DNA of 64,000 nt from Stutzerimonas stutzeri. GTDB lineage: Bacteria; Pseudomonadota; Gammaproteobacteria; Pseudomonadales; Pseudomonadaceae. The notes beneath the pieces were generated by a model, which saw only the letters and a list, made by a program, of their open reading frames with translations, was not told where the DNA came from and made no database searches. Positions within the stretch are counted from its first letter, which is position 1; each line of letters starts with the position of its first letter. The DNA lies in assembly GCF_013522825.1 (NCBI RefSeq), contig NZ_JAAMQZ010000004.1:62001-126000 (forward strand). The letters run 5' to 3'. This document shows, piece after piece, positions 1-64,000 of this stretch. The position numbers and the translations under genes are program-made.

Positions 1-951
1 AACCTTTCCCGTACCTGGGGCGTGATCGTGGTGTTCACGCTGTTTACCTTGCTCTGCATGCTGCTGCTATTGGTGCTGCTGCCGATGCTCGGCAAGCAAT
101 TGATGCATTTGTACGAGCTGGCGCCGCAGGGGCTCGACTGGCTGCAGGTCACGGCGCTGCCCTGGGTGCAGACGCGGTTCGGCCTCGAAGAAGACTTCTG
201 GCGCTTCGACCAGCTCAAGAGCGCATTCTCAGGCAACCTCGGCAGCACAAAGGATGTGCTGGCGGTGATCCTCAGTCAGGCGACGGCTTCGAGCCTGGCG
301 CTGCTGGCCTGGCTGGCGAATCTGCTGCTGGTGCCGGTGGTCTGTTTCTATCTGCTGCGTGACTGGGACCTGATCATGGCCAAGTTGCGCGGGCTGCTGC
401 CGCGCCGGCGCGAGCAGACCATCATGCTGCTGATGCGTGAATGCCATGAGGTGATCGGCGCCTTCCTGCGTGGTCAGTTGCTGGTGATGCTGGCGCTGGC
501 GGTGGTCTATTCCGCTGGTCTGATGCTGGTCGGTGTCGAGCTGGGGCTGTTGATCGGGGTGCTGGCCGGGCTCGCCAGCATCGTGCCCTACATGGGCTTC
601 GTGGTCGGCATCGGTGCGGCGATCGTCGCGGTACTGTTCCAGTTCGGTCTCGATCCCTATCCCTTGCTGGGCGTTGTGGCGGTATTCACGGTGGGGCAGA
701 TGCTCGAAGGCATGTTGCTGACGCCGCTGCTGGTGGGGGATCGGATCGGCCTGCATCCCGTGGCGGTGATCTTTGCGGTGCTGGCCGGCGGGCAGCTGTT
801 CGGCTTCGCCGGGGTGTTGCTGGCGCTGCCGGTGGCGGCGGTGATCATGGTTCTGCTGCGTCATGTGCATGATCTCTATAAACTCTCCGATTTGTACGCC
901 GAGCCCGTCGTCGAAGCGCCCGCACCCATCGAGCCGCCAAGTCAGCCATGA
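1..951 (+). CDS. perM: AI-2E family transporter / PerM-like permease (5' partial)
   Basis: The frame is open from the first base, so the gene starts upstream of the window; 316 codons are visible, and family members are about 350 residues, so roughly 40 are missing. The protein is strongly hydrophobic with several membrane helices, a short charged loop (RRRREQ) in the middle and the glycine-rich helices typical of the AI-2E/PerM exporter family. The C-terminal tail is proline-rich and probably cytoplasmic. The substrate of this family is unsettled: some members move autoinducer-2, others act in sodium-proton exchange. Its TGA stop overlaps the hda start (ATGA), so the two genes are translationally coupled, the same pairing as in P. 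aeruginosa. Confidence 0.85.
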   Translation, partial: NLSRTWGVIVVFTLFTLLCMLLLLVLLPMLGKQLMHLYELAPQGLDWLQVTALPWVQTRFGLEEDFWRFDQLKSAFSGNLGSTKDVLAVILSQATASSLALLAWLANLLLVPVVCFYLLRDWDLIMAKLRGLLPRRREQTIMLLMRECHEVIGAFLRGQLLVMLALAVVYSAGLMLVGVELGLLIGVLAGLASIVPYMGFVVGIGAAIVAVLFQFGLDPYPLLGVVAVFTVGQMLEGMLLTPLLVGDRIGLHPVAVIFAVLAGGQLFGFAGVLLALPVAAVIMVLLRHVHDLYKLSDLYAEPVVEAPAPIEPPSQP

Positions 952-1652
952 AACCCATCCAGCTCCCTCTGGGCATCCGTCTTCGTGACGATGCAACCTT
1001 CGCCAACTTCTATCCGGGCGCCAATGCTGCTGCGATGGGCTATGTCGAGCGTGTCTGTTCGCCCGAGGCCGGCTGGTCGGATGAGCTGATCTATCTCTGG
1101 GGCAATCTTGGCGTCGGGCGCAGTCACCTGTTACAGGCTGCCTGCCTGCGTGTCGAACAGCGTGGTGAGCGGGCTGTCTATCTGCCGCTGGCTGAAGTAG
1201 CCGAGTATGGTCCGGCGCTGCTGGATAATCTGGAGCAATGCGAGCTGGTGTGCCTGGATGACCTGGATGCGGTCGCCGCTGACCCGCTTTGGGAAGAGGC
1301 GCTGTTCCATCTGTTCAATCGCCTGCGCGACAGCGGGCGCCGTCTACTGCTCGCGGCAGATGCCTCGCCGCGTGAAATCGCCGTGCAGCTGCCCGATCTC
1401 AAGTCCCGGCTGAGCCTGGCGCTGGTGTTCCAGCTGCAGCAGCTCTCTGATGAGGACAAGCTGCGCGCGCTTCAGTTGCGTGCCTCGCGGCGTGGCCTGA
1501 ACCTGCCGGATGATGTGGGTCGTTTCATCCTCACACGCGGCGCAAGGAGCATGAACGCCCTGTTCGAACTCCTCGACCGCCTCGATCAGGCCTCATTGCA
1601 GGCCCAGCGCAAACTGACCATTCCCTTCCTCAAGGAAACGCTCGGCTGGTAA
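948..1652 (+). CDS. hda: DnaA regulatory inactivator Hda
   Basis: 234 residues, the expected size. Hda binds the DNA-loaded beta clamp and stimulates hydrolysis of DnaA-bound ATP, which prevents re-initiation. The N-terminal QLPLGI (residues 5-10) fits the clamp-binding motif. A Walker A-like loop, GNLGVGRSH, lies at 52-60 and a Walker B, CLDDLD, at about 102-107, followed by the small helical AAA+ lid. It resembles DnaA domain III only and lacks the DNA-binding domain IV, which separates it from DnaA itself. The ATG overlaps the stop of the permease gene, so expression is probably coupled to it. Confidence 0.93.
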   Translation: MKPIQLPLGIRLRDDATFANFYPGANAAAMGYVERVCSPEAGWSDELIYLWGNLGVGRSHLLQAACLRVEQRGERAVYLPLAEVAEYGPALLDNLEQCELVCLDDLDAVAADPLWEEALFHLFNRLRDSGRRLLLAADASPREIAVQLPDLKSRLSLALVFQLQQLSDEDKLRALQLRASRRGLNLPDDVGRFILTRGARSMNALFELLDRLDQASLQAQRKLTIPFLKETLGW

Positions 1653-1698
1653 ACGCCAAGCCGATCTGAAGGCAGGCTGCTCCACGGGGCGGAGCATT

Positions 1699-1722
1699 CG
1701 TGGAAGCGACTTCAGGCGCGAA
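1699..1722. repeat. Degenerate REP-like element
   Basis: The short sequence GCGACTTCAGGCGCGAA, preceded by TGGAA, resembles the 'GGAGCGACTTCAGTCGCGAA' type of repetitive extragenic palindrome common in Pseudomonas genomes. It lies between the convergent hda and the next gene, the usual place for such elements. The palindrome has one mismatch, so the call is weak. Confidence 0.3.
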
Positions 1723-1735
1723 GGGTTGTGCCAGC

Positions 1736-2572
1736 CTATGCGTGGATGGAGAGGCTGCCAGGCATGGGTGCTGTCGTTGCGTTCAGGCTGCTTATGGTCT
1801 GCTCGACCTGTTTCAGGTCTCTCTCTATTTTATTGAGGTCTTTCTGGTCTTCGCGGTCGGGTTTGCGCTGGGCTGCCTTGGCGGCGGCCACCAGGGCCTT
1901 GAGTTCGCGCAGGGTCTCTGCGAGCAGTTTGGCGTCGGAATGGCGTTGGGATTGCCGGCTTCCTGCAGGGCGCTGGGCGTCGAACGAGGTGGGCTGCGGG
2001 TGGGGCGCTTCTTCGTCTTCGTTTTCTTCTTCGGCGCTGGCTTGCTGATCGGCAAGTTCTTGCTGGACTTGCGCGGTGAGCGTCTGGGCTTGCTGTTGTT
2101 CGTTGCTCTCCGGCATGGATGAGGTGTCAGGGCTGTCGGTCGGCATGCCGGGTTGGCTGGGCAGGGCGCCTGTCTCGCTGTAGGTCAATGTCGGCGTGCT
2201 CATGCCGTTGCCGCCTTCGTTCAGCACTTTGGCCGCTGCGGCGAGTGTGCCAGCCAGTTGCTTGAGCTCACGCAGCAGGGCCTTGGAGCCGCCAAAGAGC
2301 AAAATCATCCGCTTGAGCATCTGGATGCGTTGATGAACCTGCGCCACCTGCTCGCGAGCGCTGTTTTTGCGGGCTTCATCGAAGCGAGTGGAGAGTGCGC
2401 TGCCAAAGGCGTGGGCGGCTTCGCCTGTTTTCTTCAAGGCTGCGCCGAGGGTCTGGCGTACATCAGGCGTGGACTCATCGGACTCGACAGCGGCTTGGGC
2501 GATACGTGACGTGCTCGCATCGGCACGCTGGATGAAAGATGCTTTGGAAGCGGTATCGAGAAAGAGGGTCAT
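1736..2572 (-). CDS. Uncharacterised helical/coiled-coil protein with FliA-type promoter
   Basis: 278 residues from the ATG at 2572, which has AAGGAG eight bases upstream; a longer frame exists but lacks a ribosome binding site. I do not recognise a family. There is no signal peptide and no membrane span apart from a short hydrophobic patch near MILLFGG (89-95). Residues 60-120 are helical. Residues 140-210 are low-complexity, rich in Ser, Pro, Gln and Glu, with an acidic run near EEENEDEEA. Residues 213-264 look like a coiled coil. A near-consensus sigma-28 promoter sits just upstream, suggesting a link to flagella, chemotaxis or motility. The architecture is compatible with a secreted or scaffold protein, but that is a guess. 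Confidence 0.7.
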   Translation of the reverse strand: MTLFLDTASKASFIQRADASTSRIAQAAVESDESTPDVRQTLGAALKKTGEAAHAFGSALSTRFDEARKNSAREQVAQVHQRIQMLKRMILLFGGSKALLRELKQLAGTLAAAAKVLNEGGNGMSTPTLTYSETGALPSQPGMPTDSPDTSSMPESNEQQQAQTLTAQVQQELADQQASAEEENEDEEAPHPQPTSFDAQRPAGSRQSQRHSDAKLLAETLRELKALVAAAKAAQRKPDREDQKDLNKIERDLKQVEQTISSLNATTAPMPGSLSIHA

Positions 2573-2598
2573 GCCTGCACTCCTTGCGCTATCCAACC

Positions 2599-2625
2599 CT
2601 ATCGGCTGAACGCCTGGAAAGTTGA
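2599..2625 (-). promoter_or_regulatory. Candidate FliA (sigma-28) promoter
   Basis: Read on the minus strand: TCAACTTT, an 11-base spacer, then GCCGATAG. The enterobacterial sigma-28 consensus is TAAAGTTT-N11-GCCGATAA, so the spacing is exact and the -10 differs only in its last base. The predicted start site near 2592 would give a leader of about 20 bases carrying the AAGGAG of the gene starting at 2572. Confidence 0.6.
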
Positions 2626-2730
2626 GGGCGGCGGCAAGTTTCGCAGGTCGTGTTAGTCGAAGGCGTAACCCGACGAGGGCGAGCTGCAACTCTCAAGGAA
2701 AGTGCTTCCCTGCTTGCGAAGATACCCACA

Positions 2731-2753
2731 AAAAATCGCCGGGAGCGATTTTT
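2731..2753. terminator. AT-rich hairpin (second terminator of the CoA-transferase gene)
   Basis: AAAAATCGC and GCGATTTTT form a 9-bp stem around a 5-base loop. On the minus strand the stem ends in a T run. It lies downstream of the stronger terminator at 2806-2834, so it is probably a back-up for the CoA-transferase transcript. Confidence 0.5.
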
Positions 2754-2805
2754 GACGTCGCGCCAGCGACGGCCCGCAGGGTGGCTGCCAGGGATGGCAG
2801 GCCAC

Positions 2806-2834
2806 AAAAAAGGGTCCCTCGCGGGACCCTTTTC
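2806..2834 (-). terminator. Rho-independent terminator of the CoA-transferase gene
   Basis: A perfect 11-bp stem (AAAAGGGTCCC at 2808-2818 with its complement at 2823-2833) around the loop TCGC, with a T run on the minus strand, 19 bases after the stop codon. Confidence 0.9.
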
Positions 2835-2852
2835 AGTTGCTGGCAGTGCCGA

Positions 2853-4364
2853 TTACTTCTTCAGATGCATGGTGCCATGCTCAGCCAGGTTGGCGTGCCA
2901 GGAGAAGGCTTTTTCCAGTACGTGCGGAGTGTGGCCGCCGCGCGCCTTGGCCTCTTCCAGATAGTCATAGGCTTGCTGCTTGTAATCGGGATGCATGCAG
3001 TTTTCGATGATGCGCTGAGCCGCTTCGACGGGCGCGAGGCCGCGCAGATCGGCGTAGCCCTGTTCGGTGATGATGCAGTCCACATCGTGGTTGGTATGGT
3101 CGATGTGGGTTGCGAACGGCACGATCGAAGAGATCTTGCCCTGCTTCGCCGTGGAGGTGGTCACGAAGATGCTGATGCGTGCGTTACGGGCGAAGTCACC
3201 CGAACCGCCGATACCGTTCATCATGTGGGTACCGCTGACGTGAGTGGAGTTCACGTTGCCGTAGATATCGGCTTCCAGCGCAGTGTTGAAGGAAATGATA
3301 CCCAGGCGGCGGATGACTTCAGGATGGTTGGAGATTTCCTGCGGACGGAATACCACCTTGCCTGCGTACTTGGCCATGTCGGAAGCCAGGTTGTCGACGC
3401 GCTTCTTGGACAGCGAGAAGGCGGTGCCGGCAGCGAACTTCACCACGCCAGCGTCGATCAGGTCGAATACGCCGTCCTGCAGTACTTCCGAAGCCACCAC
3501 CAGGTCTTTGAACTCGGAGGTGCGCATGCCGTTCAGTACGGCGTTGGCTACGGAACCCACACCGGACTGCAGCGGAGCCAGGCTGTTGGTCAGGCGACCG
3601 GCTTTTACTTCTGCGCGGAGGAAGTCCAGCAGGTTGTCGGCGATCTGCTGGGTTTCTTCGTTCGGTTCGAACAGCGGCGACGGGATGTCCGGCTGGCTGG
3701 ACAGGACGATGCCGCGAACCTTGGCCGGATCAACCGGGATGCCCACGGTGCCGATACGGGTACTGATGTCATAGACAGGGATGTCTTTACGAGCGTTTTC
3801 ACCGGCAGGGCCAGGCACATAGATATCGTGCATGCCCTCGTACTCGCGCGGAGCGGAGGTGTTCAGCTCGATGATCACGTGCTTGGCGGTCTGTACGAAG
3901 ATCGGCGAGTTACCCACGGAGCCGGTCGGAATGATCTGGCCGTCTTCGGTAATGGCTGCCGCTTCGATGATCGCGTAGTCGACCTGAGGCAGGACGCCCT
4001 GGCGGATCAGCTCTGCCATGTGGGACAGATGCTGGTCGATATAGAGGACTTCACCGGCGTTGATTTTCTTGCGCTGGACCGGGTTGCCCTGATAGGGAAT
4101 GCGCTTGTTGATGATGCCGGCTTCAGCCATGGATTGGTCAGCGGCAGGCCCCATGGAGGCGCCGGTGAACAGGTTGACCTTGAACTTCTCTTTTTGGCCG
4201 CGCTCAGACAATGCTCTGGGGAATTCTTTTGGCTCACCGAACAGAGTGAAGCCACTCATGCCCAGTGTCATGCCGTCTTCGATCCACGATGCAGCTTCTT
4301 CTGCGGAAACGACTTTATCCAGGAATGCAGCATTGCGAATGTATTTGTTCAAATCCGTTGTCAT
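2853..4364 (-). CDS. Acetyl-CoA hydrolase/transferase family protein (succinate CoA-transferase type)
   Basis: 503 residues, the usual length of class I CoA-transferases of the Cat1/AarC/Ach1 group. These move CoA between acetate, succinate or propionate and their thioesters through a glutamyl-CoA intermediate. The motif ASEVLQDG places the conserved glutamate at 293, and the glycine-rich SGVGSVANAV lies just before it. GIGGSGDFARNA and TEQGYADLRGL near the C-terminus are family hallmarks. In Pseudomonas the enzyme is thought to help use or detoxify short-chain acids, feeding the TCA cycle encoded later in this window. The gene stands alone with its own terminator. Substrate preference cannot be read from the sequence. 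Confidence 0.88.
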   Translation of the reverse strand: MTTDLNKYIRNAAFLDKVVSAEEAASWIEDGMTLGMSGFTLFGEPKEFPRALSERGQKEKFKVNLFTGASMGPAADQSMAEAGIINKRIPYQGNPVQRKKINAGEVLYIDQHLSHMAELIRQGVLPQVDYAIIEAAAITEDGQIIPTGSVGNSPIFVQTAKHVIIELNTSAPREYEGMHDIYVPGPAGENARKDIPVYDISTRIGTVGIPVDPAKVRGIVLSSQPDIPSPLFEPNEETQQIADNLLDFLRAEVKAGRLTNSLAPLQSGVGSVANAVLNGMRTSEFKDLVVASEVLQDGVFDLIDAGVVKFAAGTAFSLSKKRVDNLASDMAKYAGKVVFRPQEISNHPEVIRRLGIISFNTALEADIYGNVNSTHVSGTHMMNGIGGSGDFARNARISIFVTTSTAKQGKISSIVPFATHIDHTNHDVDCIITEQGYADLRGLAPVEAAQRIIENCMHPDYKQQAYDYLEEAKARGGHTPHVLEKAFSWHANLAEHGTMHLKK

Positions 4365-4682
4365 GAAGTCACCGTAGAATTCGTCTCATGAATGTCTGTC
4401 GAGGTTCTGCATCCGTGATTTACCTGGCGCCCTGAAAGGCGCTGGATGCAGCTGTCTTCCAAACTGGAAGGCAAAAACCCGACTCTTTTACCACCCGCAC
4501 TTGCGGAAGTCCATTGAGGGTGGTGTGCATGCAATTTTACATTCCCCAAGGGGCTATTCCCGTTTCGTCGAATCACGAGGGAACGGGAGCAGGCCCTACT
4601 TGCTCGCCCCATTCTAGGGTTCCCTGCTTTTTTGGCAGTTATACGAAAGTCGATGGTTCAGGTTGCATCGAAATGCTCCCGA
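4365..4682. other. 318-base intergenic region with orphan plus-strand terminator
   Basis: This stretch separates the CoA-transferase gene (starting at 4364, minus) from the DUF2069 gene (ending at 4683, minus). It holds the CoA-transferase leader, with only a weak GGTGA ribosome binding site. Near 4578-4633 there is a structured segment ending in six T on the plus strand, although no plus-strand gene precedes it. A loose plus-strand promoter, TTGAGG-N17-TTACAT, lies at about 4514-4542. No protein-coding gene is convincing here. Confidence 0.55.
4588..4633 (+). terminator. Orphan intrinsic terminator on the plus strand
   Basis: AGCAGG (4588-4593) pairs with CCTGCT (4623-4628). Inside it, CCCTA pairs with TAGGG. 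The stem is followed directly by a T run (4628-4633). An outer alternative pairing, AGGGAAC with GTTCCCT, also exists. No annotated plus-strand gene would use it, so it may end a small RNA. Confidence 0.5.
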
Positions 4683-6041
<1,359 letters not shown>

Positions 6042-6142
6042 TTGAGGTTGCTTCGCGCCAATGTAGTTGGTCATTCTAACCTTCAAAGCGGCGATGACTG
6101 AAACGCTGGCAGGCAGCAGCAGGCGTTCACCGAGGAGATGGA

Positions 6143-7399
6143 ATGCAGCAACGGATCAACGATTTCGTGGAGTTCTGCCGTTTTCTGGTGCAGCGTTTTC
6201 TCGTGGATCACGGGCCTCAGAGCGCGGCGGCGCTGACCTACACCACGCTGTTCGCGGTGGTGCCGATGATGACCGTCACCTTCGCCATGCTTTCGGCCAT
6301 TCCGGCCTTCCAGGGCGTGGGCGAGCAGATTCAGATGTATATCTTCAACAACTTCATTCCCTCGACGGGCGCAACCATTCAGGAATACCTGGTCGCCTTC
6401 ACCAATCAGGCGCGGCAACTGACCTGGTTTGGTGTGGGTTTTCTGATGGCGACGGCGCTGATGATGTTGCTGACCATCGAAAAGGCTTTCAACCTGATCT
6501 GGCGCGTGCGTCAGCCGCGCCGGGGGATGTCGAGCTTCCTGCTGTACTGGGCGATTCTCAGCCTCGGCCCGCTGTTGCTTGGCGCGGGTTTCGCCATGAG
6601 CACCTATATCGCCTCGTTGTCGCTGCTGTCCGGCCCCTACGCGCTGATCGGCGCTGGCACCATGCTCAAGGCGATGCCGCTGCTGCTGAGCATTGCCGCC
6701 TTCACGCTGATTTACGCCGCCGTGCCCAATACCCGTGTGCCGCTGCGGCATGCGCTGGTCGGCGGTATTTTCACGGCGGTGCTGTTCGAGGCGGCCAAGC
6801 AGGTGTTCGGCCTGTACGTCAGTTACTTTCCCAGCTATCAGCTGATCTACGGCGCTTTTGCCGCTGTGCCGTTGTTTCTGCTGTGGATTTACCTGTCCTG
6901 GATGATCGTGCTGTTCGGGGCCGAGCTGGTCTGCGGCCTGTCGTCTTCGCAACAATGGCGACGTCAGCCGGCGCCTCGCTTGCTGGTGATGCTGGCGCTG
7001 CTGAGGATTTTCTACCAGCATCAGCAGGCCGGACGCGCAGTGCGGCTCAGAGATGCCCATCGCAACGGCTGGTTGTTGCCTGAGGATGAGTGGGACGAGA
7101 TACTGGAATTCTTCGAGCGCGAGCGTCTGGTCTGTCGCACTGGCTCGTCCGGTTGGGTCATGTCTCGGGATCTGCATCATTACAGCTTCGATCAGTTGCT
7201 GCGCAGTAATCCCTGGCCGCTTTCGGGCATGCACGCGCTGCCTGAGCAGTTGGATGAGCCTTGGTACCCGGCTTTGCGTCAGGCCATGGAGTCGCTGCAG
7301 GAAGAGCGGTCGAAGCTATTCGGCGGTAGTGTTGCCGATTGGCTGCAGGCGGAGTCGGCAAGCGCGCCTGCGGGTGATGATGCAAGGAGTCGAGAATGA
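6143..7399 (+). CDS. YihY/UPF0761 family inner-membrane protein
   Basis: 418 residues with GAGGAG just upstream of the ATG. The protein has a conserved [14 protein letters not shown] near residue 35, about six transmembrane helices up to residue 270, and a soluble C-terminal winged-helix-like domain. The family was long mislabelled ribonuclease BN; E. coli RNase BN is now known to be a different protein (ElaC/Rbn). The function of YihY itself is unknown. The stop overlaps the next gene's start (ATGA), so the two are coupled. It is transcribed away from arsC. Confidence 0.9.
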
Positions 7400-7854
7400 T
7401 CAAGCGATCCCTGATGGGATTCAGTCTGCTGGCCTGCCTGGCGTTGGCGGGCTGCAGTGAAGACTGGGGACCGGACCAGCATGGTGCGCAAGTGACGGCG
7501 CAGCAACTCGACGGCCAGTGGCTGGTGATCAACTACTGGGCGGAGTGGTGTGGACCGTGCCGCACCGAGATTCCCGAGTTGAATGCACTGGATGATGCGC
7601 ACGGCGACATCACCGTACTGGGCGTCAATTTCGATGGGCTGCAGGGGGAAGAGCTGGCGACGGCGGCAACTGATCTGGGGATCGATTTCCGCGTGCTCAG
7701 CCTCGATCCCGCCGAGCGCCTGGATCTGCCACGCAGTGCGGTACTGCCGGTGACCTATCTCGTCGATAGCGCCGGAAAGGTACGCCAACGGCTGGTGGGT
7801 GAACAGACCGCCGAAGGGTTGCAGACGCAACTGCAAGAGTTAAGGCAGCGTTAA
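7396..7854 (+). CDS. TlpA-like thioredoxin-fold lipoprotein
   Basis: 152 residues. The signal peptide ends in LALAGC, so Cys20 should be lipidated. The redox motif WCGPC (Cys52 and Cys55) sits in [18 protein letters not shown], typical of TlpA/ResA thiol-disulfide oxidoreductases. The cis-proline segment VLPVTYLVD follows near residue 117. It probably faces the periplasm and reduces or oxidises partner proteins. Translation is coupled to yihY. An inverted repeat rich in AGCTTG lies just after the stop and probably serves as the terminator. Confidence 0.88.
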
Positions 7855-7861
7855 GCGCGGC

Positions 7862-7939
7862 AAGCCTCAAGCTACAAGTAAAAGCGCCACTCTAGCTCTT
7901 GCTCTTAACTTGCAGCTTGTAGCTTGTAGCTTGCGGCTT
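7862..7939. repeat. AGCTTG-rich extragenic palindrome
   Basis: AAGCCTCAAGCTACAAGT (7862-7879) is nearly complementary to the right arm, which contains AGCTTGTAGCTTGTAGCTTG in tandem (to 7939). It separates two convergent genes and could stop transcription from both sides. A related element lies at 47631-47687, so this is a dispersed repeat family. Confidence 0.7.
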
Positions 7940-7947
7940 ACAGCTGC

Positions 7948-8520
7948 TTAAGGTTTCACGTACCAGAAGTCCTGCCAGAAGCCGATGACCTTGCTGGGAT
8001 AGCGGGTCTGGCCGAGGCTGCCGTTGTAGCGGGCGAGGGCGCGGTTGATGTCGCCTTTTTCGCGCTTGAGGTAGTAGCTGAGGATGGTGCAGCCGTAGCG
8101 CAGGTTGGTCGCGTTGTCGGTGAGGTTGTCCTGTGGGCGACCAAGTTCGGCTTTCCAGAAGGGCATGACCTGCATCATGCCCTGCGCGCCCACGCTGGAG
8201 ATGGCGAAGCGGTCGAAATGGCTTTCGGCATGGATCAGCGCCAGCACCAGTTCGGGTCTGAGCCCGGCCTTGCTGGCTTCCTGGTGCACCAGGCGCAGCA
8301 GGGACAGGCGTTCCTGGGCGTCGGGCAGATAGCGTTTGAGTCGGGCGGACATGTCCACCAGCCAGACTTCGGCCTCGAAGCGATCCTGAAAGCTGTCCGC
8401 CTCGGCGACGGTTTTCTGCAGCAGGTCGCGCAGTTCCGGCTCGGGCGCCTGGCGCAGATTCGCCGAGGCCGGCAGCACGAACGCCAGCCACAGCATCAGC
8501 AGGCAGGCGCGCAGCTTCAT
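7948..8520 (-). CDS. Lytic transglycosylase domain (SLT) protein
   Basis: 190 residues. A signal peptide ends near ASA (18-20), so the product is exported. The C-terminal half is a compact SLT domain: catalytic Glu99 in ALIHAESHFD, then GAQGMMQVMP, then NLRYGCTILSYYL, and a final ALARYNGS. It should cleave the MurNAc-GlcNAc bond of peptidoglycan to give anhydro ends. It starts six bases after the lipoprotein stop, with GAGGAAG overlapping that stop, so it is translated as part of the proS-lipoprotein-SLT operon. It is smaller than Slt70 or MltC and lacks their accessory domains. Confidence 0.87.
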   Translation of the reverse strand: MKLRACLLMLWLAFVLPASANLRQAPEPELRDLLQKTVAEADSFQDRFEAEVWLVDMSARLKRYLPDAQERLSLLRLVHQEASKAGLRPELVLALIHAESHFDRFAISSVGAQGMMQVMPFWKAELGRPQDNLTDNATNLRYGCTILSYYLKREKGDINRALARYNGSLGQTRYPSKVIGFWQDFWYVKP

Positions 8521-8525
8521 CTTCC

Positions 8526-9479
8526 TCAGTCGTCTTCGCCGAGGTCGCTGGCCTGGCGACCGGCGTCCTGCAGCAGGCTGCGCAGAAACTCCTGCTGCAG
8601 CTCGGGGTCATTGCGCGTCAGCTCCACCAGGCTCTGTTCGAGTTCGCTGGCTTCCTCTTCCAGCCCCAGCTCCGAGAGGCGCTTGACGCGATGCACCCAC
8701 TGGCCCACATCGTCGCCTTCGAGGTCGTTGAAGATCAGCTCGTGGGCTTCGAGGAGCTTGCTGCGCAGGCTGCGGCTGACCAGCAGCGTGGCATCGGCGT
8801 GAGTGGCGTCCTGCGGGTCTTCGACCTGCAGTTGCAATTTGCCGATCAGGCTGATGTCCTGCTCGGCGAAGGGGCCGTCGAGCAGGTTCAGGCGCAGCAG
8901 GCCGTTGCGGTCGGTGCTCAATTCATGCGTCTCGGCGCCTGCCGTGACCAGCACCGGGCGTTCGGCCCAGGGCAGGCTGGAGTATTCCAGGCGTGCATCC
9001 CGGCGTTGTTCTTCCAGGCTGGCCAGGTTCTGTTGCGAGCGGCCATTGGATTCGACGTTGAGAAAGGGGTTGAGCCCTGCAAAGCCATAGTTGATCCAGC
9101 CGCGTGTGGCGCTTTCCGGCAGTTTGCCGAGCATCACCACGTTGAGCACGTTGGCGCCCACACCAGCGACTACGGCAACGGCGCCCAGGGGGATTTCGTA
9201 AAGCTTGCGCCATGCCTGGTACGGCGTGTAGCGGTCGTAGCGGCGTGTCACTTCGATGTCGGTGACTTCCCAGGTTTTCTGGTCGAGTACGCGGATACGC
9301 CGCTGCGGCAGCTCCAGCAAGGGCTCGCCCACCTCGATACGCAGGCTGTGATCGAGCAGCTTGCGCTCGGTGCGCGCCTCATGTTCGCTGCGTTGCGGCA
9401 GGTGATTGGCGCAGCCGCCAAGCAGCAGCGCCACGCAAAGCGTGGCGCTGGTTGAAGCCAGAATACTTCGGTTGAGCAT
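8526..9479 (-). CDS. Uncharacterised outer-membrane-type lipoprotein
   Basis: 317 residues. The lipobox LLLGGC gives a lipidated Cys23, followed by Ala-Asn, so there is no Asp+2 inner-membrane retention signal and outer-membrane sorting is likely. One hydrophobic segment, GAVAVVAGVGANVLNVVML, lies near residue 105, which is unusual for a soluble lipoprotein. The rest is charged and helical, ending in an acidic tail (LGEDD). I do not recognise a domain. It starts eight bases after the proS stop and is followed at once by the transglycosylase gene, so a role in cell-wall maintenance is a reasonable guess from context only. Confidence 0.75.
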   Translation of the reverse strand: MLNRSILASTSATLCVALLLGGCANHLPQRSEHEARTERKLLDHSLRIEVGEPLLELPQRRIRVLDQKTWEVTDIEVTRRYDRYTPYQAWRKLYEIPLGAVAVVAGVGANVLNVVMLGKLPESATRGWINYGFAGLNPFLNVESNGRSQQNLASLEEQRRDARLEYSSLPWAERPVLVTAGAETHELSTDRNGLLRLNLLDGPFAEQDISLIGKLQLQVEDPQDATHADATLLVSRSLRSKLLEAHELIFNDLEGDDVGQWVHRVKRLSELGLEEEASELEQSLVELTRNDPELQQEFLRSLLQDAGRQASDLGEDD

Positions 9480-9487
9480 GATGTCCG

Positions 9488-11203
9488 TCAGCGATTGACA
9501 CGCGAATTGATGAACTCAAGGATGTCGGCGGCAGGTACGGCCTGGCTCTGGGCATCGCGACGATGCTTGTATTCCAGGGTGCCTTCGGCGAGGCCGCGAT
9601 CACCGATGACGATGCGATGCGGGATGCCCACCAACTCCATATCCGCGAATTTGACGCCCGGACTGGTCTTCTTGTCACGGTCATCGAGCAGAACGTCGTA
9701 ACCGGCGGCGGTAAGCTCGGCATAGAGCCCGTCGGTCGCTTCACGGACGGCTTCGTTTTCGTACTTCATCGGCACCAGGGCGATCTGGAAGGGCGCCAGG
9801 GCCTCCGGCCAGAGAATGCCGCGCTCGTCGTAGTTCTGCTCGATGGCGGCGGCGACCACACGCGATACACCGATGCCGTAGCAGCCCATGGTCAGGGTGA
9901 CCGGCTTGCCGTTCTCGCCCATGACGCTGCAGTTCATGGCTTCGCTGTACTTGGTGCCGAGCTGGAAGATATGCCCGACCTCGATGCCGCGCTTGATCAC
10001 CAGGGTGCCCTGGCCATCGGGGCTCGGATCACCGGCCACCACGTTGCGCAGGTCGGCGATTTCCGGCAGCGGCAGGTCGCGCTCCCAGTTGAGGCCGAAA
10101 TAGTGTTTGTCATCGCTGTTGGCGCCAGCGGCGAAGTCGCTCATCAGTGCTACGGAACGGTCGATGACGCAGTCGATCGGCAGGTTCAGCGGGCCGAGCG
10201 AGCCAGGGCCGGCACCGATGGCGGCGCGGATTTCGGCTTCGGAAGCGAACACCAGCGGGCTTGCCACCTGGGCCAGGTTCGCCGCCTTGATTTCGTTCAG
10301 CTCATGGTCGCCACGGACGATCAGCGCTACCAGCTGGCCTTCTTCCGAGCCGTGCACCACCAGAGTCTTGATGGTTTTTTCGATGGCGAGCTGGAACTGT
10401 TCGACCAGGTCGGCAATGGTACGGGTATCGGGTGTATCGACCAGGCGCAGTTCCTCGGTCGCGGCGCCACGCTCGGTTTCACGCGGAATCGCCTCGGCCT
10501 TTTCGATATTGGCAGCGTAATCGGAGCTGTCGCTGAAGGCGATATCGTCCTCGCCGGATTCGGCCAGTACGTGGAACTCATGGGAGCCGGTGCCGCCGAT
10601 GGAGCCGGTATCGGCCTGCACGGGGCGGAAGTTCAGGCCCAGACGGGTGAAGATGTTGCAGTAGGCCTGGTGCATGCGGTCGTAGGTTTCCTGCAGCGAC
10701 GGCTGGTCGGCATGGAAGGAGTAGGCGTCCTTCATCAGGAACTCGCGACCACGCATCAGGCCGAAGCGCGGGCGGATCTCGTCGCGGAACTTGGTCTGGA
10801 TCTGGAAGAAGTTGATCGGCAACTGCTTGTAGCTGTTGAGTTCGTTGCGGGCCAGGTCGGTGATGACTTCCTCGTGGGTGGGACCGACGCAGAACTCGCG
10901 GTCGTGGCGATCCTTGAGGCGCAGCAGCTCGGGGCCGTACTGCTCCCAGCGACCGGATTCCTGCCACAGTTCGGCGGGCTGGATCGCCGGCATCAGCACT
11001 TCCAGGGCTCCGGCCTTGTTCATCTCGTCACGCACGATGGCTTCGGCCTTGCGCAGCGCGCGCAGGCCCATGGGCATCCAGGTGTACAGGCCGGAAGCCA
11101 GCCTGCGGATCATGCCGGCACGCAACATCAGCTGGTGGCTGATGACCACTGCATCGGATGGAGTTTCTTTCAGGGTCGAAAGCAGGAACTGACTGGTGCG
11201 CAT
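9488..11203 (-). CDS. proS: Prolyl-tRNA synthetase
   Basis: 571 residues from the ATG at 11203 ([13 protein letters not shown]), the normal start for bacterial-type ProRS; the longer frame adds 45 unconserved residues. It charges tRNA-Pro. The class II motif 1 region [19 protein letters not shown], motif 2 ([21 protein letters not shown]) and motif 3 ([13 protein letters not shown]) are present. The INS editing domain, which clears Ala-tRNA-Pro, occupies about 230-390. The C-terminal anticodon-binding domain ends in YKHRRDAQ. It is the first gene of an operon with the lipoprotein and SLT genes. Confidence 0.96.
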
Positions 11204-11313
11204 GAGGGCCGTGGTGTCCTTGCAAGAGCGAAAATTTGGCTGGGCATTGTACGGTGCGGGGAATGCGGCGTACAGAATGCGGGGCTGGATTGGAAAGCTT
11301 TGCCGAAACGAAA

Positions 11314-11335
11314 GAGCCCGGCTTTCGCCGGGCTC
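11314..11335 (-). terminator. Terminator of the porin gene
   Basis: GAGCCCGGC and GCCGGGCTC form a perfect 9-bp stem around TTTC. On the minus strand a T-rich tail follows. It lies 31 bases after the porin stop and before proS. Confidence 0.85.
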
Positions 11336-11366
11336 CATTTTGCTTCGAATAGCTGAGGCGCCTGGG

Positions 11367-12608
11367 TTACAGGATGCTCAGGGGGTATTCGATGAACAGA
11401 CGCCACTCGTTCAGGTCGTTCCAGTATCCGTTGCTGGTACGCAGGATAGAGTTTCGTGCTCTCAGGCTCAGGTCCTTCGCTGCACCGCTCTGTACGGTGT
11501 AAGAAACCTGGTTGAAGATTTCCCTGTTGGTTCCTTCGCCAGTGCCGCCGTAGTACTCCATATCGATGTTGCTGCCGCGCAGATAAGCGGTTTTCCAGAA
11601 CAGGCCCGGCACGCCATACCCGGTGAAGTCCAGCTCATAGCTGGCTTGCCAGGAACGCTCATCCTTGGCATTGAAGTCGGAAAGGAAGGAGTTGGCGACC
11701 CAGATCGCGCCGCCGCCGTCACCGTTGTCGTACAGGTAGCCGGTGTCACCCGAAACGCGCTGGTGAGCGATGATGAAAGCGTGTGATCCGACAGAATACT
11801 TGGCCGACAGGCTCCAGATGGTGTTGTCGTCCACGCTCTCGCCGGTCGCACCTGCGAAGCGCTGATCGATATCATCTGTTTTGTAATAGTTGAAGTCGAA
11901 TGCCAGCGATTGATCATCGGACAGCGGCATGACGTAGTTGATGTTGGCGTACTTCTTGTCGTAGGTGTCTTCGACATCGGAGAAGTACAGAGAGGCGCTC
12001 AGGTTTTCATTGAAGGCATAGGTGCCGCCAAAAACGTCGAGGCTTTTCAGGCGACCATCATCGCGAGCAGGAGAGCCCATGGGGCTGTCTGCGGTGAAAC
12101 GACCGGCATTCAGTTCCAGGCCTTCGATTTCGTTGCTGGTGACCAGGGTGCCGGTGAATGCTTGCGGAAGCAGGCGGGAATCATCGGATGCGATTACCGG
12201 TAGCCCCACAAACTGATTGCCATACTTGGCAGTGGTATTGGAGAGGCGAAGTTTGATGGCTGCTCCGGCTTCCGAAAGGTCATCTTCCCAGTTTTTCGGT
12301 TCGCCTGGGAACATATCGCCCTGGCCGCCATCAAGTTTTACACCCAACAGACCGTAAGCATCGATGCCTACGCCAATGGTGCCTTGAGTGAAGCCAGACT
12401 CAAAGGTAGCGATGAAGCCCTGACCCCAAGTATTGACGTCGTCGTTGCCGTCTTTATGGTCGCGATTCCAGTAGGTATTACGCAGCAACAGATCCAGCTT
12501 CGCATCTTCGACGAAGCCCTTGGATTCGGATTGCTGGCTGGCGAAAGCCATTTGGGAAGTGCCCGCGGCGACTGCCAGGGCGATTACGCTCCACTTCATC
12601 ACGCTCAT
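11367..12608 (-). CDS. oprD: OprD-family outer-membrane porin
   Basis: 413 residues with GAGGAG eight bases before the ATG. The signal peptide ([20 protein letters not shown], residues 4-23) is followed by a mature start rich in beta strands. [20 protein letters not shown] and the terminal [13 protein letters not shown] are OprD-family signatures; the final aromatic-rich strand is the BAM recognition end. OprD porins take up basic amino acids, peptides or carboxylates, and in P. aeruginosa OprD admits carbapenems. It sits between proS and a HIT gene, the oprD position of P. aeruginosa, but is about 30 residues shorter, so loop lengths and substrate may differ. Confidence 0.88.
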
Positions 12609-13042
12609 TGTGATTGCTCCTCGGTTTCAAACGGCTGCCTGCTTTCGAGAGAAAGAGACATCTTTTTTGCTATTCGATTTCGGTTCCTGTTGACCCGGCT
12701 GATTGCTGTCACGACAGAATCAGAAAAATATTTCCTGAAATTACTGTGTAGCCGGGGAAGCTCGTGACGGCAAGTGTAACCCGGCTCTTCTGCTTTTCTC
12801 CTGCCTGTTTTCAGCCTTTACTGACCTACAGCAATAATCATGCACAAAGTCTTAAAAGGTGATTTTGTGCCTCGCACGTGTTGCTGTCCATCCTCTGATC
12901 GCGCCAAAGCAGAGCGCTTTTGAGCCATCCGTGCGCTCGTCTGGTGCGAGCCGCTGTGGTGGCTGGTGGAGTATTCTTCACCCGACGATACGGCGCGGCA
13001 CTCGATGTTGCGTCGATTCCCGACATGAGCAGGAGTGCGATT
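12609..13042. other. 434-base divergent intergenic region
   Basis: This holds the leader and promoter of the porin gene (leftward) and of the HIT gene (rightward). I see no clear sigma-70 pair. Two palindromes stand out: a bulged inverted repeat at 12699-12723 (CTGATT-g-CTGTC-ac-GACAG-AATCAG) and GCACAAA / TTTGTGC arms at 12842-12870. Both are candidate regulator sites. An open frame from 12920 runs into the HIT gene but lacks a ribosome binding site. Confidence 0.5.
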
Positions 13043-13468
13043 ATGTTCGTTCTTGATTCGCGCCTGGAGCAGGACACTCTGCCGCTGGGTGATTTTCCGT
13101 TGTGCCGACTGCTGTTGATGAATGATTCCAGCTATCCCTGGTTCATCCTCGTGCCACGCCGCGAAGAGGTCAGTGAACTGTTTCAACTCGATGGTGCCGA
13201 TCAGCAATCGCTATGGCGTGAAGCGACGGCGCTGGCCGAGACGCTGAAAGACACCTTCGGCGCCGACAAGATGAATGTTGCGACGCTTGGCAATATGGTC
13301 AGCCAGTTGCACATGCACGTCATCGCCCGCCGCCGGGACGATGCGGCCTGGCCGGCGCCCGTCTGGGGGCATCAGCCTGCGCGGCCCTACACTGACGAAC
13401 AGGTTGCGGCCATCCGGCAGAAGTTCAGGCTTGTGTTGACCGATGATTTTCGTTTTGCGGAGTCATGA
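13043..13468 (+). CDS. HIT domain protein
   Basis: 141 residues from the ATG at 13043, which has AGGAG seven bases upstream. The histidine-triad motif reads QLHMHVIAR, so the first of the three histidines is Gln88, while His90 and the nucleophile His92 are kept. HIT proteins are nucleotide hydrolases or transferases acting on nucleoside phosphoramidates or dinucleoside polyphosphates. The usual upstream strand ([10 protein letters not shown]) and the NVATLGNMV segment are present. It lies one base before slyX, so the two form an operon. The exact substrate is unknown. Confidence 0.88.
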
Positions 13469-13469
13469 G

Positions 13470-13676
13470 ATGGAGCTGGAGCGACGTATCGCCGATCTTG
13501 AAACGCGCCTGGCCTTCCAGGACGACACGATTCAGGCGCTGAACGATGTGCTGGTTGCCCAGCAGGCGGCTGTCGAGCGGCTGCAGGCACAATTGAAGAT
13601 GCTGGCCAGGCGCCAGGAGGATATGCAGAGCGGGATCGGGATAGAGGGGGATGAGGCGCCTCCGCCGCATTACTGA
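13470..13676 (+). CDS. slyX: SlyX family protein
   Basis: 68 residues. The ATG follows the HIT stop by one base. The protein is almost wholly a coiled coil (residues 1-50: [23 protein letters not shown]) with the conserved C-terminal PPPHY, which defines SlyX. Its role is unknown; it was named from its closeness to slyD in E. coli. The HIT-slyX-cold shock order is the same as in P. aeruginosa. Confidence 0.92.
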
Positions 13677-13703
13677 GGTTTCGCGGCGGAGGTTGACGAG
13701 GGG

Positions 13704-14339
13704 TCAGTGGTTGGTCTGCACTACGTCTTCGGCTTGCAATCCCTTGTCGCGCATCATGATGGTGAATTCCACGCGCTGGCCTTCAACCAGAATGCGGTGG
13801 CCATCGCCGCGAATGGCGCGAAAGTGGACGAATACATCGTCACCGCTGTCGCGTGAGATAAAGCCAAACCCCTTCGAAGTGTTGAACCATTTGACCGTCC
13901 CGGTCTCGCGACCGGCGGAAGGTGCGGCAGTGTTCATTGGGGCGCTTTTTGTACGTGCAGCCGTTACGGGAGCGTGGCGCACAGGCTGTACCTGGCCGGT
14001 CTGGGCGGTGGCCAGATGCAGTACGACGGCGATAAATGCCGGTAGCAGGCTGGCAAGCGTAGCAGGCTGGCCTGCAATGGCGGCTATCGGGGCCAGCAGC
14101 ACCAGGGCCTGAATCACGACAGCTGCAATCAGCAATGCGGACACGGCAAGGATGATAGGACGGGTACGATCATTGCTGTCTGGTTGCGCAAACGAAGCGA
14201 ACTGTGCGTTCAGCAGGCCCAGCAGCAGCAGGCAAAGCGCCTCGGGTTGTATAAGGGGTGACAAGCCGCTGGAAAGGCTGGGAACGAATGACAGCACAAG
14301 GGCGGCAACGCCCGTCAATACATGAACGATCTTAAGCAT
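13704..14339 (-). CDS. Membrane protein with C-terminal cold-shock domain
   Basis: 211 residues. The first 115 hold three to four hydrophobic segments, including [32 protein letters not shown] and [14 protein letters not shown] flexible linker (about 116-142) leads to a cold-shock domain at 143-211 starting TGTVKWFN, with RNP1 KGFGFI and RNP2 VFVHF. The domain should bind single-stranded RNA or DNA, here tethered to the inner membrane with the domain in the cytoplasm. Free Csp proteins are only about 70 residues, so the fusion is distinctive. It is convergent with slyX. A similar gene occupies this place in P. aeruginosa. Confidence 0.85.
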
Positions 14340-14569
14340 TGTTATGACTCACAGTTGAATAGCACGATGGAAAAAGCGGCAGGAACCGGGCGAAAGGAAT
14401 GTGCAGACAGACGATAAATCGTTTGCCTGGCTTTGAGGTGCCCAGGCTGCGGCGCGGGCGTATTTAACAGTAAAGGGGAGCGCTGCTCAAATCGCGTGCC
14501 TGGTGGGCGGGGTGGTTCCGGCGGGTGGGGTGGCAAGCCGTATCGTGATCGGGACATTGCCGGCAGGCT

Positions 14570-14597
14570 CTGGACAGTCGCTTGCGCAACTGTCCAG
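14570..14597. terminator. Hairpin downstream of the Dps-like gene
   Basis: CTGGACAGT (14570-14578) and ACTGTCCAG (14589-14597) form a perfect 9-bp stem. It lies 24 bases after the stop of the minus-strand gene. No clear T run follows on either strand, so termination is possible but not certain. Confidence 0.4.
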
Positions 14598-14620
14598 GAT
14601 GAACGAGGCGATGCCTTGCC

Positions 14621-15091
14621 TCAGGCGGCCAGCAGGCTGCGCAGCATCCACGCTGTTTTTTCGTGAATCTGCATGCGTTGGGTCAGAAGGTCTGCAGTCG
14701 GCTCGTCGCTGACTTTTTCCAGCAAGGGGAAAATGCCGCGTGCGGTGCGCACGACCGCTTCCTGGCCTTCTACCAGTAGCTTGATCATTTCTTCGGCGGA
14801 GGGGACGCCTTCCTGCTCCTTGATCGAGGACAGCTTGGCGTATGCGGCATAGGTGCCGGGAGCCGGAAAGCCCAGGGCGCGAATGCGCTCGGCAATGTCA
14901 TCCACGGCCAGGGCCAGTTCGGTGTACTGCGTCTCGAACATGGTGTGCAGGGTGTTGAACATCGGGCCTGTCACATTCCAGTGGAAGTTGTGCGTTTTCA
15001 GGTACAGCGTGTAGGTGTCCGCGAGCAGTCGGGACAAGCCTTCTGCGATGGCGGCGCGATCCTGTTCGCCAATACCGATGTCGATTTTCAT
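14621..15091 (-). CDS. dps: Dps-like ferritin-family DNA-binding stress protein
   Basis: 156 residues from the ATG at 15091 with AGGAG in front. Dps proteins form 12-mers that oxidise ferrous iron with peroxide, store iron and shield DNA. The ferroxidase segment [42 protein letters not shown] lies in residues 33-75 and carries the His and Asp/Glu ligands typical of Dps (His at about 36, 40 and 48; Asp and Glu at about 64-67). The short N-terminus has few lysines, so DNA binding may be weak. The gene is monocistronic, divergent from aspS, as in P. aeruginosa. Confidence 0.9.
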
Positions 15092-15453
15092 GATTTTTCT
15101 CCTGATCGATGAAGTAGCTGTAGTTATGCCAGAAAACATGGCGTGCTGCATATGTGCGTGGCGAGTTCGTTCTTTGAAGTCGCCCGGGGGAATCGGTTTC
15201 ATTTTCTTGCACATGCTCTCGACGAGGCTAGGGTGTCGCCAGCGGCTGCGTCGGAGCGATTATGTGGATATAATCTCGCGCTTGTGCCCGGCGACCCGCT
15301 TTCCTGTGGGCGACGCCAGCGCTTGATCACGATTGCCTGCATCAGTCCGTATAGCGAGTGATGCGGTTCGACAGGATGCTTGTGCGGTGTCCTGTGACCA
15401 GTCGCACCTTGCGCGACCCGATGAATTTCAAGATACGAGAAGCGAACCCCACC
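15092..15453. other. 362-base divergent region between dps and aspS
   Basis: It holds the dps leader with its AGGAG, and on the plus strand a perfect -10 box TATAAT at 15269-15274 for aspS, without a clear -35. This would give an aspS leader of about 170 bases. An in-frame extension of aspS from 15358 is open but lacks a ribosome binding site and is not part of known AspRS proteins. Confidence 0.55.
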
Positions 15454-17229
15454 ATGATGCGCAGCCACTATTGCGGCCAGTTGAACGAAAGCCTGGACGG
15501 CCAGGAAATCACTCTTTGCGGTTGGGTCCATCGCCGCCGCGACCACGGCGGGGTCATTTTCCTCGACGTGCGTGATCGCGAAGGCATGGCCCAGGTGGTG
15601 TTCGATCCCGACCGCGCCGAGACGTTCGCTGCCGCCGACCGGGTGCGCAGCGAGTATGTCGTGAAGATCACCGGCAAGGTCCGCCTGCGCCCGGAAGGCG
15701 CGCGCAACCCGAACATGGCCTCCGGCGCCATCGAAGTGCTGGGCTATGAGCTGGAGGTATTGAACGAGGCGGAGACCCCGCCGTTCCCGCTCAACGAATA
15801 CAGCGACGTGGGCGAGGAAACTCGTCTGCGCTACCGCTTCATCGACCTGCGCCGCCCGGAAATGGCCGAGAAGCTCAAGTTGCGCTCCAGTATCACGACC
15901 AGCATCCGTCGTTATCTGGATGAAAACGGTTTCCTCGATGTCGAGACGCCGATCCTGACCCGCGCCACCCCTGAAGGCGCCCGCGATTATCTGGTGCCCA
16001 GCCGCACCCATCCCGGCAGCTTCTTCGCCCTGCCGCAGTCGCCTCAGCTGTTCAAGCAGCTGCTGATGGTGGCCGGCTTCGATCGTTACTACCAGATCGC
16101 CAAGTGCTTCCGCGACGAAGACCTGCGCGCCGACCGCCAGCCGGAATTCACCCAGATCGACATCGAGACCAGCTTCCTCGACGAATCCGACATCATCGGC
16201 ATCACCGAAGGCATGGTGCGCAAGCTGTTCAAGGAAGTGCTGGGCGTCGAGTTCGGCGAGTTCCCGCACATGCCATTCGAGGAAGCCATGCGTCGCTACG
16301 GCTCGGACAAGCCGGACCTGCGTATCCCGCTGGAGCTGGTCGATGTCGAAGACCAGCTCAAGGACGTCGAATTCAAGGTGTTCGCCGGCCCGGCCAACGA
16401 TCCCAAGTGCCGCGTTGCCGCGCTGCGCGTGCCGGGCGGGGCGAGCATGCCGCGCAAGCAGATCGACGACTACACCAAGTTCGTCGGCATCTACGGTGCC
16501 AAGGGCCTGGCCTACATCAAGGTCAACGAGCGCGCCAAGGGTGTCGAAGGTCTGCAGTCACCGATCGTCAAGAACATCCCGGAAGCCAACCTCGATGCGA
16601 TCCTCGATCGCGTGGGTGCGGTCGATGGCGATATCGTCTTCTTCGGCGCCGACAAGGCCAAGATCGTGTCCGAGGCGCTGGGTGCGCTGCGCATCAAGCT
16701 GGGGCATGACCTGAACCTGCTGACCTGCGAGTGGGCACCGATGTGGGTGGTGGACTTCCCGATGTTCGAGGAAAACGACGACGGTTCGCTGTCGGCGTTG
16801 CACCATCCCTTCACTGCACCCAAGTGCTCTCCCGAGGAACTGGAAGCCAATCCGGGCGCCGCACTGTCGCGCGCCTACGACATGGTACTCAACGGCACCG
16901 AGCTCGGTGGCGGCTCCATCCGTATTCATCGCAAGGACATGCAGCAGACCGTATTCCGCATCCTCGGCATCGACGAGGCGGAGCAGAACGAGAAGTTCGG
17001 CTTCCTGCTCGATGCACTGAAGTACGGTGCGCCGCCGCACGGTGGCCTGGCCTTCGGCCTGGACCGTCTGGTGATGCTGATGACCGGCGCGCAGTCGATC
17101 CGTGAAGTGATCGCCTTCCCGAAAACCCAGAGCGCGGCGGACGTCATGACCCAGGCGCCGGGTGCGGTGGACAGCAAGGCACTGCGCGAATTGCATATTC
17201 GCCTGCGCGAGCAGCCCAAAGCCGAATAA
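15454..17229 (+). CDS. aspS: Aspartyl-tRNA synthetase
   Basis: 591 residues from the ATG at 15454 ([11 protein letters not shown]), the length and start seen in P. aeruginosa. Domains in order: OB-fold anticodon-binding domain (1-105), class II catalytic core (about 130-560) with motif 2 in [18 protein letters not shown] and motif 3 in [12 protein letters not shown], and the bacterial GAD insertion (about 290-420). His31 is present in the anticodon-binding domain. In P. aeruginosa a histidine there has been tied to relaxed specificity, charging both tRNA-Asp and tRNA-Asn with aspartate for later amidation by GatCAB. A terminator and a MITE-like element follow. Confidence 0.97.
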
Positions 17230-17240
17230 CGGCAAAGCCG

Positions 17241-17262
17241 GAGCCCAGGGAAACCTGGGCTT
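17241..17262 (+). terminator. aspS terminator
   Basis: AGCCCAGG and CCTGGGCT form an 8-bp stem around the GAAA tetraloop, 12 bases after the aspS stop. The T tract is short. Confidence 0.75.
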
Positions 17263-17276
17263 CTGCGTTATAGCTA

Positions 17277-17475
17277 GCAGGCTGTTGAAAAACGTAGGCG
17301 AGGCAGGCAAGACGAGGCGCAACGACCAACGGGAGTAACAGTCGTAGGCTGACCCGAAGGGCGAGCGCAGCGAGTCAAAACAGCCGAAGAAGCGGAGTTT
17401 AGGTGTTCTAAATGAGCATTCTGAGGCTGTTTTTAACGACGTATTGTCAACGCAGGTAGTTTTTCAACGGCCTGC
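17277..17475. mobile_element. MITE-like element with 17-bp terminal inverted repeats
   Basis: 199 bp. The left end GCAGGCTGTTGAAAAAC (17277-17293) and the right end GTTTTTCAACGGCCTGC (17459-17475) are inverted copies with one mismatch. The inside has no gene and contains short self-complementary patches such as AACAGCC near the middle. From memory, near-identical repeats occur in many copies in P. stutzeri/mendocina-type genomes. Its right end is 32 bases from the yebC start, so it must be transcribed in the yebC leader if the promoter lies upstream. No clear target duplication is visible. Confidence 0.75.
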
Positions 17476-17507
17476 AAGAAGAAAGTTGATCAAAGAGGGA
17501 GACAGTT

Positions 17508-18254
17508 ATGGCTGGTCATTCCAAATGGGCCAACATCAAGCACCGCAAGGGGCGCCAAGACGCCAAGCGCGGCAAGATCTTCACCAAGATCATTCGTGAG
17601 CTGACCGTTGCCGCCAAGAGCGGCCCGATCCCGGCGGACAACCCGCGCCTGCGCCTGGCAGTGGACAAGGCGCTGGTCGCCAACATGTCGCGAGACGTGA
17701 TCGACCGCGCCATCGCCCGTGGCGCCGGCAACAACGAGGCCGACAATGTCGTCGAGCTGAGCTATGAAGGTTACGCACCCAGCGGCGTGGCGATCATCGT
17801 CGAGGCCATGACCGACAACCGCAACCGCACTGCTGCCGAAGTGCGTCATGCCTTCAGCAAGCATGGCGGCAACCTGGGCACCGATGGTTCGGTCGCCTAC
17901 ATGTTCGACCGCAAGGGGCAGATCAGTTTTGCCGCCGGCGTTGACGAAGATGCGCTGATGGAAGCGGCATTGGAAGCGGGTGCCGATGATGTGGAAATGG
18001 GTGATGACGGCTCGGCGCTGGTCTCCACCAGCTTCGCCGATTTCCATGCCGTCAACGAGGCGCTGAGTGCTGCCGGCTTCAAGGGCGAGGAGGCGGAGAT
18101 CGCGATGATTCCTTCGATTGCCGCACCGCTCGCCGATCTGGAAACCGCCCAGAAGGTGCTGCGCCTGATCGACGCGCTGGAAGATCTGGACGACGTGCAG
18201 AATGTCTACCACAACGCCGAGATTCCGGACGAGATCGTGGAACAGCTGGATTGA
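17508..18254 (+). CDS. yebC: YebC/PmpR family transcriptional or translational regulator
   Basis: 248 residues with GGGAGA before the ATG. The start [27 protein letters not shown] and the RAIARGAG segment are YebC hallmarks. In P. aeruginosa the orthologue PmpR binds the pqsR (mvfR) promoter and damps quinolone signalling. More recent work on this family points to relief of ribosome stalling at proline runs. It lies between aspS and ruvC as in P. aeruginosa and has its own strong terminator. Confidence 0.94.
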
Positions 18255-18270
18255 GGCCTTAGGTGAGTCG

Positions 18271-18305
18271 AAGCCGGAAGTACCTCGGTGCTTCCGGCTT
18301 TTTGT
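18271..18305 (+). terminator. yebC terminator
   Basis: AAGCCGGAAG and CTTCCGGCTT form a 10-bp stem with a 10-base loop, then a T-rich tail (TTTG). Confidence 0.9.
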
Positions 18306-18452
18306 TGTCGCCGTACAGTCTTCGGGTTCTGTAGGGCCGAATTCATTTGGCCATGGATTCGAGAAGGCCGAACAGGTTCGGCCCTGCGGGTTTCGTCGCG
18401 AGCGCGGAGTTATGTGGCTAGCCGCCGCGCCATGAGCTCCCTATACTTGCCG

Positions 18453-18468
18453 CTGGATAAATAGACAG
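18453..18468 (+). promoter_or_regulatory. Candidate LexA (SOS) box before ruvC
   Basis: CTG, ten A/T-rich bases (GATAAATAGA), then CAG, with TA following, fits the LexA core CTG-N10-CAG. A -10 box TATACT lies at 18442-18447, so a bound repressor would cover the start site. The ruvC ATG is 12 bases downstream. No good -35 is visible. Confidence 0.45.
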
Positions 18469-18480
18469 TATGGCGGCAGC

Positions 18481-19005
18481 ATGACGCTTATCCTCGGGAT
18501 AGACCCAGGTTCACGAATTACTGGCTACGGCGTCGTCCGTGATACCGGTCGCAGCTGCGAATACGTGGCTTCCGGTTGCATTCGCACCGGCAGTGGCGAA
18601 TTGCCCGAACGCCTGCGCGCGGTGTTCGTCGGCGTCAGTGAGGTGATTCGCTTGCATGGGCCGGTAACCATGGGCATTGAGCAGGTGTTCATGGCGCGCA
18701 ACGCCGATTCCGCACTCAAGCTCGGCCAGGCCCGTGGCGCTGCGATTGTGGCTGCTGCAGAGCTGGGTCTGGAAATCGCCGAATACACCGCCACCCAGGT
18801 CAAGCAGGCGATTGCCGGAACTGGTGGCGCCGACAAGCAGCAGGTGCAGATGATGGTGATGCACCTGCTGAAGCTGGTGAAGAAGCCGCAGATCGATGCC
18901 TCCGACGCGCTGGCGATTGCCCTGTGTCATGCGCATCATCGGCAGAGCCTGATTCCGCACGGCCTGGCCGGCGCCAAGCGCAGAGGCGGTCGCTTGCGTT
19001 TGTAA
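18481..19005 (+). CDS. ruvC: Holliday junction resolvase RuvC
   Basis: 174 residues. RuvC is the dimeric endonuclease that cuts Holliday junctions with symmetric nicks. The RNase H-like fold starts with [12 protein letters not shown] (catalytic Asp8). A conserved Glu lies in [10 protein letters not shown] (about 69), and the C-terminal [13 protein letters not shown] holds the last acidic ligand. The ruvC-ruvA-ruvB order is standard. Confidence 0.97.
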
Positions 19006-19061
19006 AAGCGAGCATGCAGGTCATTCGAGCCGCTCGATCGGTCAAGAGAGGAAGCGATACT

Positions 19062-19667
19062 GTGATTGGACGTTTGCGTGGCACCCTGGCGGAGAAACAG
19101 CCGCCGCATCTGATACTGGATGTAAATGGCGTCGGCTATGAAGTCGAAGTGCCGATGACGACGCTTTACCGTCTGCCGGCGCTTGGCGAGCCGGTGACGC
19201 TGCACACCCACCTGGTTGTGCGTGAAGATGCGCAACTGCTCTACGGCTTTTCCGAAAAGCGCGACCGCGAGCTGTTTCGCGAGCTGATCCGCCTCAATGG
19301 CGTCGGACCCAAGCTGGCGCTGGCACTGATGTCTGGGCTTGAGGTGGACGAGCTGGTGCGTTGCGTTCAGGCGCAGGACACGTCCGTGCTGGTGAAGATT
19401 CCGGGTGTCGGCAAGAAGACAGCCGAACGCCTGTTGGTCGAACTCAAGGATCGCTTCAAGGCCTGGGAAAGCATGCCGTCCATTGCTCCTCTGGTAATGG
19501 AACCCCGTGCGAGTATGGCAGTCTCAAGCGCCGAGAATGATGCGGTCAGTGCGCTGATTTCCCTCGGTTTCAAGCCACAAGAAGCCAGCCGTGCCGTATC
19601 CGCCGTACAGGAAGACGATTTGAGCAGTGAAGATCTGATTCGCCGTGCCCTCAAGGGAATGGTGTAA
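19062..19667 (+). CDS. ruvA: Holliday junction helicase subunit RuvA
   Basis: 201 residues from the GTG at 19062, the length in P. aeruginosa, with AGAGAGGAAG upstream. RuvA tetramers bind four-way junctions and load RuvB. Domain I is an OB-fold ([15 protein letters not shown], 1-63). Domain II has two helix-hairpin-helix motifs ([14 protein letters not shown] and [16 protein letters not shown]). Domain III, which contacts RuvB, occupies about 155-201 ([20 protein letters not shown]). A longer frame begins inside ruvC and is rejected. Confidence 0.96.
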
Positions 19668-19671
19668 GCCC

Positions 19672-20724
19672 ATGATTGAAGCTGATCGTCTGATTACCGC
19701 CACCGGTCGTGATCGCGAAGAACAGTTTGACCGCGCCATTCGTCCGCTGAGCCTGGCCGAATATATTGGCCAACCGGTCGTACGCGAGCAGATGGATCTG
19801 TTCATCCGCGCCGCGCGTGGGCGCAGTGAAGCGCTGGATCACACCCTGATCTTCGGTCCTCCCGGTCTGGGCAAGACCACGCTGGCCAACATCATCGCTC
19901 AGGAAATGGGCGTCTCGATCAAGAGCACTTCCGGTCCGGTGCTGGAGCGGCCTGGTGATCTTGCCGCGCTGCTGACCAACCTGGAGGAGGGCGATGTGCT
20001 CTTCGTCGATGAGATTCATCGACTTTCGCCCATCGTCGAGGAGGTGCTATATCCGGCGATGGAGGATTTTCAGCTGGACATCATGATCGGCGAAGGTCCG
20101 GCGGCGCGCTCGATCAAGCTCGACCTGCCGCCCTTCACCCTCGTCGGTGCCACTACCCGAGCGGGCATGCTGACCAATCCGTTGCGTGATCGCTTCGGCA
20201 TCGTGCAGCGCCTCGAGTTCTATTCCACAGCTGATCTGGCAACCATCGTCAGTCGTTCCGCCGGCATTCTCGGCCTGCCCATCGAGAGCGAGGGCGCATT
20301 CGAGATCGCCCGCCGTGCGCGGGGTACGCCACGTATCGCCAATCGCCTGTTGCGACGGGTGCGCGATTTTGCCGAAGTGCGGGGCAATGGCGAGATTACC
20401 AGAGCCACCGCCGATCTTGCCTTGAACATGCTCGATGTCGACGAGAGGGGCCTGGACCACCAGGATCGGCGGCTGCTGCTGACATTGATCGAGAAGTTCG
20501 ACGGTGGGCCGGTCGGTATTGACAGTCTTGCCGCGGCAATCAGCGAGGAGCGACATACCATCGAGGATGTGCTTGAGCCTTACCTGATCCAGCAGGGCTA
20601 CGTCATGCGCACACCACGCGGGCGTGTGGTTACCCGTCATGCCTATCTGCACTTCGGCCTGAACCTACCCAAACGCCTGGGCGATTCGCCAGTAGCGGAC
20701 CTCTTCGACGGCGACACAATGTGA
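19672..20724 (+). CDS. ruvB: Holliday junction branch-migration ATPase RuvB
   Basis: 350 residues from the ATG at 19672, four bases after ruvA. RuvB hexamers pump DNA through the junction held by RuvA. Walker [10 protein letters not shown] is at 62-70 and Walker B DEIH at 113-116, with sensor 1 GATTRAGML and the arginine finger in NPLRDRFG. The C-terminal winged helix (about 255-335) ends in [13 protein letters not shown]. Confidence 0.97.
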
Positions 20725-20775
20725 TGAAAATATTCTTGTTTCAGCCAATTGGAATTTGCAGTGTCTGGCACTAGT

Positions 20776-21219
20776 ATGCGCGCGGAATCACCTGTTCAGC
20801 CGTTCACTCATCGTTGTCGCGTCTATTACGAAGATACCGATGCGGGCGGCATCGTTTATTACGTCAACTACCTCAAGTTCATGGAGCGGGCCCGTACCGA
20901 GCGGTTGCGCAGCCTGGGTTTTGCCCAGTCGCAGCTGGCGGGCGAAGACCTGCTGTTCGTCGTGCACTCCAGCGAGGCGCGTTATCACGCACCGGCGCGG
21001 TTGGACGATGAATTACTGGTTACTGCCGAGGTAGTCGAGATAAAGCGCGCAAGCCTGCGTTTCAGGCAGCAGGTGAAGCGTGCCAAGGATGATCTGCTGC
21101 TCTGCGAAGGGCAGTTTCTGGTGGCCTGTGTACGCGCCGAGAGTTTGAAACCCCGCCCCATTCCCGAAGCGCTGCGGTCAGCCTTCGCCGGGTCGGGTCT
21201 ACCCCCTGCAGGAGAGTAA
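20776..21219 (+). CDS. ybgC: Tol-Pal system acyl-CoA thioesterase YbgC
   Basis: 147 residues from the ATG at 20776. A GTG at 20761, with GGA seven bases upstream, is an equally possible start. The hotdog-fold motif [26 protein letters not shown] contains the catalytic Asp of the 4-hydroxybenzoyl-CoA thioesterase type. YbgC hydrolyses short or branched acyl-CoA or acyl-ACP and is bound to the inner face of the membrane near phospholipid enzymes. It opens the ybgC-tolQRAB-pal-cpoB cluster, ending two bases before the tolQ start. Confidence 0.92.
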
Positions 21220-21221
21220 GC

Positions 21222-21914
<693 letters not shown>

Positions 21915-21926
21915 GGCCCCCAGGCC

Positions 21927-22379
21927 ATGGCCAGAATTCGCAATAGACGCAAGCCGGTCGCCGAGATGAACGTGGTGCCCTACATCGACGTGATGCTGGT
22001 GCTGCTGGTGATTTTCATGGTGACCGCGCCGATGCTCAATCAGGGCGTCAAGGTCGATCTGCCGCAGGTCAGCAGTGAGGTGTTGCCGCAGGATAACGAT
22101 GCCCAGGTACTGACCATTTCGATCAAGGCCGACAAGACCTACTTCTGGAACATGGGGACGGAGGTCGACACCGAAACGGTGCAGGACCAGGCGCTGACGC
22201 TGGAGGAGATGACCCGGGCGGTCACGGCGATCATGAACCAGAATCGCAGTCAGGGTAAGCAGGTGCAGGTGTTCGTGCGTGGCGACAAGGCTGTGGACTA
22301 TGGATCGGTCATGTCCGCCATGGGCGGGCTGCAGGAAGCGGGTGTCGGTAACGTCGGCCTGATCACCGAGGCACCTTGA
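21927..22379 (+). CDS. tolR: Tol-Pal system proton-channel subunit TolR
   Basis: 150 residues of the ExbD/TolR family. A single membrane helix follows the basic N-terminus. It carries the essential aspartate in PYIDVMLVLLVIFMV (Asp21). The periplasmic domain binds peptidoglycan. The gene starts 12 bases after tolQ, and its stop shares one base with the tolA start. Confidence 0.95.
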   Translation: MARIRNRRKPVAEMNVVPYIDVMLVLLVIFMVTAPMLNQGVKVDLPQVSSEVLPQDNDAQVLTISIKADKTYFWNMGTEVDTETVQDQALTLEEMTRAVTAIMNQNRSQGKQVQVFVRGDKAVDYGSVMSAMGGLQEAGVGNVGLITEAP

Positions 22380-23362
22380 TGCGCCAGTCTGATCGTTCGC
22401 GCTCGGAGAGCTATTACTGGCCCACGATTCTCGCGGTGGGCCTGCACGTCATCATTTTCGGTACGTTGTTCGTCAGCTTCGCCATGACGCCTGAGCTGCC
22501 GCCGTCCAAGCCGATCGTTCAGGCGACTTTGTATCAGCTCAAGTCGCAGAGTCAGGCGACGACCCAGACCAACCAGAAAATCGCTGGCGAAGCACAGAAG
22601 ACCTCTGCCAAACAGTACGAAGCCGAGCAGATGGAGCAGCGCAAGGTCGAGCAGCAGAAGCAGGCGGCTGCCAGGGCTGCGGAACAAAAGAAGGCCGAGG
22701 ATGCTCGAAAGGCCGAAGCGGCCAAGGCTGACGCGGCAAAGAAGGCCGCCGATGCGAAAAAGGCCGAAGAAGCCAGGAAAATAGCTGAACAGAAAAAACA
22801 GGCGGAAGTCGCCAGGAAAGCGGCTGATGAGGCGGCGAAGAAGAAAGCCGCCGAAGAAGCGAAAAAGAAAGCCGCTGCCGAGGCCGCCAAGAAAAAAGCA
22901 GCTGAAGAGGCGAAGAAAAAGGCGGCGGCTGCCGAAGCTGCGAAGAAAAAAGCCGCGGCTGATGCTGCACGCAAGGCGGCGGAAGATAAAAAAGCCCAGG
23001 CGCTGGCTGAACTGTTGTCGGAGGATACCCAGCGCCAGCAGGCCATGGCCGATACCCAGGGTGATCAGGTGGCTGGCGACTTCGATGACCTGATCCGCAT
23101 GCGTGCGGCAGAAAACTGGACCCGGCCACCTTCGGCGCGCAACAACATGTCGGTATCGCTGCGGGTCAATATGCTGCCGGATGGCACCATCACGGCTGTG
23201 AGCGTTTCCCGCTCGAGTGGTGATGCACCATTCGACAATTCCGCAGTGGCTGCGGTAAAGAATATCGGTCGGCTGACCGAGATGCAGGGATTGTCTGCAC
23301 AGGATTTTCAGCCGTACCGCTCGTTCATGATGACATTTACGCCTGAGGATCTTGCGTTGTGA
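22379..23362 (+). CDS. tolA: Cell envelope integrity protein TolA
   Basis: 327 residues from the ATG at 22379; a TTG just before it is not needed. One N-terminal membrane anchor (about 14-36) leads to a long helical domain (about 50-210) made of Ala/Lys/Glu repeats such as [13 protein letters not shown], then a globular C-terminal domain (about 225-327) that contacts TolB and Pal. The base composition of the repeat is A-rich and unlike its neighbours, but this reflects lysine codons and not transfer. TolA spans the periplasm and couples the inner-membrane motor to the outer membrane. Confidence 0.95.
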
Positions 23363-24660
23363 TCAATTACCTTCGAGGTTTTATCGTCCTTTCCCTGCTG
23401 GTAATGGGCAGTGCCGTTGCCCAGGAAAAGAACATTGTGGTCACCAGCGGTACTGATCGTGCCATTCCCATCGCCGTCGTGCCCTTTGGCTGGCAGGGCG
23501 GCAGTGTGCTGCCGGACGACATGGCCGAGATCATCGGTAATGACATGCGCAACACCGGCGTATTCGAGCCCATTCCCAAGCAGAACATGATCAGCCTGCC
23601 GACCCGTGGCAGTGAAATCATCTTTCGTGACTGGAAAGCACTGGGTGCACAGTACGTGATGGTGGGCAATATCGAGCCATCGGCCGGCAAGCTGCAGATT
23701 CGCTATGAAGTCTTCAACGTCACCACCGAGCAGCAGGTCATGAACGGTACGGTGGGTGGCAGCCAGGATCAAATCCGCGACATGGCGCATTTTGCGGCGG
23801 ACCAGGCCTTCGAGAAGCTCACCGGAATCAAGGGTGCGTTTTCAACGCGGCTGCTCTATGTCACCGCCGAACGCCTCGGCAGCGCCAATACCCGCTACAC
23901 ACTCCAGCGTTCCGATTATGACGGTGCGCGGGCCGTGACGCTGCTGCAATCGCGTGAGCCGATCCTGTCGCCGCGCTACTCGCCGGATGGCCGTCGCATC
24001 GCTTATGTGTCGTTCGAGCAGAAGCGCCCGCGCATCTTTATCCAGCACATCGATACCGGTCGCCGTGAGCAGGTCACCAATTTCGAGGGGCTCAATGGCG
24101 CGCCGGCATTTTCGCCTGATGGCAACCGTCTGGCGTTTGTGCTGTCCAAGGACGGCAACCCGGAAGTCTACGTGATGGACCTCAATTCGCGTCAGCTGCA
24201 GCGGCTGACCAATCATTACGCCATCGATACGGAGCCTTTCTGGGGAGCCGATGGACAGACCATCTATTTCACTTCCGATCGCGCCGGCAAGCCGCAGATA
24301 TACAAGCAGCGTCTGGGTAGCAACAACGCCGAGCGGGTGACCTTCGTAGGCAACTACAACGCGAATCCCAAGCTTTCGGCAGATGAAAAGACGCTGGTGA
24401 TGATCCATCGCCAGGAGGGCTATACCAATTTCAAGGTGGCGGCACAGGACCTGCAGCGCGGCAATTTGCGACTACTCTCTGACACAAGTTTAGATGAGTC
24501 GCCCACTGTTGCGCCTAATGGCACCATGCTAATCTATGCGACCCGCCAGCAGGGCCGGGGAGTCTTGATGCTCGTATCAATCAATGGTCGAGTTAGGCTC
24601 CCGCTTCCTACTGCTCAAGGCGAAGTCCGTGAGCCATCGTGGTCCCCTTACCTGAACTGA
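23359..24660 (+). CDS. tolB: Tol-Pal system beta-propeller protein TolB
   Basis: 433 residues from a GTG that overlaps the tolA stop (GTGA). The signal peptide ends at AVA (about residue 21), so the mature protein is periplasmic. An N-terminal alpha/beta domain precedes a six-bladed propeller whose blades show repeats like [33 protein letters not shown] and [12 protein letters not shown]. TolB cycles between Pal and TolA. Codon use is typical of the neighbourhood. Confidence 0.96.
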
Positions 24661-24711
24661 TGCGGTATCAACGCTTAACCTAACCAATAAACACACCTGG
24701 GGTTGTTACAC

Positions 24712-25212
24712 ATGGAAATGCTGAAATTCGGTAAGTTTGCTGCTCTGGCACTGGCTATGGCCGTAGCTGTTGGTTGTTCGTCCAAAGGCGGCGATGACTC
24801 CGGCGAAGGCTCTGCCATCGATCCGAACGCCGGTTATGGCGCTGATAGCGGTGCCGTTGACGGCAGCATGAGCGAAGAAGCTGCTCTGCGCGCCATCACC
24901 ACCTTCTACTTCGAGTACGACAGCTCCGACCTGAAGCCGGAAGCCATGCGCGCTCTGGACGTTCACGCCAAGGATCTGCAGTCCGCTGGTAACCGCGTCG
25001 TTCTGGAAGGTCACACCGACGAGCGTGGCACCCGCGAGTACAACATGGCTCTGGGCGAGCGTCGTTCCAAGGCCGTTCAGCGCTACCTGGTTCTGCAGGG
25101 CGTGTCTCCTGCACAGCTGGAACTGGTTTCCTACGGTGAAGAGCGTCCGGTTGCCATGGGCAACGACGAGCAGTCCTGGGCTCAGAACCGTCGCGTAGAA
25201 CTGCGCAAGTAA
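24712..25212 (+). CDS. pal: Peptidoglycan-associated lipoprotein Pal (OprL)
   Basis: 166 residues from the ATG at 24712 ([14 protein letters not shown]), the start known for P. aeruginosa OprL. The lipobox places the lipidated cysteine at 22. The C-terminal OmpA-like domain begins near [15 protein letters not shown] and carries the peptidoglycan-binding [20 protein letters not shown]. Pal tethers the outer membrane to the wall. Highly expressed-type codons (CTG, CGT, GGT) dominate. Confidence 0.97.
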
Positions 25213-25218
25213 TAAGCC

Positions 25219-26037
25219 ATGCTCAAGTACCGTCATGCTCTGATGCTTCTCGCGCTTGGGCTGCCGCTTGCCGCGGTGGCTCAGGTCCCGATCGTGGAAT
25301 ATGACTCGCGCAGCGGAAATGCTGCGCCTGAGTCGGGATATTCTGCGGGCTCGGATACTGGCGGTGCCTATGCCGGAGGCGGAGCGGTTGCTCCGTCCTC
25401 GGCACAGGGCATGCTCTTCGTCCAATTGCAGCAGATGCAGGAAGAGATTGCGCAACTGCGCGGCATGCTCGAAGTGCAGCAGAATGATATCCAGCGCCTG
25501 CAACAGGAAGGGCTGGAGCGTTACCAGGATCTGGATCGTCGCTTGTCGCAAGGTGCGTCAGGTAGCCAGGCCAGTCAGAATTCTTCAACCGTTGGCGCCA
25601 ATAACGCCGGTGGAGCCGCCCAGGCACCTTCGGGTGCTCCGGCGCAAGGGGCGGCGAGTGCCGACCCGGAAAGGGAAAAGCTGTATTACGATGCCGCCTT
25701 CGATCTGATCAAGGCCAAGGATTTCGATAAGGCCAGTCAGGCCTTTGCTGCGTTTTTGCGCAGGTATCCCGAGAGCGTTTATGCCGGTAATGCCCAGTAC
25801 TGGCTGGGTGAGGTGAATCTTGCCAAGGGTGATCTGCAGGCTGCCGGCCAGGCTTTTGCCAAGGTCAGCCAGGCTTATCCGCAGCACAGCAAGGTACCGG
25901 ATTCGCTGTACAAGCTTGCCGATGTCGAATTGCGTCTGGGTAATCGTGACAGGGCTCACGGGATTTTCCGTCAGGTCATCGCCGACTACCCCAGCAGTTC
26001 GGCTGCACAGCTGGCCCAGCGTCAATTGAATCGATAG
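25219..26037 (+). CDS. cpoB: Cell division coordinator CpoB (YbgF)
   Basis: 272 residues. A signal peptide ends near AVA-Q (21-22). A trimerising coiled coil follows (about 60-105: LFVQLQQMQEEIAQLRGMLEVQQNDIQRLQQEGLERYQ, interrupted here for length by its natural turns), then a Ser/Gly/Ala-rich linker (110-150), then three TPR repeats (about 152-272). CpoB links outer-membrane constriction by Tol-Pal to septal peptidoglycan synthesis by PBP1B. It ends the tol cluster and is followed by a terminator. Confidence 0.94.
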   Translation: MLKYRHALMLLALGLPLAAVAQVPIVEYDSRSGNAAPESGYSAGSDTGGAYAGGGAVAPSSAQGMLFVQLQQMQEEIAQLRGMLEVQQNDIQRLQQEGLERYQDLDRRLSQGASGSQASQNSSTVGANNAGGAAQAPSGAPAQGAASADPEREKLYYDAAFDLIKAKDFDKASQAFAAFLRRYPESVYAGNAQYWLGEVNLAKGDLQAAGQAFAKVSQAYPQHSKVPDSLYKLADVELRLGNRDRAHGIFRQVIADYPSSSAAQLAQRQLNR

Positions 26038-26058
26038 GCAATCAATGGCACGGCTGAC

Positions 26059-26085
26059 AAAACCCGCCTGACAGCGGGTTTTTTC
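26059..26085 (+). terminator. Terminator of the tol-pal-cpoB cluster
   Basis: AAACCCGC and GCGGGTTT pair around CTGACA, and a T run follows (TTTTTTC), about 22 bases after the cpoB stop. Confidence 0.9.
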
Positions 26086-26157
26086 GTTAGAATTGCTGCC
26101 CCCTAATTCCCGCAACGGAGGCGGACGGCCTGTTTAGCCGTTACGCCCGTGGCTGAT

Positions 26158-26805
26158 ATGCACCATACCCTGCGAATATCCGAGATTTTTTACTCGCTGC
26201 AGGGCGAGACGCGTACCAGTGGCCTGCCCACGGTATTTGTCCGCCTGACCGGCTGTCCCCTGCGTTGCCAGTATTGTGATACCGCCTATGCCTTCACTGG
26301 CGGCGAGATCATGACGCTCGAAGCGATTCTGCAGCGCGTTGCATCCTTCAATCCCCGCTACATCTGCGTCACAGGCGGCGAGCCACTTGCCCAGCCGGGC
26401 TGTGTGCCGTTGCTGCGGCAGCTGTGTGATGCCGGTTATGAGGTGTCGCTCGAAACCAGCGGTGCGCTGGATATTTCCGCTGTCGATGAGCGCGTGAGTC
26501 GGGTCGTCGATCTGAAGACGCCAGGCTCGGCTGAAATGGGGCGCAATCTCTACGAGAACATCCGCTGGCTGACTCCCAACGACCAGGTGAAATTCGTCAT
26601 CTGTTCACGGGAGGATTATGACTGGGCAGTATCCAAGCTGATCGAGTACCGGCTGGATGCGCGTGCAGGTGAAGTGCTGTTCTCGCCCAGTCACGGCCAG
26701 GTCGATGCACGAGCACTGGCTGACTGGATCGTCAGCGATAACCTCCCGGTGCGCCTGCAACTCCAGTTGCACAAGATTCTCTGGAACGATGCTCCCGGGC
26801 ACTGA
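26158..26805 (+). CDS. queE: 7-carboxy-7-deazaguanine synthase QueE
   Basis: 215 residues from the ATG at 26158; a GTG nine bases upstream is possible but adds nothing conserved. It is a radical SAM enzyme that contracts the ring of 6-carboxytetrahydropterin, making the deazaguanine core of queuosine. The [4Fe-4S] ligands are Cys33, Cys37 and Cys40 in GCPLRCQYCDT, a CX3CX2C spacing. The substrate-binding YSLQGETRTSG and CVTGGEP are intact. queC follows directly, so the two pathway steps are joined. Confidence 0.95.
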   Translation: MHHTLRISEIFYSLQGETRTSGLPTVFVRLTGCPLRCQYCDTAYAFTGGEIMTLEAILQRVASFNPRYICVTGGEPLAQPGCVPLLRQLCDAGYEVSLETSGALDISAVDERVSRVVDLKTPGSAEMGRNLYENIRWLTPNDQVKFVICSREDYDWAVSKLIEYRLDARAGEVLFSPSHGQVDARALADWIVSDNLPVRLQLQLHKILWNDAPGH

Positions 26806-26847
26806 TCACTCGGCATCCATCGTCGATGGCATTTGAAGGTAATTGCA

Positions 26848-27522
26848 ATGACTGAAAAGAAAGCCGTAATCCTGCTCTCGGGCGGGCTCGATTCCGCGAC
26901 CGTGGTCGCAATGGCCAAGGCGCAGGGCTATGCCTGCTACAGCATGAGTTTCGATTATGGCCAGAGGCATCGTGCAGAGCTGCATGCTGCCGAACGGGTT
27001 GCCCGGCAGTTGGGTGTGGTCGAGCACAAGGTGATCGGCATGAACCTCAACGGCATTGGCGGCTCGGCACTCACCGACACCAGTATGGATGTGCCTGAGG
27101 AGCTGGCTGACGGCATTCCTGTGACTTATGTGCCGGCTCGCAACACTCTGTTCCTTTCCCTGGCGCTGGGCTGGGCTGAAGTGCTGGGTGCGCGAGACAT
27201 CTTCATTGGCGTGAATGCTGTCGATTATTCGGGTTATCCCGATTGTCGTCCGGAGTTCGTCGAGGCCTTCGAGCGACTGGCCAATCTTGCGACCAAGGCT
27301 GGCGTCGAGGGGCAGGGGTTCACCATTCGTGCGCCTCTGCAGAATCTCAGCAAGGCGCAGATCATCCAGGAAGGTGTCCGCCTGGGTGTCGATTACGCGA
27401 TGACGGTGTCCTGCTATCAGGCCGATGACATGGGGCGCGCATGTGGCAAATGCGACAGCTGTCGCCTGCGCGCGGCTGGCTTCGAGGCAGCAGGTATCGA
27501 GGACCCGACTCGATATCACTGA
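26848..27522 (+). CDS. queC: 7-cyano-7-deazaguanine synthase QueC
   Basis: 224 residues from the ATG at 26848, with GAAGG upstream. QueC uses ATP and ammonia to turn 7-carboxy-7-deazaguanine into preQ0. The PP-loop SGGLDS is at 11-16. Four C-terminal cysteines in [19 protein letters not shown] bind zinc. It lies 42 bases after queE. Confidence 0.96.
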
Positions 27523-27540
27523 TTTTTTTCAAAAAAAACT

Positions 27541-27568
27541 TTGATTTACTCAATCAAATCAGTATCAT
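27541..27568 (+). promoter_or_regulatory. Promoter of tRNA-Lys
   Basis: TTGATT (27541-27546), a 16-base spacer, TATCAT (27563-27568), followed by a GC-rich discriminator and the tRNA 12 bases later. The same TATCATGCGC string precedes the tRNA-Ser in this window. Confidence 0.75.
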
Positions 27569-27580
27569 GCGCTCCGCATC

Positions 27581-27656
27581 GGGTCGTTAGCTCAGTTGGT
27601 AGAGCAGTTGGCTTTTAACCAATTGGTCGTAGGTTCGAGTCCCACACGACCCACCA
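27581..27656 (+). tRNA. tRNA-Lys (anticodon TTT)
   Basis: 76 bases with CCA encoded. The acceptor stem GGGTCGT pairs with ACGACCC; the anticodon loop is CTTTTAA; the T loop is GGTTCGAGTCC. In P. aeruginosa the tRNA-Lys between queC and nadA is an integration site for pKLC102/PAPI-1-type elements; here nadA follows within about 300 bases, so the site is empty. Confidence 0.98.
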
Positions 27657-27959
27657 TATTCTCCTTGTGAGATGCGAAGCCGGATACCGCAAGGTATCCG
27701 GCTTTTTTAATGCCTCTGGTTTTCTCAGGGGTATCGGTTTGTCATACGCTGGCAGCTTGCAGGCGCCGACAAAACGCTGATGGAATCGCCTCGCTTTCCC
27801 TTTTGTGAATGCTTCGGCTAGTATTCCTGCCCCTTTGACCGGCCAGAGCACGCAAGCCTGCGCGTGGCGCTTGCTTACCGTGTTCTGCCCAGGGTCGACT
27901 TCATCGCTCGGGTTATACTCGGCACTTCATGCAATAACGTGCTTGCAGGACCTGTGAAC
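27657..27959. other. 303-base region between tRNA-Lys and nadA
   Basis: After a strong terminator (27679-27708) this holds only the nadA leader. A TATACT box at 27914-27919 is a possible -10 for nadA, without a good -35. A reverse-strand frame here reads through the tRNA and is not a gene. I see no integrase remnant or repeated tRNA 3' end. Confidence 0.5.
27679..27708 (+). terminator. tRNA-Lys terminator
   Basis: GCCGGATACC and GGTATCCGGC form a perfect 10-bp stem around GCAA, followed by six T. Confidence 0.95.
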
Positions 27960-29018
27960 ATGACGGACATCCCCGAACGCATTCTTGTGCAGGCTCATCT
28001 GGCGGCCAGGCAGGCTGTACCGTTGACGCCCGAACAGGAAGCGCACTTGTGTAACGAGATCACCGCTGAGCTGAAACGGCAGAATGCGGTCCTCGTGGCG
28101 CATTACTACACCGATCCGGTGGTTCAGGCGCTGGCCGAGCAGACCGGAGGCTGCGTCTCCGACTCGCTGGAAATGGCACGTTTCGGCAATGAGCATCCGG
28201 CGCAAACCGTGGTGGTTGCTGGTGTCAAGTTCATGGGCGAAACCGCGAAGATCCTCAACCCGGAAAAGCGCGTGCTGATGCCGACGCTGGAGGCGACCTG
28301 TTCGTTGGATCTTGGCTGTCCGGTCGAAGAGTTCTCGGCGTTCTGCGATCAGCACCCCGAGCGCACGGTGGTGGTGTATGCCAATACCTCGGCTGCGGTG
28401 AAGGCGAGGGCAGACTGGGTCGTTACTTCCAGTTGTGCGCTGGAAATCGTCGAGAGCCTGATGGATAACGGCGAGACGATCATCTGGGCGCCGGACAAGC
28501 ATCTGGGCAGTTATGTGCAGCGCGAAACCGGTGTAGACATGCTGCTCTGGGATGGCGCCTGTATCGTCCATGAAGAGTTCAAGGCGAAACAGCTCGAAGA
28601 CATGAAGGCGCTGTACCCCGAGGCGGCCGTGCTGGTGCATCCCGAGTCGCCGGAAGCGGTGATTGCCCTGGCCGATGCGGTCGGTTCCACCAGCCAGTTG
28701 ATCAAGGCGGCGCAAACCCTGCCCAACTCGACCTTCATCGTCGCTACCGACCGCGGCATCTTCTACAAGATGCAGCAGCTGTGCCCGGAAAAGAGCTTTA
28801 TCGAGGCGCCTACAGCCGGCAGCGGTGCAACCTGCCGCAGTTGTGCGCATTGCCCCTGGATGGCGATGAATACCCTTGAGCGCATCCTGCAGAGCCTGCG
28901 CACGGGCAGCAATGAAATACTCGTTGATCCCGTGTTGATTCCGCGAGCGGTCAAACCGCTCAAGCGCATGCTGGATTTCACCAGGGCAGCGCGCCTCAAG
29001 CAGGCTGGCAACGCCTGA
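27960..29018 (+). CDS. nadA: Quinolinate synthase NadA
   Basis: 352 residues from the ATG at 27960. NadA condenses iminoaspartate with dihydroxyacetone phosphate to quinolinate in NAD synthesis, using a [4Fe-4S] cluster. The three ligands fall at Cys114 (EATCSLD), Cys201 (GACIVHE) and Cys298 of the CRSCAHCPW motif, the spacing seen in E. coli NadA. Substrate contacts such as HYYTDP and ANTSAAVKA are intact. The longer frame from 27864 is not conserved. Confidence 0.96.
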
Positions 29019-29054
29019 TGCCACCCACGAAGCCCATGCTGCGCGGGTGAGCAA

Positions 29055-30485
29055 TCAGCGTAGCATGTCTTCGATCATGCGCTTTTCATCGGCCAGTTGT
29101 TGCTGGCGCGCGTCGATACGGGCGGATGTCTGGAAGGTGCTGGAGCGACGTTTGGCGAAGTCCAGCTGCTCGATGGCCTGGGTGTAGTCGCCAACCAGTG
29201 CGAAGAACTCTGCACGGGCCTGGTGCAGGCCGAGGATGTTGCCGGTCAGGCCGCGAACTTCCGATACCTGATACCAGACGTCAGGATCCCTGGGGCGTGC
29301 TTCGACCAGCCTGTCCAACTCGTGTTCTGCCTCCTGCAAAAGGCCCTGCTTGATCAGCAAGTCGATGTGCGTCTGACGCACCGGGTAGCTGCCGGGATAG
29401 AGTTCGAGTAACTGCTTGGTTCGTTTCTGCGCTTCGCCCATGCGGTTGGCGGTGATGTCGAGCTCGACCTGTGCCAGGTTGTAGCTGATTTCGTTGGGTG
29501 CTTTCAGCAGCAGAGGCTGCAGAGTGGCTGCAGCCTCCTGGAGCTGAGCGCTCCTGATCTGCGCCAATGCCAGGCCATAGCGGGCGGAATCCAGGCCTTC
29601 ATTTTCGCTGAGCATGGCGCGAAAACGCTTGGCGCTGAGGCCGGGCGTGCTCTCGAACTGCAAGTCCACGCGCGCGCGCATCAGTTGATAACGCAAGCTG
29701 TCCTGCACGCCGCCCTGAGGGTACTGCTCGGCCCGGTTGCGGGTGTCGGCGATACGCGATTCGCTGACCGGGTGGGTCAGCAGGAATTCCGGCGGTTTCT
29801 GATCGTAGCGATACTGGCGCATCAAGCGACCGAACATCTCCGGCATCGCACGCGGGTCATAGCCGGCACGTTCCAGATTGAGAAGACCGATACGGTCGGC
29901 TTCCTGTTCGTTCTGCCGGGAAAAGCGTCGTTGCGCTTGGATGGCGGCAGCCTGGGTCGAGACGATGGCGGCGATACCTGCATCGCCAGCACCGGCGGCT
30001 GCGGCCACCACCCCGGCGAGCATGGCTGCCATCAACGGCAGTTGCATGCGTTTCTGCGCTTCCAGGCCGCGTGCGAAGTGGCGTTGGGAAAGGTGCGCCA
30101 GTTCGTGCGCCATCACGGAAGCATATTCGGCCTCGGTCTGGGCATGAATGAACAGCCCGCCATTGACCCCGATAATCCCGCCAGGGGCTGCGAATGCGTT
30201 CAGCTGAGGGCTTTTCAGCAACACGAACTCCAGGCGTCGATCCTGCAATTGGCTGGTTTCGGCCAGACGGTAGACGCTGCGCTCCAGATAGTCCTTGAGC
30301 AGGGGGTCGGACAGCTGTGGAACCTGCCCGCGCAACAGGCTGAGCCAGGCGCGCCCCAGCTGGTATTCCTGCTCCGGCGAGACAATCCCCGAGCTGGAGT
30401 CGCCCAGGGAAGGCAGGTCGTTGGCCATTGCCGGCTGCCCGATCAGAACGGCCAGTGTCAGCAGGGTAGGGCGCAGCAGTTTCAT
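29055..30485 (-). CDS. M48 family metalloprotease, BepA-like
   Basis: 476 residues from the ATG at 30485. A signal peptide ends near AMA (about 19-21). The zinc motif HELAH gives ligands His127 and His131 with catalytic Glu128; the third ligand lies in NEQEADRIG. A C-terminal TPR-like helical region (about 280-476) matches BepA (YfgC), a periplasmic protease and chaperone that clears misassembled LptD and BAM substrates. The gene is convergent with nadA and divergent from tusA, as in P. aeruginosa. Confidence 0.9.
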   Translation of the reverse strand: MKLLRPTLLTLAVLIGQPAMANDLPSLGDSSSGIVSPEQEYQLGRAWLSLLRGQVPQLSDPLLKDYLERSVYRLAETSQLQDRRLEFVLLKSPQLNAFAAPGGIIGVNGGLFIHAQTEAEYASVMAHELAHLSQRHFARGLEAQKRMQLPLMAAMLAGVVAAAAGAGDAGIAAIVSTQAAAIQAQRRFSRQNEQEADRIGLLNLERAGYDPRAMPEMFGRLMRQYRYDQKPPEFLLTHPVSESRIADTRNRAEQYPQGGVQDSLRYQLMRARVDLQFESTPGLSAKRFRAMLSENEGLDSARYGLALAQIRSAQLQEAAATLQPLLLKAPNEISYNLAQVELDITANRMGEAQKRTKQLLELYPGSYPVRQTHIDLLIKQGLLQEAEHELDRLVEARPRDPDVWYQVSEVRGLTGNILGLHQARAEFFALVGDYTQAIEQLDFAKRRSSTFQTSARIDARQQQLADEKRMIEDMLR

Positions 30486-30594
30486 CCGGGCGGGCTCATC
30501 GATTCGGGGGATCGCTACTGTAGCCTTGTGCTCGGGTGGCTGGCCAGAGCTGCTTGCGGCTCGGTATCCTGCAGTCCTTTCGAGGAGACGATCA

Positions 30595-30846
30595 ATGACT
30601 GAACAGGACGCTTGCGTCACAACTCATGACGCCGAGCTGGACGCCAGCGGGCTTGCCTGTCCGATGCCGTTGCTCAAGGCCAAGCTGGCGCTCAACGGGC
30701 TGGCCAGCGGGCAGGTACTGAAGGTGACGGCGACCGATCCGGGCTCGCAACGGGATTTTCGCAGCTTCGCCAGGCTTGCAGGTCATGCGTTGCTGCATGA
30801 AGAAATGGAAGAGGGTGTTTATCGCTACTGGCTGCGCAAGACCTGA
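30595..30846 (+). CDS. TusA-family sulfurtransferase
   Basis: 83 residues with GAGGAG before the ATG. The CPxP motif (Cys22 in GLACPMPLLKAK) marks the SirA/TusA/YeeD family, whose cysteine carries persulfide sulfur for tRNA thiolation, molybdenum cofactor or other uses. The TDPGSQRDF segment is conserved. The longer upstream frame runs opposite to the protease gene and is discarded. In P. aeruginosa the protein at this place (PA1006) has been linked to molybdenum homeostasis, so general TusA function should not be assumed. Confidence 0.88.
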   Translation: MTEQDACVTTHDAELDASGLACPMPLLKAKLALNGLASGQVLKVTATDPGSQRDFRSFARLAGHALLHEEMEEGVYRYWLRKT

Positions 30847-30871
30847 CGGGGGGGCGCCGGCAAGAGAGACA

Positions 30872-30891
30872 GGGCCGGATTTTTCCGGCCC
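30872..30891. terminator. Bidirectional hairpin between tusA-like gene and bcp
   Basis: GGGCCGGA and TCCGGCCC form a perfect 8-bp stem around TTTT between two convergent genes. The T tract is poor on both sides. Confidence 0.6.
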
Positions 30892-30899
30892 GTCGTTCG

Positions 30900-31373
30900 T
30901 TATTGCGGGTTCAGTGCCTGGGCGGCCTGCAATACGGCTTCGACATGGCCTGGGACCTTCACGCCGCGCCATTGCTGGCGAAGAATGCCTGCGCTGTCGA
31001 TGAGGAAGGTGCTGCGGTCAACGCCCATGTATTCCTTGCCGTACAGCTTCTTCAGCTTGATGACGTCGAACAGCTGGCAGAGCTGCTCGTCCTTGTCGGA
31101 AATGAGTTCGAAGGGGAACCCCTGCTTGGCCTTGAAGTTCTCGTGGGTTCTCAGGCTGTCGCGTGAAACGCCGAATACCAGCGTGTTGGCCGCTGCGAAT
31201 GCTTCGTGCAGATCACGAAAGCCCTGGCCTTCAGTGGTGCAACCCGGCGTGTTGTCCTTGGGGTAGAAGTAAAGCACCACCTGCTTGCCCTGCAGCGCTT
31301 CGAGGTTGATCAGCTGGCCGCTGGTAGCCTGGGCCTGGAAAGCGGGTAGCGGTTGGTCGATCTCGACGGACAT
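30900..31373 (-). CDS. bcp: Peroxiredoxin Bcp (PrxQ type)
   Basis: 157 residues. It reduces peroxides through the peroxidatic Cys45 in YPKDNTPGCTTEGQGFRD. The position of the E. coli resolving Cys50 is Gln50 here, so this is a one-cysteine or atypical member that may use an external thiol or the later cysteine in DEQLCQLF (about 98). It is followed 14 bases upstream by gcvR on the same strand, a pairing conserved in Pseudomonas. Confidence 0.93.
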   Translation of the reverse strand: MSVEIDQPLPAFQAQATSGQLINLEALQGKQVVLYFYPKDNTPGCTTEGQGFRDLHEAFAAANTLVFGVSRDSLRTHENFKAKQGFPFELISDKDEQLCQLFDVIKLKKLYGKEYMGVDRSTFLIDSAGILRQQWRGVKVPGHVEAVLQAAQALNPQ

Positions 31374-31387
31374 GATGGTTTCCTCTT

Positions 31388-31948
31388 TTATGGGTTCTGC
31401 GGGCGCCAGGGTTCGATCAGGGCATCCAGATTCAGCGCATCGGCGAAGTCGAGGAACTGGTCGCGCAGCCAGCTGATCTGCGTACCGGCCGGCAGGGTGA
31501 CGGTCAGCGTGGCGTTGAGCATGGTGCCGCCGGTTTGTGGCGCCTGATAGGTGTCACAGATCAGGCTTTCCAGCTCGACACGATGGTCGATGAAGAACTG
31601 GCACAGCTCATTGAGAATGTCCGGACGGTAGACAGAGCTGACGTAAGCCACGTATGGCAGTGCCTGGGGACGGACTTCCAGCGCTTCGCTGCGTACCACG
31701 TGGGTGGTGAAGTCATGCTTTTTCGCCAGACCCGGCAGCGCCGTTTCCATGCGTGCGAGGGCATCCCAGGTCCCGGTGATCTCCAGTACCAGCGCGCAGT
31801 ATTCGCCATGCCGGGTCAGTCGGGTGTTGACTACGGCGCAGCGATTCTCGTTGCTGGCCCTGCAGAGCACGTTGGTGAGCTCCATTGGGCTGCGGCCCAT
31901 GGCGCTGATGACGAGAAACTGTTCACGGGGTACTGGAGGGGTGGACAT
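31388..31948 (-). CDS. gcvR: Glycine cleavage system transcriptional repressor GcvR-like protein
   Basis: 186 residues from the ATG at 31948, with AGGAA upstream. The chain is two ACT domains (about 8-85 and 95-175) and no DNA-binding domain. In E. coli GcvR binds glycine and blocks the activator GcvA by protein contact. In Pseudomonas the target is less well known. It is transcribed with bcp and divergently from dapA. Confidence 0.88.
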
Positions 31949-32166
31949 GCAGCATTCCTGGCGGTAATGAATCGGGCGGCCAGCCAAGCCGAAAACGAGC
32001 AAGAGTAGCGAAAAGCGCCGCCAGAGGGAAATCTACAGCGATGGCGCAGCCCGGATGGCATCGAATCGAACGGGATTTTCATTGCGCCGGATGCCTCCGG
32101 CGTACTCGCAAAGCGCAAAGGAGCCTTGTACCATTACGCCTCTCTTTTTCCGGCAGGAGCGGTTGC

Positions 32167-33045
32167 ATGATTGCGGGCAGTATGGTGGCACTGGTCACGC
32201 CCATGGATGCGCAGGGTGGCCTCGATTGGGACAGCCTGAGCAAACTGGTGGACTTCCATTTGCAGGAAGGCACCGACGCAATCGTGGCGGTTGGTACTTC
32301 GGGCGAATCGGCGACCCTCGATTACAGCGAAAACATCGAAGTGATCCGCCGTGTGGTCGATCAGGTCAATGGCCGTATCCCGGTGATCGCCGGCACGGGA
32401 GCCAACTCCACCCGTGAGGCGCTGGAACTGACCGAAAAGGCCAAGGCCGTGGGTGCCGATGCCTGCCTGCTGGTTACCCCGTACTACAACAAGCCGACCC
32501 AGGAAGGTCTGTACCTGCACTTCCGACACATCGCCGAAGCCGTGGCGATTCCGCAGATCCTCTATAACGTACCCGGTCGCACCGCTTGCGACATGCTGCC
32601 GGAAACCGTGGAACGGCTGTCCAAGGTGCCGAATATCATCGGCATCAAGGAAGCCACCGGCGACCTCAAGCGCGGCCAGGAAGTGCTCGATCGGGTCAGC
32701 AAGGATTTCCTCGTCTATTCCGGTGATGATGCCACCGCCGTGGAACTGATGCTGATGGGCGGCAAGGGCAATATTTCCGTCACCGCCAACGTCGCGCCAC
32801 GTGCAATGAGCGATCTGTGCATCGCCGCGCTCGCTGGTGAGGCGGAAAAGGCGCGTGCGATCAACGCTCAACTGATGCCTCTGCACCAGGCGCTGTTCAT
32901 CGAAGCCAACCCGATACCGGTGAAATGGGCGTTGCACGAAATGGGCCTGATACCCGACGGCATTCGCCTGCCCCTGACCTGGCTCAGCCAGCGTTGCCAT
33001 GATCCCCTGCGTCAGGCCATGCGGCAGTCCGGTGTGCTGGTTTGA
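32167..33045 (+). CDS. dapA: 4-hydroxy-tetrahydrodipicolinate synthase
   Basis: 292 residues with CAGGAG before the ATG; a frame from 32041 is longer but has no support. DapA condenses pyruvate with aspartate semialdehyde at the first committed step of lysine and diaminopimelate synthesis. The Schiff-base lysine is Lys161 (GIKEATGD), with Tyr133 and Thr44 of the catalytic triad and Arg138 in the entrance, the numbering seen in E. coli. bamC follows 40 bases later. Confidence 0.97.
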
Positions 33046-33085
33046 ACCATTCCGGTGTACCGGTTTTAACAATGAAGGAACACGC

Positions 33086-34186
33086 ATGAAGCGACTGGCC
33101 GGACTCTCGACCCTTGCCCTGATCATCTCTGGAACCAGCGGCTGTGGCTGGTTGTGGGGTGAAGAGGGATATTTCCGCGACCGTGGCAGCGATTATCTGC
33201 AAGCGCATCAGGTCGCGCCCATGCAAATCCCGGCCAGCGCCGAGCTGCGTTCGGTCGAGCCATTGTTGCCAATTCCCCAGCATATCGCCGACACCCGCTC
33301 GACAGGCGAATATGAGGTGCCACGACCACAACGGCTGGTCGTCACCGAAGAAGCCAGTGAATTCAGTCTGCAAACATCTGAAGATGCGCGCTGGCTGGTT
33401 GCGCTCCGTGCGCCGACGCAAGTCTGGGCTGCGGCGCGGCAGTTCTTTACCGACAACGGTTTCCAGATTGCCGATGAACGTCCGCAGACCGGAGAATTCA
33501 CCACTGCTTGGCAGACCCGGGATCAACTGACTCCGGCTCTGGTGCGTAACCTTGGCTTGGGCGAAGGCGAAACCCGTGTTCGGGTGCGCGTAGAGCCTGG
33601 TGTTCAGCGCAACACCAGCGAAATCTTCCTGCTCAGCGTCCAGCGTCCAGCTGGCAGCACTGCCGACATCAGCTGGCCTGAAAAAACCGTCAATGCCGAG
33701 CTTGACCGGGTCCTTCTCGATGAGCTGCAGGCCGATTTGACCAGCAGCGCGGAGCAGGGCGGTTCTACCTCGCTGTTGGCTGAGCGAGCATTTGACGCGC
33801 CGAGCCGGGTGACACTCAGCGAAGCCGGCAGCGGCAGCCCGGTGTTGCAGCTCGACACCGACTTCAACCGCGCCTGGTCCAGTGTTGGTCGTGCGCTGGC
33901 CGCCAGCGACATTCTTGTCGAAGACCTGGATCGAAGCCTGGGTGTGTACTACATCAACCTGGCCGAAGGCGCAGCGAATCCGGACGACAAACCGGGCTTC
34001 TTCTCCAGGCTGTTCGGCGGAACCCCGGACCGCAAGGAAATCGAAGCCCGCGCCGAGCGCTATCAGGTTCGCGTGACGGAAGTGAGCGGAAACGTTCAGA
34101 TCACTCTCGACAAGGACCTCGACACAGTAGCTCCGGCCGATGTTGCGCGGCGTGTACTGAACATGCTCAAGGACAGTCTGGGCTGA
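33086..34186 (+). CDS. bamC: Outer membrane assembly lipoprotein BamC
   Basis: 366 residues from the ATG at 33086. The lipobox SGTSGC gives lipidated Cys20. An unstructured N-terminal stretch (about 21-90), which binds BamD in E. coli, leads to two helix-grip domains (about 100-215 and 245-366). BamC is a non-essential part of the BAM complex that folds beta barrels. The dapA-bamC pair is a widespread gammaproteobacterial order. Confidence 0.93.
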
Positions 34187-34209
34187 TCGACGCGGCGGCC
34201 CGGAATGCC

Positions 34210-34242
34210 GAAACAGGCGAAACCATTGGTTTCGCCTGTTTC
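34210..34242 (+). terminator. dapA-bamC terminator
   Basis: A perfect 15-bp stem, GAAACAGGCGAAACC with its complement, around ATT, then GTTTG, 23 bases after the bamC stop. It separates bamC from purC. Confidence 0.85.
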
Positions 34243-34310
34243 GTTTGATGACAGACCTTCTTTGCTACGGTTGCCGGTTTCGGCAGCGTATCGGAATCCA
34301 GAGAATCGAC

Positions 34311-35180
34311 ATGACTACTCCAAGTGCCCTCAGCCTGAAGAAAATCTACTCCGGCAAGGTTCGCGACCTTTACGAAATCGATGACAGACGCATGCTCATG
34401 GTCGCCACCGACCGGCTCTCGGCATTCGATGTGATTCTCGCCGAACCGATTCCGGAGAAAGGCAAGATTCTCACCGCCATCTCCAACTTCTGGTTCGACA
34501 AGCTCAATCACTTGGTGCCCAACCATTTCACCGGCGACAGGGTCGAGGATGTGGTGAGTCCCAATGAGTTGCCGCTAGTGGAAGGCCGAGCGGTGGTTGC
34601 CAAGCGTCTCAAGCCGGTTGCGGTCGAAGCCATCGTGCGCGGTTATATCGTCGGCTCTGGCTGGAAGGAATACCAGAAGAGCGGCACCGTCTGCGGGATA
34701 CAATTACCCGCTGGCCTGAAGGAAGCGGCCAAGCTGCCGCAACCGATCTTCACCCCCTCGACCAAGGCCGCCGTGGGCGATCACGATGAAAACATCTCCT
34801 TCGAGCAGTGTGAGGCCATCATCGGCAAGGAGTTGGCTGCGCAGGTGCGCGACGTCTCCATCGCGCTCTATAGTGCCGCCGTGGAGTACGCAGCAACTCG
34901 CGGCATCATCATCGCCGACACCAAGTTCGAGTTCGGTCTCGATGAAGACGGTAACCTGACGCTCATGGATGAAGTGCTGACGCCTGACTCCAGTCGTTTC
35001 TGGCCAGCAGACAGCTACCGTGAAGGCAGCAATCCACCCAGCTTCGACAAGCAGTTCGTACGCGATTGGCTCGAATCCACTGGCTGGAACAAGGAGCCAC
35101 CCGCTCCAGCGGTACCGGCTGATGTCGCCCGGAAAACGGCCGACAAATACCGCGAAGCCCTGACCCGCCTTACGGCTTGA
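34311..35180 (+). CDS. purC: Phosphoribosylaminoimidazole-succinocarboxamide synthase (long, ADE1-like type)
   Basis: 289 residues from the ATG at 34311. It joins aspartate to CAIR in purine synthesis. Family motifs are clear: [11 protein letters not shown] (9-19), [34 protein letters not shown] and [29 protein letters not shown]. This is the long ADE1-like form found in yeasts and many betaproteobacteria. The P. aeruginosa purC at the same locus is, from memory, the short 236-residue E. coli type. Either an old replacement or a second copy is implied. It is followed by tRNA-Ser. Confidence 0.93.
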
Positions 35181-35254
35181 GGCTGCTGTACCTGCGAAAA
35201 GCCTTGCGGGCGTGCAATACACTGAAAAACAGGCAAAAAAGCCCTGTCGCAGGG

Positions 35255-35283
35255 TTCGACAAAAGCGCATGAACTGATATCAT
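35255..35283 (+). promoter_or_regulatory. Promoter of tRNA-Ser
   Basis: TTCGAC (35255-35260), a 17-base spacer, TATCAT (35278-35283), then a GC-rich discriminator; the tRNA begins 11 bases later. The discriminator type suggests stringent control. Confidence 0.75.
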
Positions 35284-35293
35284 GCGCGCCGCT

Positions 35294-35383
35294 GGAGAGA
35301 TGCCGGAGTGGCCGAACGGGACGGATTCGAAATCCGTTGAACAGGCAACTGTTCCTAGGGTTCAAATCCCTATCTCTCCGCCA
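35294..35383 (+). tRNA. tRNA-Ser (anticodon CGA)
   Basis: 90 bases with CCA encoded. The acceptor stem GGAGAGA pairs with TCTCTCC; the anticodon loop is TTCGAAA; a long variable arm (GAACAGGCAACTGTTC) is typical of serine tRNAs; the T loop is GGTTCAAATCC. It reads UCG codons. Confidence 0.98.
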
Positions 35384-35760
35384 CTATTGTAAAATCCCTG
35401 TAAATCAAGCATTTACAAGGAAGCCGAAACGGCGATTTGTAGCAACGGTTTGTAGCGTTTTTGTAGCACAAACCCGAACCTATGGATCGCCGTTTTCTTT
35501 TGCCTGACTGCTCAGGCTCTCCAAGCGTTTCTAGGCCGTTCTGGCTGATCCCATACCTTTGTTGCCTGGTCACTGCTTTCTGCGGGCTGGTAGCTTTCTC
35601 GGCCTCGGGCGCCCAAGTGGCGCGTGGGCTGCTGGGCAGCGTCGATCATCACCTGTTGCTGCCGGCACTCGGGCTGGCGACCGATCTCCTCACGCACTTG
35701 CCCTGGAGTCGTTATATGTGCCCCTGAATATTGACGAAAAGCTGTAAGCAGTTTTCAATT
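35384..35760. other. tRNA-Ser 3' flank with att-like repeats, no gene
   Basis: Right after the tRNA come an inverted repeat (TGTAAAT / ATTTACA at 35399-35417) and three TTTGTAGC direct repeats (35436-35467). The rest has short open frames on both strands, one hydrophobic (from about 35482), none with a ribosome binding site or a recognisable family. Composition is less GC-rich than the flanks at 35384-35480. It looks like a scar of an integrated element. Confidence 0.5.
35436..35467 (+). repeat. Three TTTGTAGC direct repeats
   Basis: Copies start at 35436, 35449 and 35460 (steps of 13 and 11). Short direct repeats at this position beside a tRNA 3' end resemble arm sites of tyrosine recombinases. 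Confidence 0.6.
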
Positions 35761-35783
35761 CAAATGTTATGTTATAACTTTTG
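35761..35783 (+). promoter_or_regulatory. Zur box upstream of dksA2 operon
   Basis: AAATGTTATGTTATAACTTT is an inverted repeat that matches the Zur operator consensus GAAATGTTATANTATAACATTTC at most positions. It lies 18 bases before the dksA2 ATG at 35802. Zinc-loaded Zur should repress the downstream genes, all of which are of types known to be zinc-starvation induced. Confidence 0.85.
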
Positions 35784-35801
35784 AATTTAATGGTGCTGTC
35801 C

Positions 35802-36206
35802 ATGACTGAGCAAGAGCTTCTTCGGCAACCCTCCGATGCCTACATGAACGGGCAGCAGCAGATATTTTTCCGTGAGTTGCTGCTGAACCAGCGATGCGAG
35901 CTACAGGAGCGGATATCAGGTGAGCTCGATGCGTTGCGTCAGCTCGAACCGAACAGCGACCCCGTGGATATCGGCTGTGCCGAAGAGCAGCGCCAGTGGC
36001 AGCTGCGACTGCTTGAGCGGGAGAAGAAGCTGCTCGACAAGATTGACCAGGCCCTCGAACGCCTGGCCTGTGGCGAATACGGCTGGTGTGAGGAGACGGG
36101 CGAGCCGATCGGCCTGCGCCGCCTGCTGCTGCGACCTACCGCGAGCCTGTGCATCGAGGCCAAGGAGCGGCAGGAGAAGAAAGAAAAACACCTACGTGAT
36201 AGCTGA
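35802..36206 (+). CDS. dksA2: Zinc-independent DksA paralogue (DksA2)
   Basis: 134 residues from the ATG at 35802, the length of P. aeruginosa DksA2; an ATG at 35790 is less likely. The long coiled coil (about 25-88) enters the RNA polymerase secondary channel. The zinc site of DksA is broken: only Cys96 and Cys117 remain, while the partner positions are Thr99 and Ala120. DksA2 replaces DksA in the ppGpp response when zinc is scarce. [25 protein letters not shown] is the conserved C-terminal motif. It is the first gene of the Zur-controlled operon. Confidence 0.92.
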
Positions 36207-36216
36207 GGTTCCCCTT

Positions 36217-37422
36217 ATGAGTGTTCAACTTCCCGTCACCGTACTGTCCGGCTTTCTTGGCGCCGGCAAGAGCACGCTGCTCAACCATGTATTGAAGAAC
36301 CGCGAGAACCGTCGTGTCGCGGTGATCGTCAACGACATGAGCGAAATCAACATCGACGGCAGCGAGGTACAGCGCGATGTCAGTCTCAACCGGGCCGAAG
36401 AGAAGCTGGTGGAGATGAGCAACGGTTGCATATGCTGCACCCTGCGCGAGGACCTGCTGGAGGAAGTCAGCCGGCTGGCCCGCGAAGGCCGTTTCGACTA
36501 CCTGCTGATCGAGTCCACCGGCATCGCCGAACCCTTGCCGGTGGCCGAGACTTTCACTTTTCGCGACGAGCAGGGGCGCAGCCTGTCCGACCTGGCGCGC
36601 CTGGACACCATGGTCACGGTGGTCGACGGGGTCAACTTTCTCCGCGATTTCCACGAATCGGAAAGTCTGGCCAGCCGCGGCGAGACCTTGGGTGAGGAGG
36701 ATGAGCGCTCGATTACCGACCTGCTGATCGAGCAGGTGGAATTCGCCGACGTCATTCTGATCAGCAAGATCGATCTGATCAGCAGTGCCGACCGCGAGGA
36801 ACTGTCGGCAATCCTGCGCAGCCTCAACACCCATGCCGAGATCCTGCCGATGAGCATGGGGCAGGTAACGCTCGACAAGATCCTCAGCACTGGCCGTTTC
36901 GACTTCGAGCGTGCAGCCATGGCGCCGGGATGGTTGAAGGAGTTGCGTGGCGAGCATGTGCCGGAGACCGAAGAATACGGCATCGCCTCGACCGCCTACC
37001 GTGCTCGCCGGCCATTCCACCCGCAGCGCTTTCACGAGTTCCTCAATCGCCCCTGGAATAACGGCAAACTGCTGCGCTCAAAAGGCTTTTTCTGGCTGGC
37101 AAGCAGGCACCGGGACGCTGGAAGCTGGTCTCAGGCCGGCGGCCTGATGCGTCATGGCCTGGCGGGGCGCTGGTGGCGTTTCGTACCCAAGACTCAATGG
37201 CCGACGGATGACGAGGGTCTGCAGGAAATTCTCAGGCACTGGGACGGCCAGATTGGCGATTGCCGGCAGGAGCTGGTGTTTATCGGGCAGAACATCGATT
37301 TCGAACGGCTGAGCACCGAACTGGATGCCTGCCTGCTCGACGACCAGGAGCTGGCTGCGGGGGTGGAAGCCTGGGAGTGGCTTCCCGATCCGTTCGACGA
37401 ATGGCAAGAGGTCGTTGCCTGA
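36217..37422 (+). CDS. COG0523 (CobW/YeiR/ZigA-like) metal-handling GTPase
   Basis: 401 residues from the ATG at 36217; a longer frame overlaps dksA2 and is rejected. Walker [10 protein letters not shown] is at 12-20. The CxCC metal motif (CICC, 71-74) follows SNG, then [13 protein letters not shown] and the G4-like SKID. The C-terminal CobW domain (about 260-390) has a Trp-rich end. These GTPases act as zinc metallochaperones under zinc starvation. The gene is 10 bases after dksA2, and its stop shares one base with the next start. Confidence 0.93.
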
Positions 37423-38060
37423 TGCTGGCGATCAAGCCTGGGCTGCTTGCGAGACAGGTTTCCGGGCCTACACCCGAAGTGCTGGCCACAGCGCTGGAGG
37501 AGGGAGTCAACCTCTCTGTCTGGGAGCGGCGTTTGCCTGCTTCAGTGAAGGCATTTACCTCGACCTTGATCAATACAGTCACTCATCTGACTGAAAGCCT
37601 TGCCGTGGAGCTGCCTACCGAGGATGCGCAACCCGGCCTGCAAGGCCTGGTTGCAGGCTACCGGCATATCGATGGGTGCGCGGATTTCATGGCGGATGTC
37701 GGTTGGCTGGTGCAAGCCTACAGTTGTCTGCTGGGGGCGAGGAGAGTTGGACTACGGCTGCGAGTCCTGGAGCGCACCATGTGTCCTCGCTTTCACGTCG
37801 ACTATGTGCCCTTGCGCTTGATTACCACCTATGTGGGCGCCGGCAGCCAGTGGCTGGAAGAGGGGGCGATGTGTCGCTCCCAACTGGGCAATCCCGCAGA
37901 AGAGCCACGACACTCCATCCATCAGCTCGGATGTGGCCATGTGGCCTTGTTCAAAGGGGAAAAGTGGCTGGGTAACGAAGGGAAGGGGCTTATTCATCGC
38001 TCTCCGCAAATGGAAATGAGCGAGAAACGGCTGGTCTTGACCTTGGATTGGCTTGGCTAG
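37422..38060 (+). CDS. DUF1826 domain protein in Zur operon
   Basis: 212 residues. Conserved features are RTMCPRFHVDYVPLRLITTYVGAGSQWLEE (split here between residues 121-150), and HQLGCGHVALFKGEKWLG. A Cys-Pro-x-Phe-His-x-Asp arrangement suggests a metal or cofactor site, and the fold may be cupin-like; that is a guess. The ATG shares a base with the GTPase stop, so translation is coupled. DUF1826 genes often follow COG0523 genes under Zur. Function is unknown. Confidence 0.85.
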   Translation: MLAIKPGLLARQVSGPTPEVLATALEEGVNLSVWERRLPASVKAFTSTLINTVTHLTESLAVELPTEDAQPGLQGLVAGYRHIDGCADFMADVGWLVQAYSCLLGARRVGLRLRVLERTMCPRFHVDYVPLRLITTYVGAGSQWLEEGAMCRSQLGNPAEEPRHSIHQLGCGHVALFKGEKWLGNEGKGLIHRSPQMEMSEKRLVLTLDWLG

Positions 38061-38295
38061 TGACGTTTGCCTGTGCTGCCAGTACGGGCAGCTACGCCGT
38101 GGATATGGGCCTGGGCGCTGGTGTGGAAGTGATCATCGAGCGTTCCCCCGGCAAGCTGGCCAGGAAGCGCCCTCGATGCGTTCACGCATGCTCACTCAAT
38201 ACAGCCCTGAAGCATTCTCATCGCCGCTGCACACCTTACCGGCCTTTGGGGCGACCACAATATCGCGACGCTTCAAACCCGGTAGCTCTAAAATC
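38061..38295. other. Spacer after the Zur operon, possible decayed frame
   Basis: The 312 bases between the DUF1826 stop and the gltA stop hold the gltA terminator (38297-38322) and, before it, an open stretch reading TGSYAVDMGLGAGVEVIIER. It has good codon usage for about 45 codons and then loses it. It starts inside the DUF1826 gene in another frame, has no ribosome binding site and matches no family I know. I treat it as non-coding or decayed. Confidence 0.35.
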
Positions 38296-38296
38296 A

Positions 38297-38322
38297 AAAA
38301 CCCCGACGAAAGTCGGGGTTTT
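38297..38322 (-). terminator. gltA terminator
   Basis: AAAACCCCGAC and GTCGGGGTTTT form a perfect 11-bp stem around GAAA, with T tracts on both strands. It serves gltA and could also stop the Zur operon. Confidence 0.93.
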
Positions 38323-38372
38323 GGGGGTGATCTGAAAGGCTTTTGGAGAAGCCCTTCATATCGGTGGACGGA

Positions 38373-39644
38373 TCAGAATGGCAGATCGCGCTTGGTGTGG
38401 CCGGTGTAGAGCTGGCGTGGGCGACCGATCTTCTGGCCGCTGGCGATCATTTCCTTCCAGTGGGAAATCCAGCCGACAGTCCGCGCCAGGGCGAAGATGA
38501 CGGTGAACATGCTGGTCGGAATGCCGATGGCCTTGAGAATGATGCCCGAATAGAAGTCTACGTTCGGGTACAGGTTGCGCTCGGCGAAGTACGGATCGTT
38601 GAGAGCGATCTCTTCCAGCTTCATCGCCAGATCCAGTTGCGGATCGTTGATGCCCAGTTCGCCCAGGACTTCGTCGCAGGTCTGCTTCATGACCTTGGCA
38701 CGCGGATCGAAGTTCTTGTAGACGCGATGGCCGAAGCCCATCAGTTTGAACGGGTCGTTCTTGTCCTTGGCTTTGGCCAGAAATTTCTCGACGTTCGAAA
38801 CGTCACCGATCTCGTCCAGCATGGTGAGCACGGCTTCGTTGGCGCCGCCATGAGCCGGACCCCATAGTGCTGCGATGCCGGCGGCAATACAGGCGAAAGG
38901 GTTGGCGCCGGTGGAACCAGCCAGGCGAACGGTGGAAGTGGAAGCGTTCTGCTCGTGATCGGCATGGAGGATGAAGATGCGATCCATGGCCTTGGCCAAC
39001 ACCGGGCTGATCGGTTTGATCTCGCAGGGGGTGTTGAACATCATGTGCAGGAAGTTTTCCGAGTAGCTCAGGTCGTTGCGCGGATACATCAGCGGCTGAC
39101 CCATGGAGTACTTGTAAACCATGGCGGCGATGGTCGGCATTTTCGCGACCAGTCGCACTGCCGAGATTTCACGATGCTTCGGATCGTTGATGTCCAGCGA
39201 GTCGTGATAGAAGGCTGACAGCGCGCCGACAACGCCGCACATGATGGCCATCGGGTGAGCATCGCGGCGGAAGCCATTGAGGAAGGACTTCAGCTGTTCA
39301 TGGACCATGGTGTGGTTCTGGACGGTGCTGAGGAACTTGGCTTTTTCCTCGGGAGTAGGGAGCTCACCGTGCAGCAACAGATAGCAGGTCTCTAGATAAT
39401 CGCTTTTGGCGGCCAGTTGCTCGATAGGGTAGCCGCGATGCAGCAGGATGCCTTTGTCGCCATCAATGAAGGTGATCTGGGACTCACAAGAGGCTGTAGA
39501 CATGAAGCCAGGATCGAAGGTAAAGCGACCCGTGGAGGTCAGGCCTCGTACGTCGATTACGTCAGGTCCCATGGTACCGGTTAGAACGGGCAGTTCGACG
39601 GCATCTGAGCCCTCGATGATCAACTGCGCTTTGTTGTCAGCCAT
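38373..39644 (-). CDS. gltA: Citrate synthase
   Basis: 423 residues with AGGAGG before the ATG. This is the type II hexameric, NADH-sensitive enzyme that opens the TCA cycle. The catalytic residues lie in the conserved contexts [24 protein letters not shown] and [10 protein letters not shown]. The N-terminal beta domain (1-60) of the Gram-negative type is present. It is divergent from sdhCDAB, with promoters for both directions in the 345-base gap. Confidence 0.97.
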
Positions 39645-39702
39645 GTATGGCCTCCTGTTTTATGCTTGGAATCATCATGGCCCCCCACGCAGGGCCCGCA
39701 TC

Positions 39703-39730
39703 ACTATAGTGAGATAAATCACAAAGTCAA
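39703..39730 (-). promoter_or_regulatory. Promoter of gltA
   Basis: On the minus strand, TTGACT (39730-39725), a 16-base spacer and TATAGT (39708-39703). The predicted start gives a leader of about 50 bases. Confidence 0.7.
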
Positions 39731-39843
39731 TTTGCGCGGAACCCCATCGCAGAGGGGGTTGCGGGGTGAATTCACAATACAGGAAGCCTGTTTACGGCAT
39801 TTATATAAGGGTCGCTATCCACCTTTAGTGGCACTTCACCACA

Positions 39844-39872
39844 TTGTCATTAGCGACCTAACTGTTTATACT
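39844..39872 (+). promoter_or_regulatory. Promoter of sdhCDAB
   Basis: TTGTCA (39844-39849), a 17-base spacer, TATACT (39867-39872). The leader to the sdhC start is about 110 bases. The rest of the 345-base gltA-sdhC gap shows no gene. Confidence 0.75.
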
Positions 39873-39989
39873 CGGAAACCGACCGGCAGGGGCCTAACAG
39901 GCAGTTTCCTGTGGGTTGTCACTCGTGGGTGGCGGGTGCCGCTGAGTACTCTTCCCAACAACTTTGCCCTGCGCCTTGGGGCCTCAAGT

Positions 39990-40376
39990 GTGAAAAAAGC
40001 CGTGAAAAGCCAACGACCTGTAAACCTAGATCTTAGGACAATAAAACTCCCAATCACTGCCTACACGTCGATCCTTCACCGTATCTCCGGCGTCATTCTG
40101 TTCGTCGGTGTGGCCGTTCTGCTGTTTGCGCTGGACTCCTCGCTTTCTTCTGCCGAAGGCTTTGAAGAGGTGAAGGCGTGCTTCGGCAGTCCGTTGGCCA
40201 AGCTGGTGGTTTGGGCGTTGCTGTCTGCGCTGCTGTATCACCTGGTGGCCGGTACGCGTCACCTGATTATGGATGCGGGGCATGGCGAGACGCTGGAAGG
40301 CGGCAAGCTGGGCTCGAAAATCGTTCTGGCCGTTTCGGCGGTGCTGATCGTTCTGGCGGGAGTGTGGATATGGTAA
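39990..40376 (+). CDS. sdhC: Succinate dehydrogenase cytochrome b556 subunit SdhC
   Basis: 128 residues from the GTG at 39990 (MKKAVKSQRPVNLDL), matching P. aeruginosa SdhC. Three membrane helices (about 30-50, 68-90, 105-127). The SILHRISGV motif binds quinone and heme, and His in LLYHLVAGTRHL is the likely heme ligand. It anchors the dehydrogenase with SdhD. The stop overlaps the sdhD start by seven bases. Confidence 0.95.
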   Translation: MKKAVKSQRPVNLDLRTIKLPITAYTSILHRISGVILFVGVAVLLFALDSSLSSAEGFEEVKACFGSPLAKLVVWALLSALLYHLVAGTRHLIMDAGHGETLEGGKLGSKIVLAVSAVLIVLAGVWIW

Positions 40377-40738
40377 CCAACGTCACGAACTTTTCGCGTT
40401 CGGGCCTCTATGACTGGATGGCTCAGCGCGTTTCCGCGGTTGTTCTGGCGGTTTATTTCCTCTTTCTGATCGGATACCTGGTTGTCAATCCGGGGCTGGA
40501 ATATGAGCAGTGGCATGCCCTGTTCTCGGCCAACTGGATGCGCATCTTCAGTCTGCTGGCACTGGTTTCCCTGAGTGTCCATGCATGGGTCGGCATGTGG
40601 ACCATTTCCACTGACTACCTGACCAACATGGCCATCGGCAAGTGGGCTACCAGCGTACGTTTCCTGTTCCAGGCAGTGTGTGGCATCGCCATGTTCACTT
40701 TCTTCGTCTGGGGCGTGCAGATTCTTTGGGGTATCTGA
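40370..40738 (+). CDS. sdhD: Succinate dehydrogenase membrane anchor SdhD
   Basis: 122 residues, three membrane helices, start overlapping sdhC. SHAWVGMWT-like segment LSVHAWVGMWTISTDYL carries the conserved His and Tyr of the quinone pocket. With SdhC it binds heme b and passes electrons to ubiquinone. Confidence 0.95.
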   Translation: MVTNVTNFSRSGLYDWMAQRVSAVVLAVYFLFLIGYLVVNPGLEYEQWHALFSANWMRIFSLLALVSLSVHAWVGMWTISTDYLTNMAIGKWATSVRFLFQAVCGIAMFTFFVWGVQILWGI

Positions 40739-40741
40739 TTC

Positions 40742-42514
40742 ATGGCTAGCATTCGTACTCTTTCTTATGACGCCATCATCATCGGTGGCGGTGGCGCAGG
40801 CATGCGCGCAGCACTACAGCTGGCCCAAGGTGGCCACAAGACCGCTGTAGTCACCAAGGTATTCCCGACTCGTTCGCATACCGTTTCCGCTCAGGGTGGC
40901 ATCACCTGTGCCATCGCTTCGGCCGACCCGAACGATGACTGGCGCTGGCATATGTACGATACCGTCAAGGGTTCCGACTATATCGGTGACCAGGACGCTA
41001 TCGAATACATGTGTTCCGTTGGCCCCGAAGCTGTATTCGAACTCGAGCACATGGGGCTGCCGTTCTCCCGTACCGAGCAGGGCCGCATCTATCAGCGTCC
41101 GTTTGGCGGCCAGTCCAAGGACTACGGCAAGGGCGGGCAGGCCGCTCGTACCTGCGCCGCTGCCGACCGTACCGGTCACGCGCTGCTGCATACGCTTTAC
41201 CAGGCCAACCTGAAGGCCGGTACCTCGTTCCTCAACGAGTGGTACGCCGTCGATCTGGTAAAGAACCAGGATGGCGCCATCGTCGGTGTGATCGCGATCT
41301 GCATCGAGAACGGCGAAACCGTCTATATCCGCTCCAAGGCCGTGGTTCTGGCCACTGGCGGCGCGGGTCGCATCTACGCCTCGACCACCAACGCTCTGAT
41401 CAACACCGGTGACGGCATTGGTATGGCGCTGCGCGCCGGCGTGCCGGTGCAGGACATCGAAATGTGGCAGTTCCACCCGACCGGTATCGCCGGCGCGGGC
41501 GTGCTGGTGACCGAAGGTTGCCGTGGCGAGGGTGGCTACCTGATCAACAAGCATGGCGAGCGCTTCATGGAGCGTTATGCGCCGAACGCCAAGGATCTTG
41601 CTGGCCGTGACGTGGTTGCACGTTCCATGGTCAAGGAAATCCTGGCGGGCAATGGCTGTGGTCCGAATGGCGACCACGTCATGCTCAAGCTCGATCACCT
41701 GGGCGAGGAAGTGCTGCACAGCCGCCTGCCCGGTATCTGTGAGCTGTCCAAGACCTTTGCGCACGTCGATCCGGTCACCGCTCCGGTTCCGGTTGTTCCG
41801 ACCTGCCACTACATGATGGGTGGTGTCGCCACCAACATTCATGGTCAGGCGATCAGCCAGGATGCCAACGGCAACGACAAGATCATCGAGGGTCTGTTCG
41901 CCGTGGGCGAAGTGGCCTGCGTATCGGTGCATGGCGCCAACCGCCTGGGCGGCAACTCGCTGCTTGACCTGGTGGTCTTCGGTCGTGCTGCCGGCCTGCA
42001 TCTGGAAAAGGCCCTCAAGGACGGCGTCGAGCATCGCGGTGCGACCGAAACCGATCTGGACGTGGCACTCAACCGTCTGGCCAGCCTGAACGAGCGCACC
42101 AGCGGCGAAGACGTTGCACCGCTGCGCAAGGAACTGCAGAACTGCATGCAGAACTACTTCGGCGTGTTCCGTACCGGCGAGTACATGCAGAAGGGTATCG
42201 CTCAGCTGTCCGATCTGCGCGAGCGTATCGCCAACGTGAAGATTTCCGACAAGAGCCAGGCTTTCAATACCGCACGTATCGAAGCGCTGGAACTGCAGAA
42301 TCTGCTGGAAGTCGCCGAAGCTACCGCCATTGCCGCCGAGACCCGCAAGGAGTCGCGCGGCGCGCATGCGCGTGAAGATTTCGAAGAGCGTGACGATGAG
42401 AACTGGCTGTGCCACACCCTGTATTTCCCAGGTGAGAAGCGCGTAGCCAAGCGTGGCGTCAATTTCTCTCCGAAGACAGTTCCGACTTTCGAACCTAAGG
42501 TTCGGACTTACTGA
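40742..42514 (+). CDS. sdhA: Succinate dehydrogenase flavoprotein SdhA
   Basis: 590 residues. The dinucleotide-binding GGGGAG (15-20) and the covalent-FAD histidine His46 in [10 protein letters not shown] are present. HPTGIAGAG and the active-site Arg in the [14 protein letters not shown] region complete the succinate site. It oxidises succinate to fumarate. It is separated from sdhD by three bases and from sdhB by ten. Confidence 0.97.
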
Positions 42515-42524
42515 GGTCGTCGTT

Positions 42525-43229
42525 ATGTTGCAAGTGAGCGTTTATCGCTACAACCCGGAAAAAGACGAAAAGCCCTACATGCAGGACTTCCAGGTCAATA
42601 CCGACGGTAAGGATCTGATGGTTCTGGACGTGCTGGCGCTCATCAAGGAGCAGGACGAAGGTTTCTCCTATCGTCGCTCCTGCCGTGAAGGCGTCTGCGG
42701 TTCCGATGGCATGAACATGAACGGCAAGAATGGCCTGGCCTGCATCACGCCGCTGTCGGCTGTTGTCGCAGGCGGCAAGCTGGTGGTTCGCCCGCTGCCG
42801 GGTCTGCCGGTGATCCGTGACCTGGCCGTCGATATGAGCATCTTCTACAAGCAGTACGAGAAGGTTCGCCCTTATCTGATGAACGATACACCGGCACCGG
42901 CTATCGAACGTTTGCAGAGCCCGGAAGATCGCGAGAAGCTGGATGGCCTGTACGAGTGCATCCTGTGCGCTTGCTGCTCGACCAGCTGCCCGTCCTTCTG
43001 GTGGAATCCGGACAAGTTTCTCGGTCCGGCGGCGTTGCTGCAGGCCTATCGTTTCCTGGCCGATAGCCGTGACACCGAAACCGAAGAGCGTCTGGCTGCT
43101 CTGGATGACCCGTTCAGTGTGTTCCGCTGCCGTGGCATCATGAACTGCGTAAGCGTTTGTCCGAAGGGTCTGAACCCTACCAAGGCAATCGGGCATGTGC
43201 GCAACATGTTGCTGCAGAGCGCGACTTGA
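42525..43229 (+). CDS. sdhB: Succinate dehydrogenase iron-sulfur subunit SdhB
   Basis: 234 residues from the ATG at 42525. The [2Fe-2S] ligands lie in SCREGVCGSDGMNMNGKNGLAC (positions about 53-73), the [4Fe-4S] in CILCACCSTSCP and the [3Fe-4S] in CRGIMNCVSVCPKGL. It conducts electrons from FAD to quinone. A terminator hairpin follows about 60 bases later. Confidence 0.97.
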   Translation: MLQVSVYRYNPEKDEKPYMQDFQVNTDGKDLMVLDVLALIKEQDEGFSYRRSCREGVCGSDGMNMNGKNGLACITPLSAVVAGGKLVVRPLPGLPVIRDLAVDMSIFYKQYEKVRPYLMNDTPAPAIERLQSPEDREKLDGLYECILCACCSTSCPSFWWNPDKFLGPAALLQAYRFLADSRDTETEERLAALDDPFSVFRCRGIMNCVSVCPKGLNPTKAIGHVRNMLLQSAT

Positions 43230-43288
43230 TGAGCAAGGGCCTGTGGCTATTCGTGTAGCTATGGGGCCGTAATGTTTTACCGCGATAC

Positions 43289-43325
43289 CTACGGCGCTGA
43301 GTTCAACCTCGGCGCCGTAGTTTTA
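43289..43325 (+). terminator. sdhCDAB terminator
   Basis: CTACGGCGC and GCGCCGTAG form a 9-bp stem around a 14-base loop, followed by TTTTAG. The rest of the 286-base sdhB-sucA gap shows no gene. Confidence 0.8.
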
Positions 43326-43515
43326 GTAGGAATCCCAGCTTACAAAGCCAGGGTTCCGCTCTGAAAATTTGATGACCAGCAGGAGCATCCGGGGTGGTTC
43401 TCGGAAACTATCTGCGCGGTCCGTAGTGGCTTTACCTGGGTCGCTGCTTCAGAACTGGGAAAGTCATGCTGCGGTCTCCACGCTGGTGGTGTCTCCTTAT
43501 CGAAGGTGACCAGAC

Positions 43516-46347
43516 ATGCAAGAAAGCGTAATGCAGCGCATGTGGGACAGTGCCCACCTATCCGGTGGTAACGCTGCCTATGTGGAAGAACTCTACGAGC
43601 TCTACCTGCACGATCCCAACGCTGTGCCCGAAGAGTGGCGCACCTACTTCCAGAAGCTGCCCGTCAGCGGCGGCAATACGGCTGATGTTTCGCACGCTAC
43701 GATTCGCGATCATTTCGTGCTGCTGGCCAGGAATCAGCGTCGTACACAGCCTGTGTCCGCAGGCAGTGTCAGCAGCGAGCACGAGAAAAAGCAGGTTGAA
43801 GTCCTGCGTCTGATCCAGGCCTTCCGGATGCGTGGTCATCAGGCTGCACAGCTCGATCCGCTTGGGCTGCAGTCGCGCAAGGCTCCAGCCGACCTGTCGA
43901 TCAATCACTACAATCTGACTGATGCCGATCTGGATACGGTTTTCCGTACCGGCGATCTCGCCCTGGGCCGGGACGAGGCAACCTTGCGTGAAATTCACCA
44001 GGCGTTGCAAGAGACCTACTGCCGCACCATCGGCGCCGAGTTCACCCATATCGTTGATTCCGAGCAGCGCAACTGGTTTATCCAGCGCCTGGAAAGTGTG
44101 CGCGGGCGCCCTGAATTCTCGCCGGAAATCAAAAGCCATCTGCTCGAGCGTCTGACGGCTGCCGAGGGGCTGGAAAAGTACCTGGGCACCAAGTACCCAG
44201 GCACCAAGCGCTTCGGTCTGGAGGGCGGCGAGAGCCTGATTCCGCTGTTGGACGAGATCATCCAGCGCTCCGGTTCCTACGGCACCAAAGAAATCGTCAT
44301 CGGCATGGCCCACCGTGGCCGTCTGAACGTGCTGGTGAACACCTTCGGCAAGAACCCGCGTGACCTGTTCGACGAGTTCGAAGGCAAGAAGGTCGAGGGC
44401 CTGAGCTCGGGTGACGTGAAGTATCACCAGGGCTTCTCCTCCAACGTGATGACGCCCGGTGGCGAGATTCACCTGGCCATGGCCTTCAACCCATCCCACC
44501 TGGAAATCGTTTCCCCGGTGGTTGAGGGGTCGGTGCGTGCGCGTCAGGACCGTCGTTGCGACCCGATTGGCGACAAGGTGTTGCCAGTGACCATCCATGG
44601 CGACGCGGCTGTCGCCGGCCAGGGTGTGGTCATGGAAACCTTCCAGATGTCGCAGACCCGTGCCTATCGGACCGGCGGCACCATTCGTATCGTGGTCAAC
44701 AACCAGGTCGGCTTCACCACCAACAAGCAGGAAGACGCGCGTTCCACGGAGTACGCCACCGACGTGGCGAAGATGATCCAGGCGCCGATCTTCCATGTGA
44801 ACGCGGACGATCCCGAGGCCGTGCTGTTCGTCACTCAGCTCGCCGTCGATTACCGCATGCAGTTCAAGCGCGATATCGTCATTGACCTGATTTGTTACCG
44901 TCGTCGTGGCCACAACGAGGCTGACGAGCCGAGCGGTACCCAGCCGCTGATGTACCAGAAGATCGCCAAGCAGCGCACCACGCGCGAGCTGTATGCCGAT
45001 TCGCTGATGCAGTCGAGCGTGCTCGATGAGACGGGCGTACAGGCGAAGGTCGATGAATATCGCACCGCACTGGATAACGGCCTGCACGTGGTCAAGAGCC
45101 TGGTCAAGGAGCCCAACAAGGAGCTGTTCGTTGACTGGCGTCCTTACCTGGGACATGCCTGGACCGCGCGCCATGACACCCGTTTCGATCTGAAAACTCT
45201 GCAGGAACTGTCGAGCAAGATGCTCGCTGTGCCCGAAGGCTTCGTGGTTCAGCGGCAGGTGTCGAAGATCCTCGAAGACCGGCAGAAAATGGGTGCCGGC
45301 GCCCTGGCCATCAACTGGGGTTATGCCGAGACACTGGCGTACGCCACCTTGCTGTTCGAAGGCCACCCAATCCGTATCAGTGGCCAGGACGTGGGTCGCG
45401 GTACCTTCTCGCATCGCCATGCTGCGCTGCACAACCAGAAGGATGGCAGCACCCATATTCCGCTGCAGCACCTGTACGAAGGTCAGCCGCGCTTCGATTT
45501 GTACGATTCCTTCCTCTCCGAGGAGGCCGTGCTGGCGTTCGAATACGGCTATGCCACCACCATGCCTAACGCACTGGTGGTATGGGAAGCGCAGTTCGGC
45601 GATTTTGCCAACGGTGCCCAGGTCGTGATCGACCAGTTCATCACCAGTGGCGAGCACAAGTGGGGGCGTCTGTGCGGCCTGACCATGCTGTTGCCGCATG
45701 GCTATGAAGGGCAGGGGCCTGAGCACTCGTCCGCGCGTCTGGAGCGTTACCTGCAACTCTGTGCCGAGCAGAACATTCAGGTGTGCGTGCCGACCACCCC
45801 GGCACAGGTCTACCATATGCTGCGTCGCCAGGCGATTCGCCCGCTGCGCAAGCCGCTGGTAGCGCTTACGCCGAAGTCGCTGCTGCGTCACAAACTGGCC
45901 ATCTCCACGCTGGAAGATCTGACCGAAGGCTCGTTCCAGACCGTGATCGGAGAAATCGATCAAATCGATCCGGCCAAGGTCGAACGGCTCATCATGTGCA
46001 GCGGCAAGGTCTATTACGATCTGCTGGACAAGCGTCGCAACGAAGGCCGCGAAGATATCGCCATCGTGCGTATCGAGCAGTTGTATCCGTTCCCTGAAGA
46101 GGATCTGGCCGAGGTGCTTGCGCCTTACCAGAACCTCAAGAACATCATCTGGTGTCAGGAAGAGCCGATGAACCAGGGCGCGTGGTACTGCAGTCAGCAC
46201 CATATGCGTCGTGTCGCCGTCGCGCACAAGAAAGAGTTGTTCCTGCAGTACGCGGGCCGTGAAGCCTCTGCCGCACCTGCCGTCGGCTATGCCTCCATGC
46301 ATGCCGAACAGCAGGAAAAACTGCTGCAGGACGCGTTCACCGTTTAA
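43516..46347 (+). CDS. sucA: 2-oxoglutarate dehydrogenase E1 component
   Basis: 943 residues, the P. aeruginosa length, with GAAGGTG before the ATG. It is the thiamine-diphosphate-dependent decarboxylase of the complex. The N-terminal [20 protein letters not shown] binds E2. The ThDP-binding [17 protein letters not shown] and [10 protein letters not shown], the transketolase-like pyrimidine domain with [10 protein letters not shown], and [10 protein letters not shown] are intact. It starts the sucAB-lpdG unit, which feeds succinyl-CoA to sucCD. Confidence 0.97.
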
Positions 46348-46359
46348 TCATTCGAGCAA

Positions 46360-46383
46360 GAGGCCGCGAAACATCGCGGCCTC
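46360..46383 (+). terminator. Hairpin in the sucA-sucB spacer
   Basis: GAGGCCGCGA and TCGCGGCCTC form a perfect 10-bp stem around AACA, 12 bases after sucA and 32 before sucB. There is no T run, so it may protect or attenuate and not end the transcript. Confidence 0.5.
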
Positions 46384-46415
46384 GCCGTAGAAACCGAATC
46401 AATAGGACCCAGCTA

Positions 46416-47624
46416 ATGGCTATCGAGATCAAAGCCCCTCAATTTCCCGAATCGGTCGCTGACGGCACCGTTGCCACCTGGCACAAGCAGCCAGGCGATG
46501 CGGTCAAACGCGATGAGCTGATCGTCGACATCGAGACCGATAAGGTCGTGATGGAAGTTCTTGCCGAAGCCGATGGCGTGCTCACTGAAATCGTCAAGAA
46601 CGAAGGCGACACTGTCCTCAGCGGTGAGCTGCTTGGCAAGCTTGAAGCCGGTGCCACCGCTGCAGCCGCGCCTGCACCTGCTGCTGAACCAGCCGTCGCT
46701 GCTGCTGCCGCTCCTGCTGCCAGCGCCGAAGACGCGATCCTTGCGCCGGCTGCGCGCAAGCTTGCCGAGGAAAACGGCATCGATCCCAACAGCGTGAAGG
46801 GCACCGGCAAGGATGGTCGTGTCACCAAGGAAGACCTGGTTGCCGCCATTGAAGCCAAGAAATCCGCGCCGGCTGCCAAGCCTGCCGCCGCTGCCGCCGC
46901 ACCTGTAGCTGCCGTTGGTGATCGCGTCGAGAAGCGCGTGCCCATGACCCGCCTGCGTGCCAAGGTTGCAGAGCGTCTGGTTGAAGCACAGTCGTCCATG
47001 GCGATGCTGACCACCTTCAACGAAGTCAACATGAAGCCGATCATGGAGCTTCGTGCCAAGTACAAGGATCTGTTCGAGAAGACCCACAACGGCGTGCGCC
47101 TGGGCTTCATGTCCTTCTTCGTCAAGGCTGCGGTCGAGGCTCTGAAGCGCCAGCCGGGCGTCAACGCCTCCATCGATGGCAACGATATCGTCTACCATGG
47201 TTATCAGGACATCGGTGTCGCCGTGTCCAGCGATCGTGGTCTGGTGGTGCCGGTGTTGCGCAACGCCGAGCACATGAGCCTGGCCGAGATCGAAGGTGGC
47301 ATCAACAACTATGGCAAGAAGGCCAAGGCCGGCAAGCTGACCATCGAAGAGATGACTGGCGGCACCTTCACCATCTCCAACGGTGGTGTGTTCGGTTCGC
47401 TGCTGTCGACTCCGATCGTCAACCCGCCGCAGACCGCCATTCTCGGCATGCACAAGATCCAGGAACGCCCGATGGCCGTTAATGGTCAGGTCGTCATTCT
47501 GCCGATGATGTACCTGGCGCTGTCCTATGACCACCGTCTGATTGATGGCAAGGAAGCCGTGACCTTCCTGGTCACCATGAAGGACCTGCTGGAAGATCCG
47601 GCTCGCCTGCTGCTGGATATCTAA
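46416..47624 (+). CDS. sucB: Dihydrolipoyllysine-residue succinyltransferase E2
   Basis: 402 residues. The lipoyl domain (1-75) has Lys43 in the [11 protein letters not shown] turn. An Ala/Pro-rich linker leads to the E3-binding domain (about 105-140: [27 protein letters not shown], read as two segments), then the catalytic domain with [13 protein letters not shown] (active-site His). Three pairs of Ala-Pro linkers are typical. It transfers succinyl to CoA. Confidence 0.97.
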
Positions 47625-47630
47625 AAAAGC

Positions 47631-47687
47631 AGCGGCAAGCTGCAAGCGGGAGCTGCTACGAGGCAGCCTCGCTTGTGGCTTGCCGCT
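47631..47687. repeat. CAAGC-rich extragenic palindrome between sucB and lpdG
   Basis: AGCGGCAAGCTGCAAGC (47631-47647) and GCTTGTGGCTTGCCGCT (47671-47687) are inverted copies with one mismatch. A further CGCTTGAAGC follows. It belongs to the same dispersed family as the element at 7862-7939. It lies inside the sucAB-lpdG unit. Confidence 0.75.
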
Positions 47688-47703
47688 TTTCGCTTGAAGC
47701 TAG

Positions 47704-49152
<1,449 letters not shown>

Positions 49153-49170
49153 TGGCCATGTGAATGACGA

Positions 49171-49206
49171 AGCCCGCCTTGTTCTCGCGAACACTGCGGG
49201 CTTTTG
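49171..49206 (+). terminator. sucAB-lpdG terminator
   Basis: AGCCCGC and GCGGGCT pair (7 bp) around an 18-base loop, then TTTTGT. Confidence 0.8.
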
Positions 49207-49326
49207 TCTATCTGGGCGTCTGTACCGTTTCGCTGCGCGGCGCGCCGATACGGCTACGGCACCAGATGCATTGAAACATCAGGTCTTTGAAAGGTATCCA
49301 CGATAGTTTTCAGTGACTTGGGGTGG

Positions 49327-49344
49327 CGAGGCAGAGGTGCCTCG
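49327..49344 (+). promoter_or_regulatory. Hairpin in the sucC leader
   Basis: CGAGGCA and TGCCTCG form a perfect 7-bp stem around GAGG, ending 31 bases before the sucC ATG. A loose promoter, TTGAAA-N18-TATCCA, lies upstream near 49273-49302. It may control message stability or translation. Confidence 0.4.
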
Positions 49345-49375
49345 TCTGATGCATATCAACCAATGGTAGCCAAGC

Positions 49376-50541
<1,166 letters not shown>

Positions 50542-50542
<1 letters not shown>

Positions 50543-51429
50543 TGAGCATCCTGATCAACAAAGACACCAAGGTTATCTGCCAGGGCTTCACCGGCTCGCA
50601 AGGTACCTTCCACTCCGAGCAGGCCATCGAATACGGCACTCAGATGGTCGGCGGCGTGACGCCCGGCAAGGGCGGCAGCACCCATCTGGGTCTGCCGGTC
50701 TTCAACACCGTGCGCGAGGCGGTGGAAGCCACCGGTGCCGATGCATCGGTCATCTACGTGCCGGCTCCCTTCTGCAAGGATTCGATCATCGAAGCGGCGA
50801 TGAGCGGCATCAAGCTGATCGTCTGCATCACCGAAGGCATCCCGACGCTGGATATGCTGGAAGTGAAGATCAAGTGCGACGAACTGGGCGTACGCCTGAT
50901 CGGGCCGAACTGCCCGGGCGTGATCACACCTGGCGAGTGCAAGATCGGCATTCAGCCGGGTCATATCCATCAGCCGGGCAGGGTGGGCATCGTTTCGCGC
51001 TCGGGAACCCTGACCTACGAAGCGGTCAAGCAGACCACCGACGCAGGCTTCGGCCAGTCGACCTGCGTGGGTATCGGTGGCGACCCGATTCCGGGTTCCA
51101 GCTTCATCGATATCCTGGCTATGTTCCAGGAAGACCCGCAGACCGAGGCGATCGTGATGATCGGCGAAATCGGCGGTTCCGCCGAGGAAGAGGCGGCGGC
51201 CTACATCAAGGCCAACGTCACCAAGCCGGTGGTTTCCTACATCGCCGGTGTGACCGCTCCGCCCGGCAAGCGCATGGGCCATGCCGGCGCGATCATTTCC
51301 GGCGGCAAGGGTACGGCGGATGAGAAATTCGCCGCGTTGCAGGATGCCGGCGTGACCACCGTGCGCTCCCTTGCTGATATCGGCAAGGCTCTGGCCGAGG
51401 TGACAGGCTGGGAAAGCAAGCAGGCCTGA
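50542..51429 (+). CDS. sucD: Succinyl-CoA synthetase alpha subunit
   Basis: 295 residues. The N-terminal Rossmann domain binds CoA ([15 protein letters not shown]), and [12 protein letters not shown] is conserved. The phosphorylated histidine lies in [14 protein letters not shown] (about residue 247). Coupled to sucC by a one-base overlap and followed by a strong terminator. Confidence 0.97.
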
Positions 51430-51445
51430 AACCGTCCTGCCGCGA

Positions 51446-51475
51446 AAATACCAGTCAGGTTACTGACTGGTATTT
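51446..51475 (+). terminator. sucCD terminator
   Basis: AAATACCAGTCA and TGACTGGTATTT form a perfect 12-bp stem around GGTTAC, 17 bases after sucD. Confidence 0.9.
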
Positions 51476-51537
51476 CCAGCCATTTGCCGTTGAAGTCGTT
51501 CCTACAAGTTCGTTACGAGCATTCCCGTGGAATACAA

Positions 51538-51551
51538 GCGGCTTCAGCCGC
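51538..51551. repeat. REP element (GCGGCTTCAGCCGC)
   Basis: GCGGCT-TC-AGCCGC followed by GAAGC, with GTTCCTACAA about 40 bases upstream, is the core of the REP family common in Pseudomonas genomes. It lies in the sucD-braB gap, which otherwise holds only the carrier gene's leader. Confidence 0.65.
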
Positions 51552-51738
51552 GAAGCTTTCAGCATATTCGGAGTGAAAGTCGTCAGGACCTGACCGCCTG
51601 GTCACTAATTCTGTCGCGATAAACTCGTCTGAAGACGGCAATTCCAGTAAGGTGCGACGTCTTTTTTGCGTGCGTTTCGTGCCGCAATTGAACCGAATAG
51701 CCTTGGACGCGCTCGCGTCTCCTGCAGTGGTAACTCCG

Positions 51739-53046
51739 ATGACTCGATTGAAAGGCCAGGATCTTCTGGCACTTGGCTTCATGACGTTCGCGCTGTTCCT
51801 GGGGGCGGGCAACATTATCTTTCCACCCAGTGCCGGCATGGCCGCCGGCGAGCGGATTGTGCCGGGTGCCATTGGCTTTCTGCTGACCGCTGTCGGCTTG
51901 CCATTGTTGACGGTGGTGGCGCTGGCCCGCGTGGGGGGTGGCATGGACCGCCTGACTGCGCCGTTGGGCCGCTGGGCAGGCCTGGGGCTGGCCGTTGCAG
52001 TCTATCTGGCAATCGGTCCGTTGTTCGCAACACCGCGTACTGCAACAGTGTCGTTTGAAATGGGAATCGCGCCCTTTACGGGTAACTCGGCCGGTCCGTT
52101 GTTTGCCTATACCTCGATGTTCTTCGTCGCAGTCCTGCTGCTGGTACTGAACCCCGGACGACTGATCGACCGGATCGGCAAATTCATCACGCCGGTTCTG
52201 CTGGCGGCCCTGCTGGTTCTTGGAGGGGCTGCGCTCTTCGCGCCAGCCGGGCCGATTGGCGAGACGGCGGAAAGCTATCGCACCAGCCCGTTGCTCAAGG
52301 GGTTCCTCGACGGCTATCTGACCATGGACACCCTCGGCGCGCTGGTATTCGGCATCGTGATTGCCACCGCCATCCGTGACCGCGGCGTAACGGAGCCGGC
52401 ACTGGTGACCCGTTACTCCATGATCGCAGGGGTGATTGCCGCAACCGGTCTGTCGCTGGTGTATCTGACGCTGTTCTACCTCGGCGCCACCAGCCAGGGT
52501 ATCGCCGGGGATGCATCCAATGGCGTGCAGATCCTGACGACCTATGTGCAGCACACCTTTGGCAGCACCGGCAGCCTGCTCCTGGCTGTGGTCATTACGC
52601 TGGCCTGCCTGACGACTGCCGTTGGCCTGACAGCGGCCTGTGGCGAGTTTTTCAGTGGTGTACTGCCCGTCAGCTATCGCACCGTGGTGGTGGTGTTCAC
52701 GGGGTTCAGTCTGCTGGTTTCCAATCAGGGCCTGACCCAGCTGATCAGTGTCTCGGTGCCCGTGCTGGTGGGCCTCTATCCGTTGGCGATCGTGCTGGTT
52801 GCCCTCAGCCTGCTGGATCGCTTGTGGTTATCGCAGCAGCGGATCTTCATTCCGACGATGGCGGTTACGCTGATCTTCGGTGTGGTGGACGGCTTTGCGG
52901 CGGCTGGCTTCGATCAGCTGGTTCCAGAACTGTTCAAGCAACTGCCGCTGGCCGCGCAGAGCATGGGCTGGGTGCTGCCGGTGCTGCTCACCTTGTTGGC
53001 CGCGATCATCGTGGATCGGCTAATGGGCGTGCGCCCGGCGAAGTGA
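51739..53046 (+). CDS. braB: Branched-chain amino acid:sodium symporter (BraB/BrnQ)
   Basis: 435 residues from the ATG at 51739; P. aeruginosa BraB is 437. The start TRLKGQDLLALGFMTFALFLGAGNIIFPP holds the sodium-site loop of the LIVCS family, and about twelve membrane helices follow. It imports Leu, Ile and Val with Na+. It follows sucD as in P. aeruginosa. An upstream frame of 29 codons has no ribosome binding site. Confidence 0.93.
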   Translation: MTRLKGQDLLALGFMTFALFLGAGNIIFPPSAGMAAGERIVPGAIGFLLTAVGLPLLTVVALARVGGGMDRLTAPLGRWAGLGLAVAVYLAIGPLFATPRTATVSFEMGIAPFTGNSAGPLFAYTSMFFVAVLLLVLNPGRLIDRIGKFITPVLLAALLVLGGAALFAPAGPIGETAESYRTSPLLKGFLDGYLTMDTLGALVFGIVIATAIRDRGVTEPALVTRYSMIAGVIAATGLSLVYLTLFYLGATSQGIAGDASNGVQILTTYVQHTFGSTGSLLLAVVITLACLTTAVGLTAACGEFFSGVLPVSYRTVVVVFTGFSLLVSNQGLTQLISVSVPVLVGLYPLAIVLVALSLLDRLWLSQQRIFIPTMAVTLIFGVVDGFAAAGFDQLVPELFKQLPLAAQSMGWVLPVLLTLLAAIIVDRLMGVRPAK

Positions 53047-53053
53047 GTTCTGC

Positions 53054-53082
53054 GCCAGCCGGACCTTTCAGGTTCGGCTGGC
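53054..53082 (+). terminator. Hairpin after braB
   Basis: GCCAGCCGGACC and GGTTCGGCTGGC pair over 12 bp with one G-T wobble, eight bases after the stop. No T run follows. Confidence 0.55.
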
Positions 53083-53144
53083 AGGCCTCGACAGCCCGGT
53101 ATCCGTGCTGGCTATAATGCGGCGCAGTGTCGGAGGGAGGCCCG

Positions 53145-53870
53145 ATGTCCATTCCTGAGCATTTGCTGCCGCATCTGATCGCCGTCGTCTGGTTTGTCGT
53201 CTGCTGGGTCGGTTATACCCGTTATGCCATCTGGCGCGGACGGGATACGGCCTGTCTGGCCAGTGTGTTGCATCTGTATCGCAAGGACTGGATGCGCCGC
53301 CTGATGTTGCGCGACAACCGTATTGCCGATGCCAACGTGATCGGCAATCTGGAGCGCAACGCTTCCTTCTTCGCTTCCAGCACGCTGATTATCCTGGCCG
53401 GTATTCTCACGGCATTGGGCGCCTCCGATCGTGCCGTGTCGCTGCTGGCCGATCTGCCTTTCGCCCAGCCGGTGAGCCGCGAGCTTTCCGAAGTCAAGCT
53501 GCTCGCACTGGCGGTAGTCTTCGTCTATGCCTTCTTCACTTTCAGCTGGTGCATGCGTCAGTACAACTTTGCTGCCGTGCTGGTGGCGTCTGCGCCTATG
53601 GTGGGAGAGCGCAACGTCAGTGACCAGGAACGCAAGTCGTTCGCCGAGCGGGCGGCCAGGGTCATGTCAATGGCCGCCAATCAGTTCAATTTCGGCCTGC
53701 GCGCCTATTATTTCGGCATGGCGACCCTGTCCTGGTTCATCAACCCCTGGTTCTTCATGGCGGTGACGACGGGTGTCGTGCTGATTCTCTACCGTCGCGA
53801 ATTCCATTCCGATGTGCTCAAAGTGATGGTATTCACGCCAACCTTGCCGAGCGAACTGCCCGGGGAATAG
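53145..53870 (+). CDS. DUF599 membrane protein
   Basis: 241 residues from the ATG at 53145, which has GGAGGGAGG upstream; a GTG at 53127 is less likely. Four membrane helices are visible (about 10-27, 78-98, 120-142, 197-220). DUF599 proteins are of unknown function and occur in bacteria and plants. A TATAAT lies at 53113-53118 and may be its -10. Confidence 0.85.
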   Translation: MSIPEHLLPHLIAVVWFVVCWVGYTRYAIWRGRDTACLASVLHLYRKDWMRRLMLRDNRIADANVIGNLERNASFFASSTLIILAGILTALGASDRAVSLLADLPFAQPVSRELSEVKLLALAVVFVYAFFTFSWCMRQYNFAAVLVASAPMVGERNVSDQERKSFAERAARVMSMAANQFNFGLRAYYFGMATLSWFINPWFFMAVTTGVVLILYRREFHSDVLKVMVFTPTLPSELPGE

Positions 53871-53929
53871 GTCGTCCTGCGGTGAGGCGTTACCATGTGC
53901 GGCTTGTTTGATTGTCGAGACATCGCCCC

Positions 53930-54388
53930 ATGAGCGACCCCGTGATTCTGGAGCGTACCCAGCGCTTCTTATCCTTCCTGCGGCATTGCCAGGTGCTGGG
54001 CATGAGCGTCGAGCGGGCCGACCGAACCGGCCTGACACTGCGCCTGCCTTGCAGCGAAAATATCGTCAGCGATCCTGAAACCGGCATCATTCATGGTGGC
54101 GCCATCACCACGTTGATGGATACCACCTGCGGCATCTCCACGGCCTGCGCGTTGCCCGAGCTGGAAATCTGCCCGACCCTGGATCTGCGCATCGACTACA
54201 TGCACCCCGCCGAGCCGGGGCACGATGTATTCGGTTTCGCCGAATGCTACCGAGTTACCCCGACCGTGATCTTTGCCCGTGGCGTGGCCTATCAGCGCGA
54301 CATCAACGAACCCATTGCCCATGTGGTCGGTGCGTTCATGCGGATGGGCAAGGGGACGGTGATGAGCGAGCGGGGCACATCTGCATGA
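53930..54388 (+). CDS. PaaI-type hotdog thioesterase
   Basis: 152 residues from the ATG at 53930. The hotdog-fold core has GIIHGGAITTLMDTTCGIS (residues about 54-72), with the catalytic Asp in the helix, and DLRIDYMHPAEPG. This matches PaaI/YdiI-like acyl-CoA thioesterases. The substrate is unknown. The stop overlaps the next thioesterase start (ATGA), so the two may form a heteromeric pair. Confidence 0.87.
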   Translation: MSDPVILERTQRFLSFLRHCQVLGMSVERADRTGLTLRLPCSENIVSDPETGIIHGGAITTLMDTTCGISTACALPELEICPTLDLRIDYMHPAEPGHDVFGFAECYRVTPTVIFARGVAYQRDINEPIAHVVGAFMRMGKGTVMSERGTSA

Positions 54389-54831
54389 GCGACAGGAACC
54401 TGAACGAATGGGTGCGTCAGGCCCACGAAAGCAACGACTACGATCCGCTTTTGCAGATGGTGCCCTATGCCCGGCTGATCGGTATCGAGTGCCTGCGCCT
54501 GGGTGATGAGATGGTATTCCGCCTGCCCAGCAGCCAGGACAATATCGGCAACCCCACGCTTCCGGCGTTGCATGGCGGGGTCATCGCCGGCTTCATGGAA
54601 CATGCGGCGATGCTGCATCTGCTGATGTTCATGGGCAGCCCACATTTGCCCAAAATCATCGACTTCTCGATAGATTATCTGCGTGCCGGTCTCTATCGTG
54701 ACACCTTTGCCGCCTGCCAGGTGTGGCGCCAGGGCCGTCGTGTCGCCAACGTTGCGGTCACTGCCTGGCAGACCAACCAGGCCGAGCCCATCGCTACCGC
54801 ACGTTGTCATTTCAAGGTCGATGAGCCCTGA
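54385..54831 (+). CDS. Second PaaI-type hotdog thioesterase
   Basis: 148 residues. LPALHGGVIAGFMEHAAMLHLL corresponds to the catalytic helix of the preceding gene but has Glu (FMEH) where that one has Asp (LMDT). IDFSIDYLRAG and ATARCHFKV complete the fold. It is translationally coupled to the first copy; the divergence suggests different specificity. Confidence 0.85.
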   Translation: MSDRNLNEWVRQAHESNDYDPLLQMVPYARLIGIECLRLGDEMVFRLPSSQDNIGNPTLPALHGGVIAGFMEHAAMLHLLMFMGSPHLPKIIDFSIDYLRAGLYRDTFAACQVWRQGRRVANVAVTAWQTNQAEPIATARCHFKVDEP

Positions 54832-54873
54832 AGCGTCAGGCGGTTACCACCGTAGAAGCCTCAAGGAAGTTGA

Positions 54874-55875
54874 ATGGATGCGTTGCTGATACTCGGCGGA
54901 TTGCTGCTGATCGTTGTCTCTGGCATCTGGCTGGTGGTGCTGGCCTTCGGCACCAGCCTGTTGTGGGGAGTGGGATCCATGATCCCGCCGATCACGCTCA
55001 TTTATGTCATCGCTCACTGGAAGACCGCACGCAAGGCGGTCGGGCTTTGCGGGTTGGGCATCATCCCGTTGGTGGTGGGGTTCTCGCTGCTGGCCAGCCA
55101 GGCACCGGAGCGATTCGAAACCATTGTCGGCCTCAAATGGCTTGAGCCGGACGAGGATATCCAGGACAGCAGGCTGGCGTTCAACCTGCATGGCCAGTTG
55201 TATGGGCGATCTTTCACCCCGAGCGTCGGGACGCTTGTCGATGGTGTGCTGACGTTGCGTGAAGGCCATGATCCCTTTGCCCGGCAGGAGCTGGTCATTC
55301 GTCTCGGCAACATTCAGCCCGGCGCCGTGCGCCTCGATGTCCTGCCAGAAGACGCCCATCCTTCAACTGCAATCGAAATCAGCTGGACACGACCGGAGCA
55401 GGAGCTGCCCGAGGCGCGGAGAGTCCAGAGTGGTTACACACTGCATCTGGATCTACAGCCGGTGTCGCCCAACAAACTGGCCGGTGATTTTCATCTGGTT
55501 CTACCCCTGCATTTGCGCACCAGTATCAGCGGCAGCATCGAATTGCTTACGGATGGCCTGCATGCTCATGACGAGCAGGCCGACCCGCCCCGCGAAGATC
55601 AGGCAAGCCGCGAGCAGGCAGTTTCTGCGCAGGGTCCGTCACTCAACGACCGCCGTCATGGTTTTACCTTGCAGCATCTGCTGGGTGATCCGGCGCGCTA
55701 TGTACAGCTGCGGGTGCGCGCGCATACAGAGCGGGGCGCAATGGCCGAGGGGCGCTTCATCGGTATCGATCCGGAAGGCAACCTGGCCATCAGGCACTTG
55801 CTCAAAGGCTCGGGTGAAGCGGTCTACAACCTTGCGCCAGACGATATCGTGCTGCTCGAATTGCTTGAGCCTTAG
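54874..55875 (+). CDS. Uncharacterised membrane protein
   Basis: 333 residues. Three hydrophobic helices (about 3-26, 28-47, 58-75) precede a soluble beta-rich domain (about 95-333) with no family I recognise. The last part, GRFIGIDPEGNLAIRHLLKGSGEAVYNLAPDDIVLLELLEP (residues about 290-333), could be a small beta-barrel. The gene at this place in P. aeruginosa is of unknown role. It ends 116 bases before htpG. Confidence 0.75.
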   Translation: MDALLILGGLLLIVVSGIWLVVLAFGTSLLWGVGSMIPPITLIYVIAHWKTARKAVGLCGLGIIPLVVGFSLLASQAPERFETIVGLKWLEPDEDIQDSRLAFNLHGQLYGRSFTPSVGTLVDGVLTLREGHDPFARQELVIRLGNIQPGAVRLDVLPEDAHPSTAIEISWTRPEQELPEARRVQSGYTLHLDLQPVSPNKLAGDFHLVLPLHLRTSISGSIELLTDGLHAHDEQADPPREDQASREQAVSAQGPSLNDRRHGFTLQHLLGDPARYVQLRVRAHTERGAMAEGRFIGIDPEGNLAIRHLLKGSGEAVYNLAPDDIVLLELLEP

Positions 55876-55907
55876 CGTGGGTTTTTCAATGGTCTGTCAG
55901 GCGCAGG

Positions 55908-55935
55908 CTTGAATTTCTCCCCATAGCCCCCATCT
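55908..55935 (+). promoter_or_regulatory. Heat-shock (sigma-32) promoter of htpG
   Basis: CTTGAA (55908-55913), a 14-base spacer, CCCCATCT (55928-55935). This matches the RpoH consensus CTTGAA-N11-15-CCCCATNT. The start site would be near 55942, about 50 bases before the htpG ATG. Confidence 0.88.
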
Positions 55936-55991
55936 GCCTGACATCGCCGCGATCGCGGCCCGTGCCATTGACGATGTGGAGTTCGTAGACG

Positions 55992-57899
55992 ATGAGTGTG
56001 GAGACTCAAAACAAAGAAACCCTGGGCTTCCAGACCGAAGTGAAGCAACTGCTTCACCTGATGATTCATTCGCTGTATTCGAACAAGGAGATCTTTCTTC
56101 GCGAGCTGATCTCCAACGCTTCCGACGCCGCCGACAAGCTGCGCTTCGAGGCGCTGGCCAAGCCTGAGCTGCTCGAAGGCAGCGGTGATCTACGGATTCG
56201 CGTCAGCTTCGACAAGGACGCCAAGACCGTTACCCTCGATGACAACGGCATCGGCATGAACCGCGACGACGTGGTGACCCACCTGGGCACCATCGCCAAG
56301 TCCGGCACCGCCGATTTCATGAAGCACCTGACCGGCGACCAGAAGAAGGATTCGCACCTGATCGGCCAGTTCGGCGTCGGCTTCTACTCGGCGTTCATCG
56401 TCGCCGACCAGGTGGAAGTGTTCAGCCGCCGCGCCGGTACGCCGGCGGAAGAGGGCGTCTACTGGTCCTCGAAGGGCGAGGGCGAATTCGAGGTCGCCAC
56501 CGTCGAGAAGGCCGAGCGCGGCACCCGTATCGTCCTGCATCTGAAGGCCGGCGAAGAAGAGTTCGCCGATGGTTGGCGTCTGCGCAACGTCATCAAGAAG
56601 TACTCCGACCATATCGCGCTGCCCATCGAGTTGCCGAAGGAATTCCATGGCGAAGAGAAGGACAAGCCCGCCGAGCCGGAGTGGGAAACGGTCAACCGCG
56701 CCAGCGCGCTCTGGACCCGTCCGCGCACCGAGGTGAAGGACGAGGAATACCAGGAGTTCTACAAGCACGTCGCCCACGACTTCGAGAACCCGCTGGCCTG
56801 GAGCCACAACAAGGTCGAAGGCAAGCTGGAATACACTTCCTTGCTCTATGTGCCGGGCCGCGCGCCGTTCGACCTGTACCAGCGCGAAGCGCCCAAGGGT
56901 CTCAAGCTCTACGTGCAGCGCGTGTTCATCATGGACCAGGCCGACGAGTTCCTGCCGCTGTACCTGCGCTTCATCAAGGGCGTCGTCGATTCCAACGACC
57001 TGTCGCTGAACGTCTCGCGCGAGATCCTGCAGAAGGACCCGGTGATCGACTCCATGAAGTCGGCGTTGACCAAGCGCGTGCTGGACATGCTGGAGAAACT
57101 GGCGAAGAACGAGCCCGAGCAGTACGCCTCCTTCTGGAAGCAGTTCGGCCAGGTGCTCAAGGAAGGTCCCGCCGAAGACTTCGCCAACAAGGAGAAGATC
57201 GCCAGCCTGCTGCGCTTTGCCTCCACCCAGGATGCCTCCGGCGAGCAGACGGTTTCGCTGGCCGATTACCTGGGCCGCGTGAAGGAAGGCCAGGACAAGA
57301 TCTACTTCCTCACCGGCGAGTCCCATGCGCAGGTCAAGAACAGCCCGCACCTGGAAGTCTTCCGCAAGAAGGGCATCGAAGTGCTGCTGCTCACCGACCG
57401 CATCGACGAGTGGCTGATGAGCTACCTGACCGAGTTCGACGGCAAGCAGTTCGTCGACGTGGCGCGTGGCGACCTGGATCTCGGCAAGCTGGATTCGGAA
57501 GAGGACAAGAAGGCCCAGGAAGAAATCGCCAAGACGAAGGAAGGCCTGGTGGAGCGCCTCAAGGGAGCGCTGGGTGACGCGGTGGCCGAGGTGCGGGTTT
57601 CCCATCGCCTCACCGACTCGCCGGCGATCCTCGCCATCGGCGAGCAGGACCTGGGCCTGCAGATGCGCCAGATCCTCGAAGCCAGCGGGCAGAAGGTGCC
57701 GGAGTCCAAGCCGATCTTCGAGTTCAATCCGCAGCATCCGCTGGTCGAGAAGCTGGATGCCGAGCCGGACGAAGACCGCTTCGCCGACCTTTCGCACATC
57801 CTCTTCGACCAGGCGGCACTGGCGGCGGGCGACAGCCTCAAGGACCCTGCGGCCTATGTGCAGCGTCTGAACAAGTTGCTGGTTGAGCTTTCCGCTTGA
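55992..57899 (+). CDS. htpG: Chaperone HtpG (Hsp90)
   Basis: 635 residues. The GHKL ATP-binding domain (1-230) has [30 protein letters not shown] and [15 protein letters not shown]; the middle domain has [16 protein letters not shown] (here [19 protein letters not shown]); the C-terminal dimerisation domain follows. HtpG is a cytosolic ATP-driven chaperone. The sigma-32 promoter just upstream fits its heat-shock role. Confidence 0.97.
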
Positions 57900-57917
57900 T
57901 CGATCCGCTATAGAAAT

Positions 57918-57948
57918 GCAGAAAGCCCGTCATCGACGGGCTTTCTGC
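57918..57948. terminator. Bidirectional terminator of htpG and the OsmC gene
   Basis: A perfect 14-bp stem, GCAGAAAGCCCGTC with its complement, around ATC between convergent genes. Confidence 0.88.
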
Positions 57949-57950
57949 GT

Positions 57951-58385
57951 TCAGGCCAGCACGCTGACCAGCCGCGTGCCATAAGTCAGGTTGTCTGCGA
58001 CCGGGCAGCATTTTTCGATCTGTTCGAGCAGGGCCTGCTTTTCTTCGCGGCTGAGATCCGCATCGATCTCGACCTTGATCCGCAGCTCCTGAAAGCCTGG
58101 CCGCACATCTGGATCGCGACCGAGCAGGCCAGCCGGATCGTAGTCGGCTTCAACTTCGAAACGCATGCTGCGTAATTCGATTTTCTTCTGATGCGCGATA
58201 AAGCGTCCGATAGTGCCGAAGCAGCCGGCCACCGCCGCGAGAATCGCTTCCAGTGGCGTGGGGCCAAGGTCCTGGCCGGCGGCGTTTTTCGGCTGGTCCA
58301 TGACCAGGCGATGGTTGCCGCATTGCACCTCGATACTCATGCCGGCATTCATTTCGCCCTTGGCACTGATGGTCTTGATGGCCAT
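57951..58385 (-). CDS. OsmC/Ohr family protein
   Basis: 144 residues. The family's conserved first cysteine appears in AVAGCFGTIGRF (about residue 55) and the second in EKCCPVADNL (about 126-127). GPTPLEAILAAVAGC is the diagnostic motif. OsmC-type proteins reduce organic or fatty-acid hydroperoxides. The spacing suits the YhfA-like branch, not OhrR-controlled Ohr. No neighbouring regulator is seen. Confidence 0.88.
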   Translation of the reverse strand: MAIKTISAKGEMNAGMSIEVQCGNHRLVMDQPKNAAGQDLGPTPLEAILAAVAGCFGTIGRFIAHQKKIELRSMRFEVEADYDPAGLLGRDPDVRPGFQELRIKVEIDADLSREEKQALLEQIEKCCPVADNLTYGTRLVSVLA

Positions 58386-58467
58386 GTCTGATTCCGCTCC
58401 TGATTGAATAAGTGTCGAGGCCCTAGCCTAACGGTGGGATCGAGGCGCGGCGTTGATCATCATCAAT

Positions 58468-58483
58468 ATACCCTGCGGGGTAT
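58468..58483. promoter_or_regulatory. Perfect palindrome ATACCC-TGCG-GGGTAT
   Basis: A 6+4+6 inverted repeat in the 168-base gap between the OsmC gene and the amidohydrolase gene. The form ATACCC-N4-GGGTAT is that of CsoR/CstR/FrmR-family operators. It lies about 70 bases before the amidohydrolase start. No such regulator gene is in the window. Confidence 0.55.
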
Positions 58484-58553
58484 TTGTGGGACTGAAACCT
58501 GAACCCGTCTACCAGGTTGGTGGTCTATCCGCTTGGCTGTCAGGAGGACAACA

Positions 58554-59576
58554 GTGCTCAACGTTCAGAAATACCTTGCTGCGATCTGTCTGGTCGCATC
58601 CATTGCGCCGGCCCAGGCGCGTGATTACCGCTACAGCGATGCGCACTTGCATCTGGTGGATTTCTTCCAGGAAAGTGCCGGCATCGAGAAACTCATCGAG
58701 GCGATGGATGAGGGTGGCATCGACCATGTGATGGTCAGTGGCATTCCGGTGGCGAAGAAGTGGCATGAAAACGAGCCGAAAAGACCACGTTATTACGCCG
58801 GCGACGATGCTCCCGTGTACTGGTACAGCGCAACTGACATGATCGTCGCGGCTGCCATGGAGGAACTGGATGAACAACAGCGCCTGCGCTTCCATCCCTT
58901 CCTGTCCGGATTCAACCCCAACGACAAGAATGCCGCCACGCATATCCGCCGCATGCTCGAACTCAACCCCGGCCTCTGGCAGGGCATCGGCGAGGTCTTT
59001 ACTCGTCACGACGACATCACCGCGCTGACCGAAGGCGACACGCCGCGCGCCAACAACGAGGCGCTGGCGAAGGTCTATCACCTGGCCGCCGAATTCGACC
59101 TGCCGGTGATGCTGCATTCCAACATCACCTCCAAGCGCGAACGCAATCCGCTGTATCTGGGCGAGCTGGAGGAGCCGCTGCGCAACCATCCGCATACCCG
59201 TTTCATCTGGGCACATGCCGGTACCAGCATGGAGCTGCATCGTCATCAGGAGCAGCTTGATTTTCTGCTGCCAACGGTTTCACGCCTGCTCGATGATTAC
59301 CCCAACCTGCATATCGATCTGTCCTGGACCATGCTTAAGCCCTACCTGCTGAATGCTGAAGGAACCCCTCGAAAGGAGTGGCTGGAGCTGGTCGAGCGTC
59401 ACCCGACTCGATTCATGCTAGGCAGCGATGTGGTGGGGCGTTTTGACAGCCTTGCTGAAGGCATGCAGGCGTTTGTGCCCTTTCTCGATGCCCTGCCGAA
59501 GAAGGTTGCCAACCAAGTAGCGCTCGACAACTTCCTCGCCATCCTGCCACGCAAACGTCAGGCTCAGGTGCGCTGA
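58554..59576 (+). CDS. Exported amidohydrolase-2 family protein
   Basis: 340 residues from the GTG at 58554, chosen because AGGAGG lies six bases upstream. A signal peptide ends at AQA (about 20-22), so the protein is periplasmic. The metal-binding HLH is at 31-33, with further likely ligands in MLHSN, FIWAHAG and FMLGSDVVG (Asp). This is the TIM-barrel amidohydrolase-2 group, which includes decarboxylases and hydrolases. Periplasmic members are not common. The substrate is unknown. Confidence 0.83.
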   Translation: MLNVQKYLAAICLVASIAPAQARDYRYSDAHLHLVDFFQESAGIEKLIEAMDEGGIDHVMVSGIPVAKKWHENEPKRPRYYAGDDAPVYWYSATDMIVAAAMEELDEQQRLRFHPFLSGFNPNDKNAATHIRRMLELNPGLWQGIGEVFTRHDDITALTEGDTPRANNEALAKVYHLAAEFDLPVMLHSNITSKRERNPLYLGELEEPLRNHPHTRFIWAHAGTSMELHRHQEQLDFLLPTVSRLLDDYPNLHIDLSWTMLKPYLLNAEGTPRKEWLELVERHPTRFMLGSDVVGRFDSLAEGMQAFVPFLDALPKKVANQVALDNFLAILPRKRQAQVR

Positions 59577-59730
59577 GCCATCCTTCGCGTACCGTCGGTC
59601 AGGGTGCGAAGCTAAATAACGTTAATTTGACGTCAATCATTCAAGTAATTAGCCGCCGGTGACGATACTGCGCTCAAGTTGCTGTAAACGTTCGGATACA
59701 GCATTTTGTTCCATGGAGTGAGGTTGTCCC

Positions 59731-61350
59731 ATGCTTGTGCGCAATATGAATGTTTCTCGGCGATCAGCGCTGGGATTCGGCCTGATAGGTACTATTCTGG
59801 TTCTGCTGGGGCTGTTCGCGCTGCAGAAAATGTCGCAGATGCACAGCGAAGCGAAGGGGCTGAGTGAACACTGGTTGCCGAGCATCGTAGCTTTGGGAGA
59901 GCTGAACCAACATACGCTGCGTACCCGTATTTATACTCTGCGCTTGGTACTCGACCCTGCTCGGGCCGAAGCGAATCGCGCAGCTCTTGATGAGTTCCGA
60001 AATGGGCTACGTCACTATGAAGAGGCGTATCAGCGCAACATAGTGCTGGCGCGCGAACAGGAACTTTTTGACAACTATCGGAGTACGCGGGAAGCCTACG
60101 AAGAGGTCCTCGCAGAGGTCACCAGTCTGGAGCGGCAGGGCCAGACCGGGGCGGCGATTGAAGTGATCGGCTCGAAACTGAATGTGACCGGCAACGCGCT
60201 AAACGATTCGTTGCATAAGCTGGTTGTATTCAGTTCTGAACAGTCATCACTTTCGGTCCAGAACTCGGAGAAGATCTTTCAGACCTCTCGGCTGTGGATG
60301 ATTGCAACATTTGTGGTGTCGGCATTTCTGACAGCGCTGCTCGCCTGGGTATTCACCCGCAGTATCGTCCAGCCTCTGAATGAGGCGGTTGCCATCGCTG
60401 AAGTGGTCGCAGCCGGGAACCTGACGCAGCACGTCGAAGTGCTCGGACGTGATGAGCCGGCACGTCTTCTGGCAGCCTTGAAAGTCATGCAGGAAACCCT
60501 GCGCAGCACCATCCAGGGTATTTCCGATTCCTCGAATCAGCTGGCATCAGCTGCTGAAGAGCTGAATGTGGTCACTGAGGATTCGACCCGTGGCCTGCAT
60601 CAGCAGAACCATGAGATCGAGCAGGCGGCGACGGCGGTGAACGAGATGACCGCGGCGGTCGACGAAGTAGCGCGCAATGCCGTGGCGACTTCCGAAGCCT
60701 CGCGCGAGTCGGACGCAACTGCGCAGCAGGGTCGCCAGCAGGTCATCAGAACGGTCGACTCGATCAATCTTCTGGACGCTGATGTGAGCGCGACGGCTGA
60801 GCAGGTCGAGCGGCTGGCGGGGCAAGTGCGTGATATCAGCCAGGTGCTGGATGTGATTCGCTCGATTGCCGATCAGACTAATCTGCTGGCTCTGAACGCC
60901 GCCATCGAGGCCGCACGCGCTGGCGATGCCGGTCGTGGCTTCGCCGTCGTGGCCGATGAGGTGCGGGCACTGGCGCATCGCACGCAGCAGTCCACGCAGG
61001 AAATCGAGCAGATGATCGCTGCTGTCCATCAGGGCACAGACAAAGCGGTACAGGCCATGCAGACCAGCAGTGATCGTGCCCACACCACACTGGAGCTTGC
61101 GCAGGCCGCTGGCGAGGCGTTGGAAGGCATCACGGCGGCCATCAGCCAGATCAGCGAACGTAACCTGGTGATTGCCAGCGCGTCGGAGGAGCAGGCTCAG
61201 GTCGCACGCGAAGTGGACCGCAACCTGGTCAATATTCGTGACCTGTCGCTGCAATCCGCCGCCGGCGCCAACCAGACCAGTGCGGCGAGCCAGGAACTGT
61301 CCCGGCTCGCCATCGATCTGAACAACCTGGTCGCGCGTTTCCGTATCTGA
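59731..61350 (+). CDS. Methyl-accepting chemotaxis protein
   Basis: 539 residues. First membrane helix about 14-32, a four-helix-bundle ligand domain (about 35-185; 4HB_MCP type, helical and rich in Glu/Arg), second membrane helix about 190-212, HAMP domain (about 213-265), and a signalling hairpin whose tip is IRSIADQTNLLALNAAIEAA (about 374-393). No C-terminal CheR/CheB pentapeptide is present. The ligand cannot be read from sequence. A poor sigma-28-like sequence lies upstream. Confidence 0.92.
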   Translation: MLVRNMNVSRRSALGFGLIGTILVLLGLFALQKMSQMHSEAKGLSEHWLPSIVALGELNQHTLRTRIYTLRLVLDPARAEANRAALDEFRNGLRHYEEAYQRNIVLAREQELFDNYRSTREAYEEVLAEVTSLERQGQTGAAIEVIGSKLNVTGNALNDSLHKLVVFSSEQSSLSVQNSEKIFQTSRLWMIATFVVSAFLTALLAWVFTRSIVQPLNEAVAIAEVVAAGNLTQHVEVLGRDEPARLLAALKVMQETLRSTIQGISDSSNQLASAAEELNVVTEDSTRGLHQQNHEIEQAATAVNEMTAAVDEVARNAVATSEASRESDATAQQGRQQVIRTVDSINLLDADVSATAEQVERLAGQVRDISQVLDVIRSIADQTNLLALNAAIEAARAGDAGRGFAVVADEVRALAHRTQQSTQEIEQMIAAVHQGTDKAVQAMQTSSDRAHTTLELAQAAGEALEGITAAISQISERNLVIASASEEQAQVAREVDRNLVNIRDLSLQSAAGANQTSAASQELSRLAIDLNNLVARFRI

Positions 61351-61359
61351 ACAGGCAGC

Positions 61360-61386
61360 TGACGCCTCGGGCCAGTCGAGGCGTCA
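61360..61386 (+). terminator. Hairpin after the chemoreceptor gene
   Basis: TGACGCCTCG and CGAGGCGTCA form a perfect 10-bp stem around a 7-base loop, ten bases after the stop. No T run. Confidence 0.65.
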
Positions 61387-61539
61387 CGCACGCTGCAATA
61401 TCGTTCAGACGTTGCATTACAAGTGCTGGGCAGATGGGCCGCGGGTGCGTACCATCCGGCGTTTTATCCGGTCGCCCAGCGTGCTCGTGTTGTCCGCCAC
61501 GCGCCAGTATCCGTAGCCTCTTACGCCGAGACTCTCTTC

Positions 61540-62784
61540 ATGTCCAACCTGTCCACTCGTGTTTTCAGAGCCTATAGCCGTATCAGTCTGGTGGCGCAGA
61601 TCGTCACGGGGCTGGTTGCCGGCTGCCTGTTGGCCTGGCTGTTTCCCGAAGCCGCGCGTTCGGTCAGCTTGCTGGGTGATCTCTTCGTGGCGGGCCTGAA
61701 GGCCGTGGCGCCGGTGCTGGTCTTCGTGCTGGTAACCGCTTCGCTGGCCAACCACAAGCAGGGACAACCCACGCATATTCGCCCGATCCTGCTTTTATAT
61801 GCCCTTGGAACCCTGAGTGCGGCGGTGGTGGCCGTAATTGCCAGTAGTCTGTTCCCGACGACCCTGACCCTCGTCAACGAGGCAAGCGATGTAGTGGCGC
61901 CATCTGGCGTCGGTGCCGTGCTCAAGACGCTGCTGTTCAATATTGCCGACAACCCTGTACATGCACTTATCGAGGGGAACTACATCGGCATTCTGGCATG
62001 GGCGATTGGGCTGGGATTTGCCTTTCGCCATGCGCGGGAAACCACGCGCGAGCTGGTCAGCGATATTTCCGAGGGCGTGATGCTTATCGTCAAGGTGGTG
62101 ATCCGCTTCGCTCCTCTGGGCGTTTTCGGGCTGGTCGCCGGAACGCTGGCGCAATCCGGGTTCGCGGTGCTCGCCAGCTATTTTCAGCTGTTGCTGGTAC
62201 TGGTTGGCAGCATGCTGTTCGTGGCGCTGCTGATGAATCCATTGATCGTGTACTGGAAGCTTCGCCGCAATCCCTACCCACTGGTTTTCACCTGCCTGCG
62301 AGAAAGCGGGATCACTGCATTCTTCACCCGCAGCTCGGCAGCGAACATTCCGGTCAATATGCAGCTGTGCGAACGTCTGGGGCTGCACAAGGACACCTAT
62401 TCGGTGTCGATTCCGCTCGGGGCAACCATCAACATGGCCGGCGCGGCCATCACCATCACGGTGCTGACCCTGGCTGCAGTCAATACGCTGGGCATCGTGG
62501 TGGATGTGCCGACCGCGATTCTGCTCAGCCTGCTGGCGTCAATCTCTGCCTGCGGCGCCTCGGGTGTGGCGGGGGGATCGTTGTTGCTGATCCCGTTGGC
62601 GTGCAGCCTGTTCGGAATTCCCAATGACCTGGCGATGCAGGTGGTGGCGGTCGGGTTCATCATCGGCATCGTGCAGGATTCGGCGGAGACCGCACTGAAT
62701 TCGTCCACCGATGCGCTGTTCACGGCAGCGTCCTGTATCGCCCATGGCGATACCGTCGAGCTGCCGAATGAACCCTGGAGCTGA
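61540..62784 (+). CDS. sstT: Serine/threonine:sodium symporter SstT
   Basis: 414 residues from the ATG at 61540, the E. coli SstT length; the frame from 61423 is rejected. It is a dicarboxylate/amino acid:cation symporter family member with about eight helices and re-entrant loops. The signature [17 protein letters not shown] and the [22 protein letters not shown] segment (residues about 325-347) bind substrate and Na+. It imports Ser and Thr. Confidence 0.94.
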
Positions 62785-62807
62785 TGATTCCCGCAATTGA
62801 AGCCGGA

Positions 62808-62844
62808 AACGAAAACGCCCCGAACCGGTCGGGGCGTTTTCGTT
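62808..62844. terminator. Bidirectional terminator of sstT and fabB
   Basis: A perfect 16-bp stem, AACGAAAACGCCCCGA with its complement, around a 5-base loop between convergent genes, with T-rich flanks. Confidence 0.93.
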
Positions 62845-62861
62845 GGTGCGCTTGAAGCGGA

Positions 62862-64000
62862 TCAGCCTTTCCAGCGCTTGAGCACCAGGGTGGCGTTGGT
62901 GCCACCGAAGCCGAAACTGTTGCTCATGACGGTGTCGAACTGTGCGTTCTCGCGCGTCTCGCGGACGATCGGCATGTCGGCGACTTCCGGGTCCAGCTCG
63001 TCGATGTTGGCCGAGCCGGCAATGAAGTTGCCCTGCATCATCAGCATGCAGTAGATCGCCTCGTGAACGCCGGCGGCGCCCAGCGAGTGGCCGGACAGGC
63101 TCTTGGTCGAACTGATTGCCGGAACCTTGTCGCCGAACATGTTGCGTACGGCCTTGATTTCCGCGACGTCGCCCACCGGAGTGGACGTGCCGTGGGTATT
63201 GAGGTAGTCGATCGGACCTTCGACAGTGGCCATCGCCTGCTGCATGCAACGCAGTGCGCCTTCGCCGCTCGGGGCGACCATGTCGTAGCCATCGGACGTG
63301 GCGCCGTAGCCGACGATTTCCGCGTAGATCTTGGCGCCGCGCTTGAGCGCGTGCTCCAACTCCTCGACCACCACCATGCCGCCACCGCCGGCGATGACGA
63401 AGCCGTCACGCTTGGCATCGTAGGCGCGCGAGGCTTTTTCCGGCGTGTCGTTGTACTGGCTGGAGAGAGCGCCCATGGCGTCGAACAGGCAGCTCTGGCT
63501 GTAGTGTTCTTCTTCACCGCCACCGGCAAAGACCACGTCCTGCTTGCCCATCTGGATCTGTTCCATGGCATGACCGATGCAATGCGCGCTGGTGGCGCAG
63601 GCCGATGCGATGGAATAGTTGATGCCCTTGATACGGAACGGCGTGGCCAGGCAGGCCGACACGGTGCTGCTCATGGTGCGCGGCACGCGATATGGGCCAA
63701 TGCGCTTGACGCCCTTGTCGCGCAGGATGTCGATGGCTTCCATCTGATTGATGGTCGAGGCGCCACCGGAACCGGCGATCAGGCCGATGCGCGGGTTGGA
63801 GATGTCATCGGCGCTGAGGCCCGAGTCTTCCAGGGCCTGTTGCATGGCCAGATAGGCGTAGGCCGCCGCATCGCCCATGAAACGCAGGATCTTGCGGTCG
63901 ATCAGTTCTTCCAGATTCAGGTTGACTGAACCGGAAACCTGACTGCGCAAGCCCATGTCCGCGTAGGCCTGGTTGAAGCGAATGCCGGGGCGGCTGGCGC
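62862..64000 (-). CDS. fabB: Beta-ketoacyl-ACP synthase I FabB (N-terminus outside the window)
   Basis: The frame runs off the right edge; about 379 of the usual 405 codons are visible, so roughly 26 N-terminal residues are missing. The Met 15 codons in is not the true start. FabB condenses malonyl-ACP with acyl-ACP and is needed for unsaturated fatty acids. The catalytic triad is present: Cys in [14 protein letters not shown], His in [11 protein letters not shown] and His in [11 protein letters not shown]. In P. aeruginosa fabA lies just upstream, beyond this window. Confidence 0.95.

Follow-up and report, generated by a model that had tools for sequence, protein, structure and literature searches.

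Does the flagellar sigma factor FliA (sigma-28) control an orphan gene of Stutzerimonas stutzeri that lies apart from any recognisable flagellar cluster, and what may its product do? The gene lies in a window of 64,000 nucleotides, which means here the whole stretch of DNA that was analysed and corresponds to G000:C68:62001-126000 of the genome. It is a computed ORF with an ATG start on the minus strand (1736..2572). It encodes a protein of 278 aa, for which helical hairpins are predicted and which has the tail SLSIHA.

The FliA-type promoter and the gene start

As read from the window sequence, a FliA-type promoter precedes the orphan gene on the minus strand. It consists of the -35 element TCAACTTT (2625-2618), a spacer of 11 bases (2617-2607), and the -10 element GCCGATAG (2606-2599). 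On the same strand, a ribosome binding site AAGGAG (2585-2580), identical in S. stutzeri V81, lies 13 bases after the -10 element and 7 nt ahead of the start codon ATG (2572-2570). The distance from the -10 element to the ATG is 26 nt. A longer frame starting with TTG is also present in the ORF listing. The ATG was chosen because AAGGAG precedes it and because, in the V81 relative, the start context is identical and the N-terminus similar.

How often does such a sequence occur in this genome? The 5.0-Mb genome (4,998,235 bases) was scanned with the pattern TCAANNTT-N11-GCCGATA, and the reversed pattern served as the control. There is one exact match genome-wide, which is the promoter of the orphan gene. 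Thus, the initial annotation was right in placing a sigma-28-like promoter with exact spacing ahead of the gene at 1736-2572. When up to two mismatches are allowed, the whole genome has 77 matches to the FliA pattern and also 77 to the reversed control. Thus, the looser matches are mostly noise. Chemoreceptor-like genes, recognised by eye, are also among the looser matches in this genome. Two genes of the same genome that are of the FliA type by eye have weaker sites: fliC has TAAAGCTT..GCCGAAA (the flagellin gene has two sites), and cheV has TAAAGCGT..GCCGATA. FliA itself is encoded in the genome (best E 1.2e-81 with TIGR02479).

According to excerpts of a study of E. coli, the FliA-dependent promoters of motAB-cheAW (TAAACTTT) and modABC (TCAACTTC) have a C at the same position of the -35 element (PMC4183435). 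In the same excerpts, 30 of the 52 FliA sites of E. coli are intragenic, and detectable RNA changes are given for only five of those 30 (PMC4183435). Since these intragenic sites are mostly silent at the RNA level, a site need not mean regulation. Unlike them, the site in the window lies close upstream of a start codon.

Is the element read by FliA? Another factor may read it, or FliA may do so only in part, basal expression coming from a second promoter. In Pseudomonas putida, several FliA-responsive promoters have a high FliA-independent basal activity (excerpts of PMC5026340), and bifA has a putative sigma-70 start and a putative sigma-28 start (excerpts of PMC5300878). On the other hand, both elements and their spacing in the window fit the FliA pattern. 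No sigma-70-like promoter was found at 1600-2900 by a simple scan, which says little because shuffled sequences give only 0.2 on average. I regard a reading by another factor, or only in part by FliA, as rather improbable.

The gene at 948..1652 on the plus strand, which is convergent with the orphan gene, is presumably DnaA-related (Hda-like), judging from its sequence. The gene at 2853..4364 lies upstream on the same minus strand, and I take its product to be acetyl-CoA hydrolase/transferase-like on the same basis. By eye, a terminator hairpin of this upstream gene lies at 2812..2829 (minus strand). An inverted repeat and a T run are found at the corresponding place in V81, too, and the hairpin is absent from the list of the computed scan. 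This hairpin would probably make the orphan gene a transcription unit of its own. No flagellar cluster was recognisable by eye in the 64-kb window from the first 62 residues of each ORF, which agrees with the earlier statement that the gene is far from any such cluster. At 59731-62784 of the window, there are two adjacent genes, the first of which is chemoreceptor-like by eye; neither has a match to the FliA pattern.

Retention of the promoter among homologues

Is the promoter kept where the gene is kept? Homologues were selected by protein profile alone, never by promoter. In an initial search of genome contigs, the single-protein query gave 0 matches and an alignment-based query gave seven loci. 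A plasmid search using a relative as the query gave 0 matches. By the profile search, the gene is present in 9 of 56 genomes of the genus and in 29 of 398 genomes of the family, spread over 6 of its 19 genera. In 369 genomes of the class, there were four matches: two already counted, one in a genome from a different family within the order (G761), and one that looks false. The match in G416 (L098) was dropped, as it seems to come from the reverse strand of some other gene. The family of G761 has the gene in 15 of 151 genomes, G761 included, and neighbouring genes resembling xseA, guaB, and guaA suggest that this family is Halomonadaceae. A second match of 51 residues in G859 was left out of the homologue set.

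A loose pattern, T[CAT]AA-N4-N10..12-[GA][CTG]CGA[TC][AG], sought in the 150 bp that precede the start, was written after viewing the family. It gives a FliA-like site, with a -10 element similar to that of the window, ahead of 44 of the 44 homologues (29 + 15) versus 2 of 248 other computed ORFs, which were chosen by length and GC3 in 20 regions; some of these control ORFs are not real genes, and none comes from the other family. One of the two site-bearing control ORFs is a DUF5610 gene, which may itself be driven by FliA. In 35 of the 44 homologues, the site falls 25-36 nt ahead of the start. Since this choice of the loose pattern was post hoc, a stricter pattern, T[CA]AA-N4-N11/12-[GA]CCGA[TC]A, was also run; it matches 35 of the 44 homologues versus 0 of the 248 control ORFs. 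The homologues with no strict match are L043, L059, L067, L097, L105, L106, L107, L109, and L112. The 44 homologues are mutually related and are not 44 independent events; their tree branches are long and their promoter spacers differ.

The starts of the homologues were placed manually, guided by the alignment. In the loose test, L067 and L107 were given the first in-frame start codon, which probably lies too far upstream (their sites are 4 and 11 nt ahead of it); both fail the strict pattern when scored with other starts. One homologue (L064 in G358:C11) is broken by an in-frame TAG, yet it has a FliA-like site. The initial annotation had raised the possibility that relatives keep the gene and lose the promoter. 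By the counts above, the site is kept with the gene, and the exception is a 45th homologue (L054, in a metagenome bin labelled Achromobacter) with no FliA-like site by the loose pattern.

Could the promoter-like sequence be a chance match ahead of an unrelated gene? The equal numbers of forward and reversed matches at up to two mismatches would fit this. However, the window has the only exact match in its genome, and the sites of the homologues, mostly at a similar distance from the start, are nearly absent from the control ORFs. Unless another constraint acts on the same bases, these conservation tests speak against chance, and I consider a chance match extremely improbable.

The protein itself is far less conserved. 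Of 27 aligned relatives, 24 share 19-27% identity with the window protein, the lowest value being 19%. Between the window and V81, the orphan protein is 71% identical with a dN/dS of 0.38, while both neighbour genes are 97-99% identical with a dN/dS of 0.03. The synonymous divergence of the same pair is 0.43 for the orphan gene and 0.48 and 0.30 for the neighbours. Judging from the dN/dS values, the orphan gene is coding and fast-evolving. In this pair, 25 of 26 promoter bases are kept, though the intergenic/upstream DNA is partly rearranged. In the phylogenetic tree, which carries a long-branch warning, the window type clusters with two genomes of another genus (support 100/100), apart from seven other Stutzerimonas copies. 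The tree suggests that the genus may carry two old versions of the gene.

The FliA-like site travels with the gene despite differing gene locations. In the window and in V81, the gene is flanked by the hda-like and acetyl-CoA hydrolase-like genes (names by eye). An AMP-nucleosidase-like gene is nearby in 7 of 12 regions displayed, plus L036 and L038, and in the other family an xseA-like gene adjoins the homologue in 4 of 10 loci viewed (both by eye). No flagellar cluster was found within about 4.5 kb of the homologues in the 12 regions viewed. In two Stutzerimonas genomes, the DNA ahead of the homologue contains CRISPR-like repeats (L033 and L039, 5′ half), as seen from repeated peptides in the translations.

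Given the promoter, where it lies, and how well it is retained, it is very likely that FliA controls the orphan gene. The membership in the motility regulon that had been proposed earlier is strongly supported by the conserved site, as far as sequences can tell. FliA-controlled orphan genes are a kind already known, as exemplified by E. coli flxA, and both flxA and modA of E. coli can be counted as precedents. Is the gene needed for motility? FliA is over the cut-off in 388 of 398 genomes of the family, and the orphan gene is missing from most of these relatives. Thus, the gene is hardly needed for swimming itself and is accessory. It is found in 0 of the 10 genomes without FliA over the cut-off, where only 0.7 would be expected, so its co-occurrence with fliA is uninformative.

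The orphan protein and its possible role

No Pfam or NCBIfam model passes the cut-off for the window protein, as expected from the earlier description of a product with no recognisable family. The orphan family has no model in these two libraries. The Pfam matches up to E 10 (the best is Plasmid_RAQPRD with 17.3 bits, the cut-off being 23.1) were taken as coiled-coil noise. For other members, the best E values are 0.0042 in Pfam (nine members searched) and 0.00076 in NCBIfam (28 members searched); each such match concerns few members and the cut-offs were not displayed. The scattered matches of members, such as those to FlhF and SMC in one of 28 members each, were also regarded as coiled-coil noise. 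A PDB profile search gave nothing usable. A literature search found no paper recognisably on this family, which is weak evidence since an unnamed family is not searchable by name.

An AlphaFold2 model was made from an alignment of eight sequences (mean pLDDT 60, pTM 0.45). It predicts helices at residues 38-93, 97-118, 203-234, and 240-264, which form two helical hairpins (38-118 and 203-264) joined by a disordered linker. The ends and the middle are of low confidence, and residues 4-35 have a pLDDT < 50. The model thus agrees, at low confidence, with the helices noted in the initial annotation; its middle is predicted to be disordered and its C-terminal part to be helical. A comparison of one hairpin with the other as an internal repeat gave an hhalign probability of 23%. 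No signal peptide or membrane helix was seen by eye. Among 28 sequences, the invariant or nearly invariant core consists of K69, A72, R82, L86, K97, L110, L117, L224, K225, and D239 (window numbering). A C-terminal tail [IVLF]-x-[IVL]-x-[VIA]-end, a pattern defined after viewing the family, is found in 42 of 44 members versus 1 of 261 other computed ORFs. The two exceptions are L071, which stops at a contig edge, and L104, which has an altered end.

How does the family compare with known systems? FlxA of E. coli (PF14282) is short and helix-rich. FlxA is absent from the Pfam matches of the window protein up to E 10. It is over the cut-off in 0 of 56 genomes of the genus and also in 0 of 14 control genomes, so that the sensitivity of this search is unproven. 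The FlxA matches in 4 of the 56 genomes, all below the cut-off, were judged to be unrelated to it; with the pattern applied, a FliA-like site was found for none of them. In Pseudomonas, the FliA (class IV) regulon includes fliC, fliS, and mcpG, which are strictly dependent on FliA, and cheV3, flgM, and PP4328, which are partially dependent. The likeness lies in FliA-dependent promoters, of which some, for instance those of mcpG and bifA, stand apart from the flagellar cluster (excerpts of PMC5026340 and PMC5300878). The difference is that the Pseudomonas regulon encodes flagellar, chemotaxis, or c-di-GMP proteins, while the orphan protein has no recognisable domain and its gene is in 29 of 398 genomes. 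DUF5610 (PF18433) is likewise a domain of unknown function, and it is absent from the window protein's matches at E values up to 10.

What may the protein do? Probably, the orphan gene forms a single-gene late-flagellar accessory unit under FliA, the product of which is most likely a cytoplasmic adaptor. It would be a single-gene late (class IV) flagellar gene outside the flagellar cluster, transcribed by RNA polymerase carrying FliA. The product would be made late, alongside flagellin and the chemotaxis proteins, after FlgM exits the cell. Less surely, it would be a cytoplasmic accessory protein, as neither a signal peptide nor a membrane span is apparent. The two helical hairpins on a flexible linker may serve as an adaptor for the machinery of motility or chemotaxis, and the short conserved C-terminal strand may dock to a partner. 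The adaptor role is less certain than FliA control: the predicted structure is weak, and a fold search with it gave nothing at E 0.001 or better.

It is also conceivable, if unlikely, that the flagellar type III apparatus exports the product. In that case, the disordered N-terminus would be the signal, and the protein would end up in or on the filament or the hook, or in the medium. The lack of a visible signal peptide or membrane helix, the low pLDDT of residues 4-35, the fast evolution, and the late flagellar timing, if the gene is driven by FliA, would all fit export. In contrast, the protein has no above-cut-off match to hook, filament, cap, or junction families, nor any at E < 0.2 in the PDB profile search, and export signals are not reliably recognisable from sequence. 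Moreover, known E. coli orphans driven by FliA have a cytoplasmic or membrane location. In rough shares, somewhat less than half of my expectation goes to the cytoplasmic adaptor, a little under a third to the export substrate, and a quarter to something else.

A more speculative reading is that the homologues form an undescribed flagellar-regulon family in two families of one order. The FliA promoter, the helical core, and the C-terminal strand would be its fixed parts, and the strand may dock to a common partner or be a sorting tag. The tail could even mark a class of FliA-made proteins with one receptor, since a second orphan with a FliA-like site (L008) ends similarly. I hold this reading to be rather improbable.

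FliA-controlled orphans are a known yet little-studied portion of motility regulons. The retention of a switch where the protein is nearly unrecognisable suggests an accessory component of bacterial swimming that has so far escaped study. The regulatory link has been conserved more strongly than the protein itself, so that the function may be approached via the promoter. A single family that spans two bacterial families and retains its core and tail offers defined knock-outs, partners, and motifs for testing. The combination of a protein profile and a promoter test can reveal likely members of a regulon even where they lack an annotated domain.

Other orphan genes with FliA-like sites

The L008 orphan is encoded in the same genome as the window gene (L008:1501-2646; G000:C90:6543-7688). 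It has TCAACTTT-N11-GCCGAAA 25 nt ahead of the ATG. The protein has 365 aa and the tail IDLAI, its Asp/Gly-rich stretches look calcium-binding by eye, and no Pfam match was found up to E 0.1. Relatives are present in 26 of 119 genomes of the family, and many of these relatives match only part of the protein. The eight closest sequences (L138-L145, L138 being the orphan itself) all end with [IV]DL[AV][IVM], and a FliA-like site lies near the start in only three of the eight (L138, L139, and L144). In eight more distant relatives (L146-L153), the sites lie 207-311 nt ahead of the matched part and the C-termini are different.

Another orphan of 263 aa in the genome of the window (L013:651-1439) has no Pfam match up to E 0.01, and TAAAGCTT-N11-GCCGTTA lies 61 nt ahead of its ATG. 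The DUF5610 gene in G087 (L088:2599-3237, E 4.3e-34) has a FliA-like site upstream. Its product has MTLPITP near the N-terminus, which is like MTLPIS of several members of the orphan family. Finally, one homologue has a divergently oriented neighbour of 166 aa (L099:2561-3061), whose Pfam matches to DUF2570 and FlxA are weak and below the cut-off. This neighbour is preceded by TTGAGTTT-N11-GCCGATAG, so that two possible FliA promoters, its own and that of the homologue, stand back to back.
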